DNA from: Candidatus Nitrosopumilus sp.
GTDB taxonomy: Archaea; Thermoproteota; Nitrososphaeria; Nitrososphaerales; Nitrosopumilaceae
DNA length: 42,401 bases
Assembly: GCA_029864805.1 (NCBI GenBank)
Contig: JAOTSS010000011.1
Span: forward strand, 1-42,401
Reading direction: 5' to 3'
Of the stretch, positions 1 to 42,401 are shown piece by piece (positions within the stretch are counted from its first letter, which is position 1; each line of letters opens with the position of its first letter). The translations under genes were made by a program, and so were the position numbers. The notes under the pieces were generated by a model that was given only the letters and a program-made list of their open reading frames with translations, was not told the origin of the DNA and made no database searches.

Positions 1-1574
1 GCTGCAAAGGATTCTTCTGGATATCCCGGTCTACTATTAAACTCTGGATGGAATTGAACCCCTAGATAGAATTTATGAGATGGTATTTCTAGCATTTCCA
101 TTCTTTTTCCTTCATCACTATCAGCTGAAAATATCAATCCATTTTTCTCAAATTCTGGAATGTATTTCTTGTTAATTTCATATCTGTGTCTATGACGTTT
201 GTTAATAGAATTTGTGTTGTAAATTTTATATGCATTTGTATTTTCTTTAATTTTTATTTCATTTGCTCCTAATCTAAGTGATCCACCCATATCTGAAATA
301 TTTTTTTGTTCTGGAAGTAAATCTACGATAGGATTTTTTGTATTTGCTTTAATTTCTGTAGAATTTGCATCTTCTAAATTCACCACATTTCGTCCAAATG
401 CGATTGCTGCTAACTGAAATCCAAAACATATTCCAAGATATGGTATATTTTTTTCACGTGCAAAGTTTGCCGTCTTAATAATTCCTTCAGAGCCTCTAAT
501 GCCAAATCCTCCTGGAACTAAAATACCATCATACTTTGATAGTATGTTGTAATCTATAATCGATTCAGAGTCTATCCAGTCAATGTCTACTGATCTCCCT
601 ATTTTTGCACCTGCATGTTTTAATGCATGATTTACACTCACGTAACTATCTGCAAGTGTCACATATTTTCCAATCATTGCGATCTTTATTTTTTGGTCTT
701 CATGATTTACCATACTTTGTGCAATCATGTTCCATTTGTCCCAATTTGTTGATGCATTAACCATCCCGACTCTGCCAAATTTTGTAAATATTGCGTCCAT
801 AATTCCTTGATCATAAAGCATCTGTGGGACTTCAAAGATTGAATTTGCATCATGACATGATAAAACATCATTTGGTGTAACATTTGTAAACATTGCAATT
901 TTCTTTTTTGTCTTTTCTTCTAGAGGTAATGTACATCTAACTGCTAAAAAATCTGGCTGAATGCCAATTCTTCGAAGTTCTTGTACGCTATGCTGAGTAG
1001 GCTTTGTTTTCTGTTCTCCGACTACATCCAATGATGGGGCTAATGTCACATGAACAAAGATTACGCCTTGAGGCCCTTCTTCAACTTTTAACTGTCTGAG
1101 TGCCTCTAAAAATGGTAATGATTCAATATCTCCTACTGTTCCGCCACATTCTACAATCAAAAAGTCAAGTTTTTCGTCTTCGGCTATTTTTTTAATTCTA
1201 TTTTTTATCTCATCCGTCACATGTGGAATAATCTGGACGCATGCTCCTAGATACTCTCCTTTTCTTTCTGCCTCAATAACTGAAGAGTAAACTTGAGCAG
1301 TTGTAATGTTGTGACTTTTTGGAATGTTTTGATTTAGAAATCTTTCATAATTGCCAATATCCATGTCGCACTCTCCTCCGTCTTCTGTGACAAAGACTTC
1401 TCCGTGCGCTACTGGATTCATTGTACCTGCATCATAGTTCAGATATGGATCTATTTTGACACATGATACTTTTTGATCTGCTAATTGCAATAATTTTGCA
1501 ATTGACGATGTAGTTACACCTTTTCCAAGGCCAGACATCACACCACCTGTAACAAAAATAAACTTTGTCTGCAC
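1..1574 (-). CDS. pyrG: CTP synthase, C-terminus cut by the window edge
   Basis: CTP synthase makes CTP from UTP, ATP and glutamine, the last step of pyrimidine nucleotide synthesis. The translation opens with VQTKFIFVTGGVMSGLGKG, the family's N-terminal P-loop signature. The CDGDIGNYER-like region follows as CDMDIGNYERF, and the glutaminase half carries PGGFGIRG, the nucleophile elbow LGICFGFQ and the catalytic HPEF near the edge. About 524 codons are visible against a usual 530-550, so only the last few residues are missing. I chose the GTG at 1574 because family members start at this QTKFIFVTGG; no in-frame ATG lies close upstream. It is divergent from the cupredoxin gene, with under 50 bp between the starts. 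Confidence 0.96.
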   Translation of the reverse strand, partial: MQTKFIFVTGGVMSGLGKGVTTSSIAKLLQLADQKVSCVKIDPYLNYDAGTMNPVAHGEVFVTEDGGECDMDIGNYERFLNQNIPKSHNITTAQVYSSVIEAERKGEYLGACVQIIPHVTDEIKNRIKKIAEDEKLDFLIVECGGTVGDIESLPFLEALRQLKVEEGPQGVIFVHVTLAPSLDVVGEQKTKPTQHSVQELRRIGIQPDFLAVRCTLPLEEKTKKKIAMFTNVTPNDVLSCHDANSIFEVPQMLYDQGIMDAIFTKFGRVGMVNASTNWDKWNMIAQSMVNHEDQKIKIAMIGKYVTLADSYVSVNHALKHAGAKIGRSVDIDWIDSESIIDYNILSKYDGILVPGGFGIRGSEGIIKTANFAREKNIPYLGICFGFQLAAIAFGRNVVNLEDANSTEIKANTKNPIVDLLPEQKNISDMGGSLRLGANEIKIKENTNAYKIYNTNSINKRHRHRYEINKKYIPEFEKNGLIFSADSDEGKRMEMLEIPSHKFYLGVQFHPEFNSRPGYPEESFA

Positions 1575-1619
1575 ATTAATGAAACGAACATCAGGTTTTT
1601 GTATGTTTTGACGATCATA

Positions 1620-2468
1620 ATGATTGAAATAATAGAGTTTAGTATCTCTTTTGTGAGACTAACTCTTTTTGCTTTACCTCTATTAGTTGTGTTTGTTCTG
1701 GGTTCATGTGCTTTTGCTTTTGCAGAAACCACCTATGAAATCACGATCCCATCAGGTGCGTCTGATCCTAATGCTCCGTTCTTTTGGTCTGAAAAATCAA
1801 CTGGTGTAACTACTGGTGAAATTACAATTTATCCTGGTGATTCTGTTGTGTGGAGCAATGCAGATAGTGCACTTCATACTATAACGTCAGTGTCACGTTC
1901 GGGTGAGATTGATGGTATCTTTGACAGTGGTGTCTTTACCGTAGGCAAATCATACACTAGACAATTTAACGAACTTGGTGATTTTTATTATTTCTGTATC
2001 CTTCATGAATGGATGAATGGAGTAGTTCACGTGGTACAAAATCCTGGAAGTGTTCAATCCATTTCTCGCATTGCGTCTGGATTCAGTGATGATGGTCTAG
2101 GCTTTGAAGTAAAATACCTTTTAGATACTTCTCTTTCAAACACAGTTCACGTTGATCCTGATGGAAGTTCTTTGATATTTGCCATTACAGGTGATACTGA
2201 AAATGAGCAAATTACGATGATTTTACCTCCTAAATTAATTGAAAATCCTAACACTGTTTGGGTTGATGGGAAAATGGTGGATATTGAAATAGAAGATACT
2301 GCAACAGGTTCTAAACTAACCATTCCAATAAAACCTCATTCAAAGGAAATCAAAGTGATGGGGTCATATGTAATTCCAGAATTTGGGTATTTGACAATGG
2401 CTGTGTTGGGCATTGGAATTTTCTCAACTATGTTTTTTACTCGCTCAAAACTTTCAATTCTTAGATAA
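1620..2468 (+). CDS. Exported type-I copper protein (cupredoxin) with PEFG C-terminal sorting tail
   Basis: Numbering from the ATG at 1620, residues 14-35 form a hydrophobic signal sequence ending AFAFA before Glu36. A plastocyanin-like domain follows with the full type-I copper ligand set: His86 (ALHTIT), then Cys126, His129 and Met132 in YFCILHEWM. The remaining roughly 150 residues are a second beta-rich domain. The protein ends with IPEFG, a hydrophobic helix and a short basic tail, the layout of the thaumarchaeal PEFG-CTERM anchor processed by an archaeosortase (family knowledge). Ammonia oxidisers use such copper proteins as periplasmic electron carriers; that role is inferred. An ATG at 1599 would add seven residues but leaves only 24 bp to the divergent pyrG start. 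Confidence 0.9.
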   Translation: MIEIIEFSISFVRLTLFALPLLVVFVLGSCAFAFAETTYEITIPSGASDPNAPFFWSEKSTGVTTGEITIYPGDSVVWSNADSALHTITSVSRSGEIDGIFDSGVFTVGKSYTRQFNELGDFYYFCILHEWMNGVVHVVQNPGSVQSISRIASGFSDDGLGFEVKYLLDTSLSNTVHVDPDGSSLIFAITGDTENEQITMILPPKLIENPNTVWVDGKMVDIEIEDTATGSKLTIPIKPHSKEIKVMGSYVIPEFGYLTMAVLGIGIFSTMFFTRSKLSILR

Positions 2469-2548
2469 TTACACAATCGTACAAAAATCATTGATATTTT
2501 AAACAACTTTTAGAAATTTTGATGGTACGTTTTTTATTTTTCTTAATG

Positions 2549-2557
2549 TATAAAATA
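2549..2557 (+). promoter_or_regulatory. TATA box of the RNA candidate
   Basis: TATAAAATA lies about 26 nt upstream of the first G of the hairpin at 2578, the classical archaeal TATA-to-start distance. No protein start follows it on this strand, so it supports a non-coding transcript. Confidence 0.5.
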
Positions 2558-2577
2558 TAATGATGACTATCTAGTTT

Positions 2578-2635
2578 GGTGGTCATAACTGAAATAGAGT
2601 TCCCCTCCGTACAGTTAGAGTACTTGGCCACCATA
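2578..2635 (+). ncRNA. Candidate structured small RNA between convergent genes
   Basis: An outer 8-bp stem pairs GGTGGTCA (2578-2585) with TGGCCACC (2625-2632), one G-U pair. It stacks on an inner 6-bp stem TAACTG (2586-2591)/CAGTTA (2612-2617). The apical loop is about 20 nt (containing GAGTTCCCCTCC) and there is a 7-nt bulge, GAGTACT. It sits between the convergent ends of the cupredoxin gene and trpA and has its own TATA box. It is not a tRNA (no T-arm consensus) and far too short for 5S rRNA. Function unknown; a transcription terminator is the main alternative, but the long closing stem and promoter favour a discrete RNA. Confidence 0.5.
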
Positions 2636-2650
2636 TCTATGACGGCTGCG

Positions 2651-3457
2651 TTATTGTTTGAGAATTGTATGCTTTTTGAGGCTTTTTGTAAATGATGTGA
2701 TCTTCGATTCTAATTTGTCTTGAGGCGTTTGTTCAATTAATTTCAAGTATGCACTGCCAACAATCACTGCATCTGCTCCTGCATTGATATATTTTTTTAC
2801 ATCCTCAGGTGTTGAAACACCAAATCCTACTCCTATGGGAATTTTCCCCTTGGTTTGTTTTTTCACATCTCTGATTGCTTTTAATGTATAATTTTTAATT
2901 CCTGTTTTAATTCCCGTAGTACCAAAAACTGCAACAAGATACAAAAATCCTGTTGAAATTTTTGAAATTTTTTCTATTCTTTTCTTTGTGGTATTTGGAG
3001 AAATTAAAAATATTGTATCTGTATTGTTTTTTGCTGCTTCCACATACTCTTTTGATTCTTCAATTGACATGTCTGGAAGTATGAATCCATCAATTCCTAC
3101 TTTTTTTGCATCTCTGATAAATTTTGAATATCCCTTACGATACAAAATATTTGTATATGTCATTAATACTATTGGAATATCTGTCTCTTTTCTGATTTTT
3201 TTAACTAGGGTGAAAAATTTGTTAATTCTTGTTCCTTTCTCTAGTGATATTGTGCTTGCATTCTGAATTACTGGACCATCAGCTAGAGGATCTGAGAATG
3301 GAAACCCTAACTCTATAATGTCTACTCCTCCTTTTACAAGACCCCTTACCGTTGAAATTGTGGCCATTTCATTTGGAAATCCCGCCATGATGTATGATAT
3401 CAGGGCTTTTTGATTTTTCCTCTCTAACTCTGCAAATTTTTCTTTAATCTTTGACAT
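2651..3457 (-). CDS. trpA: Tryptophan synthase alpha subunit
   Basis: TrpA cleaves indole-3-glycerol phosphate to indole, which channels to TrpB. The 268-aa length is normal. The catalytic Glu and Asp are in [14 protein letters not shown] (about residues 49-62), and the phosphate-binding glycine regions IGVGFGVS and AVIVGSA are present. It is the last gene of the trp operon and overlaps trpB by 14 nt, so it is probably translated by coupling. The next 180 bp downstream hold the RNA candidate on the other strand. Confidence 0.97.
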
Positions 3458-4634
3458 TTTTATTCAAATAATTTTGTACTTCTTCTACATCTTTATCGCC
3501 TCTTCCAGAAAGCGTAACTACAATTGATTCTGATTTTTTTCCATTTCTTGCCACTTTGATAGCTTCTGCAATTGCATGGGCAGATTCAAGAGCTGGGATA
3601 ATTCCTTCTGTTCTTGTAAGCATCAGAAATGCATCAATTACTTCAACGTCTGTTGCTGAATGATATTTTATTCTCTTTGTATCTTTATAGTATGAATGCT
3701 CAGGACCAACACCTGGATAATCTAGTCCTGCTGAAATACTATGGGTTTCAGTAATTTGACCTTCTTCATCTTGAAGTAGATATGTCATCATTCCATGTAG
3801 TACTCCTTTGGAACCTGCAGACAGTGTTGCTGAATGCAATTTTGATTTTAATCCGTGACCTGCAGCTTCTACTCCTATAATTTCCGCATTGGTGTCCACT
3901 AGGGGGTAAAACGTTCCTATTGCATTGGAGCCTCCCCCAACACATGCAATTACACTATCTGGTACTTTATTGTTAATTTTTTTCATTTGTACTTTGATTT
4001 CCTGACCAATCACACTTTGAAAATCTCTGACCATCACTGGATAAGGATGTGGCCCAACAGCTGAGCCAAGAAGATAATATGTTGTCTCTACATTTGTAAT
4101 CCAATCCCGAATTGCTTCATTAATTGCATCCTTGAGTGTCTTTGATCCTGATTTTACTGGGTGAACCTTTGCCCCAAGTAAATCCATTCTAAACACGTTA
4201 AGCTTTTGTCTAATGGTATCTTTGTAACCCATGTATACTTCTGCTTTCATTCCCAAAGCAGCACATGCCATTGCTGTTGCAACACCGTGTTGACCTGCAC
4301 CAGTTTCTGCAATGATTCTTTTTTTATTCATTTTTTTTGCCAGTAATGCTTGACCTAATGTGTTATTGATTTTATGAGCTCCTCCATGCAACAGGTCTTC
4401 CCGTTTTAGATATATTCTAGATCCTCCCAGTTTTTCTGATAAATTTTTTGCATAGTATAATGGGGTGGGACGTCCTGCATACACTTTGAGATAATAGTCT
4501 AATTCTTTTTTGAAATTTTTGTCGTTTTTAAATTTAAGATAATTATCTTCTAATTCCTCAATTGCAGGAACAAGTGTCTCTGGAATGTATTTCCCACCAA
4601 ACTCTCCAAATCTACCATTCTTGGGATATCTCAA
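3444..4634 (-). CDS. trpB: Tryptophan synthase beta subunit
   Basis: TrpB is the PLP enzyme that joins indole and serine to give tryptophan. The 396-aa protein has the PLP lysine motif [12 protein letters not shown] (about residues 84-95), the catalytic glutamate in AETGAGQHG, the phosphate-binding GGGSNAIG, and a C-terminal SGRGDKD. The N-terminus [14 protein letters not shown] is typical of the TrpB1 type that partners TrpA, rather than the longer TrpB2. It overlaps trpC by 4 nt (ATGA) and trpA by 14 nt. Confidence 0.98.
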
Positions 4635-5407
4635 TATGCATTCACCAGTTTTTTTACCTGTTCTTGAATGTTGTCGCTTTTCATTATGCTTGAACCAATC
4701 AGAAAAGCATCAGCACCACATTTTTTTAGGTAATTGATGTCATCTGGGGTTTCAATTCCACTTTCTGATATAATTATTTTTGATTTTTCATATCCTTTTA
4801 GTACTGTTTCGGTAGTCTTCAGATTAATTTCTAATGTATCTAGATTCCTATTATTGATTCCAATAATATCTGCCTCTGTCTTTAAGGCATTTTCAAATTC
4901 TTCTTTTGTATGAACTTCAAGCAGAATTTCAAGTCCCTGTTTGTGTCCATAATTGATAAATTCATCAATATCAGTGAGGAATTTTTGGTCAAACAGGGAT
5001 TGAATTACTAATATGTAATCTGCACCCATCTTTTTTGCTGCATCAATCTGAACTTTGTCAATCATGATGTCCTTCATTAATAATGGTACATCCACTGCCT
5101 GTCTTACCTTCATGAAAAATTCTGGTGAACCACTAAACAGATGTGGTTGAGTTAAAACCGATAATGCTTTTGAACCTCCTTTAATCATCTGATTTGCAAT
5201 GCTTACTGGATCTGATGTAGTTCTTATTTTTCCAAGTGAAGGTGACGCAAATTTTATTTCTGTTAATAGTGTTGCATGTGGATTTGTTTTAATTATTTGT
5301 ACAAAGTCTTTGTTTGATTTTTGCAAATCTGCATCCAACTCATACACTCCATCATCAATTGCCATTTGAGAATTGTTTACTAATTTTCTTAGAATATTTT
5401 CTGCCAT
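4631..5407 (-). CDS. trpC: Indole-3-glycerol-phosphate synthase
   Basis: TrpC closes the indole ring from CdRP. The 258-aa TIM barrel has the expected catalytic residues: EIKFASPS near residue 51 (Glu and Lys), LLMKD (Lys), LLEVHT (Glu), INNRNL (Asn) and SESGI. It is monofunctional, with no TrpF domain fused. Its ATG shares bases with the stop of trpD (TAATG), so translation is coupled. Confidence 0.97.
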
Positions 5408-6447
5408 TATATCATCTCTTTTAGTTTTGAAATATCTCCAGTTGTTGCAACAAATTTCTCTAATAACGAAAATGCCTTACCATCTTTAATTGTGTTTAGT
5501 GCAATTTCTACTCCCTCTTCAAAATTATTTGCAATGTTTGCAACAATTAATCCACCTGCTGCATTAAGTGCAGTAGTTTCAACCATTGCCTGATTTGCGG
5601 TATTATTTAGAACTCCTACAAATGATTTTATCGCATCTTCTCTTGTTTTGATTTGAATATCTTCTAACTTCGATTTATGTAAACCCACTACTTCTGGATC
5701 AATTGCGTTCATCAATACTTTATCATTTCTTAAAATACATACCCGATTAACTGCACTAGTAGAGAATTCATCCATTCCGTCATCTGAACGCACTGTCATG
5801 ATATTTTCTGCTCCTTTTCTTTTTAGAATTCTAGGTAATCTGTCAAGATATTCTGTGGAGAAAACTCCTACAAGTTGATTTTTTACTCCTGCAGGATTTG
5901 ATAGTGGTCCAAGTAAATTAAACGCAGTTCTTCTTCGTAACTGTTTTCTTGCATTTGATACATGTTTCATTGCAGGATGAAATTTTTGAGCAAACATAAA
6001 GCAGATATTATGTTTTAGTAAAATTTCTGAAATCTGTGCAGGCTCTAGGTCCAAATCATATCCGAAATACTCAAAAATGTCTGCGCTCCCTGAAACTCCA
6101 GAACTTGAACGATTCCCATGTTTTGCAACAATTCCACCTGCTGCTGCAACTACAAATGATGCAGTAGTTGATACGTTAAATGTCTGAAGTTTATCTCCCC
6201 CGGTACCACACATATCAATTATGGTTCCTTCATTTTTTGTATCGACTTTAAGTGAAAACTCTTGCATTTTATCTAGCATTCCTAACAGTTCATCATCTGT
6301 TTCTCCTTTTTCTGCAAGCTTTGATAGAAACTCTGTGTTTTGTTCATCATCTGTGTTTCCTGAAAGCATATCTGTCATAATTGAATTCATCTCATCATAA
6401 CTCAGATCTGTCTTTTGTTGTAGTTTTTCAATAATCTCTGAAATCAT
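5407..6447 (-). CDS. trpD: Anthranilate phosphoribosyltransferase
   Basis: TrpD transfers phosphoribose from PRPP to anthranilate. The 346-aa protein shows the PRPP glycine loop CGTGGDKLQTFNVST near residue 80, KHGNRSSSGVSGSAD, and the anthranilate-binding RRTAFNLLGPLSNPA. Length and motifs are standard. The ATG lies inside the stop of the preceding 53-aa ORF (ATGA overlap). Confidence 0.97.
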   Translation of the reverse strand: MISEIIEKLQQKTDLSYDEMNSIMTDMLSGNTDDEQNTEFLSKLAEKGETDDELLGMLDKMQEFSLKVDTKNEGTIIDMCGTGGDKLQTFNVSTTASFVVAAAGGIVAKHGNRSSSGVSGSADIFEYFGYDLDLEPAQISEILLKHNICFMFAQKFHPAMKHVSNARKQLRRRTAFNLLGPLSNPAGVKNQLVGVFSTEYLDRLPRILKRKGAENIMTVRSDDGMDEFSTSAVNRVCILRNDKVLMNAIDPEVVGLHKSKLEDIQIKTREDAIKSFVGVLNNTANQAMVETTALNAAGGLIVANIANNFEEGVEIALNTIKDGKAFSLLEKFVATTGDISKLKEMI

Positions 6448-6605
6448 CTCATATCTCCGGATTTTGAATTTACTTCTTCAATAATTATATCTAATAACTC
6501 TGATATGTCTTTAGAAATCTTTTCAAATTTTTTTTCTGAAAAACTTTCATAAAACATCTCTTTCATTGAAGCGCGTTTTTCTCTATCTGAAAGTAATTCC
6601 ATCAT
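6444..6605 (-). CDS. 53-aa acidic helical protein encoded inside the trp operon
   Basis: This short frame fills the gap between trpG and trpD exactly. Its ATG (6605) overlaps the trpG stop, and its TGA overlaps the trpD ATG by ATGA. The peptide (MMELLSDREKRASMKEMF at the start, ending NSKSGDMR) is rich in Glu, Lys and Ser and predicted helical, with no Cys pair, signal or membrane segment. I do not recognise a family. The double coupling argues that it is translated. It could be a small partner of TrpD or TrpG, or a leftover of a larger domain. Confidence 0.65.
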   Translation of the reverse strand: MMELLSDREKRASMKEMFYESFSEKKFEKISKDISELLDIIIEEVNSKSGDMR

Positions 6606-7231
6606 GGCAATCCTTCACTCATGCTCTTTTTTGAGCGTGATTTTCTATCCTTTACTTGATTTATGAAATTCTCTAGAATCTGTTTGCCATCTTCAGTCAT
6701 TATGGATTCTGGATGGAATTGGACTCCCTGAATCAGATATTCTTTATGTGTAATTGCCATTACTTCACCGTCATCATTAGCTGTAGCAGTCACTTGTAAA
6801 ATATCTGGAATTATTGTTTTATCTCCTACTAGACTGTGATATCTAGTTGCTCTAAATGGATTCTTTACATTTTGGAATAATTTGGAACTTGTATGTTTTA
6901 CAAGACTTGTTTTGCCATGTCTTACACATCCCGCATTAATCACTTTACCTCCAAATGCATGAATAATTCCTTGGTGTCCTAAACAAACTCCGAGAATGGG
7001 GGTCGTTGGCCCAATATCTTTGATCACCTCTAAGCAAATTCCAAAATATTTTTTGTTCTCTGGGGTTCCAGGACCTGGTGAAATAATTATTCCATCATAA
7101 TTATTTTGTTTTATTTGCTCTAGTGTAATTTTGTCATTTCTTATGACCTCGCAATCTACTCCTAATTCTCCTAGATACTGTGCAATATTGAATACAAATG
7201 AATCATAGTTGTCAATGATAAGAAATTTCAT
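6602..7231 (-). CDS. trpG: Anthranilate synthase glutaminase subunit
   Basis: TrpG is a class I glutamine amidotransferase that supplies ammonia to TrpE. The catalytic triad is visible: Cys in GVCLGHQGI, and His and Glu in QFHPESIMT. The oxyanion-hole stretch IISPGPGTPE is present too. At 209 aa it is slightly longer than usual, with a basic Lys/Arg/Ser C-terminal tail. It overlaps trpE by 4 nt. Confidence 0.97.
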   Translation of the reverse strand: MKFLIIDNYDSFVFNIAQYLGELGVDCEVIRNDKITLEQIKQNNYDGIIISPGPGTPENKKYFGICLEVIKDIGPTTPILGVCLGHQGIIHAFGGKVINAGCVRHGKTSLVKHTSSKLFQNVKNPFRATRYHSLVGDKTIIPDILQVTATANDDGEVMAITHKEYLIQGVQFHPESIMTEDGKQILENFINQVKDRKSRSKKSMSEGLP

Positions 7232-8577
7232 TTTGATGCCTCTTTTAATGCCTGCAGCATTGCACCTGCTTTGTGTTCTGTTTCTTTGAATTCATTTTCT
7301 GCTATTGAATCTGAAACAATTCCTGCTCCTGATTGAATAAACCCTTTATTCCCTTCAATGAATATACTTCTAATTGCAATTGCAAAATCACAACAACCAT
7401 TGAATGAAAAATATCCCACCGCTCCTGCATATGGGCCTCTTGCTTCTGTCTCTAGTTCGTCAATAATTTCCATTGCACGCACCTTTGGAGCACCTGATAC
7501 TGTCCCTGCAGGAAATACTGCTTGAAACGCATTAAACATGTCGTTTTCAGGCGCTAAATTGCCTACAACATGACTAACTATATGCTGAACATGACTGAAT
7601 TGTTTTATCTGCATTAATGATTCTGTATGAACTGTTCCATATTTGCAAACTCTGCCGATATCATTTCTACCTAAATCAACAAGCATTGTGTGTTCTGCCA
7701 GTTCTTTTTCATCATGGATTAATTCATCAGCAAGCTGTTCGTTTTTCTCTTTATCATCTGTAATTTTTCTAGTTCCTGCAATTGGAAATGTTTCTACTTT
7801 ATCTTTTGTAATTCTGACTAACATCTCAGGAGATGCACCAATGATTGTTTTTGTATCTTGTTTTAGATGATACATGTATGGTGATGGATTTAGGTTTCGC
7901 AATGTCTTGTATAGTCTTAGATTGTCTCCTTCATTTTTAAATGCAAACTTTCTAGATAAGACGACCTGAAATATGTCTCCGTCATGAATGTATTTTTTTG
8001 CTTTGTTTACAATTTCTGAAAACTTTTCTTTATCCATATTCGGCTCTACTTCAGTTGAATTGAATTCTCCAAATGTATCCTCACTCAGAATTAATTTATC
8101 AAATCTATTCTCATCCTGATAAAAGTAGAATAGTTTCTGGTGTAAATTATCATAAAGTATCCCATCATCATAAATTCCAAATTCCATTAGTGACTGTTTT
8201 GAATTGTGAGAATCTGCAATATTTTCTACCAATCTTATTGCATCATAATTTACAACTCCTACAGCCCCTCCTAAATACCGGTAACTCTGATCATCTGACT
8301 TTCCCAATAGTTTCTTTAGTTCTGAAAATGGTTCGGTAGTCTGAATAGTTTGTGTTTTCTCGTCAGTTATTATTTCTACTTTGTCTGAATACCCCTTGAA
8401 AATTATTTTTGGGTCAAATCCCATTACTGATGTCTCAGTTAAAACTTCAGGACCCAAAAGCGATTCAAAAAGAAATGAATGAGAATAGTTTCTTGAAATT
8501 TTATTGTAAATTTGAAATTGGTTTTCAGATAAATTTAGTGGTATTACTTTTACTTGAGCATTTCCAAAGGTGTCCAC
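7228..8577 (-). CDS. trpE: Anthranilate synthase component I
   Basis: TrpE converts chorismate and ammonia to anthranilate and is the committed step. The 449-aa protein has an N-terminal domain with FLFESLLG, resembling the LLES motif that binds feedback-inhibiting tryptophan in this family. The chorismate-binding domain follows, with FQVVLSRKF, PIAGTRK, DLGRNDIGRV and FPAGTVSGAPK. The start is a GTG at 8577; an upstream ATG is out of frame. First gene of the operon. Confidence 0.96.
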   Translation of the reverse strand: MDTFGNAQVKVIPLNLSENQFQIYNKISRNYSHSFLFESLLGPEVLTETSVMGFDPKIIFKGYSDKVEIITDEKTQTIQTTEPFSELKKLLGKSDDQSYRYLGGAVGVVNYDAIRLVENIADSHNSKQSLMEFGIYDDGILYDNLHQKLFYFYQDENRFDKLILSEDTFGEFNSTEVEPNMDKEKFSEIVNKAKKYIHDGDIFQVVLSRKFAFKNEGDNLRLYKTLRNLNPSPYMYHLKQDTKTIIGASPEMLVRITKDKVETFPIAGTRKITDDKEKNEQLADELIHDEKELAEHTMLVDLGRNDIGRVCKYGTVHTESLMQIKQFSHVQHIVSHVVGNLAPENDMFNAFQAVFPAGTVSGAPKVRAMEIIDELETEARGPYAGAVGYFSFNGCCDFAIAIRSIFIEGNKGFIQSGAGIVSDSIAENEFKETEHKAGAMLQALKEASK

Positions 8578-8603
8578 CCATAAACAAAATTTTAGTTCTT
8601 TAT

Positions 8604-8611
8604 TATTTAAA
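8604..8611 (-). promoter_or_regulatory. TATA box of the trp operon
   Basis: TTTAAATA on the minus strand is centred about 30 nt before the trpE GTG, so the transcript is probably leaderless or nearly so. That leaves no room for a leader-peptide attenuator. I see no clear operator. Confidence 0.5.
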
Positions 8612-8674
8612 TTAATTAATGAGTTTTGAGGCGTGTTTTTTGATTAATAAATTTGATTCCTGGCATATCATGAT

Positions 8675-8701
8675 TACCGTATAGTACGGTACCTTTATAT
8701 A
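8675..8701 (+). promoter_or_regulatory. Operator-like inverted repeat next to a TATA box
   Basis: TACCGT (8675-8680) and ACGGTA (8686-8691) form a perfect 6-bp inverted repeat with a 5-nt spacer. It directly abuts TTTATATA (8694-8701), which lies about 28 nt before the ATG at 8726. A regulator bound here would cover the BRE/TATA region, which suggests repression or metal-responsive control of the downstream zinc protein (inference). Confidence 0.5.
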
Positions 8702-8725
8702 ATATTTGATCGTATCTAAGTTGCC

Positions 8726-8917
8726 ATGCAGGGGGTAAACCAAACTGTTTTGCACAATATGCAAAATTTACAAAAATCACTAACAGTACAATCTTCAGTT
8801 TATAAAATTGAATGTTATGTTTGTGGAAAGGGATTAGAAGATGGCCATTGCATCTCCGCTAAAACATTATCTAGTGGAACAGTTCTTTTTTGCGATGTTC
8901 ATTATTCATTACAATAG
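8726..8917 (+). CDS. Small zinc-binding-type protein (63 aa)
   Basis: The C-terminal half reads CYVCGKG, then GHC, then FCDVH, a four-ligand Cys/His set typical of small zinc ribbons. The N-terminal 25 residues are polar. No signal or membrane segment. It has its own TATA box and an inverted repeat upstream. Family not recognised; a protein-interaction or nucleic-acid-binding role is possible but unproven. Confidence 0.75.
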   Translation: MQGVNQTVLHNMQNLQKSLTVQSSVYKIECYVCGKGLEDGHCISAKTLSSGTVLFCDVHYSLQ

Positions 8918-9091
8918 TGTATACATATTTCATTATTTTCTAAAGTTACATTAGTAATTTTTTAAAATATTTTCACAGTATTGTTATGAAATAATCCTTT
9001 ATCTTTTTTAAAACTTTGAATTATGAATAATTTGTGTTTTTTTAAATATGACTTTTGATTATCTTTATTTACTTTATGACTGATTTACAGT

Positions 9092-9343
9092 ATGCAAGCA
9101 TACATTCTGATAAATTGCAATACTGGTAGTGAAACCACACTAATTTCTGAATTAAAGGAATTACCTGAAATAATTGAAATTAATGGTGTATGGGGAAAAT
9201 ATGATGTTTTTATTAAAATTTCAACGCCTGATCCTAATGGAGTTGAACAGATTATCAAAAGATTACGAAACCACCCCGATGTTGTAGACACCTATACCAT
9301 GCACGTATTATATGGTCAAGGCGGAACAATCGATAATGAATGA
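9092..9343 (+). CDS. Stand-alone Lrp/AsnC-type effector-binding (RAM) domain protein
   Basis: The 83 residues match the C-terminal half of Lrp/AsnC regulators: MQAYILINC opening strand, the central WGKYDVFIKI, then VDTYTMHVL. There is no helix-turn-helix. Such single-domain proteins bind amino acids and can pair with full-length Lrp proteins (family knowledge). Lying some 500 bp upstream of the trp promoter, it might sense an amino acid, but a link to Trp is only a guess. The next frame starts inside its last codons. Confidence 0.85.
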   Translation: MQAYILINCNTGSETTLISELKELPEIIEINGVWGKYDVFIKISTPDPNGVEQIIKRLRNHPDVVDTYTMHVLYGQGGTIDNE

Positions 9344-9568
9344 AAATTCAGCTCAAGAAATCATTGATTTTATCAATTCCATGTATCATGAACAAATACC
9401 TGGCCCTGTAAAATTTATAGTGAAAAGAAAAGTAAAAAAATTGAAAAATTCAACCTTGATGATTTTCCTGAATCCTTTAGAACTTGCACTGTTGAAGAAT
9501 TAGTTCTTATTCTAAAAGACACTCATGAAAAAAAGCTTTTCGTTTCTAAAAATAGATTTTTTATGTAG
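9336..9568 (+). CDS. Small hypothetical gene split by a -1 shift at an A7 run
   Basis: An ATG at 9336 overlaps the end of the RAM-domain gene by 8 nt and opens MNENSAQEIIDFINSMYHEQ. That frame becomes low quality after an A7 run at 9434-9440 and stops at 9503. Sliding back one base at gtA AAA AAA, a canonical X-XXY-YYZ heptamer, continues as IEKFNLDDFPESF and ends KNRFFM at 9568, giving 77 aa that look coding throughout. It may be a programmed -1 frameshift, a sequencing error in the homopolymer, or a fresh pseudogene. Function unknown. Confidence 0.5.
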
Positions 9569-9685
9569 ATAAAATAAATTATTTCTACATAGAAAATTTT
9601 AACATCCTTAGTATTCTAGCCCATAACTACTTTTAAGGGATTTTTCAATTTATTTTTGAAATTAACCTGGAGAATTGTTTGAGAA

Positions 9686-11293
9686 TTGACTTTTGAATCT
9701 ATTTTGTATATTGGAATTTTACTCCTATCTGCTAAACTATTTGGAGAAATCATGCATCGAATAAATCAACCTACAATTTTAGGAAATGTTCTTGCAGGAA
9801 TAATAGTTGGGCCTGCACTTTTTGCGCTTGTTCAGCCAATTGAAGAAATTGAACTTTTTGTATCTATTGGGGTGTTTTTTCTATTCTTCCTAATTGGTCT
9901 TGAAGAAATAGACCTAGCAGGATTGTTCCGCGTTATGAGGGGTAGGATCTTTGCTGGCTCTGCTGTTGCATTTTTAATTCCTTTCGTAGTCGCTGGCTTT
10001 TTTGGAATGGCCTTAGATATGGATTTCATAAAATCCTTTGCTATTGCCAGTGTCATTGCGGCTTCTAGTTTGGGTGTTACTGCCAAAGTTCTAAGTGATC
10101 TTGGAAAGTTAAAATCCACTATTGGTCTTGAAATTTTTACTGTAGCCGCGATTGTAGAATTTATCGCAATTATTGTCACAAGTATAATGATTCAAATCAA
10201 TACAAGTGAAACGCCTGTGTTTTCAGAATTTATATGGTTATTTGTGAAAATGATTGTTTTCTTTGCTGTAGCAGGACTGGTTTCAGTGTTTGTTTTACCA
10301 CGATTTTTCCGATTTATAAAAAAACATCTTCAAGTTACCCACATTTATTTTGGAATCGTAATTGGCGTGATATTGCTTGTTGCATACTTTGCAGAGATTA
10401 GTGGTGTTCATGGTGCAATAGGCGCACTTCTTTTAGGAATTGCAGTTTCGAGAATGAGTAAAGAAGAGTACAATGAGATTTCAAAAAATGTTAATGCTGT
10501 GGGATATGGGATCTTCATTCCTATTTTCTTTGCAGGAATTGGACTCCACTTTAGCACCGCGTTTCTTGATTTAGAATTGTGGGTAATAGTTGGTTTTCTT
10601 GTTATAATGATTGGTGTAAAATTTCTCAGTTCTTACATTGCAGTACGTATTGCTCAAATGAGACCTGCAACAACTGTTGCATATGGTGTCATGTCTAAAG
10701 GTGCAGTAGATTTGGCATTGATGTTGTCTTTACTACAAGTAAATATTTTGAATAATAGTTTGTTTTCACTTTTGGTCCTTGGAACTCTCATGACAATGAT
10801 AATTTCTAGCGTTGAACTTCAGCGTAAATTAAAGAAGATAATTCACTTCAAAATAGGAACTATAGAAATGGGGCTAGTTCCTGGTTATTTTAGACGAGTA
10901 GTATCAGACATGACTGCAATGTCTGTAATTAATACTGCCTTCCTTAAGACGACAAAGAATATTACAATTAAAGACTTTCTTGAAAATAATGAACTAGGCA
11001 AAAGACCGTTTCTAGTTTTTGACGAACAAGATGTTTTGGTTGGAATTATCTCAAAACGTGAAGTTGATAAATCTCATAAAAAAACCCGTGATATCACTAC
11101 CATTGGAGATATTATGTATGAAAAACTTCTGACTGTTTTACCCAGTGAATATCTTTATTCAGTAATTCAAAAAATGAATTCTTATCCATTTGATATGATA
11201 CCTGTAATTGATCCTGAAAATAGAAAAAAAGTGATTGGGATAATATCAAATCATGACATAATGAATTTGCTAGTAGAGACAGAAAAATCCTGA
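9686..11293 (+). CDS. CPA2-family cation/proton antiporter with C-terminal CBS pair
   Basis: The first roughly 390 residues contain about 12 hydrophobic segments in the KefB/NapA arrangement, including GNVLAGIIVGPALF, FFLFFLIGLEEID and a FFAGIGLHFS helix. The last 120 residues form two CBS motifs (VFDEQDVLVGIISKREV and VIDPENRKKVIGIISNHD), which in this family bind adenine nucleotides and gate transport. Probable role: Na+ or K+ exchange for protons across the cell membrane. It starts with TTG at 9686; the next in-frame ATG would remove the first 22 residues and most of helix 1. Followed by a K+ channel and a Usp gene, an ion-homeostasis group. Confidence 0.92.
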   Translation: MTFESILYIGILLLSAKLFGEIMHRINQPTILGNVLAGIIVGPALFALVQPIEEIELFVSIGVFFLFFLIGLEEIDLAGLFRVMRGRIFAGSAVAFLIPFVVAGFFGMALDMDFIKSFAIASVIAASSLGVTAKVLSDLGKLKSTIGLEIFTVAAIVEFIAIIVTSIMIQINTSETPVFSEFIWLFVKMIVFFAVAGLVSVFVLPRFFRFIKKHLQVTHIYFGIVIGVILLVAYFAEISGVHGAIGALLLGIAVSRMSKEEYNEISKNVNAVGYGIFIPIFFAGIGLHFSTAFLDLELWVIVGFLVIMIGVKFLSSYIAVRIAQMRPATTVAYGVMSKGAVDLALMLSLLQVNILNNSLFSLLVLGTLMTMIISSVELQRKLKKIIHFKIGTIEMGLVPGYFRRVVSDMTAMSVINTAFLKTTKNITIKDFLENNELGKRPFLVFDEQDVLVGIISKREVDKSHKKTRDITTIGDIMYEKLLTVLPSEYLYSVIQKMNSYPFDMIPVIDPENRKKVIGIISNHDIMNLLVETEKS

Positions 11294-11387
11294 TTTAAAA
11301 TAACTCTGACAACTAATCCTAGGAACAACGCAAAAATACTTGAGTTCCGAGTTTTTTCTTTACTAAATGAGAAATTTGAAGAATGGA

Positions 11388-11421
11388 ATACTTGATTACC
11401 GATTGTTAATCATTCAAGTAT
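11388..11421. repeat. Imperfect inverted repeat between antiporter and channel genes
   Basis: ATACTTGA (11388-11395) pairs with TCAAGTAT (11414-11421), and bases around a central accGATTgtt can extend the stem with a small bulge. It may be a terminator, an operator, or the start of a short RNA in this 205-bp gap. I see no T-run directly after it. Confidence 0.35.
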
Positions 11422-11498
11422 GATGTAATAAAAAAGGTCCATGTTCTCGAACTTGAAAATCTTATTTTGGTTTTTAGTAGTTAATATTTTAATGATTT

Positions 11499-11936
11499 TT
11501 GTTGAAACTTCTAATTTCACTTCTCATAATTTCAGTATTGGTAATTGGAATAAGTGGAATTGGAATTTATTTAATAGAGTCTCCTCATGAAGATGCACAA
11601 ATTACAAATCTGATCGATGCGTTTTGGTGGGCTTCTGCAACTGTCACAACAGTAGGATATGGAGATGTTGTTCCAGTAACCGAGATTGGACGATTATTGG
11701 GAATTGCTTTGATGTTTGTAGGAATATCTATTATTGGTACTTTTATCTCCGCATTAGGTGCACAACTTATTGGTTCTAGATTAAAAAAACACGAATCGTT
11801 AGAATCTTCTACAAAATCACTGATTATTAAAAAAATTAATGATATTGAAAATTTGGAGAAAAACGAAGTAGAATTACTGATCTCTATGGTAAAAGATTTA
11901 CATGATGAAGCAAAAATCCATCGTAAAAAAAATTAG
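11499..11936 (+). CDS. Two-TM potassium channel pore protein
   Basis: One membrane helix (about residues 3-25) is followed by a pore helix and the K+ selectivity filter TVTTVGYGDVVPVT, then a second helix, FVGISIIGTFISALGAQL. This is the minimal KcsA-like Ion_trans_2 layout. The 50-residue cytoplasmic tail is helical and charged and may form a coiled coil. No RCK or CBS regulatory domain is attached; the upstream antiporter carries CBS. Start TTG at 11499 (or TTG 11502), as an upstream ATG is out of frame. Confidence 0.9.
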   Translation: MLKLLISLLIISVLVIGISGIGIYLIESPHEDAQITNLIDAFWWASATVTTVGYGDVVPVTEIGRLLGIALMFVGISIIGTFISALGAQLIGSRLKKHESLESSTKSLIIKKINDIENLEKNEVELLISMVKDLHDEAKIHRKKN

Positions 11937-11996
11937 TTGCCTTTTCTCAATTTGGTGTTAAAATTTGTACTATAATTATACATTGAGAAATTCTAT

Positions 11997-12467
11997 ATGT
12001 ATGAAAACTATCTCAAAATTATGAATGCTAACAAAATCAAAACAATTGCCATTCCTTTTGATGGCTCCATTCATTCAAAACATGCATTTGATATGGCATT
12101 AAATCTTGCACTGAAATATCACTCAAAACTGATTCTAGTTACATGTATTGAAAAGATTAATGGAAGCTGGTATGGAAAAGAATTTACTCCTAAATATAAT
12201 CAAGATGTAAAAAAATACAAAGAAAAAATTCTCCGTGAAACTACAAAATTAGAACAAATTTCAAAAAAGAAAAACATCAAAACAATTACAAAAATATTTG
12301 TTAGTGACTCAATAGTGGAGAAAATACTGTCCTTCTCAAAATCTAACAATGTTGATATGATTGTGATGGGATCTCATGGGAGAACAGGCATTGACAAATT
12401 AATTTTGGGTAGTGTTGCAAACGGCGTCGTTCAATGGTCTAAAATTCCTGTGTTAGTAGTACGATAA
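11997..12467 (+). CDS. Universal stress protein family protein
   Basis: A single UspA domain. It opens IAIPFDGSIHSKHAFDMAL and ends with the ATP-binding signature GSHGRTGIDKLILGSVANGVV (G-2X-G-9X-G-S) and IPVLVVR. ATP-binding Usps act as cytoplasmic stress or energy-state modulators. ATG 11997 gives 156 aa; an internal ATG at 12021 fits the family N-terminus better (MNANKIKTIAIPF). Its position after the antiporter and channel suggests a role in osmotic or ionic stress (inference). Confidence 0.9.
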   Translation: MYENYLKIMNANKIKTIAIPFDGSIHSKHAFDMALNLALKYHSKLILVTCIEKINGSWYGKEFTPKYNQDVKKYKEKILRETTKLEQISKKKNIKTITKIFVSDSIVEKILSFSKSNNVDMIVMGSHGRTGIDKLILGSVANGVVQWSKIPVLVVR

Positions 12468-12564
12468 TCCATAAAATAAAATTCCGTTTTGAAATTCATA
12501 CATGTTAATTTAAGAATGATGATGTCTAGATGCATTTAACTTTTAAAAAAATAGTGATTGTTTA

Positions 12565-12684
12565 ATGGGCTTTGTTGAAAGAAATTGTAGGTATGTCGTT
12601 GGTGAGGCAAAAAACAATTATGTCTTGGAATGGACTGATTTTATATCAAATTATTTAAATCCTTTAAAACAAGTAGTCTTGTGA
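12565..12684 (+). CDS. 39-aa ORF with TGATG overlap to the next gene
   Basis: MGFVERNCRYVVGEAK opens a 39-codon frame whose TGA (12682-12684) shares bases with the ATG of the phasin-like gene. That suggests translational coupling. Against it, a good TATA box (12651-12659) for a leaderless downstream transcript lies inside this frame. No recognised family. Confidence 0.3.
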   Translation: MGFVERNCRYVVGEAKNNYVLEWTDFISNYLNPLKQVVL

Positions 12685-13115
12685 TGAATGCAAATGCTGA
12701 AAAACCCCAAAATGATAATTTTGCAATATTTGATAAAGTTAACCAAAGATATTTTTCCGAAATAGAACATTCGGTGCCTCATTTTCAACAAACACTATTT
12801 GATTTACAAAATGAGTGTTACAAATCATGGAAAAACACTATTAATGCAAATGCTGAACTGCAAAAAGAACTCCTAGGTAAATCCGGACTTAATTTTGCTT
12901 TACCCAAAGTTACTGAGACAATAATTGACAATGTGGGGGAAGAGATTGTAAAATATAGACTGGCTTGTATCAAAATTACTATTGCCACAATAGAATCTGG
13001 AACAAAAAATATCAAAACATGGAATGACAATGCAAATACATTTGTTGATTTGAATCGAAAAATTATGCATAACTGGTTGTCTCTATTCATTCCAAAATCA
13101 GATATTGAAAAATGA
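12684..13115 (+). CDS. Phasin-like helical protein
   Basis: About 143 aa, almost entirely helical and amphipathic, with no signal or membrane segment. Its pattern (FDLQNECYKSWKNTINANAEL, followed by conserved-looking helices) resembles phasin/PhaP-type proteins that coat polyhydroxyalkanoate granules, and ammonia-oxidising archaea carry PHA synthase genes (established). The assignment is by pattern only. I start at ATG 12684; the preceding GTG at 12681 is in frame. The ATG is about 29 nt after TTATTTAAA. Confidence 0.6.
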   Translation: MNANAEKPQNDNFAIFDKVNQRYFSEIEHSVPHFQQTLFDLQNECYKSWKNTINANAELQKELLGKSGLNFALPKVTETIIDNVGEEIVKYRLACIKITIATIESGTKNIKTWNDNANTFVDLNRKIMHNWLSLFIPKSDIEK

Positions 13116-13198
13116 AAAAATCATCCATTGGTGTAATAGCCCTTGTGGTTTCAGTTGTAGTTTTTTACAGTCTCATGAGTTTATTGTGGCAGCTCTAA
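13112..13198 (+). CDS. 28-aa single-span membrane peptide
   Basis: Its ATG overlaps the phasin-like stop (ATGA). MKKSS is followed by about 20 hydrophobic residues (IGVIALVVSVVVFYSLMSLL) and ends WQL. The basic N-terminus and single helix suggest an inner-face-anchored micro-protein. The tight coupling argues for translation. It could tether or regulate the helical protein made from the same message. Confidence 0.6.
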   Translation: MKKSSIGVIALVVSVVVFYSLMSLLWQL

Positions 13199-13229
13199 AC
13201 TAAAAATACCCTCGTAAACCTTGATGTAT

Positions 13230-13310
13230 TTATTTTTCTTCAGATTCATCAGCTTTGTCTCTGACCTTTTTGAGAATGCAAAATTTACTTAATTTCTTGA
13301 TAAATCCCAT
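13230..13310 (-). CDS. Possible 26-aa basic/acidic peptide
   Basis: The frame reads MGFIKKLSKFCILKKV and then an acidic end, ADESEEK. It is short, and coding status rests only on a natural-looking composition: a basic amphipathic N-half and an acidic tail. Confidence 0.25.
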   Translation of the reverse strand: MGFIKKLSKFCILKKVRDKADESEEK

Positions 13311-13361
13311 TTGACATAATTAAGAATTAGAGTCTTATGTGTGTTAAAATTAACAAAGTCA

Positions 13362-13562
13362 CTAGTTTTCATCTATTTCTTTATTGTATTTATCTACTTT
13401 GCGATTGTATTCTTCTATCTCCTTGTTTTCGTCATCTATGTCTCCTTCAAACAGCTCTGGATGTTCTTTTTGGGCACGTTTCAAAAGTTTCTTAAATGTA
13501 TCTGGATCATCTCTTTGAAGATCTAATAGTATTTTTCCAATTGAGTCATCTAGATTACTCAT
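13362..13562 (-). CDS. Hypothetical acidic helical protein (66 aa)
   Basis: MSNLDDSIGKILLDLQRDD is followed by FKKLLKRAQKEHPELF and a highly charged tail (IEEYNRKVDKYNKEI). It is probably two helices with a coiled-coil-like end. The opposite-strand frame here is a hydrophobic antisense shadow. No known domain; no Cys. Confidence 0.6.
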   Translation of the reverse strand: MSNLDDSIGKILLDLQRDDPDTFKKLLKRAQKEHPELFEGDIDDENKEIEEYNRKVDKYNKEIDEN

Positions 13563-13622
13563 ACTGTGATTTCACAAATCAGGTATTTTTACTGTTCTAA
13601 ATTTAGAATAAAAAATTTTGTC

Positions 13623-14044
13623 CTATTTTTCACCATTTATGGAATAGTCGTAGAGCATTCTTGCTTCTTTCCATTGATACCAAACAAAATTCCAAACTAA
13701 GTCATCTATGGATTGTCGTTCTTCTTCTGTGGTTTGTCTGTCTCTTAGATTGCAAATTATTTTACTTCTAATTGTTCCTAATCTGTCCTAACATCACGCA
13801 TTCTCTGTTGTTATTTGGAAGTTCTTTACCTCTAAAATTGTTGGATTTTGAGTTAAAAATATCAAAATGTTCTTTATGCCACCTAAATTTTGATTTCTCA
13901 AAAATTTCAATAATTAATGCTATTGTGTCAAAATCTAATTTTTTCTTATCTAGTTTTTCTTTTATAATTTGTTCTGATTTTTCTTTTCTTTGTTTGGTGA
14001 GTTTTTTCTCTAAATTTTAGTTCTTTAGGTTGGGTTTCATCCAT
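13623..14044 (-). pseudogene. Decayed hypothetical gene with two frameshifts
   Basis: Three consecutive minus-strand segments in different frames read like one protein of about 139 aa. They are MDETQPKELKFREK, then KLTKQRKEKSEQIIKEKL onward to NNNRECVMLG, then RLGTIRSKIICNLRDRQ to LVWNFVWYQWKEARMLYDY. Two +1 shifts are needed, one in an A6 run after REK and one near 13780 without a homopolymer. The middle and last parts have clear coding character. Family unknown; a degenerating gene or an assembly artefact. Confidence 0.55.
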
Positions 14045-14133
14045 AAATTCGGCCTCATGTGTTAAGGGGGATTGTCTCTTAATAACTCTAAAAAACTAAA
14101 AAAATTATTAATGAAATTACCTGTTTTTGAAGC

Positions 14134-14568
14134 ATGCCATTAGATAAAATGCCTGATGCTGAACAATACATCCCATCCCACAAATCGACTGTTTTGCATA
14201 TTAAAGGAAATCCTGTGGCATGTATTTTTGATAATGATCCAAAAAACAAATCACGTTTCCAACTTATTTCTAAAAATGACACTCTTAAAGCAAGTCTGAT
14301 TGGTTTTTTGAACAAACATGACGATTATGGTCTTTTAATGGGATTCAAATTAAAGTTTCAAATAAACTCTGATTTTTTTGAATATACTGTATATCCCAAT
14401 GAAGAATTTGTTGAAACTGTGATCTTCGATGAATCTATTTTCATTATAAACAATAAATTGGAAAATCTTTTTTCTTTAAAAAAAATTATAACCGATCAAT
14501 TCATAAAAACTAAAACAGAGTTTGACAAATTTCAAAAACAAATTTTAAAAAAACCTAAAAATATTTAG
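14134..14568 (+). CDS. Hypothetical protein (144 aa)
   Basis: Soluble, alpha/beta composition, no signal, no Cys cluster. MPLDKMPDAEQYIPSHKS and VLHIKGNPVACIF suggest an N-terminal beta sheet; the last 40 residues are a charged helix. I do not recognise a family. It is in the same orientation as the exonuclease 40 bp downstream and might be co-transcribed with it. Confidence 0.65.
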   Translation: MPLDKMPDAEQYIPSHKSTVLHIKGNPVACIFDNDPKNKSRFQLISKNDTLKASLIGFLNKHDDYGLLMGFKLKFQINSDFFEYTVYPNEEFVETVIFDESIFIINNKLENLFSLKKIITDQFIKTKTEFDKFQKQILKKPKNI

Positions 14569-14608
14569 TTTCCAAATGTTCAATAAATGCTAAATTCTAA
14601 ATTTTTTC

Positions 14609-15274
14609 ATGTCTAATTTTTCACAAATGTTAAAGATCCGAGAACCTGAACTGTTAGATCGTGAAGATGGACATTGGTATAAAACAAAATTTGATAAAAT
14701 CTATCCTTCGATTAGTACTATTCTCTCAGCAACATCTTCTGATGAAAAACAAAATAGTTTAAAATCTTGGAGAGAAAATGAACCTGCACATCAATACATT
14801 ACGGTACAGGCCCAGGAAATTGGAACACAATCGCATAAGATTATCGAGAATTACTTGAGTAATAGTTTATCTTTAAATGAATTTGATTTACTTCCCATAG
14901 CTCATTTTAATAATTTAAAACCCTATTTAGAAAATATTTCTGATGTTACCTCTATTGAACAAAGAATGTATTCTGATAATCTAAAGGTTGCAGGTACCAG
15001 TGATTTGATTGCAGAGTATAATGGAGAATTATCCATAATTGATTACAAGACAAAAAGAAAACCCCAGGTGGATGAATACATGTATGAGTATTATTTACAA
15101 ACTACGTGTTATGCTCAAATGTTTCAAGAAGTAACTGGAAAAAAGATCAATCAAATAGTGATTTTAGTCAGTAGTGAAAAAAACACTCGTCAGGAATTCA
15201 TAAAGTCATGTAATGACTATTTTGAGCCTCTTCATGAGCGAATAGAAAAATACTACCTGAATGATCTTAACTGA
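14609..15274 (+). CDS. PD-(D/E)XK exonuclease, MGME1/RecB-like
   Basis: The 221-aa protein shows the layout of MGME1-type and phage RecB-like exonucleases: YPSISTIL near residue 31, a GTQSHKIIENYL helix, then the catalytic core VAGTSDLIAEYNGELSIIDYKTK (Asp in GTSD, Asp and Lys in IDYKT), and a later YYLQTTCYAQMF helix with the family's Gln/Tyr. No helicase or Cys cluster is attached, so it is not Cas4-like. Probable role: single-strand DNA end processing in repair, or a captured viral gene (inference). Confidence 0.82.
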   Translation: MSNFSQMLKIREPELLDREDGHWYKTKFDKIYPSISTILSATSSDEKQNSLKSWRENEPAHQYITVQAQEIGTQSHKIIENYLSNSLSLNEFDLLPIAHFNNLKPYLENISDVTSIEQRMYSDNLKVAGTSDLIAEYNGELSIIDYKTKRKPQVDEYMYEYYLQTTCYAQMFQEVTGKKINQIVILVSSEKNTRQEFIKSCNDYFEPLHERIEKYYLNDLN

Positions 15275-15336
15275 CCTTATTTGCAAAGATCATAAAACAA
15301 ACGCTTCTATAGTGTCAAAAAGACTAGAAAGAGAAC

Positions 15337-15486
15337 ATGAAATATCTATGTAGAACCTGTAAGAAAAAATGCGATGATATTCCAAAACATATGATGACTG
15401 TTCACAATTTCTCAAAAACAATCGTAGAATCTCAGCTCAAAGCAAATCCTAATTGCTATAAAAATTCCTTTGAAGTCTTAGAATAA
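15337..15486 (+). CDS. 49-aa C2H2-type zinc-finger peptide
   Basis: MKYLCRTCKKKCDDIPKHMM with TVH next gives Cys-X2-Cys...His-X4-His spacing within the first 23 residues; two further Cys lie outside the pattern. GAAAGAG lies shortly before the ATG and could act as a ribosome site. Such tiny zinc fingers may bind nucleic acid. It is one of several in the window. Confidence 0.65.
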   Translation: MKYLCRTCKKKCDDIPKHMMTVHNFSKTIVESQLKANPNCYKNSFEVLE

Positions 15487-15716
15487 CGCTCATTATTTTA
15501 ATCCCATTTAGAGCCAAATTGATCCAAGTTCAGCTGTCTGTTTTTTTATTTTTCTGAAAGTGACTATAATCTATAATGAAAAAATCATTATTTCTAGTGG
15601 TGTAATCGCTATTTTTTGAATTCGTCAACTACGTATGTTTTACAAATGATCTATTTCCTTGAATTTTTATCTATATTTGCACCAGTGTTATTTTTCTAAT
15701 TTGTAGCCTCTCAGAG

Positions 15717-16067
15717 TTATTCGTTCCAAATTGATTGAGTCTTTAACCATTCAATCAAATCTTTATACAATCTGCTTTTTTGCATGTTTAAAACTCCAAT
15801 TTCTAAATTAGTTGATGATTTTACGGTTTTTGTATAATTTTCATACACTGCAAAAATTATCTTATCTAAAAACATCTCATTTTGCATTTCTTTTTTAGCC
15901 AATTCTTCAGACTCGGTCATGGCAAAACTTGCAAATAAAACTCCATCAACCCAATATGCGTTTGCTGCCTCCAGCGAGGACATCATTCCAATAAGGTCAT
16001 CTAGGTTTAACTTGATCATGTCTCGAACATAAATTCGATCATATGGTTTGTGTACAAATTCTGTCAT
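15717..16067 (-). CDS. Hypothetical protein (116 aa)
   Basis: A compact alpha/beta protein with no signal peptide. MTEFVHKPYDRIYVRDMIKL opens it, a hydrophobic but not membrane-length YWVDGVLFASFAM follows, and it ends with a Trp-containing helix (IEWLKTQSIWNE). Family not recognised. The divergent gene begins about 70 bp beyond its start. Confidence 0.65.
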   Translation of the reverse strand: MTEFVHKPYDRIYVRDMIKLNLDDLIGMMSSLEAANAYWVDGVLFASFAMTESEELAKKEMQNEMFLDKIIFAVYENYTKTVKSSTNLEIGVLNMQKSRLYKDLIEWLKTQSIWNE

Positions 16068-16107
16068 GAAATTTATTTTTTATAGAGTCTTAATGAGTAT
16101 TTGGAAA

Positions 16108-16116
16108 TTTTATAAC
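16108..16116 (+). promoter_or_regulatory. TATA box of the 78-aa gene
   Basis: TTTTATAAC is centred about 26 nt before the ATG at 16138. This decides that start over longer in-frame ATGs from 16048 on and implies a leaderless transcript. Confidence 0.5.
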
Positions 16117-16137
16117 TGGTTTTTCTATTATTTTATC

Positions 16138-16374
16138 ATGAGCGAAAAATCTGACAAATTATCTGAGATTGATCTATTTGTTACAGAATTTCCAAAACAA
16201 AATTTTGGAATTGTGGACTATCTACAAGGTAGGGTTCATTTTGCATTATTAGATCAAATGAAACTCATGAGTACCTCTGGCATGACTAAGATGCAAATCA
16301 AAGAAACAATCATTTCAACTGTCACTGAAATTATTGAGAATTTTGAACCTAAAAATGAATCAAAAAGTTCTTGA
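16138..16374 (+). CDS. Small hypothetical protein (78 aa)
   Basis: MSEKSDKLSEIDLFVTEFP then NFGIVDYLQGRVHFALLDQM and a C-terminal helix. Soluble, no Cys, no known domain. The start is set by the TATA spacing; upstream codons would encode an unlikely aromatic-rich extension. Confidence 0.6.
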   Translation: MSEKSDKLSEIDLFVTEFPKQNFGIVDYLQGRVHFALLDQMKLMSTSGMTKMQIKETIISTVTEIIENFEPKNESKSS

Positions 16375-16407
16375 ATCCATCTTTCCTGATTCTGCCATTA
16401 AAATTTT

Positions 16408-16488
16408 GTGACACTGGCAGTAGCAATTTGTGTGGGGCATATCATGATCATTTCTATATTTGCATTCTTTAGTATGCTCTATAATTGA
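16408..16488 (+). CDS. Possible 26-aa membrane peptide
   Basis: A GTG-initiated frame encodes an almost wholly hydrophobic peptide (MTLAVAICVGHIMIISIFAF, then FSMLYN). An in-frame TAA lies just upstream, so the start is confined. It resembles the 28-aa membrane peptide at 13112 in design, not in sequence. Confidence 0.35.
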   Translation: MTLAVAICVGHIMIISIFAFFSMLYN

Positions 16489-16508
16489 CATTTTTTGAAT
16501 CATTCATA

Positions 16509-16901
16509 CTAAGCTTTTGTGGGATCACGACTTAGTATGTTTAGGACATGTTCTACAATTTGTTTTTGCCCTCCTTCATGAACATCCGTTCTAACTGAAT
16601 CCGAACCCATGCTGACAAAAATCAAATTTTCATCTCCTAATGGAAAAGTCATTCGAGTGATTTTTTCAAATGCAGCAACAGCATACAATCCATTTCCTAT
16701 TTTTGGACTCAATGCTTTTCTTCCTTTCCATGCATCTGCCGCTCTTCTCAAGGATGCTTCAGTCTCCTCTTGAGATAGAAAATTTGTGATTCCTTCTCGG
16801 TGACTTGTGGCAAGGATGTTTCCTTCTTTATCTGTAATTATACTATGTCTGATATTGGGATCTGAATCCATTATTCTCTTTAGGAGATTTTCAAAATTCA
16901 T
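16509..16901 (-). CDS. Roadblock/LC7-like small protein (130 aa)
   Basis: The pattern IRHSIITDKEGNILATSHREG near the N-terminus, followed by a helix and FEKITRMTFPLGDENLIFVSMG, fits a Roadblock/LC7-type alpha/beta fold common in ammonia-oxidising archaea (DUF6659-like by memory). Such proteins often act as small-GTPase partners or sensors. No GTPase gene is adjacent. An AT-rich TATA-like stretch precedes the start. Confidence 0.55.
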   Translation of the reverse strand: MNFENLLKRIMDSDPNIRHSIITDKEGNILATSHREGITNFLSQEETEASLRRAADAWKGRKALSPKIGNGLYAVAAFEKITRMTFPLGDENLIFVSMGSDSVRTDVHEGGQKQIVEHVLNILSRDPTKA

Positions 16902-16935
16902 GTCATTATTAATGTTAAATATTACTTAAGTCATT

Positions 16936-17100
16936 CTAATAATCCTGCCCTTGATTTTTGTATTCAAAATAGTCTAAAAATGCTTCATTGAGGTTTTTGA
17001 GTAATGCTTCATCTTTGAATCCTGAGTTTTTTAATTCATCCCATTTTTTCTCTATCTCTTTTTTTAAAACATACAGTGTCCTTTTATCATCACAATGCAT
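16936..17100 (-). CDS. 54-aa hypothetical helical protein
   Basis: MHCDDKRTLYVLKKEIEKKW then WDELKNSGFKDEALLKN and a tyrosine-rich end (FLDYFEYKNQGQDY). Mostly helical and charged. It has a clean start and stop and coding-like composition. About 35 bp after its stop comes the start of the Roadblock-like gene, same strand, so they may form a pair. Confidence 0.5.
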   Translation of the reverse strand: MHCDDKRTLYVLKKEIEKKWDELKNSGFKDEALLKNLNEAFLDYFEYKNQGQDY

Positions 17101-17338
17101 ATTGAACTTATCATACTCTCAAATTTATGATTGTCTTCCAGTATTGTTTCTACTGGAATTGTAATTTTTTAGCATGCTATAGTCTACAGTATTATGGTTA
17201 ATCCAGATATATGATTTAACGGCATTAATAATATGTACAAGTCATTGCAATTCTTTATATCTAAATTATGTTATTTTTAACACACAACCCTTCTGGTGAA
17301 AAATTTAAACCTGTTTGATTTTGAATCTCAGTATGTTT

Positions 17339-17812
17339 TTAATCTTGATTTTGTAAACTAGCAGTTTTTTCGTAAAAATATTCTTGTTTTTTTAACTCTT
17401 TTTCAGAAATTATTCTACATTTTCTCATAGGGACTAATCTTGAAATTTGCTCATATGTATTCATATCTCTAACATCTGCAGCATAAGCAATTTGCAATAA
17501 AGGTGATTTTTCTTCAATCATTGGTTTTGCCTGCTCATATCCTCCACTTTGCCTCATTCCAGTTCTAAACAGTCCTACATGTGTACTGCTTTTTGAAATT
17601 TGAGGATCTTCATAACAACAGATGGCAAACTCATCCCCCTCTTTCTCAATTATTGTTAATCTGGTAAATTTGTCACTCCAATCTTCTACTTCCTTGGCAA
17701 TTAGCATGGCCTCTTTCTTATCCTCAAATACTGTTGAAACAACTAGTCTATCTTTTTCATATGCCCATGAAATTCCATAGAAATTTCTGTGCCAATCAAT
17801 ATCAAAAGACAT
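17339..17812 (-). CDS. Hypothetical protein (157 aa)
   Basis: From ATG 17812: MSFDIDWHRNFYGISWAYEK, a mixed alpha/beta soluble protein with CCYED and a basic MRKCRII stretch. A TTG at 17836 would add eight residues but makes a poor N-terminus. No family recognised. Confidence 0.6.
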   Translation of the reverse strand: MSFDIDWHRNFYGISWAYEKDRLVVSTVFEDKKEAMLIAKEVEDWSDKFTRLTIIEKEGDEFAICCYEDPQISKSSTHVGLFRTGMRQSGGYEQAKPMIEEKSPLLQIAYAADVRDMNTYEQISRLVPMRKCRIISEKELKKQEYFYEKTASLQNQD

Positions 17813-17964
17813 ACATTTCCATCTAAAAATTATCAAATTAATGCTTTCTAAACGACTTTTGTGGAATATAGTTAAGATTAAAGAAGAAATTAGATATTTT
17901 CAAATTTTTGCAGTTTATATATTTAGATTGAATTTTTTTTAAACTAAAAAAGCAGTATAGGGAT

Positions 17965-18649
17965 ATGAGCGAAATGCCTCACGATCGACTGTCTCGTGAT
18001 ATTATGGCGTATGTCTAGTCATCCAGGAACCACCATTAACAATGTTAAACGAAAGTTAGGTCATGGTAGCAGTTTACCTGTAGAAGAAAGAATTCAATAT
18101 CTTCAAAAAATTAAATTTCTATTTCTAAAAGGAAAGAGCCTTTATGTTGCATTGGCTGGAGACCTCTTTTTAGAATTATGCAGAGTAATGAAAAATGATA
18201 CTGCGACAATTAAAAATCATAGAAAACCTTGGGATCTTGCTAAAATTACGTTTAACCAAAATCAAGAGAATATGATAAAAGATCTTGAGCAAAACAATAT
18301 TGGGTTTTTAAAAAATGAGGAAGAAGCATTTGAACTTGCTAAAAAAGCAGTTGGAGTTTTAAACAGCTCACTTTGCAAAGATGTACTCATTATAATTTAT
18401 GAGAAAAGAAATCTCACAACTGATAAAGACTTATCTGAATTATGTAATAATCCTGGAACCGATAATACTAAGCGTAAATTAATCAGAAAAAAACTAATTG
18501 ATGTATTAGAAACCAAGAATCCAAAAACTTATCGACTTACTGAATATGGAATAAAGTTGATAGAAATCCTGACTTTATCTAGCATTAAAAAAAGATATAA
18601 TAAATTGCAGGATGATGCCAAAAAAAGATCTCTTAACAGGGGTTTGTGA
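17965..18649 (+). CDS. Hypothetical two-domain, regulator-like protein with disrupted N-terminus
   Basis: A TTTTTTTTAAAC element about 25 nt upstream points to the ATG at 17965, which reads MSEMPHDRLSRDI but stops at 18018. The long frame (from GTG 17996 or ATG 18011) continues WRMSSHPGTTINNVKRKL to 18649. One +1 shift near 18003 would join them, so the gene may be frameshifted or restart at ATG 18011. The body (about 210 aa) is helical, and the C-terminal 60 residues look like a winged helix ending TYRLTEYGIKLIEIL. A 6-bp inverted repeat TCACGA...TCGTGA (about 17979-17999) overlaps the junction. First gene of the island. Confidence 0.5.
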
Positions 18650-18652
18650 TTA

Positions 18653-18820
18653 TTGGAATATAACGAATCAATTGTTGTTCATACTTCTATTGAAGAGGCA
18701 TATCTCAGATTTTGGAATAGAGAATTCATAGCAAAATATTTTTCTGCTCAATTAGTGAATTCAGATCATCCTTTTTCTAAAGATTCTAATTTACCATATA
18801 TTTTTAAAGTTAAAAAATAA
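18653..18820 (+). CDS. 55-aa hypothetical ORF in frame after the preceding stop
   Basis: It begins at TTG 18653, two codons after the preceding TGA and in the same frame. The peptide (EYNESIVVHTSIEEAYLRFW, ending FKVKK) looks coding. It may be a coupled small protein or the severed C-terminus of the upstream gene if that TGA is a mutation. It ends 9 bp before the next start. Confidence 0.45.
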   Translation: MEYNESIVVHTSIEEAYLRFWNREFIAKYFSAQLVNSDHPFSKDSNLPYIFKVKK

Positions 18821-18829
18821 CAAAAAAAT

Positions 18830-19249
18830 TTGGTCAAAGGAATAATAGAGACCAAAAATCAATCAAACCCTCTTAAGATTAATTTTGAATGTATGTTTGG
18901 ATCTCAATGTGATAGCACAAATGGTAAAGGACCTCAAACTAAGATTACTTTTAAAACATATTTTGATTCAAGACAAAAATCTGCTATTGTTATAGCCTCT
19001 GGTTCAACAGTAATTGGATTAGTAAATACAAGTTTTGTCCAGGTTGAAAAACATTTTGCACTCAAATCTATGATTGTTTCTTCAGTACAGAATTCAACTC
19101 TCATATTTAGTAAAATTCTGCCCGTATCCACTGTAACTAATTCTACTGCATCTACTCTTTTTACAAAATCTATAATGTTGCCTATTATAGCTGCAATGTT
19201 AGTTACAAGCGGAGCATACATTGCAGAACCTGAACTCTGGAATGAATGA
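18830..19249 (+). CDS. 139-aa membrane-segment protein upstream of the NHL-TPR gene
   Basis: TTG start at 18830. The N-half is polar, with a Cys pair (CMFGSQC). The middle has a moderately hydrophobic AIVIASGSTVIGLV, and the C-terminus has a clear membrane helix IMLPIIAAMLVTSGAYIA. It stops within an AATGAATGA duplication. If one 4-bp AATG copy were absent, the frame would run straight into the next protein (ELWN-EEIDKISKES). So this may be the membrane anchor of a split protein, or a separate coupled subunit. Confidence 0.55.
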   Translation: MVKGIIETKNQSNPLKINFECMFGSQCDSTNGKGPQTKITFKTYFDSRQKSAIVIASGSTVIGLVNTSFVQVEKHFALKSMIVSSVQNSTLIFSKILPVSTVTNSTASTLFTKSIMLPIIAAMLVTSGAYIAEPELWNE

Positions 19250-21254
19250 AGAAATTGATAAAATTTCTAAAGAATCAGACATCATTTCTACTGGTGATGT
19301 TCATGACACTAGTACTACACAAAATAATTATTCGGGTAACGGTAATGAGGGATCCTCTTCATCATCAGGTACATCGACTTCTGCGAGTTCCTCTGGAGCA
19401 GTCACTACTCCTCAAAGTGTTTCCCAATTCCCTGATATCTCCCCAGAATCAGCATTCATTCATACAGAGTCCTCCACTGACACTTCATCTGCAACATTGT
19501 CTGGTGTCACAAGTAATGAATCAACATCTGTGTTTGCCCAGGACATTGAATCTACGGGAATAGCATCTGATACTGCTGATAATATATATGTCGGCGATGT
19601 TAAAAGCCTCACCATCAAAGTCTTTGATTCCACAGGTACCATCATAAACGAGTTTGGACGCTTTGAAGGTGGGCCGTATGGGACTCCTGGTGATATCACA
19701 CTTGACAGCAAGAACAATGTGATTGCAGTGGACAGGAACGCTCACAAGGTACTGGTTTTTGACTCGGATGGAAACCACATAAACACGATAGGTAAAAATA
19801 CGGTCACTCCAGCATTGCTCGAGTCCAAATCATTTGGGCCAGATCTGTCATTTCTGTTTATACAATATGCACATGCCTCAGAAATACTTGGTTGTTTTCT
19901 TGAACTAAACCTTGGATGCATAGACCCTGACGGTACAGGTCCCCTAAAATCAGGTGAGGGTCAGTTCTATTATCCATTTAGCGTTACAGTTGACAGAGAA
20001 GATAACATCTATGTTACAGACACTGCAAACCACAGGGTCCAAAAGTTTGATGCTGACGGAAATTTCCTGTTGCAGTTTGGTGAAAGAGGATCAGGTGATG
20101 GTCAGTTCAATGAACCTGTAGACATTACACTTGACAAAACTGGCAACATCTACGTTGTAGACAAGAATAATCACAGGGTCCAAAAGTTTGATGCTGACGG
20201 CAACTTTCTTGTAAAATCCGGTGAATTGGGTTCTGACGTGGGCCAGCTCCAAAATCCATTCGGCATTACGGTTGACAGCAACAACAATGTCTATGTGACT
20301 GACACATTTAACAAAAGAATCCAAATACTCTCGTTTGAGAATGCTTTGAATTCTGCAACTATTACGTTCTCAGAAAGATTCAATGAAATAATATGTAATA
20401 CTAATTCCATGATTAAGGATCCTGTACATGTTCCACCAGAAGTTACAATGGCATTACTTCCCTCTGAATTATTACCAAGAGCAAATGAACTAGCGGAATC
20501 TGAACAATTCAACGAATCATTATTTCTGTATTACATTGCATCACAAATAGAACACGATAACATCCATGCATGGAACGGCATTGGATATTCGCAGACCTTC
20601 TTGTGTGATAATGATTCCCCAGTTGTTGCATACCAGAACACATTACATCTAAACCAAAACAACGTAAACGCACTAAATGGATTGGGGTTCTTTTACACAA
20701 ATCAGGCACAACAACAATCCAAAGATCACGTATCTGGTGATATTATGCAATTCATTGCTAGTCTTGCAGTTGAAAACTATGAGAAAGCACTGGAGCAGGA
20801 TGAACACAACGTAAACGCTCTAAACGGCCTTGGAACTATTCACATCATACTGGAGCAGTATGATACTGCAATAGATTTGTTCCGCAAATCACTTGATATA
20901 GATTCAGATAGAATTGTGACACTAAACGGCATGGCATTGGCTCAACTAAAATCCAAGAATATGGTACTAGCAGAATCATATTATGATGATGCATTAAACA
21001 TTGACAGGAACAACTTTGATGCGTTATCAGGATTACTCTTGATATACCTGCAGCAAGATGACACGGACAAAGTAAACGAGATGATAGACAGACTGGGACA
21101 ATTCAAAGAGCAGGTAGTCAAGTCACTAATAGAACAGGGTGAGTGGTTTGCAGAACGTGGCAGTACAGATGAGGCAAAACGGTTCTTTGAGAAGGCACTT
21201 GAACTAGATTCTGGAAATGAGGTTGTATTGGAATTGTTGAGTAATATTTCATAA
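19242..21254 (+). CDS. Large NHL-repeat plus TPR protein
   Basis: About 670 aa from ATG 19242. Residues 1-110 are a Ser/Thr-rich linker. Residues 110-370 hold NHL beta-propeller blades, with VDREDNIYVTDTANHRVQKF, LDKTGNIYVVDKNNHRVQKF and VDSNNNVYVTDTFNKRIQIL. From about 420 to the end are TPR repeats with recurring NALNGLG and LDIDSD turns. Both modules bind proteins or ligands. No signal peptide lies in this frame; the preceding ORF supplies a membrane helix. It overlaps that ORF by 8 nt (TTG 19221 is an alternative start). DNA copies of blade segments are nearly identical, implying recent duplication. Probably a surface or membrane scaffold/sensor. Confidence 0.85.
   Translation: MNEEIDKISKESDIISTGDVHDTSTTQNNYSGNGNEGSSSSSGTSTSASSSGAVTTPQSVSQFPDISPESAFIHTESSTDTSSATLSGVTSNESTSVFAQDIESTGIASDTADNIYVGDVKSLTIKVFDSTGTIINEFGRFEGGPYGTPGDITLDSKNNVIAVDRNAHKVLVFDSDGNHINTIGKNTVTPALLESKSFGPDLSFLFIQYAHASEILGCFLELNLGCIDPDGTGPLKSGEGQFYYPFSVTVDREDNIYVTDTANHRVQKFDADGNFLLQFGERGSGDGQFNEPVDITLDKTGNIYVVDKNNHRVQKFDADGNFLVKSGELGSDVGQLQNPFGITVDSNNNVYVTDTFNKRIQILSFENALNSATITFSERFNEIICNTNSMIKDPVHVPPEVTMALLPSELLPRANELAESEQFNESLFLYYIASQIEHDNIHAWNGIGYSQTFLCDNDSPVVAYQNTLHLNQNNVNALNGLGFFYTNQAQQQSKDHVSGDIMQFIASLAVENYEKALEQDEHNVNALNGLGTIHIILEQYDTAIDLFRKSLDIDSDRIVTLNGMALAQLKSKNMVLAESYYDDALNIDRNNFDALSGLLLIYLQQDDTDKVNEMIDRLGQFKEQVVKSLIEQGEWFAERGSTDEAKRFFEKALELDSGNEVVLELLSNIS
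20031..20205 (+). repeat. Near-identical NHL blade DNA repeats
   Basis: The stretch CACAGGGTCCAAAAGTTTGA with the following TGCTGACGG occurs at about 20031 and again at about 20171, one blade (140 bp) apart. It is almost perfectly conserved even at silent positions, which suggests recent blade duplication or gene conversion. Confidence 0.6.
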
Positions 21255-21416
21255 TAACATACAAGAGTATCATAAAATCAAATTATTTCTAGATCTAAAT
21301 TCACCCAGGTGATCTTACATTTTCCATATTCGTACTTGTTTTGTCTTTAAGTGAAACTGGAACTGGGCAATCATTTTCACAATAATGACATATGACTCGG
21401 AACGAAAACATGCATA

Positions 21417-21596
21417 TCATATTGGGTTTAAATTAAAAAGATTAGAATTAAATGAAAATCCATGATTCTTGGTTTTATGATCTGTGAGGATTACGTGGCA
21501 TCTGTTGCAGAGTTGCTCTTGTATCTCGATTGGAATCTTTTTCCACTGCTTTGCAGTGAAATATTTCTTGTAGTTTTGTTTTGTTGAGTCATTACA
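21417..21596 (-). pseudogene. Zinc-finger-like ORF remnant without a start codon
   Basis: One frame in this gap reads YKKYFTAKQWKKIPIEIQEQ followed by LCNRCHVILTDHKTKNH, a CX2C...H...H arrangement with strong coding character. It lacks a start codon in frame; ATGATGATG just upstream is followed by TAA. Likely the tail of a broken small zinc protein. The rest of 21255-21659 shows nothing else I can support. Confidence 0.35.
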
Positions 21597-21659
21597 TCAT
21601 CATGTTAGCCCAATTAGATATATTCACATTATTGAAAAAAAGTAAATTCAAATGAATTG

Positions 21660-23390
21660 TTATTTGATACATGCATGGTACTTGTTTGCATCTGCAGTCA
21701 ACGTGATGGAATTTCCTGGTCCGGTAGACAGCCTATTATCCACATAAGAAGCAGTGATTACCTTGAAATTGCAGTTTGTTTCTTCAAATACCTGTGTCAG
21801 GTCAGATGTTCCTATAAAAATTCCCGTGTTGGCCCCGGTTTCCCTAAGGGTGACAGATATGCCTCTAGGATTATCTGGAGATGTTACCCTGACTGAAACG
21901 GAATCTGTTGTATTTGGATTGTTTACGTCATTATCTGCCACTTGAATAAATCCTAGGTTTTCAGCAAAACGATATTCAGTAGGATTCCAGGAGATTTTGG
22001 CTACAGTCCATGGATAAATTGTATCTACAGCAAAGGTATGTGTGGGACTCCAGGGGCCAATACTTCCAATATTATCAATCGCTCTGACTCGCCATTCATG
22101 TTTACCTTCAGTATTAATTGAAATTGAATTGTTATTATCATAAAATTTTTGAGAGTAGACCTGGTTATCAAGCTCAATTTCATAGTGTGCTATACCATCA
22201 TCATCAAAGACTTGTTCCCACTCAAAGTCTACGATGACACTTGTATCAGGATATACAATTCTATGAGTTGAGCCTGTAGGTGTGTATATGTCACGAATAA
22301 TTGGAGATGGGGTGGTATTGACAACAATATCAATTGAAAAAATGTCTGTTAGCCTATCATCATCCATAACTTCAAGTGTTACTTGATAAGTGCCATGCAT
22401 CCTGTATGTGTGATAAGGATTTACCTCGTTGCTGGTAGTTCTGTCACCAAAGTCCCAGATGTAACTTGTGATTCTCCCATCAGAGTCAGAAGACTGTCCA
22501 CCGTTGAGCTGAAGTGTTTGTCCAACCTTGATGCTGTTTGTGTTTGTTTGTATGTGTGCAGTGGGGGGTTCGAATATCTTCACAGAGAAAAATGATCTTT
22601 GACTAAAGTCTCCAGAATTCCCTGCATTGTCAATTGCCTTGATACGCCAACTATATTCTCCATTTTCCAACTCGACACTATAAGATGTTGAGGTAACTTG
22701 TTTACTTGATATCATTTGGTTATTTGTCTCATCATATAATTCAAAATGATAATGTTTTATTCCGCTTTTGTCATTCAAAGCGTTCCATGAAAAATTGACA
22801 ATGTTCTCATGGATTACATCCAAGTTACTGGGAGCTGAAAGAAATGGAGTATCAACATCTAGATCAAGTATTGCATATGCTGCTATTCCTCCAGAGCCAG
22901 CAGCAATTCCTACAAGTATCATGGAGATGATTTTCTTTGTAATGATTGGATTTGAAGAACTTACAATGTTTGTGGATGTACCAGAATTGATGTCTGCTGA
23001 TGAGGATGATGAAGGTGAAGAAGAAGTGGATGATGCCTGTTGTGCTTTCTCTACTGCAATTTCTTTTACAATGTCCTCAATAGATATACGGAATCGTTCT
23101 AAGATGGGCTCAAACTCTCCCCTCAGGGTAGAACAAAAGTCATCTGCAATCCCTGTTACTTCATCAATACTATCAAAAGCATCTTGAATAATTGTCTGAC
23201 TGGATCTTGGAACAAGTCCAGGTATTTTGGCTAGTTCCTGATATTGTTCATTAATTGGAGTGTATATTTCATCAAAGGATTCTTTGATTTCATCATATTT
23301 GTCACATGCTTTTAGAAGGTTCTTGTAGAATGCACGAACCTTGTTCTCAGTCTCTTTTTCTCGTTGCTGTTCAGCATCAGAATCCTCCAA
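21660..23390 (-). CDS. Type-II membrane surface protein with FN3-like and PKD domains
   Basis: 576 aa. Residues 1-115 are a charged, probably coiled-coil cytoplasmic region. Residues 116-150 are a Ser/Thr-rich linker. One membrane helix follows at about 152-175 (IISMILVGIAAGSGGIAAYA). Outside lie an FN3-like domain (YSWRIKAIDNAGNSG), a PKD domain (SSDSDGRITSYIWDFGD and YQVTLEVMDDD), a second FN3-like domain (HEWRVRAIDNIGSIGPW) and a C-terminal beta domain with TGANTGIFIGTSDL. No signal peptide, so N-in topology. Probably a cell-surface adhesion or envelope protein with an intracellular arm. Confidence 0.85.
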   Translation of the reverse strand: MEDSDAEQQREKETENKVRAFYKNLLKACDKYDEIKESFDEIYTPINEQYQELAKIPGLVPRSSQTIIQDAFDSIDEVTGIADDFCSTLRGEFEPILERFRISIEDIVKEIAVEKAQQASSTSSSPSSSSSADINSGTSTNIVSSSNPIITKKIISMILVGIAAGSGGIAAYAILDLDVDTPFLSAPSNLDVIHENIVNFSWNALNDKSGIKHYHFELYDETNNQMISSKQVTSTSYSVELENGEYSWRIKAIDNAGNSGDFSQRSFFSVKIFEPPTAHIQTNTNSIKVGQTLQLNGGQSSDSDGRITSYIWDFGDRTTSNEVNPYHTYRMHGTYQVTLEVMDDDRLTDIFSIDIVVNTTPSPIIRDIYTPTGSTHRIVYPDTSVIVDFEWEQVFDDDGIAHYEIELDNQVYSQKFYDNNNSISINTEGKHEWRVRAIDNIGSIGPWSPTHTFAVDTIYPWTVAKISWNPTEYRFAENLGFIQVADNDVNNPNTTDSVSVRVTSPDNPRGISVTLRETGANTGIFIGTSDLTQVFEETNCNFKVITASYVDNRLSTGPGNSITLTADANKYHACIK

Positions 23391-23466
23391 TATGTAATGA
23401 TCAGATGAGATCTTTTTAAAAATTTAATAAATTTGAAAATTGTAATTATAAAAAGTTCAAACGCCT

Positions 23467-23845
23467 ATGGATAACAACAATAATCAGAACAAATCAACGG
23501 TTATACAGAAAAATAGGTACAAATCCAGAACAAATAGATGAATTCTCAGAAATAACCCTTGAAAAAATACCAGAAAAAAGGCGATATAGAGGCCAGAGGG
23601 GACCTGACAAGAAACCAAGAACCTACAAAGCAAACAGCATGAACAATTTGGCACAGTTTAACCAAAGACCTGATGAGTTTGCACAATATCTCAAAGAAGT
23701 AAAAGGGGTTGACATTACTGGAAACTCTGGCATTGCAAAGACATTCTTGATTTTTAGCGGAGTAATAATTGCAATCTTTGGAGGATTGTGGTTGCACAAC
23801 CGTTACAAAAATGGAAGAAATGATGGCATCGAAAACAAATACTGA
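23467..23845 (+). CDS. Small membrane protein, apparent 5' frameshift
   Basis: The clear part starts at ATG 23639 (MNNLAQFNQRPDEFAQYLK) and ends with one membrane helix, TFLIFSGVIIAIFGGLWL, and a basic tail NRYKNGRNDGIENKY. The same frame stays open upstream with coding-like sequence (RLYRKIGTNPEQIDEFSE) but has no start. An ATG at 23467 (MDNNNNQN) is one base out of frame, suggesting a single +1 shift near 23487 and an original protein of about 125 aa. Its 3' third is repeated inverted at 33.2 kb. Confidence 0.6.
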
Positions 23846-23899
23846 TGTTAGAAGAACAGTTTGAATGCACTGCTTTTCTAATATTTTTTATCAATTCGG
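23772..23899. repeat. Left copy of a 128-bp inverted repeat pair
   Basis: These 128 bp match the reverse complement of 33126-33253 with 10 mismatches and no gaps (about 92%, counted by eye). It covers the tail of the small membrane protein, its stop and about 55 bp of 3' flank. Similarity resumes after an insertion (CCGAAACT...TCTGATCG) to about 23957. Confidence 0.85.
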
Positions 23900-23984
23900 C
23901 GAGATAAATTATCAATTCGGTAGAATGTTCCGAAACTTTCCGAAAGTCTGATCGATGATATCTATCAATTCGGTATCAATTCGG
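23889..23984 (+). repeat. Four direct copies of an 11-bp motif TATCAATTCGG
   Basis: Exact copies begin at 23889, 23910, 23963 and 23974, the last two in tandem. Between them lies TTCCGAAACTTTCCGAAAGT, containing the palindrome ACTTTC-C-GAAAGT. The right-hand inverted copy at 33.1 kb has only one motif. They could be binding sites, or expansion at a mobile-element end. Beyond them, 23985-24536 holds no gene I can support. Confidence 0.8.
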
Positions 23985-24536
23985 AGATTTTATCGAAACT
24001 GTCAAAAAATCATTTGATTAGAAATCTACATTAGAAATTTATCGGATTAGACATCTAATTTTCCTGATTGCGTTCAATATTATCTAAAATGAACAAAAAA
24101 TACAAAGACGCAAGTTTTTCAAAATAGATTTCTGCTGTACTGCATTTTATTATGTTCCATTATGACTATAGTAGACGCAGTTTATTGAAATAACTAACTA
24201 ACATTAGGACAATTTAGGTAATGGAACTAAGAGGATTCAGTACTGGGGGCGGGTTTTGTTAAATTAGTTTGATACCCTCATATTGATGTTCTGTATCTAA
24301 TTGTATTGATCCTATTGTAGAATTAGAATCAGTATAGGAATTAATTAAGAGATTCCAATTATCATATAATTAAAATCATTTATTGAAGCACCTGAAAGTT
24401 TGCTGATAAAGTTGAGTAAACTTTGGAGTGAAAGTCAGGGATTTGAGTTGGTGTATCTGTTTACAAAGATGAACAAGAAAAATCAATGATACGTTAATTC
24501 TTTAAACAAGCTTGTCTTTATGATTATCAATTAGAA

Positions 24537-24776
24537 ATGAATCCGTTACTCATTACAGGCTTTGGAACATCAATCAATGTGGACAAGCGAAAACTGATAA
24601 TCACTAACAAGCTAAAAGATACAAGACTGGAATTTTATCCTCACAAGATTAATCATGACGGAATAATAATTGATGGCCATACTGGAAACATTACATTTGA
24701 GGCAATGAGATGGTTGATGAAACACAACATCAACCTGACATTGTTGAACTGGAATGGCCAGTTGCTTGCCAATTGA
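24537..24776 (+). CDS. cas1: Cas1 N-terminal beta domain (split Cas1, first part)
   Basis: 79 aa matching the Cas1 N-terminal domain: PLLITGFGTSINVDKRKLII, then DGIIIDGHTGNITFEAMRWLMKH and NLTLLNWNGQLL. In Cas1 this domain makes the dimer interface next to the helical catalytic domain. The frame ends in TGA at exactly the domain boundary, and that TGA overlaps the ATG of the next frame (TGATG). Either a natural split with translational coupling or a -1 frameshift. No Cas2, Cas4 or array is nearby. Confidence 0.85.
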   Translation: MNPLLITGFGTSINVDKRKLIITNKLKDTRLEFYPHKINHDGIIIDGHTGNITFEAMRWLMKHNINLTLLNWNGQLLAN

Positions 24777-25768
24777 TGCCAGAGCAGCCAAAATCAGGCA
24801 AATTACGCATTAAACAGTACCAAAAATACCTTGATGATACGAACAGATTTGAGATTGCACTGAAAATCGTACCGTGCAAGGTGGAGCATTCTTTGAATCT
24901 GCTGGAGGAATTATCCAAATTCTATGAATCAGTGGACATTACCAAAATCAGAAAATCTGCAGAAAAAGAAGATTTGTTCTTGTTATCTATAATGAAAAAT
25001 TCAAAGAAAAAAGACATATCAAAATCAATCAAGCAACTCATGACATATGAGGGAAGAATTGCAGGAATCTATCTTGATAATCTAACTACAATATTTCATG
25101 AATTGTATCCAGAGTTTAATTTCACAGGAAGAAAGAACAAGGCAAATTCAAGAAACTATAATGCATCTGACGAGATCAACGCATTGTTGAATTATGGTTA
25201 TGCAATACTAGAATCAGAGATTAGAAAAGGAATTAATTCTGTTGGTCTAGACTACTCCATAGGATTCCTACATGAGATTAATCAGAGTAGAACTCCTCTA
25301 GTCTATGATGTACAGGAGTTGTTTCGATGGCTAATTGATATTTCTGTAATACAATTATTAGAAGAAAAGAAAATCAAAAAATCTGATTTTACTATTACAG
25401 AAAACTATCATATTAGATTGGGAGAAGACATTGCTAAATTGCTCATTGAGGAAATTAATTCAAATTTTAATGCCAAATACAATTACAAGAATGGTAAAAA
25501 TTATTCATATCAAGTTATCTTACAAGATAATTTACAACAGTTATCTAATTTCATTGTAGACAAGAAGAAAGAATTTGATTTTGTCATTCCTAAGATAAAG
25601 TCGAATAGAAATGATAGTGTGGAGTTGAGAGATAAGATTTTGAATATGACTCCAGAAATAAGAAAGAAATTAGGTATCAATAAATCCACATTGTGGTATA
25701 TTAAGAAGAATTTAATCGAGAACAAGAAATCAAAAATTTATGACAAAACTATCACAAGAATTAATTAA
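24776..25768 (+). CDS. cas1: Cas1 catalytic domain (split Cas1, second part)
   Basis: From ATG 24776 (MPEQPKSGKLRIKQYQKYLD) this 330-aa protein is the alpha-helical integrase domain of Cas1. The metal ligands appear intact: Glu in TYEGRIAGIYLD, His in SIGFLHEIN, Asp in LVYDVQELFRW. The C-terminal 50 residues (ILNMTPEIRKKLGINKSTLW) look like a helix-turn-helix extension, seen in some archaeal Cas1 proteins and casposases. Cas1 inserts DNA at specific sites. With no CRISPR array it may be a solo Cas1 or a casposon-like remnant; no family B polymerase is seen. Confidence 0.88.
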   Translation: MPEQPKSGKLRIKQYQKYLDDTNRFEIALKIVPCKVEHSLNLLEELSKFYESVDITKIRKSAEKEDLFLLSIMKNSKKKDISKSIKQLMTYEGRIAGIYLDNLTTIFHELYPEFNFTGRKNKANSRNYNASDEINALLNYGYAILESEIRKGINSVGLDYSIGFLHEINQSRTPLVYDVQELFRWLIDISVIQLLEEKKIKKSDFTITENYHIRLGEDIAKLLIEEINSNFNAKYNYKNGKNYSYQVILQDNLQQLSNFIVDKKKEFDFVIPKIKSNRNDSVELRDKILNMTPEIRKKLGINKSTLWYIKKNLIENKKSKIYDKTITRIN

Positions 25769-25781
25769 ATTTTTAATTAAT
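25760..25781 (+). terminator. Hairpin at the cas1 stop codon
   Basis: ATTAATTAA and TTAATTAAT form a perfect 9-bp stem around ATTT; the stop codon is in the left arm. Pure A/T, so weak as an RNA hairpin, but it may help termination or mark an element end. Confidence 0.4.
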
Positions 25782-25885
25782 CAATAATTGTAAAAATAAT
25801 ATTTAATTTGAAAAAAGTTTAACTTAATCGGATGGATTTTGAGATTTGACTGAGAATTTTAAACGCTAGTTCAATATGGAATTTA

Positions 25886-27109
25886 CTAATTCTCATAGAT
25901 GTTTTCAATTTTTTCTGTTTTTAGAAAATCTTCTAGCATCTCAATTTTTTGTTTCTGATATTTGTATAAATCAGATAAAATAGGTACCAATCCTGTACTC
26001 AAAGTAGCTTCTGTAACAGAATTTTTTCTATCAATGTAATCATAATTATCATTTAGAGTTTTGTCATAAACAAATTTTTCTATTACTTGGATTCTATCAT
26101 CTTGATTGTATTCCCATATAGGATCTGCATATAACACAACACATTCATTTGCTCGTAGATTTCTCATAGCAGCATAATAATCCTCTTTACTTAATTTAAG
26201 AAATACGTCATAGGATTTATCACACAATTCAACTAGATCTTTACTGTGTTCTAAAATTTTTTCATCATTAAATGTAATAGGTCTATCTGTATTGATGTTG
26301 GAACATGTAGCCAATGCGTAAATTTTTTCTCCTGCTAAAAGTGTTTTATCGTAAATAATTTTTAAACAATCTTCGTATTGTTCATTAAAAAAATCTTGTT
26401 TTGAATAATTCGGCATTATGTTTTTTTCTTGTAATTTATTTTCTATATATTCAATTTTTTCTTTTTGTTCATCAAACAAGTATTTCAAATGGAAAAAAAC
26501 GGGATCGTTTAGTTGTGCTTCTTCAACGCCTTTTTGCCTTAAATCTTTACCCTTTTCAACACTTTGTTTAACTTGGTCGTAAATAAAATTATGCAATTGA
26601 ACATTTCTGTCACTTGCTGTAGAATTCCACATAGGAGCTAAATACAATTGTACACATTGCTCAGCTAATCCTCCAGCTTGATTTCTCATGTTTTTGGCGC
26701 CCACTAGTAGATATATTTCATATTTTTCATCACAAAATTCAATTGTCGTTCTAGAAAACTTAGTAAGTTTTTGCGATACTAATGAAGAATCATATTTTTG
26801 TAATTTATTACATTCTTTAAGATCGTTTAATCTTGCAATATGGTTAAGATGAGTATTTTCCTTGACTATTCTAGGACATTCATTATGTAATTCTTCTGAA
26901 TAATATTTTTGAAAAGAGGAAATTTTACCCTCTGATGGTTCACAAGTTTCTAGTGCATAAACTCTTTCAACTGGGGTCAAGGATTTATCATTCATCATTT
27001 TACTTCTACATTCCATCCTTGTTTCTCCAAAGCTATCCTGAATTGTTAATGAAAAAACTGTAACTACAACAAGCAACGAAATTAAACTAAAAATTATCTT
27101 ATGTTCCAC
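25886..27109 (-). CDS. Exported protein with internally repeated Cys-paired domains
   Basis: 407 aa with a signal peptide (basic MEHK, hydrophobic to about residue 20, then DSFGET). The rest is helical. A C-(20-21 residues)-C unit recurs three times: Cys34-Cys56, Cys78-Cys100 and Cys248-Cys269, with related sequence (VERVYALETC and GEKIYALATC). A second block, FCDEKYEIYLLVGAKN to FIYDQ (about 125-178), is repeated at about 295-348 (LCDKSYDVFLKLSKED to FVYDK). The protein is a tandem duplication of a disulfide-bonded helical module outside the membrane. Family unknown. Confidence 0.75.
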   Translation of the reverse strand: MEHKIIFSLISLLVVVTVFSLTIQDSFGETRMECRSKMMNDKSLTPVERVYALETCEPSEGKISSFQKYYSEELHNECPRIVKENTHLNHIARLNDLKECNKLQKYDSSLVSQKLTKFSRTTIEFCDEKYEIYLLVGAKNMRNQAGGLAEQCVQLYLAPMWNSTASDRNVQLHNFIYDQVKQSVEKGKDLRQKGVEEAQLNDPVFFHLKYLFDEQKEKIEYIENKLQEKNIMPNYSKQDFFNEQYEDCLKIIYDKTLLAGEKIYALATCSNINTDRPITFNDEKILEHSKDLVELCDKSYDVFLKLSKEDYYAAMRNLRANECVVLYADPIWEYNQDDRIQVIEKFVYDKTLNDNYDYIDRKNSVTEATLSTGLVPILSDLYKYQKQKIEMLEDFLKTEKIENIYEN

Positions 27110-27252
27110 TTAAAACTACATGATCTCTTACTACTTAAGAATTGAAATTTTCTTACAATGCAATTCTTGGAGAAAATATTTTCATAAATATTTAACTACA
27201 GATATAGTTATTATCACAATAAACTCAAAGATCTTGAGTTCTAAAAGTAAAC

Positions 27253-28020
27253 ATGGAAAAAAATGATTATTCTGGATTTGGTCAATACGACATCACAGAT
27301 AAATTACAATTGAGATTGCCAAAAACACAAATCATTATTGAAAAAAAAGAAAACAGATTCTCATACTATAGAAAAAACTCGGAAGACCAAGAATTACGAA
27401 AATCAGTTCCTGGAAAAAAAGATGTCTTGCAAATTGAACTTGCCCCGGTCCTACCTCTGAATCTCCCATCAAAAAAGACAAACGACCTAATGTTTTTACG
27501 ACTCAAAGAATCAATCTTTATTGAAAAAAATTCAACAGTTGACATCCTATTGCAATTTCCAATAGAAATTGGAGTGTTTGTATTAAATAATGATAACACT
27601 CGAGATTTTTTTGATTGCTTTACATGCGAGCCAATGCATTCAAGATTTGCTTTGTATGGTACTCCTGAAAATGGAAATTTATGTATGTATGGCAAAGTAG
27701 CACAACTTGAGGAATCTGAAAAACCTAAACCATATGTTTTTGCAAAGATAAAGGCTACTATCTCCAACGAATTAAAAGAAGGAGTATCTATTGGTAAGTT
27801 TGTTTTCCCTGTAGGACATCATGAGATATATTATCTTGAAAATACCGCAGATGCCCACATTGACGATATTGCTGCAACAGTAAAAAAAGAATCTTCAGGA
27901 AAAGTAATGGAAATACGTCATGTTAATTTATCTAAAAAAGGTAAAAAATTGAATCTCTCACTTAGACTCAAACCAAAATCCATTAAAGAAGAATACATTA
28001 TGAGCAGAGGTTTTGATTAA
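27253..28020 (+). CDS. DUF432 family protein
   Basis: 255 aa, beta-rich, soluble. The GFGQYDITDKLQLRLPKTQI start and PIEIGVFV...FDCF...RFALYGTPENGNLC core match my recollection of the archaeal DUF432 family, which is often encoded beside MscS channels. The stop overlaps the mscS ATG (TAATG), so the pair is translated together; DUF432 is probably a channel-associated regulatory protein (inference from context). Confidence 0.75.
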   Translation: MEKNDYSGFGQYDITDKLQLRLPKTQIIIEKKENRFSYYRKNSEDQELRKSVPGKKDVLQIELAPVLPLNLPSKKTNDLMFLRLKESIFIEKNSTVDILLQFPIEIGVFVLNNDNTRDFFDCFTCEPMHSRFALYGTPENGNLCMYGKVAQLEESEKPKPYVFAKIKATISNELKEGVSIGKFVFPVGHHEIYYLENTADAHIDDIAATVKKESSGKVMEIRHVNLSKKGKKLNLSLRLKPKSIKEEYIMSRGFD

Positions 28021-28841
28021 TGGCTTTTGAATTTTTAGATACTCAAATAATGGAACCAGGAATTACAGTGGGACGTATTCTAATTACCGCACTCATTGTA
28101 TCTGTAGGGGTAATTGTTGCAAGAATTGCACGCATGATTTTCCAAAAAAGATTTGCCCCAAACATTCCAAAAGATACAGCAAAGAATCTTGATAAATTAA
28201 TCTATTACGGAATTATTGTAATTTTTCTTCTAGCTGCAACTGCCAGTCAAGGAATTGATCTTGGTGGTTTGATTGTAGCTGGAGGATTTTTGGGAATTGT
28301 AATTGGGTTTGCATCTCAATCTGTAGTTTCTAATTTAATCTCGGGTTTGTTCTTAATGATTGAAAAACCTGTGAGGCAGGGTGACAACATAGAACTTCCA
28401 GATTCAGGTGTATCTGGAACACTAATTGACATTAACACATTTTCTTCAAGAATACAGCAGTTTGATGGAACAGTAGTAAGAGTTCCAAACGAAAAGGTGT
28501 TTACCTCAAACATTCGAACCTTTGCATTATCTGAAGTAAGACGAAGTGATGTTACAGTGGGGATTGCTTACAAGGAAGATATCAAAAAAGCAATCGCAGT
28601 AATGAAGGATGCAATTGAAAAAAATGTAACTTATTCTTTAATGGAACCTAGTCCTACATTTTGGGTAACAGAGCTTGCAGATAACAGCGTAAACATTTGG
28701 GTAAGAGTGTGGCACCCACGTGATGACCTGGCAGAAGTTATGCCTATTTTATTGGCAGTAATAAAAGATGCACTAGACAAAAAGGGAATAGAGATTCCAT
28801 TCCCACAAAGGGTAGTGTGGAAGGGTAGTTCAAATGAATAA
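28020..28841 (+). CDS. mscS: Small-conductance mechanosensitive channel (MscS family)
   Basis: 273 aa. Three membrane helices are followed by the MscS pore and beta domain: GGFLGIVIGFASQSVVSNLISG (TM3), then IEKPVRQGDNIEL and VVRVPNEKVFTSNI, and a C-terminal alpha/beta domain. It releases solutes on hypo-osmotic shock. Minimal three-helix form, coupled to the upstream DUF432 gene. Confidence 0.93.
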   Translation: MAFEFLDTQIMEPGITVGRILITALIVSVGVIVARIARMIFQKRFAPNIPKDTAKNLDKLIYYGIIVIFLLAATASQGIDLGGLIVAGGFLGIVIGFASQSVVSNLISGLFLMIEKPVRQGDNIELPDSGVSGTLIDINTFSSRIQQFDGTVVRVPNEKVFTSNIRTFALSEVRRSDVTVGIAYKEDIKKAIAVMKDAIEKNVTYSLMEPSPTFWVTELADNSVNIWVRVWHPRDDLAEVMPILLAVIKDALDKKGIEIPFPQRVVWKGSSNE

Positions 28842-28867
28842 TGCGATATATGATTTTTCAAATGGAA

Positions 28868-29266
28868 TTAGATGCCTGTCTGAGCGCCAATAATCTTCTT
28901 AAGATCATCTTCATTTATCATGGAAAAGAGAATCATGAGATCAGTGGCTGAAATCAATCCAACTGTTTTACCATCTTCCATAACTGGAAGCTTGTGAATC
29001 TGTTTTTCGACCATAATATTTGCTGCATCAATTATTGAAACACTAGAATCTATGCATACTAGGGATTCAGTCATGATTTTTTTTACTGGAGTGTTTTCTT
29101 TGTGATTAAACACCAATGTACTAGAAATAAGATCTTTTTCTGTAATTATTCCTATGACCAAATTATTTTCTATAACCATTAATGATGAAATATTTTTCTC
29201 ATAAAATATTTTGGCAGCATCTTTAATAGTTGACATTGAAGAAATGGATTTAAAATTTCTCATCAT
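28868..29266 (-). CDS. CBS-domain pair protein
   Basis: 132 aa made of two CBS motifs only: SLMVIENNLVIGIITEKDLI and KLPVMEDGKTVGLISATDLM. Such proteins bind AMP, ATP or SAM and regulate partners. It is convergent with mscS (27 bp between stops). The N-terminus MMRNFKSISSMSTIKDAAKI is typical. Confidence 0.88.
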   Translation of the reverse strand: MMRNFKSISSMSTIKDAAKIFYEKNISSLMVIENNLVIGIITEKDLISSTLVFNHKENTPVKKIMTESLVCIDSSVSIIDAANIMVEKQIHKLPVMEDGKTVGLISATDLMILFSMINEDDLKKIIGAQTGI

Positions 29267-29697
29267 GAATTTGCTAACTGGAAGGCTTGTTTGACTCAGG
29301 ATAGTACGTTTATTCGAGTTCTCTATTTAATATCAAAATTTGATTTCCACATATGGTAATCTTATTACCGTAACTTCTGTTATAATTTATCACTATCAAG
29401 TATGAATTTCATGTTTTTTATCAAAGAATTTTTTTAAAAAAAGTTCCACGTGGATCTTTTATTATACCTACTAACTATATCGGCCATACTACTTTAACTG
29501 AATGTTGCTATTTAAGGATGATCTATTACATGGTTTGATCAATACATACAACGTATAGAATATTTTCAATGTAAAAAGATAAGGATTTTGAATAATTTAG
29601 TATGATCACTGTCTTATGAAACATTATGTTACAAAAAAGATATCATAGATGCATCATAGGTAGAAGATAAGTTGGGAAAAAGACTATTTTGATTATT
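29267..29697. other. Intergenic region with two short palindromes
   Basis: No gene is supported. It holds GGTAATCTTATTACC (29355-29369, a 6-bp inverted repeat with 3-nt spacer) and TCCACGTGGA near 29445. AT-rich TATA-like runs serve the divergent CBS and oxidoreductase genes. Confidence 0.5.
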
Positions 29698-31032
29698 ATG
29701 ACAAAAACGATTCTAATCTTAGGTGCTGGTTTTGGTGGAGCCACTCTGCTAAAAAAACTACAGACACATTTCAAAGAAGATGAGGTAGAAATTAACATCG
29801 TAAGTGATGACAATTATTTTCTGTTTACGCCAATGCTGCCAGAAGTTACTTCTGGAATGCTTCATCCAAGTGACATATCAGTACCAATACGTACTTTGTG
29901 TACGTTTGCTCAGTTTTTTCACGCCAAAGTAACATCAGTAGATTTGGAAAAACAAAGAGTACAAATACATCAGGCCTTTGACCAGAAATCCATCACTCTT
30001 GACTATGATTATCTGGTTATTGCAATGGGAAGCACTGATAATTTTTTTGGAAACAAGAATCTTGAGAAATATTGCTTTACGATTAAGACACTTGAAGATG
30101 CAATTGCAATTCGCAATCATGTGATAAATGCACTGGAAGGTGCCGACGTTGAAAGCAATACCATCTTACAGGACAAGCTGTCAAACTTTGTCGTAATTGG
30201 AGGAGGATTTGCCGGAGTGGAAGTTGCAGCAGAAATCAATCACTTTGTAAAAGATGCGGCTGAGCATTTTTATAAAAAAATCAAGCCAGAAAACATGAAA
30301 GTGTTTCTAATATCTGCAAGAAATTCGGTCCTTCCAGAGATGGGTGAGGAACTTGGAGAATACTCATTACAGTATTTGAAAAAGTCAGGGATAGAGGTAA
30401 TTACAAATACAAAAGCAGTTGATGCAGGGGATGACTTTGTCTTGCTTAGTAATAATACAATTATTCCATGTGCAACAATGATCTGGGCAGGAGGTGTGAT
30501 TGTAGAGCCAATCATTAAATCTTTGAAAGCAGAGCATGGTCCATCAGGGCGAATAATTGTAAATAATTCATTACAGGTACAGGGATTTTCAAACGTCTTT
30601 GCAATTGGAGATGCAGCTTATGCAATTGACAAGTCCACAGGTAATTCTTATCCTCCAACAGCTCAAATCGCAATTAGACAGGCAAAACATGTGGCATTAA
30701 ATCTCAAAGCAATTATCAAGCAAAACAAGAATCCAAATCCATTTACCTACAAAAACCGAGGAATAATGGCTACCATCGGAAAGCGAACAGGTGTTGCATT
30801 GCTAAGAGATCAGAAACTTCATGGAATCACTGCGTGGTTTTTGTGGAGGTTTTTTTATCTGACTAATCTACCTACAAGGGAGAAAAAAATACGTGTCGGA
30901 CTCGAATGGCTTTTAGATATGTTTTTCAAGCGAAGCGAGATATTGACGGTCGGTAAGATCAAACACAAGGAAATTTCAGATTTGGATAATCCAATTCAAT
31001 CTGTTTTTGATCTTAAAGATGAGGAATTATAA
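29698..31032 (+). CDS. NDH-2-type FAD-dependent NAD(P)H dehydrogenase
   Basis: 444 aa from ATG 29698 (TTG 29689 is a poorer start). FAD-binding ILGAGFGGATLL at the N-terminus, a second Rossmann motif VVIGGGFAGVEVAAE for NAD(P)H near residue 165, and NVFAIGDAAYAI binding the flavin. The C-terminal part has an aromatic hydrophobic segment (TAWFLWRFFYLTNLP) for monotopic membrane attachment. It likely passes electrons to quinone without pumping. A cyclase gene follows 27 bp downstream. Confidence 0.9.
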   Translation: MTKTILILGAGFGGATLLKKLQTHFKEDEVEINIVSDDNYFLFTPMLPEVTSGMLHPSDISVPIRTLCTFAQFFHAKVTSVDLEKQRVQIHQAFDQKSITLDYDYLVIAMGSTDNFFGNKNLEKYCFTIKTLEDAIAIRNHVINALEGADVESNTILQDKLSNFVVIGGGFAGVEVAAEINHFVKDAAEHFYKKIKPENMKVFLISARNSVLPEMGEELGEYSLQYLKKSGIEVITNTKAVDAGDDFVLLSNNTIIPCATMIWAGGVIVEPIIKSLKAEHGPSGRIIVNNSLQVQGFSNVFAIGDAAYAIDKSTGNSYPPTAQIAIRQAKHVALNLKAIIKQNKNPNPFTYKNRGIMATIGKRTGVALLRDQKLHGITAWFLWRFFYLTNLPTREKKIRVGLEWLLDMFFKRSEILTVGKIKHKEISDLDNPIQSVFDLKDEEL

Positions 31033-31059
31033 GATGAAACAAGAGGATCAAGATTAGCC

Positions 31060-31866
31060 TTGGCAACAGATTCTGCAAAAGACATGGCAAAAAAAGGACT
31101 GGATAATCTACTAAGTAAAAATCAAAACATAGTGGATGTCCTGTTGGGGAGAGAAAATGTGCAGGTTGTCAGTTCGGACATACTTGAAGAAGAAATCCAG
31201 AAAAGAGTATGGAATGCACTTAAACAAGATCAACAATACTCTGATGTCATTACTGATTCTGATAGATTTCTTCGAGAGCATGTTTTTTCTAGTGTATCGA
31301 TGGTTGTCATGTATGTAGATTTAGTAGGATCTACACAAATGGTTATGGACCTTCCACAAAAACAGCTATCTATGATAGTGAGTTCATTTGCTCAGGAGAT
31401 GGGATATGTGATAAAACAACATAATGGGTATGTGCTAAAATTCGTAGGTGATGCAGTGATCGGTTATTTTGCAGAAAAAGACAGCATTGCAGACAGATCA
31501 GTTAGTTGTGCAGAATCAATGCTCAAAGCAGTTAAAATCGGGATTAATCCTGTATTACAACAATATGATTATCCTGATCTTGCCATAAAAATTGGGATTG
31601 ATTTTGGTGAAAATACAATCATTCGTTATGGTGACAATGAGGAAGAATCACACGTAGATCTTCTTGGACCATCCATGAATATGGCAGCAAAAATACAAAA
31701 TCATGCTCAACCAGACCAGATTCTGATTGGTGGTCAAGTTTACGAAAATCTAGATTCCACCATAAGGGGATACTTTGAAAAAACCAAATGGAATGATGGT
31801 GAATGGAATTATAGGAATAAAGTTACTGGAAAAATCTATCCAGTTTATGCCTATGTTGGGAAATAG
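31060..31866 (+). CDS. Class III adenylate/guanylate cyclase-like protein
   Basis: 268 aa. After about 90 helical residues comes a cyclase homology domain: VVMYVDLVGSTQMV (first metal Asp), YVLKFVGDAVIGYF (second metal Asp), and LLGPSMNMAAKIQNHA with the Asn/Lys-type transition-state region. No membrane segment or receptor domain. Starts with TTG at 31060. Its placement directly after the NADH dehydrogenase suggests one transcript and perhaps redox-linked cyclic nucleotide signalling (inference). Confidence 0.85.
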   Translation: MATDSAKDMAKKGLDNLLSKNQNIVDVLLGRENVQVVSSDILEEEIQKRVWNALKQDQQYSDVITDSDRFLREHVFSSVSMVVMYVDLVGSTQMVMDLPQKQLSMIVSSFAQEMGYVIKQHNGYVLKFVGDAVIGYFAEKDSIADRSVSCAESMLKAVKIGINPVLQQYDYPDLAIKIGIDFGENTIIRYGDNEEESHVDLLGPSMNMAAKIQNHAQPDQILIGGQVYENLDSTIRGYFEKTKWNDGEWNYRNKVTGKIYPVYAYVGK

Positions 31867-31877
31867 ATCTCAATTAT

Positions 31878-31952
31878 TTGTCTATTACAAAAATCCCAAG
31901 CATACAAGAACTGCAAGACATAGTAATTGATTTACTAAGAAAAGAGAACTAG
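31878..31952 (+). CDS. Possible 24-aa peptide after the cyclase
   Basis: TTG start; the frame SITKIPSIQELQDIVIDLLR ends KEN. It is natural-looking and amphipathic, but too short for certainty. Its stop region overlaps that of the convergent peptide below. Confidence 0.22.
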   Translation: MSITKIPSIQELQDIVIDLLRKEN

Positions 31953-32026
31953 TCCTCGTAAAAAATCCAGGACAGTCCTTGTACTTCTTCCCAACTTAGT
32001 TTGTTTTGATTATCTTGATTGCTCAT
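31949..32026 (-). CDS. Possible 25-aa peptide
   Basis: ATG frame MSNQDNQNKLSWEEVQGLSW ending IFYED. It has coding-like composition with two Trp, convergent with the plus-strand peptide by 4 nt. Downstream to 32291 only the hairpin below is visible. Confidence 0.3.
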   Translation of the reverse strand: MSNQDNQNKLSWEEVQGLSWIFYED

Positions 32027-32124
32027 GTATATCATTTGCAAAATTTGAATAAAAACAACACGAATAATTTGTTCATACAAATCATCAGTGGAATAGTATT
32101 AAGGAATAAAAAATAATTTGAAAA

Positions 32125-32148
32125 GAATGGGCAAAAGTTGGCCCATTC
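32125..32148 (+). ncRNA. GC-rich hairpin, possible small RNA or terminator
   Basis: GAATGGGC and GCCCATTC form a perfect 8-bp stem with an 8-nt loop, unusually GC-rich for this genome. It is preceded by an AATAAAAAATAAT TATA-like run, and the following 60 nt (GGACGGTAATGGTCGG...) are also GC-rich. It lies between convergent genes, like the RNA candidate at 2578. A terminator is the alternative. Confidence 0.35.
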
Positions 32149-32291
32149 CTAGGACGGTAATGGTCGGTTAACGGTTAGATGACTCTTACCCGCATTAATT
32201 CCAAATTACATAATACAAATTTTGTATAAAAGAAAAACGAACAATTCGTTCATGCAAGTTCAGTAAATGTTAATGTGGATTTTACATTGTC

Positions 32292-32996
32292 TTATTTGGT
32301 CATTTCATCGATCACTGCTTTGAATGCACCGTATGGTTGTGCGCCCGTTATCATTTCAGCCTGTCCCTCCTGAGGTATTACGATAAATGACGGAGTGGAA
32401 CGCGCTCCTGCATCTGATGCAATCTTTTTGTTGTCCTTTATACGCTGCTCGTATTTTTTAGAATCAAGGCATGCATTGAATGAATCTGCATCAAGACCGT
32501 CAATTCCAGATACCAATAACTTTAGATTTTCCGAATTTGCCCAGCCATCATTTTCATGGCCCTGATTTGCATATGCATAATCGTGATACTCCCAGTAAAG
32601 ATCCTGTTCTGCGGCACAATAACTTCCGGCATGGATGGTTATAGAATCTGGTCCAATAATTGCAAAATCCACGTAGATGAGGCTTGCCTTGCCAGTCTCA
32701 ATCAGGTTTCTCTCTATTGCAGGCTTGGTGTTCTCGTTCCATCTTTTGCAAAAGGGGCATTGATAATCACCAAATTCCACAATGGTAACAGGCGAGGATG
32801 CATCTCCTAAAACTGGAGATCCACTTCTTGTATCCAGTGACAGTTTGGTGGCTCTAGGATTGTCTACCTTGATTGAGTCTGGATTCGCAGAGATTGTCAC
32901 AATCCCTATAATAATCACTGCCACAACAATCCCAATTATTATGAACTTGGTCTTTGGGTTTTCAGAAGGCTTTGCCTTTTTGCTTCTCTTTCCCAT
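32292..32996 (-). CDS. Membrane-anchored DsbA-like thiol oxidoreductase
   Basis: 234 aa. A basic cytoplasmic start and one helix (IIIGIVVAVIIIGIVTI) anchor the protein. The DsbA-type thioredoxin fold outside has active-site CPFC in FGDYQCPFCKRW and cis-proline in STPSF. Two further Cys (SYCAA and NACLD) lie in the helical insert. Role: forming or shuffling disulfides in exported proteins, such as the Cys-paired exported protein 5 kb away (inference). Confidence 0.9.
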   Translation of the reverse strand: MGKRSKKAKPSENPKTKFIIIGIVVAVIIIGIVTISANPDSIKVDNPRATKLSLDTRSGSPVLGDASSPVTIVEFGDYQCPFCKRWNENTKPAIERNLIETGKASLIYVDFAIIGPDSITIHAGSYCAAEQDLYWEYHDYAYANQGHENDGWANSENLKLLVSGIDGLDADSFNACLDSKKYEQRIKDNKKIASDAGARSTPSFIVIPQEGQAEMITGAQPYGAFKAVIDEMTK

Positions 32997-33125
32997 GTCA
33001 TCGGTTTGTTGCGGATATTAAAAGAAGTTATCCAAAAAGAATAGGTTTCTGCTGCTTTTATCTGACATATTGTTGAGAAACTATCCGTTGCGATCAGAGT
33101 TTCTATCGGCAGTTTCGGGCAAACC

Positions 33126-33253
33126 CCGAATTGATAAAAAATATCAGAAAAGCAGTCCGTTACAACTGCTCTTCTAACATTAGTATTTGTTTTCGATGCC
33201 ATCATTTCTTCCATTTTTGTAACGGTTGTACAACCACAATCCGCCAAAGACTG
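33126..33253. repeat. Right copy of the 128-bp inverted repeat pair
   Basis: Reverse complement of 23772-23899 with 10 mismatches. It includes the last roughly 25 codons of a small membrane protein and its 3' flank. Just outside, TTCGGG-GTTTG-CCCGAA forms a hairpin, and the weaker similarity runs on to about 33085. Confidence 0.85.
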
Positions 33254-33320
33254 TAATCATTGCCACACAAAATGGAAAAGAAATACTTTCATTAACAGAA
33301 GCACATGAACATGAGGTCAT
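33180..33320 (-). CDS. 46-aa membrane protein sharing its C-terminus with the 23.8-kb gene
   Basis: ATG 33320 opens MTSCSCASVNESISF, followed by one membrane helix FCVAMITVFGGLWL and the basic tail NRYKNGRNDGIENKY, identical to the tail of the gene ending at 23845. The N-terminal half is unrelated, making the two genes mosaics. Two early Cys might bind metal or form disulfides. dsbA lies downstream on the same strand. Function unknown. Confidence 0.55.
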   Translation of the reverse strand: MTSCSCASVNESISFPFCVAMITVFGGLWLYNRYKNGRNDGIENKY

Positions 33321-33341
33321 GGTATACATAATACGGCATCA

Positions 33342-33548
33342 TTGAAATCTGATGAACCAGTAGACATTCAGGTGACGTTGTTAGGATTTGGCTTGCCTGA
33401 TGATCAAGCAAACTGGACTAGACCTGCAGGAGAAATACTATATTTCAATGTGGTTCCAGAGTTTGGAACAATAGCAGCAATGATATTGGTAATTGCAATA
33501 ATATCGATAATTGCAATATCTACAAAGTCAAAACTCACTACAATCTAG
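33342..33548 (+). pseudogene. PEFG-anchored surface protein, C-terminal fragment
   Basis: The 68-aa frame ends VVPEFG, hydrophobic helix, KSKLTTI, the PEFG-CTERM surface-sorting tail also seen on the cupredoxin. Upstream there is only about 30 residues of polar sequence and no signal peptide; the frame starts at a TTG 21 bp from a divergent gene. It is therefore a truncated remnant whose front was lost, probably at a rearrangement next to the inverted repeat. Confidence 0.65.
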
Positions 33549-33667
33549 AATCAGCATTTGGATGATTTTTGTTGATGCTGTTTTTATTTTCAAATATTTT
33601 TGAAATTGTTTCAGTACTAACAGGCAATTCTAAAAAGTAATTAATTCATATTTTTAAAAGAACTTGT

Positions 33668-33683
33668 GGTATTACGTAATACC
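33668..33683. promoter_or_regulatory. Perfect 16-bp palindrome
   Basis: GGTATTACGTAATACC is fully self-complementary. It is about 90 bp before the small zinc-finger gene and resembles GGTAAT-N3-ATTACC at 29355. A dimeric regulator site is plausible. The flanking 33549-33771 also has a CAGCAT/ATGCTG hairpin after the PEFG fragment and nothing else. Confidence 0.45.
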
Positions 33684-33771
33684 CCCTTATTTTTTATCTG
33701 CGATGTTTAAACTACAGCTTAACAATTTATCGAAACCAGATAATTAATTCATGATGGAATAACATCAATGC

Positions 33772-33912
33772 ATGAAAAACAAATGCGTTGAATGCTCTTT
33801 TACTACAGAAGAACCAGGTGAACTATACTCACATTTCATGAATGTCCACACCAAAATCAGATGTGACCCTCAAAGGATACCGTCTTATTCTCTGGATGCC
33901 TTTTCAAACTAA
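33772..33912 (+). CDS. 46-aa C2H2 zinc-finger peptide
   Basis: MKNKCVECSFTTEEPGELYS then HFMNVH gives CX2C-X12-HX4H, a textbook C2H2 finger filling the first 27 residues. The rest is a polar tail. Single-finger proteins may bind nucleic acid or partners. It resembles the 15337 peptide in layout, not in sequence. Confidence 0.65.
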   Translation: MKNKCVECSFTTEEPGELYSHFMNVHTKIRCDPQRIPSYSLDAFSN

Positions 33913-34010
33913 CTTTTTTCTTTTTTAAACACCTCTTGCCCGAATTATTGCTTAACCTACAACAAATGGATAAAAAGTGATTCAAATACCTCTAGTTGTT
34001 TTGAAACACT

Positions 34011-34268
34011 ATGGCAAAAAATGAAAGGATCATTACACAAGACCTAGCTGAAATTAAACATGCAATACAAACTCAAGAAACTGCTCAAATCAGTGAATTG
34101 TGCAAAATACTGTCAAGAGAGATTAGAAAATACCCTGTGAAACCAGATATAATAAATAGATTAGAACAAGTCTCTTGTTATCCTGAATCATCAACATTGA
34201 ACATATCATCAGATGAAAAGATAAAAGAAATCAGTGATTTAATGAATATTCTAATTTCAAGTAAGTAA
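34011..34268 (+). CDS. Hypothetical helical protein (85 aa)
   Basis: MAKNERIITQDLAEIKHAIQ followed by further helices (SELCKILSREIRKYP) and DLMNILISSK. Soluble, charged, no domain recognised. AUG-initiated with a normal stop. Confidence 0.6.
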   Translation: MAKNERIITQDLAEIKHAIQTQETAQISELCKILSREIRKYPVKPDIINRLEQVSCYPESSTLNISSDEKIKEISDLMNILISSK

Positions 34269-34388
34269 AAAAATCTTTTCTGGCTTGAAATTTCTTGTAT
34301 CGTCTCTTATCTATGATTACTTGAAATATGTCATTCAAATCCCTAGAACCCCACTGTGACCTGAACAAATTATTCGCGTTGGTTATAT

Positions 34389-34644
34389 TCAGTAATGTCT
34401 TATTTTATTTGTGCAATAGTGCGTCAGTTTATCGTTTACCGACCAGACCATAAACTTCCCTATCATTGGAGTCATTAATGGGGCGCCATTGCATTTTACA
34501 ATAACATTATCTGTTAAATGAGAAATCATGAAATTCTCTTCCAAGATATCATGTTCATTATTTGTATCTGATGTAAAAAATATCTTGTTTTGCTTAATGT
34601 GGGTTAAGATATAATTATTGGTATCATCATGCCTATGCTTGGTA
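34389..34644 (-). pseudogene. Remnant ORF without a start
   Basis: About 84 open codons read NNYILTHIKQNKIFFTSD and NVIVKCNGAPLMTPMIGKFM before TGA. Composition is coding-like but there is no in-frame start until an internal ATG. Another frame just upstream (NLTITKPLGQTVKNVIV, to about 34613) may be its severed front. Probably a decayed surface-type protein. No other gene is supported in 34269-34388. Confidence 0.35.
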
Positions 34645-34679
34645 CATTACCAATTGTAAGATTAGAACCATCCATGTTA

Positions 34680-34859
34680 TCATTGGAATTGTTTACAATC
34701 ACATTCTTTACAGTTTGCCCTAATGGCTTTGTTATTGTAAGGTTTGCCATGTTCTGTCTCTAATACTTTTAAATGATGAGAAATTTCTACATGTCCACAT
34801 TTGTTGCAGGGTCTACCACGTGTACTGTCTCCCGTGAATTTTTTAAAAAAACTTTTCAT
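34680..34859 (-). CDS. 59-aa small zinc-ribbon protein
   Basis: MKSFFKKFTGDSTRGRPCNK with CGH next, then CKECDC near the C-terminus: two Cys-rich knuckles (CNKCGH and CKECDC), a zinc-ribbon layout. Basic N-terminus. Start and stop are clean. Family not recognised. Confidence 0.6.
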   Translation of the reverse strand: MKSFFKKFTGDSTRGRPCNKCGHVEISHHLKVLETEHGKPYNNKAIRANCKECDCKQFQ

Positions 34860-34984
34860 ATTGTTTCTTTTTAACTTTCCATATTATTAACATAGGCCTA
34901 CAAAATATATCTTGATATTCCATAAAATCAAATCATTTCTTTGAACAGAAAGAATTCATGAACTGTTGCGAAATAACATATTAT

Positions 34985-35005
34985 GATCTTCAATTGGTGA
35001 AGATC
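34985..35005. repeat. 8-bp inverted repeat
   Basis: GATCTTCA and TGAAGATC around ATTGG. It lies in a 240-bp stretch (34860-35099) with no supported gene and may be a terminator or operator. Confidence 0.4.
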
Positions 35006-35099
35006 GTAGTCTGTTTTCCTTAACATATTAAATCTATAATATAACCTCCCATCTTTCTCAAAAGTATCTAATGTTCCATCTTTTTTCCGTTTAGTTTAC

Positions 35100-35261
35100 C
35101 TAATTCTCTTTGCTTCCATGAATCATTTCATCAAAAGAATCTATTTTACAACACAAAGACTCCCTAGTCTCATTATAAAATGAAAAATCTCCTAGTTCAA
35201 TTGAATTCATATCTAATTTCTTGGTTATACATACGGGATCAGTGGCAAAAAAGATGACATC
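35100..35261 (-). pseudogene. Short ORF remnant
   Basis: Open frame DVIFFATDPVCITKKLDMNS continuing to HGSKEN, closed upstream by TGA. An internal ATG at 35210 would give 36 aa. It reads like a piece of a larger protein; family unknown. Confidence 0.3.
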
Positions 35262-35290
35262 TCACTCAACTTTATTTTTCACACACAAAA

Positions 35291-35659
35291 TCATTCAATT
35301 GAGCACGATTGAGTTAAAATTTCAGAACTCAATTGAATTCCTTTAGAATATTTTGTAAGAAAATTTTTAATTTTTGACTTTGTAGGAGTTATTTTTAATT
35401 CTAGATTTGAGAAAAATCGGTTAAAAAGAGAAATCGGATTATCAACTGCAATAATTCGTTCTTCAATACAAAGAAATTTTGAATCAGGATTCTGTTCATG
35501 CTTTTGTTTGAACAATTTAAAAAAACTAGATTTTCCAACTCCCGGAATTCCGCTAATGGAAATTAATTTTTCGTTCCCAGTTTTTTCTAAAATTGTCTCC
35601 TCTAGCATATTGATTTCTTCATCTCTACCTACCAAATGGATTTGAGACATGCTTTCCAT
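35291..35659 (-). pseudogene. Truncated AAA/STAND-type P-loop ATPase
   Basis: 122 aa: HLVGRDEEINMLEETI (the VGRE-type entry helix) and Walker A SGIPGVGKSSFF, then a short helical stretch ending in a stop. Proteins of this type normally exceed 350 aa and need a Walker B and sensor motif, which are missing here. Sequence around the stop is rich in CAATTGA repeats. Probably a broken gene, perhaps a former signalling or defence ATPase. Confidence 0.6.
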
Positions 35660-35795
35660 TGGTACTTTGGTTATATAATCAAATTTTTTGTGATTTCGGG
35701 CATCATATTAAATCACAAGTCGAATACATGAATTTAGTTGTAAAACGTTATGGCGATAAATAGGAATTTACGCTTCAAACGAAGATTTTCTAATT

Positions 35796-36743
35796 CTAAT
35801 CACTGGAAACATAAGTACCATCACCATATCGCACAAATAATTTTATTTCATTTTTATTCCATTTTAAGAGAAAATGATATTTCGGTTCTAGTCTGATTTT
35901 ATCAAGATTTAGACTACACTGTCGCATCATAGATTTTGGATAGATTTGTTCAAAAATAAAATGAATGTTTTTTTCTTTTCTTAGTCTGAAAATAGAAGAA
36001 TCTTCTTCAAACAATACAATAGTAAAGTCTTCTTTATTTCTAAGTGAGATGTGGTCATTAATCCAAAACGTGTAAGCCTTTGTATGCTTATCATCAAGTC
36101 TTTGTACCCCTGTAATTGCTAATGATTTACTCCACTTTTCATTAGTAGGATAACTTTCATCTAACAATTCATTTTTATGTTTTGAAAGAAATTTTTCACA
36201 AATATCTAGTATAATTTTTGCAGTTGCTTTTAATTCTAGGGCATGCAGTGGAATTCCGTGGGCATAAAATCTAGGTTTTAAAAATTTATGAAAGTCTTTA
36301 TCAATTGCCCAATCCTGGTGAGCAGAACCCATCTGCTGACTCCATTGTTTTATTAGCTGTCGTTTTGTGATAATTTCTGGACCAGTCGTTTTTCTTTTTT
36401 TTGCTTCATCAATAAAATGAGATTCAAGATTTAGAAATTCTTCAATCGAAACTTTATCTCCATTTCTATAATTATTAGCAAGTGATTTGCCAGGTGGACC
36501 ATTCAAGGAAAATTGAAACTCATCCTCAAATTTATTCATCAATTCTAATAGTAATGGTTTGTTTGAATCTCCTTTAATTACTAAAATACGTAATTTCCCA
36601 GCTATTTCCCCAAGATACTGTGTCTTTCCTTCGGCAAAGGCTTTGTTGTAATAATCTTTTAGAAGATCTGTTTGAATTTGTAAAGATCGTAACATTTCAG
36701 TTGTTGATCTAGGTATTCGTTTTGTTTTTCCTTTTTTTTGCAT
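35796..36743 (-). CDS. Hypothetical protein (315 aa), possibly jelly-roll C-terminus
   Basis: Helical N-terminal part (MLRSLQIQTDLLKDYYNKAF), a central segment QQMGSAHQDWAIDKDFHKFL reminiscent of a widespread but uncharacterised Gly-Ala-His-type motif, and a beta-rich C-terminal third (FTIVLFEEDSSIFRLRKEKN, YHFLLKWNKNEIKLFVRYGDG) like a concanavalin-type sandwich. No signal or membrane segment. Intact, unlike its neighbours. Function unknown. Confidence 0.65.
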   Translation of the reverse strand: MQKKGKTKRIPRSTTEMLRSLQIQTDLLKDYYNKAFAEGKTQYLGEIAGKLRILVIKGDSNKPLLLELMNKFEDEFQFSLNGPPGKSLANNYRNGDKVSIEEFLNLESHFIDEAKKRKTTGPEIITKRQLIKQWSQQMGSAHQDWAIDKDFHKFLKPRFYAHGIPLHALELKATAKIILDICEKFLSKHKNELLDESYPTNEKWSKSLAITGVQRLDDKHTKAYTFWINDHISLRNKEDFTIVLFEEDSSIFRLRKEKNIHFIFEQIYPKSMMRQCSLNLDKIRLEPKYHFLLKWNKNEIKLFVRYGDGTYVSSD

Positions 36744-37199
36744 CTGAAAGTATTATGATGTAAAATTAGAAAACATTTCTGATTGAAATCTCTGAAATAA
36801 TTTCTTCTAGACAAGCGTCACAAATCCACGCCTATTTCGGGGGATACTATTTTTACTCTTTGTCGATAAACTCGTTTACACTTCCTTAGTCGTAGATCTG
36901 GACTAGTTCGGTAAATACCCTCAGGGTACCCATGAATGATTAGATATCAGATGGACATAAATGAAAATTTTCTATTTTCACATATTTTTTCAAATGCCAC
37001 TTTATGATTATAATTCAGATTGGAATGCCTCCCATTAACATGTATTTTGAGCAATAGGTGACATGGATATTCAAATATGATCGCTCAAAGAATTAGCGTT
37101 TTTATTGTGAAAGATCCACAAAAAATTTGTTGATTACTGAAATTTCAGTGTCTATATTGCGGTTAATGATTGACGCATACCCGGGGAGTGAAAATAGTT
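36744..37199. other. Intergenic region before purF
   Basis: No gene supported. It holds the 13-bp palindrome TACCCT-C-AGGGTA (36916-36928), and TCTATATTG near 37150 is a likely TATA box for purF. Confidence 0.5.
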
Positions 37200-38633
37200 T
37201 TGGTTAAGGAGAATTGTGGCGTTGTTGGAATCTTTAGTCTAAGTGGAACTAATGTAGTTCCAATGGTAATTGATGCGCTAAGAGCACTTCAGCACAGAGG
37301 CCAAGAAGCATGGGGTCTTGCAATTCCAAATAAACCTCCACTAAAGCGATTAGGTTTAGTATCTGCGGCGTCATCCGAATTTAAAAAAATCACAGAAGAA
37401 TATTCTTCCCCTGCAGTGATTGGCCATGTTCGATATTCTACCATGGGTAGAAGCTCCTTGGAAAATGCACAGCCACTTAAAGTAAAGGATCTCTGTATTG
37501 CGCACAATGGAACAATTGCAAATGTACAAGAATTGTCAAATCTAGTTGGTGGATGTTCATTTACCCCACAAAACGCCAGTGACACACTTGTCGCAGCTCA
37601 ACGACTAGTGACATTAATTTCAGAGAATGGTCAAATGGGAAAAGCACTTTCAATTCTCAAAAATGAAATGGTTGGCTCTTATTGTTTTACATTCATCTCT
37701 GATGACAACTCTGTTTATGCTGCACGTGATCCAAAAGGATTCCGCCCAATGGTTTTAGGATACAAGGAATCTGATGATACTTACATCGTTGCATCTGAAT
37801 CCTCTGCAGTATCAGCAGTTGGTGCAAAACTTCAACGAAATGTAAGCCCTGGCGAATTAATAAAATTAAGTAAGAATGGGCTGGAAACTGAACGCTTCTC
37901 GGATGATCCTGCACGGGCACATTGTTCTTTTGAATTTACTTATTTTGCACATCCGTCAAGTAACATGGAAGGAACAAACATCTACGTTGCAAGAAAAAAT
38001 ATTGGAAGGTTCTTGGCAAAAAAATTTCCAATAAATGATGCTGATTTGGTAATTCCTGTACCTGATTCTGCAAGACCTGCTGCATTGGGCTATGCACAAG
38101 AACTTGGAGTTTCTTTTGATGAGGGACTTTTAAAGGACAGATACAGTAAGAAAGGTCCACTGCGAAGTTTCATTGAACCTCATCAATCAGACAGAATAGA
38201 AATCAATCGATGGATTATCCCAATCAGAGAAATCATTGAGGGAAAACATGTTGTTGTAATTGATGATAGTTTAGTTAGAGGTACAAGCTCCAAGGCAATA
38301 ATTAAGGCATTGCGTAGAGCCGGAGCAAAAAAAATCAGCATGGTCATCACATATCCTCCAATTAAATTCCCCTGTTATGCTGGAATCGATTTTCCCTCTC
38401 AAGATGAACTTGCAACATTTTCTAATGGAAAAGAAATGACTCCGGAAGAAATTACTGAAATGGTAAGGCAAAGTATTGGTGCTGACTTTTTAGGGTATAA
38501 TGATGCTGAAAATCTCGCCGCAGCAGTTGGAATTCAAAAAGATTCAATGTGTTTTACCTGTTCCTCAGGTGACTATGAATCACTTGGAATCACTCCTGAA
38601 TTTCGAAGTAGAGAAGAAATGAAAGGAGAGTAG
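37200..38633 (+). CDS. purF: Amidophosphoribosyltransferase (PurF)
   Basis: First step of purine synthesis: PRPP plus glutamine to phosphoribosylamine. The catalytic Cys begins ENCGVVGIF. The Ntn-glutaminase domain has ALQHRGQEAWG and RYSTMGRSSLENAQP, and the PRTase domain has VVVIDDSLVRGTSSK. The mature enzyme should begin at that Cys after removal of a short propeptide. The start is uncertain: TTG 37200 (chosen; GGGGAG lies 10-15 nt upstream), GTG 37188 or TTG 37170. C-terminal MCFTCSSGDYESLG matches the family. Confidence 0.95.
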   Translation: MVKENCGVVGIFSLSGTNVVPMVIDALRALQHRGQEAWGLAIPNKPPLKRLGLVSAASSEFKKITEEYSSPAVIGHVRYSTMGRSSLENAQPLKVKDLCIAHNGTIANVQELSNLVGGCSFTPQNASDTLVAAQRLVTLISENGQMGKALSILKNEMVGSYCFTFISDDNSVYAARDPKGFRPMVLGYKESDDTYIVASESSAVSAVGAKLQRNVSPGELIKLSKNGLETERFSDDPARAHCSFEFTYFAHPSSNMEGTNIYVARKNIGRFLAKKFPINDADLVIPVPDSARPAALGYAQELGVSFDEGLLKDRYSKKGPLRSFIEPHQSDRIEINRWIIPIREIIEGKHVVVIDDSLVRGTSSKAIIKALRRAGAKKISMVITYPPIKFPCYAGIDFPSQDELATFSNGKEMTPEEITEMVRQSIGADFLGYNDAENLAAAVGIQKDSMCFTCSSGDYESLGITPEFRSREEMKGE

Positions 38634-38671
38634 GATATTTTTTTAAATATGGTAAAATTGAATTGAAAAAC

Positions 38672-38950
38672 ATGCAAGCAGTTTGGAATGATGTAGTAAT
38701 TGCTGACAGTAATGACACTGTAGTTGTTGAAGGAAATCACTATTTCCCAATAGAGTCTATCAAAAAAGAATATTTTGAAAAGACTGACTTTACATCGTTT
38801 TGTGGTTGGAAAGGAATGGCAAATTATTATTCAGTTACAGTAAATGGTAAAACCAACAAAGACTGTGCCTGGTATTATGCAGAGCCAAATGATGCTGCCA
38901 AGAAGATTAAAGGAATGGTTGCATTTTGGAATGGTGTTAAAGTAAAGTAA
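38672..38950 (+). CDS. DUF427 family protein
   Basis: 92 aa: AVWNDVVIADSNDTVVVEGN, HYFPIESIKKEYF, CGWKGMANYYSV and CAWYYAEP are the conserved blocks of DUF427, a small beta-barrel family of unknown function. ATG 38672 is about 27 nt after TTTAAATAT, so leaderless; TTG 38663 is in frame but less likely. Confidence 0.88.
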   Translation: MQAVWNDVVIADSNDTVVVEGNHYFPIESIKKEYFEKTDFTSFCGWKGMANYYSVTVNGKTNKDCAWYYAEPNDAAKKIKGMVAFWNGVKVK

Positions 38951-39130
38951 TTTTTTTCTAATTTCTAATTACTTTTATCATATTTTTTGGTTTTTATTGA
39001 AACATCTTTTTATCTCACCTTGTTTAAAAGACACAACTTTTGATTTCAAATGTACTTGACACGGAATTTTCCAAATATGTTTTGCAAATATCTTGGTTAT
39101 TCTTAATTATTAGAAAAACAATACATTAAC

Positions 39131-39517
39131 GTGAAGCAGTATACTGCAATAATCTGTGCAGGAATTGGAGTTATTATAATCATGACAGTGATTTTTGGAA
39201 TGGATATTTTGAAATTATCTGTATCTACACAAGATTATGATATCTTTGTTGATCCAATTTTAGACAAGCAAAGTCTGTTTGTTATGGGGCGTATAACGAT
39301 TCAAAATACAGGATCTCAACCATTAACTAACGTCCACGTAAATTTTGGTGCGGGTGATACATTGGAGTTAGAAACTATCGATGTGGGTGAAAAAATCATT
39401 ATTTCTCCACCTTCTGATAATCCCATGGAGTTTGTAATGATAACTGCTGACAATGATGTTTTTGTAAACAAAGCATATCGGGAAATGCCAAAAATGGTGG
39501 GAATGATGGGCTCGTGA
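39131..39517 (+). CDS. Membrane-anchored or exported hypothetical protein (128 aa)
   Basis: GTG start. The N-terminal helix IICAGIGVIIIMTVIFGM acts as signal anchor, followed by a beta domain (LFVMGRITIQNTGSQPLTNV, like an immunoglobulin-type or FxLYD domain) and a Met-rich end (PKMVGMMGS). Probably faces the outside. The Met-rich tail could bind copper (speculation). Confidence 0.7.
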   Translation: MKQYTAIICAGIGVIIIMTVIFGMDILKLSVSTQDYDIFVDPILDKQSLFVMGRITIQNTGSQPLTNVHVNFGAGDTLELETIDVGEKIIISPPSDNPMEFVMITADNDVFVNKAYREMPKMVGMMGS

Positions 39518-39559
39518 TTTTCCTAGCAGTTAAATCCAATAAAATTTAACCATGATTGT

Positions 39560-40384
39560 TTGAAGTTTCTAACAAGTGGCAAAGTAAAGGACCTTTATGA
39601 TGTAGATGAAAATACATTACTCTTCAAGTTTTCAGATAGAGTTTCTGCGTATGATGTAAAATTCAAGCAAGATATTCCTAGAAAAGGAGAGATACTGTGT
39701 AAATTTGCTGAGTTTTGGTTTAATAAATTACATGTGCCAAATCATTTTGTCAGACGTAAATCTGACACTGAAATTATTGTAAAAAAGATGAAGATGCTTC
39801 CAATGGAATGCGTTGTACGAGGTTATTTCTATGGCAGTCTAGTAAACAGATGGAAAAAAGGCGAGATCACGGTACCTAGAGATACGGATACTACTCTTGC
39901 TGCAAAACTCCCAGAACCCATTTTTGATCCTACAACAAAATCAGAACATGATACTCCAATTAACAAAGAAAAAGCACTGGAGATGAATTTGGTTACTGCG
40001 GAACAATTCCAATGGTTGGAGAAAACATCTATTGAAATTTATAAAAAAATGGCTTCCATTGCTGATGGTGCAGGATTTATTTTAGCTGATTTAAAATTAG
40101 AGTTTGGAATTTTGGATGGAAAAATCACATTGGGGGATTCTATAGGGCCTGATGAATATAGATTATGGCCAAAGGATTCCTATGATGTCGGAAAAATACA
40201 AGAGGCATATGACAAACAACTATTGCGAGACTGGTTGACATCTAATGGATATCAAAAACAATTTGATGATGAACGTGAGGCAGGATGGGAACCTGTGCCA
40301 CCAGAGATTCCAGATAACATTATTCAAAAAATGACTGAGCGTTATGTGCTGGCCTATGAGAAATTAACTGGAAATACTCTTTAA
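39560..40384 (+). CDS. purC: SAICAR synthetase
   Basis: PurC ligates aspartate to CAIR in purine synthesis. 274 aa: [20 protein letters not shown] (ATP-binding start), [20 protein letters not shown], and [22 protein letters not shown] with the metal Glu and Asp. TTG start at 39560. Its length is typical of the longer eukaryote/archaeal-type form. Encoded near purF but separated by two unrelated genes. Confidence 0.96.
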
Positions 40385-40405
40385 CCATCAGTAAATTGAT
40401 AGAAC

Positions 40406-40711
40406 ATGGGAACAATAGAAGATAAAAAAGAAATTCAAACTTTATTGGACATTGTAGTTAATCAAATTCCCTCCTATACCAATATGGTAAATTCTGAGCA
40501 CTGGGATATTCGCTTGGATGATTGTATTTTTGGAATGGTGTATCACTCTTTTGTTGCCAAAGCGACTAACTATCTAAATAACAAACTTACTGATAATAAA
40601 CAAGAGATTAATGCTGAATCTACTTTTCAAATGATGAATTTGATCTCTGAAGTTTTCAATGATAAATTGGTAGATATCAAACAAGAGATTGTTTCTGCAT
40701 TAAACTCTTAA
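40406..40711 (+). CDS. Hypothetical protein (101 aa)
   Basis: Helical, soluble: MGTIEDKKEIQTLLDIVVNQ, then YHSFVAKATNYLNNKL and a C-terminal helix. Starts 22 bp after the purC stop, probably co-transcribed. No known family. Confidence 0.65.
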   Translation: MGTIEDKKEIQTLLDIVVNQIPSYTNMVNSEHWDIRLDDCIFGMVYHSFVAKATNYLNNKLTDNKQEINAESTFQMMNLISEVFNDKLVDIKQEIVSALNS

Positions 40712-40866
40712 TTTACGCATAGTATCTTTCTTTCAACTCGAATTGTATTTTTTATAATTCCCAAAATAATGCCTTGAGGAGTATTTTTTGACATATTCTT
40801 CTTGATTTATCTTTTTTTGATATTTTTTAAAAATTTTAAAACCCTTACAAAAATTCTTCCATCAAT

Positions 40867-40904
40867 ATCATTATGATTGTAGTGATATCATAATATTATG
40901 ATAT
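40867..40904. promoter_or_regulatory. Twin palindromes upstream of the ArsR-like regulator
   Basis: ATCATTATGAT (40867-40877) and the perfect 20-bp palindrome ATATCATAATATTATGATAT (40885-40904) share the half-site ATCATA/ATGAT. Spaced about two helical turns apart, they look like a cooperative operator, possibly for the regulator encoded 140 bp downstream. The rest of 40712-41040 is AT-rich with no gene. Confidence 0.5.
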
Positions 40905-41040
40905 GCTATGATAAATTTTGTAGTGGTAACAGTAAATTTGATAGCGGTACAATATTGATTAAAGTATACAAAAATTAATGCGATTAGACAAAAAAATATG
41001 ATACAAGAATCTTTTAGATCAGATTTGAAGGTAATTCTGT

Positions 41041-41541
41041 ATGTCTACATTGTTAGAAAAGCAAATCAAAGTTAATCGTATTGTTACGACAAGTATTGGA
41101 CACGCACGTGCAATTGAAGACCCTGCACGAGCAAAAATTGTGGAAATTTTATACCGACAGGCCCTGTCTGCAGACCAAATTTCAACTGCTCTAAAAAAGA
41201 CTGGATATAAAAAAGCCTTGACTACAGTACGCCATCATCTGGAAATTCTAAAAGAATCTGGATTAATTGAAATTGCACGAATTGAGGAATCTCGTGGTGC
41301 TATTACAAAATACTACAGTACATCAACTAAATTGTTAGATTTTCAAACTCCTGAAGATTTTGATTCTACGTATTCAAAAATCATCAACAACACCTCTACA
41401 AAAATTGAGAAAATCCTCAAAGGACTGACACCAAAAACAAAAATAAAAGGAAAAAAATCTGAAGACTATTCACAGTATTTAGTAATGGAAATTATGAATA
41501 GGGCGATGACTAATGTACTTGAAAAATCCAACAACAAATAG
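41041..41541 (+). CDS. ArsR-like winged-helix transcriptional regulator
   Basis: 166 aa. An ArsR-type wHTH covers about residues 22-95: AIEDPARAKIVEILYRQALS, ADQISTALKKTG, TTVRHHLEILKESGLIEIAR with the recognition helix at TVRHHLEIL, and a wing with TKYYSTS. The C-terminal 70 residues are helical and basic, perhaps for dimerisation. No metal-binding Cys, so not a classical metal sensor. Palindromic sites lie upstream. Confidence 0.87.
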   Translation: MSTLLEKQIKVNRIVTTSIGHARAIEDPARAKIVEILYRQALSADQISTALKKTGYKKALTTVRHHLEILKESGLIEIARIEESRGAITKYYSTSTKLLDFQTPEDFDSTYSKIINNTSTKIEKILKGLTPKTKIKGKKSEDYSQYLVMEIMNRAMTNVLEKSNNK

Positions 41542-41694
41542 GCTGTGTTTGAAAATTCCTGATGGTGAATTATCAAATACGATTAAACACAAATTTGATT
41601 TTTTTAAATATTTTCAGGAAACAATTAATAAAAAATATGAGAAATTACTTTTATTGCAAAACTAACTTTAGATATGTGTGTGGTGTAACGAACA

Positions 41695-42102
41695 ATGATT
41701 GATGAAAAAGTTGTAAAATTGTTTTCTGGGAAAAATCTTGTTTTCATTGCAACTATCATGAAAGATGGTGCACCTCAAGTGTCTCCTGTTTGGGCAAATT
41801 ATGATAATGGATACATTCTTGTAAATACTGCAGAAGGAAGAATCAAACACAAAAATGTATTACGTGATCCCCGTGTTGCAGTTTCTGTTGTATCAAAAGA
41901 TAACCCTCTTGACATGACAACAATTCGTGGAACTGTTGAGGAATTAATTCCAGACTATGAGTACAAGCATGCAGACAAACTTACACAACAATACATGGAA
42001 CGAAAACATTATCCATTCAAACGTGATGATGAAAAAAGAGTCATTCTAAAAATTAAACCAAATAAAATTTTTGTTTTGCCTGAACTAAAAATGAATGAAT
42101 AA
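41695..42102 (+). CDS. PPOX-fold (pyridoxamine 5'-phosphate oxidase-like) protein
   Basis: 135 aa. LVFIATIMKDGAPQVSPVWA, YILVNTAEGRIKHKNVLRDPRVAVSV and TIRGTVEELIPD are the split-barrel flavin/F420-binding pattern of PPOX-class enzymes. It could use F420, which these archaea make, or FMN. True substrate unknown. Confidence 0.88.
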   Translation: MIDEKVVKLFSGKNLVFIATIMKDGAPQVSPVWANYDNGYILVNTAEGRIKHKNVLRDPRVAVSVVSKDNPLDMTTIRGTVEELIPDYEYKHADKLTQQYMERKHYPFKRDDEKRVILKIKPNKIFVLPELKMNE

Positions 42103-42184
42103 CAATTTCTAATGTTTCTAAATTCGAATTTAGAAACATAATACACTAAGTATACAAAATAAGAAAAAATGTAGTTTAGACAGC

Positions 42185-42401
42185 TTAACGTCGACGTTTA
42201 ACTGCCTTTCTCTTAGGAGCTGCTTTCTTTGCTGCAGTTCGTCTCTTAGGAGCTGCTTTCTTTGCTGCAGTTCGTCTCTTAGGAGCTGCTTTCTTTGCTG
42301 CAGTTCGTCTCTTAGGAGCTGCTTTCTTTGCTGCAGTTCGTCTCTTAGGAGCTGCTTTCTTTGCTGCAGTTCGTCTCTTAGGAGCTGCTTTCTTTGCTGC
42401 A
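42185..42401 (-). CDS. Histone-H1-like Lys/Ala-rich protein, C-terminal part
   Basis: The visible 71 codons encode six copies of an 11-residue unit KRRTAAKKAAP and end APKRKAVKRRR. Such AAKKAAPK tails bind DNA or RNA backbone and resemble histone-H1-like or ribosome-associated tails known in bacteria and ammonia-oxidising archaea. The N-terminal domain lies beyond the window. Confidence 0.85.
   Translation of the reverse strand, partial: AAKKAAPKRRTAAKKAAPKRRTAAKKAAPKRRTAAKKAAPKRRTAAKKAAPKRRTAAKKAAPKRKAVKRRR
42215..42401 (-). repeat. 33-bp tandem repeat
   Basis: Units beginning AGGAGCTGCTTTC start at 42215, 42248, 42281, 42314, 42347 and 42380 and appear identical, including silent positions. 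The copy number is likely variable between strains. Confidence 0.95.

Follow-up and report, generated by a model that had tools for sequence, protein, structure and literature searches.

Here, we ask whether a divided cas1 gene in a Candidatus Nitrosopumilus contig encodes a natural two-chain Cas1 or is the broken form of a one-chain protein. The gene lies in a stretch of 42,401 nucleotides (contig JAOTSS010000011.1, positions 1 to 42,401), which was analysed as a whole and is referred to as the window. The initial annotation had left three options, i.e. a two-chain Cas1, a casposon relic, or a frameshift giving rise to a start codon by chance. Based on the relatives of the gene, the codons at its junction and its surroundings, we conclude that the locus is very probably the remnant of a family 2 type casposon in an archaeon that is Nitrosopumilus-like judging by the relatives of the locus, in which a one-chain integrase lost its frame at the domain boundary.

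A cas1 gene divided at the domain boundary

The divided gene has the following features:

24537 to 24776, + strand: N-terminal chain of the putative broken casposase, 79 aa; start ATG, stop TGA at 24774-24776
24774 to 24778, + strand: overlapping stop and start, TGATG, read from the window sequence
24776 to 25768, + strand: catalytic chain, 330 aa, with E92, H166, D178, E181 and a C-terminal tail

The Pfam model Cas_Cas1 matches the N-terminal chain at profile positions 1-71 (30.2 bits versus a cut-off of 22.3) and the catalytic chain at positions 75-282 of 283 (E 6.9e-46), and the two frames meet at 24774-24778, in agreement with the earlier description of a Cas1 split at the domain boundary by TGATG. 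The 79-aa chain is 95% identical to the relative P0008. From its in-frame ATG at 24776-24778, the second frame is open as far as 25768; the mechanically called ORF of this chain begins earlier, at the ATG at 24710, and comprises 352 aa, of which the 22 extra residues are not Cas1 sequence. By motif comparison, rather than from a structure of the protein, with the E. coli residues named in PMC4046053, the candidate metal ligands of the second chain are E92, H166, D178 and E181, all of which are invariant in a 12-row alignment. The Glu/His/Asp ligands had been described as intact; all four positions are indeed occupied, but the last of them is Glu rather than Asp.

A lone one-base frame change in a gene that is otherwise clean could also mean that the gene is intact and was wrongly sequenced or assembled. 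However, the 352-aa protein is on record in three contigs, the longest of 97,104 bases, speaking against a mistake confined to a single assembly even though these contigs may share reads, and the neighbouring element genes are damaged too (see below). Accordingly, we consider such an error unlikely.

The window protein as a predicted casposase

Among solved structures, the best relative of the catalytic chain is 6opm (E 7e-48, 167 bits), followed at a distance by the next one (E 4e-21, 79 bits). We take 6opm to be the casposase of Aciduliprofundum boonei; its structure file names it a CRISPR-associated Cas1. The alignment pairs residues 5-329 of the window chain with residues 105-411 of 6opm, C-terminal tail included, in line with the earlier proposal that a C-terminal HTH is intact. 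According to PMC6614799, the A. boonei casposase carries such a C-terminal HTH. In NCBIfam, the window Cas1 reached the general cas1 model and none of the subtype cut-offs. In a phylogenetic tree, the window family forms its own clade (97/99) apart from four Cas1 proteins of the family 1 kind (100/100), one of which has a neighbouring gene taken by eye for EF-2, while the placement of 6opm is unsure (84/72). Judged by these sequence comparisons, the window protein is a predicted casposase, i.e. a Cas1 whose C-terminal tail is of the HTH type, and the tail together with the tree led us to reject assignment to a family 1 casposon.

Relatives are one chain at the junction

A protein search with the catalytic chain, in line with the earlier proposal to look for the same split in relatives, returned 1114 relatives, and the figures given here are from the 120 matches listed. 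Of these 120, 117 cross the junction in one frame, the exceptions being the window's own protein, P0016 and P0106; the latter two, as recorded, start exactly at the Met of the window's second chain. This comes close to what the initial annotation had set out as refuting its two-chain reading, namely single-chain close homologues throughout. The motif at the N-terminal start is present in 105 of the 120 matches listed (of 1114). The other 15 comprise six proteins that start inside the N-terminal domain, eight that start later (P0016, P0058, P0061, P0063, P0072, P0088, P0098 and P0106) and the window's protein; P0088 has a frame change of its own, located several codons before the junction. A search with the N-terminal chain, limited to proteins of 43-138 residues, yielded 41 fragments, many of which are possibly mere cuts by short contigs. 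Not one of these 41 stops where the window's chain does. In seven (P0122-P0127 and P0141), the sequence departs from Cas1 within ~12 residues of the window's end, a count that does not exceed the expectation from an even spread over the admitted lengths.

The junction codons were read in 17 relatives, a reading in which L009 was missed by the pattern and L014 was without a start. In four of the 17, TGATG is already present out of frame, as the codon pair GTG ATG ahead of a conserved Pro. With TGATG native to part of the relatives in this form, a net one-base change beside the codon pair suffices to give a stop and a start without selection, supporting the option of a start codon that arose by chance from a frameshift. 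Apart from the break, the catalytic frame is undamaged; the median dN/dS of 0.078 falls within the 0.058-0.082 of ten intact copies, and the dN of 0.105 is the highest of the eleven copies. This otherwise clean frame argues that the break is either recent or harmless. Breaks elsewhere in the gene are found in other copies (a stop in L008, stops in L002 and an internal gap in L018).

In the scenario that we favor, the ancestral integrase would have been a single chain of about 410 residues, which may have lost its frame recently, as suggested by the clean catalytic frame, through a net change of one base where the two domains meet, and the coupled stop and start would be a by-product of the native codons at the junction. 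The window copy presumably no longer makes a working one-chain enzyme, while intact copies may join element ends to their target in the manner of studied casposases.

A natural two-chain casposase, by contrast, would have ribosomes terminate at the TGA and reinitiate at the ATG that overlaps it, with both chains then assembling into an active enzyme. The location of the break at the domain boundary, the clean and constrained catalytic frame, and the start of P0016 and P0106 at the same Met fit this arrangement. Nevertheless, we regard it as quite unlikely: 117 of the 120 matches listed (of 1114) are one chain at the junction, no N-terminal fragment ends there, the overlap is explicable without selection, and the neighbouring element genes are scraps. 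The supposed two-part Cas1 is thereby removed, and the split gene is probably no natural two-part Cas1. A programmed frameshift that joins both frames into a single fusion protein, a mechanism of some insertion sequences, would suit a family that is multi-copy and patchy; however, the relatives among the matches listed are in one frame and no slippery run is seen by eye at the junction, making it very improbable.

PolB-bearing elements in relatives

In 10 of an initial set of 22 loci (L001, L003, L004, L009, L010, L011, L013, L015, L016 and L018), cas1 adjoins a long ORF that carries the motifs LDxxSxYPT and YxDTDS of polymerase B, followed by HNH-like and HTH-like genes; outside these 22, cas1 likewise adjoins a polymerase B motif ORF in L099. 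Two of the PolB ORFs gave no match in Pfam, NCBIfam or PHROGs, while PF00136 or PF03175 is found on 54 of the 120 matches listed (of 1682) of one PolB ORF. The PolB profile reached solved structures only with a best E of 0.4, the top four being B-family polymerases, and the predicted PolB structure has a mean pLDDT of 47. By profile comparison, with rows L009, L010 and L016 left out of the PolB alignment, the tail of Cas1 matches the tail of PolB at 97.5%, as compared to at most 9.2% for 16 other stretches of the PolB alignment.

Among the remaining genes of the element, the HNH-like gene has one weak profile match (phrog_8048, E 8e-4) and none in Pfam. The gene before cas1 has three forms, with a Pfam HTH in L003 (HxlR, over the cut-off) and not in L001 or L009. 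The 175-aa HTH-like gene has no Pfam match, and both its name and that of the zinc-finger-like gene were given by eye. According to PMC4046053, a Cas1 with an extra C-terminal domain together with a PolB that has a similar C-terminal domain, an HNH endonuclease and two distinct HTH proteins is the gene set of family 2 casposons. The presence of PolB, HNH-like and HTH-like genes beside many copies led us to reject a cas1-only insertion sequence. The term solo Cas1 used in the initial annotation is true of the window, but many relatives lie in PolB-bearing elements and others are without PolB.

Element scraps in the window

Around the split gene, the window holds the following candidate remnants:

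23420 to 23845, + strand: remnant of the element's small membrane-protein gene (sequence homology)
23889 to 23984, + strand: array of four 11-bp sites, spacings 21, 53 and 11
24370 to 24489, + strand: scrap of the gene preceding cas1 in PolB-bearing relatives (weak match, E 0.002)
33126 to 33272, - strand: second stub, holding the end of the element's membrane-protein gene and a single site, 7 kb right of cas1

Homology of the membrane-protein remnant begins at 23528, whereas the first ATG, GTG or TTG of the frame is only at 23639, leaving the remnant start-less. Its orientation is opposite to that in L001, L004, L010, L013 and L018. Because remnant and array are both opposite to L001, L004, L013 and L018, they may belong to another or an inverted element. 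The PolB, HNH and HTH genes of the element set were not found in the window at E ≤ 1e-5. Consistent with the reported lack of Cas2, effector, array and PolB, none of the 38 window ORFs scanned with Pfam, both Cas1 chains included, encodes a Cas2, effector or PolB, and the three tandem-repeat rows of the window include no CRISPR-like array. The window also contains no recognised tRNA or Rfam family.

Taken together with 6opm as the best match and the PolB-bearing elements in relatives, the scraps beside the gene support the option of a casposon relic; this option and that of a start-creating frameshift go together.

Elsewhere in the window, an ORF for a PD-(D/E)XK nuclease is located at 14609-15274 (PF12705, E 3e-9), 9 kb from cas1. 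At the window end (42209-42401), a perfect 33-bp repeat is present in 5.8 copies, which by eye reads as a lysine-rich repeat on the - strand.

Distribution and divergence across Nitrosopumilus genomes

Matches to P0008 at E ≤ 1e-20 are present in 20 of 95 genomes of the genus, of which G011 and G048 have only a distant Cas1; the family proper is therefore present in 18 of 95. The highest count is eight rows in G003, two of which are pieces of one copy, and copy counts can be inflated by mixed strains, as most of these genomes are fragmented assemblies. In genomes with their copies on one contig, there are one (G004), three (G005) and four (G046) rows. Copies within genomes (dS 0.87-1.30, 10 pairs) are as divergent as copies between genomes (dS 0.79-1.55), arguing that they are old or arrived separately; on this basis, a recent burst inside genomes was rejected.

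Among the 11 intact copies with at least 80% identity, six have PolB within 6 kb and five do not (G003:C89, two in G005 and two in G046). Such a PolB was not found in G046 at E ≤ 1e-10. Among the six polymerase rows, one is cut by a contig end and three are listed with stop codons, although L011, which belongs to these three, translates over 931 residues without a stop. With dN/dS values of 0.058-0.082 versus 0.061-0.072 in the others, the PolB-less copies are as constrained as the PolB-bearing copies. The PolB-less copies may have one origin or several (p-AU 0.126 for a single origin, three changes). In viral contigs, 26 stretches matched a pattern and none of them is a relative.

PolB-less loci and a phased site array

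Five PolB-less loci (L005, L006, L007, L094 and L095) share a left region of 323-868 bp with 70-79% identity in 10 of 10 pairs. Likewise, cas1 and some flank are common to 10 of 10 pairs, while the middle is shared in some pairs only and contains a serpin in L007 and L095, and a TBP and a nucleotidyltransferase in L005. The left region carries 11-bp sites, TATC(A/T)NT(T/C)CGG, which also form an array in PolB-bearing copies; shuffled loci have 0.13 sites each. The 57 spacings measured across nine loci and the window follow multiples of 10.5 bp, with a resultant of 0.92 that was reached by none of 5000 random sets, a statistic that overstates independence because the arrays are related to each other.

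In six whole genomes, the paired-site pattern gave 14 matches in five groups, in G004, G005 and G046. With the exception of G046:1743741, these groups (four of five) precede a cas1 copy by 3.5-5.5 kb, all in one orientation. The reversed pattern gave no matches in the six genomes, nor did the pattern itself in G064, which has a more distant family member. However, the array lies at the start of the membrane gene in the other orientation in L010, and downstream of cas1 in L015, while L008 has one site upstream of cas1 and six downstream; sites were not found in L003, L009, L011, L014, L016, L020 and L099, some of which are cut short. These placements and siteless loci disfavor a simple reading of the array as an element end. 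In the PolB-less loci, the array is also located beside a divergent gene for a secreted protein (by eye), and the array may therefore be regulatory.

It is conceivable that the array is a docking array. We tentatively put forward, as a possibility about which we are doubtful, that marine Nitrosopumilus has a second, reduced kind of casposon, in which a PolB-less Cas1 moves cargo (serpin, TBP and surface proteins) guided by the phased array. If so, casposons could do without self-synthesis, and the array would serve to dock either many casposase subunits or a protein of replication or partition.

No terminal inverted or direct repeats were recognised in the loci scanned, and neither a target duplication nor a tRNA insertion site was found. 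For L004, joined flanks representing an empty site were not found in 95 genomes, while for L007 the left flank alone is present in G020 (76%) and the right flank alone in G095 (65%). A palindromic repeat of ~105 bp (CCACGTGGGT ... TATATCCCCAGCACAATGTT ... ACCCACGTGG) occurs outside cas1 in L003, L004, L005, L007, L008, L010 and L018; it is not tied to cas1, and we rejected it as a right end because it is a dispersed repeat.

Comparison to known casposons and CRISPR-Cas1

The family resembles the family 2 casposons, i.e. AciBoo-C1 of Aciduliprofundum boonei and NitNCS1-C1 of Nitrosotalea (the latter described in PMC6563490), in its Cas1 with an extra C-terminal domain, its PolB with a homologous tail (in relatives, not in the window), its candidate HNH-like gene and its compact element. 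Unlike these, some genomes here have several divergent copies, many of them decayed; PolB is missing from the neighbourhood of some of the intact ones; there is an array of phased sites; neither a tRNA insertion site nor a TIR or TSD was found; and the window copy is split and stripped, with no PolB left. Family 1 casposons of the NitAR1-C1 kind share with the present family hosts in the same genus and Cas1 as the integrase; according to PMC4046053, family 1 Cas1 has no extra domain and its PolB is protein-primed. In L097, a Cas1 with an EF-2-like neighbour (by eye) shows 28% identity and groups in a clade other than that of the window family. CRISPR-associated Cas1 has the fold family and ligand motifs in common with the window Cas1; in contrast, the latter has the extra tail, and the ORFs and repeats examined contain no array, Cas2 or effector.

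In the literature, casposons are mostly one per genome and with PolB (PMC4046053), with few tandem or double cases (PMC4046053, PMC6563490, PMC9939771); a lone Cas1 of Nitrosarchaeum is placed in family 1 (PMC12097351), "subterminal" in PMC6614799 is about end residues, and "iteron" in PMC6563490 occurs in the title of a reference. Our literature search, chiefly of open-access papers, did not turn up a family 2 casposon present in several copies in Nitrosopumilus, nor a PolB-less casposon or a phased array. While the split itself is ordinary, the wider family is moderately interesting: it is a family 2 type casposon in a marine genus, with several divergent copies per genome, many of them decayed, and a form without PolB nearby, and it is from casposons that CRISPR adaptation has been proposed to derive. 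If the PolB-less copies move, they are natural variants with which to test what casposition needs.

Two arrangements in individual relatives are also of note. In L011, a perfect 43-bp tandem repeat (9031-9157, three copies) follows directly after cas1 and runs into the contig end. On a contig of 1,672,661 bases, the short ORF P0157 fuses the start of a family Cas1 to a polymerase piece (by eye), which looks as if elements recombine.
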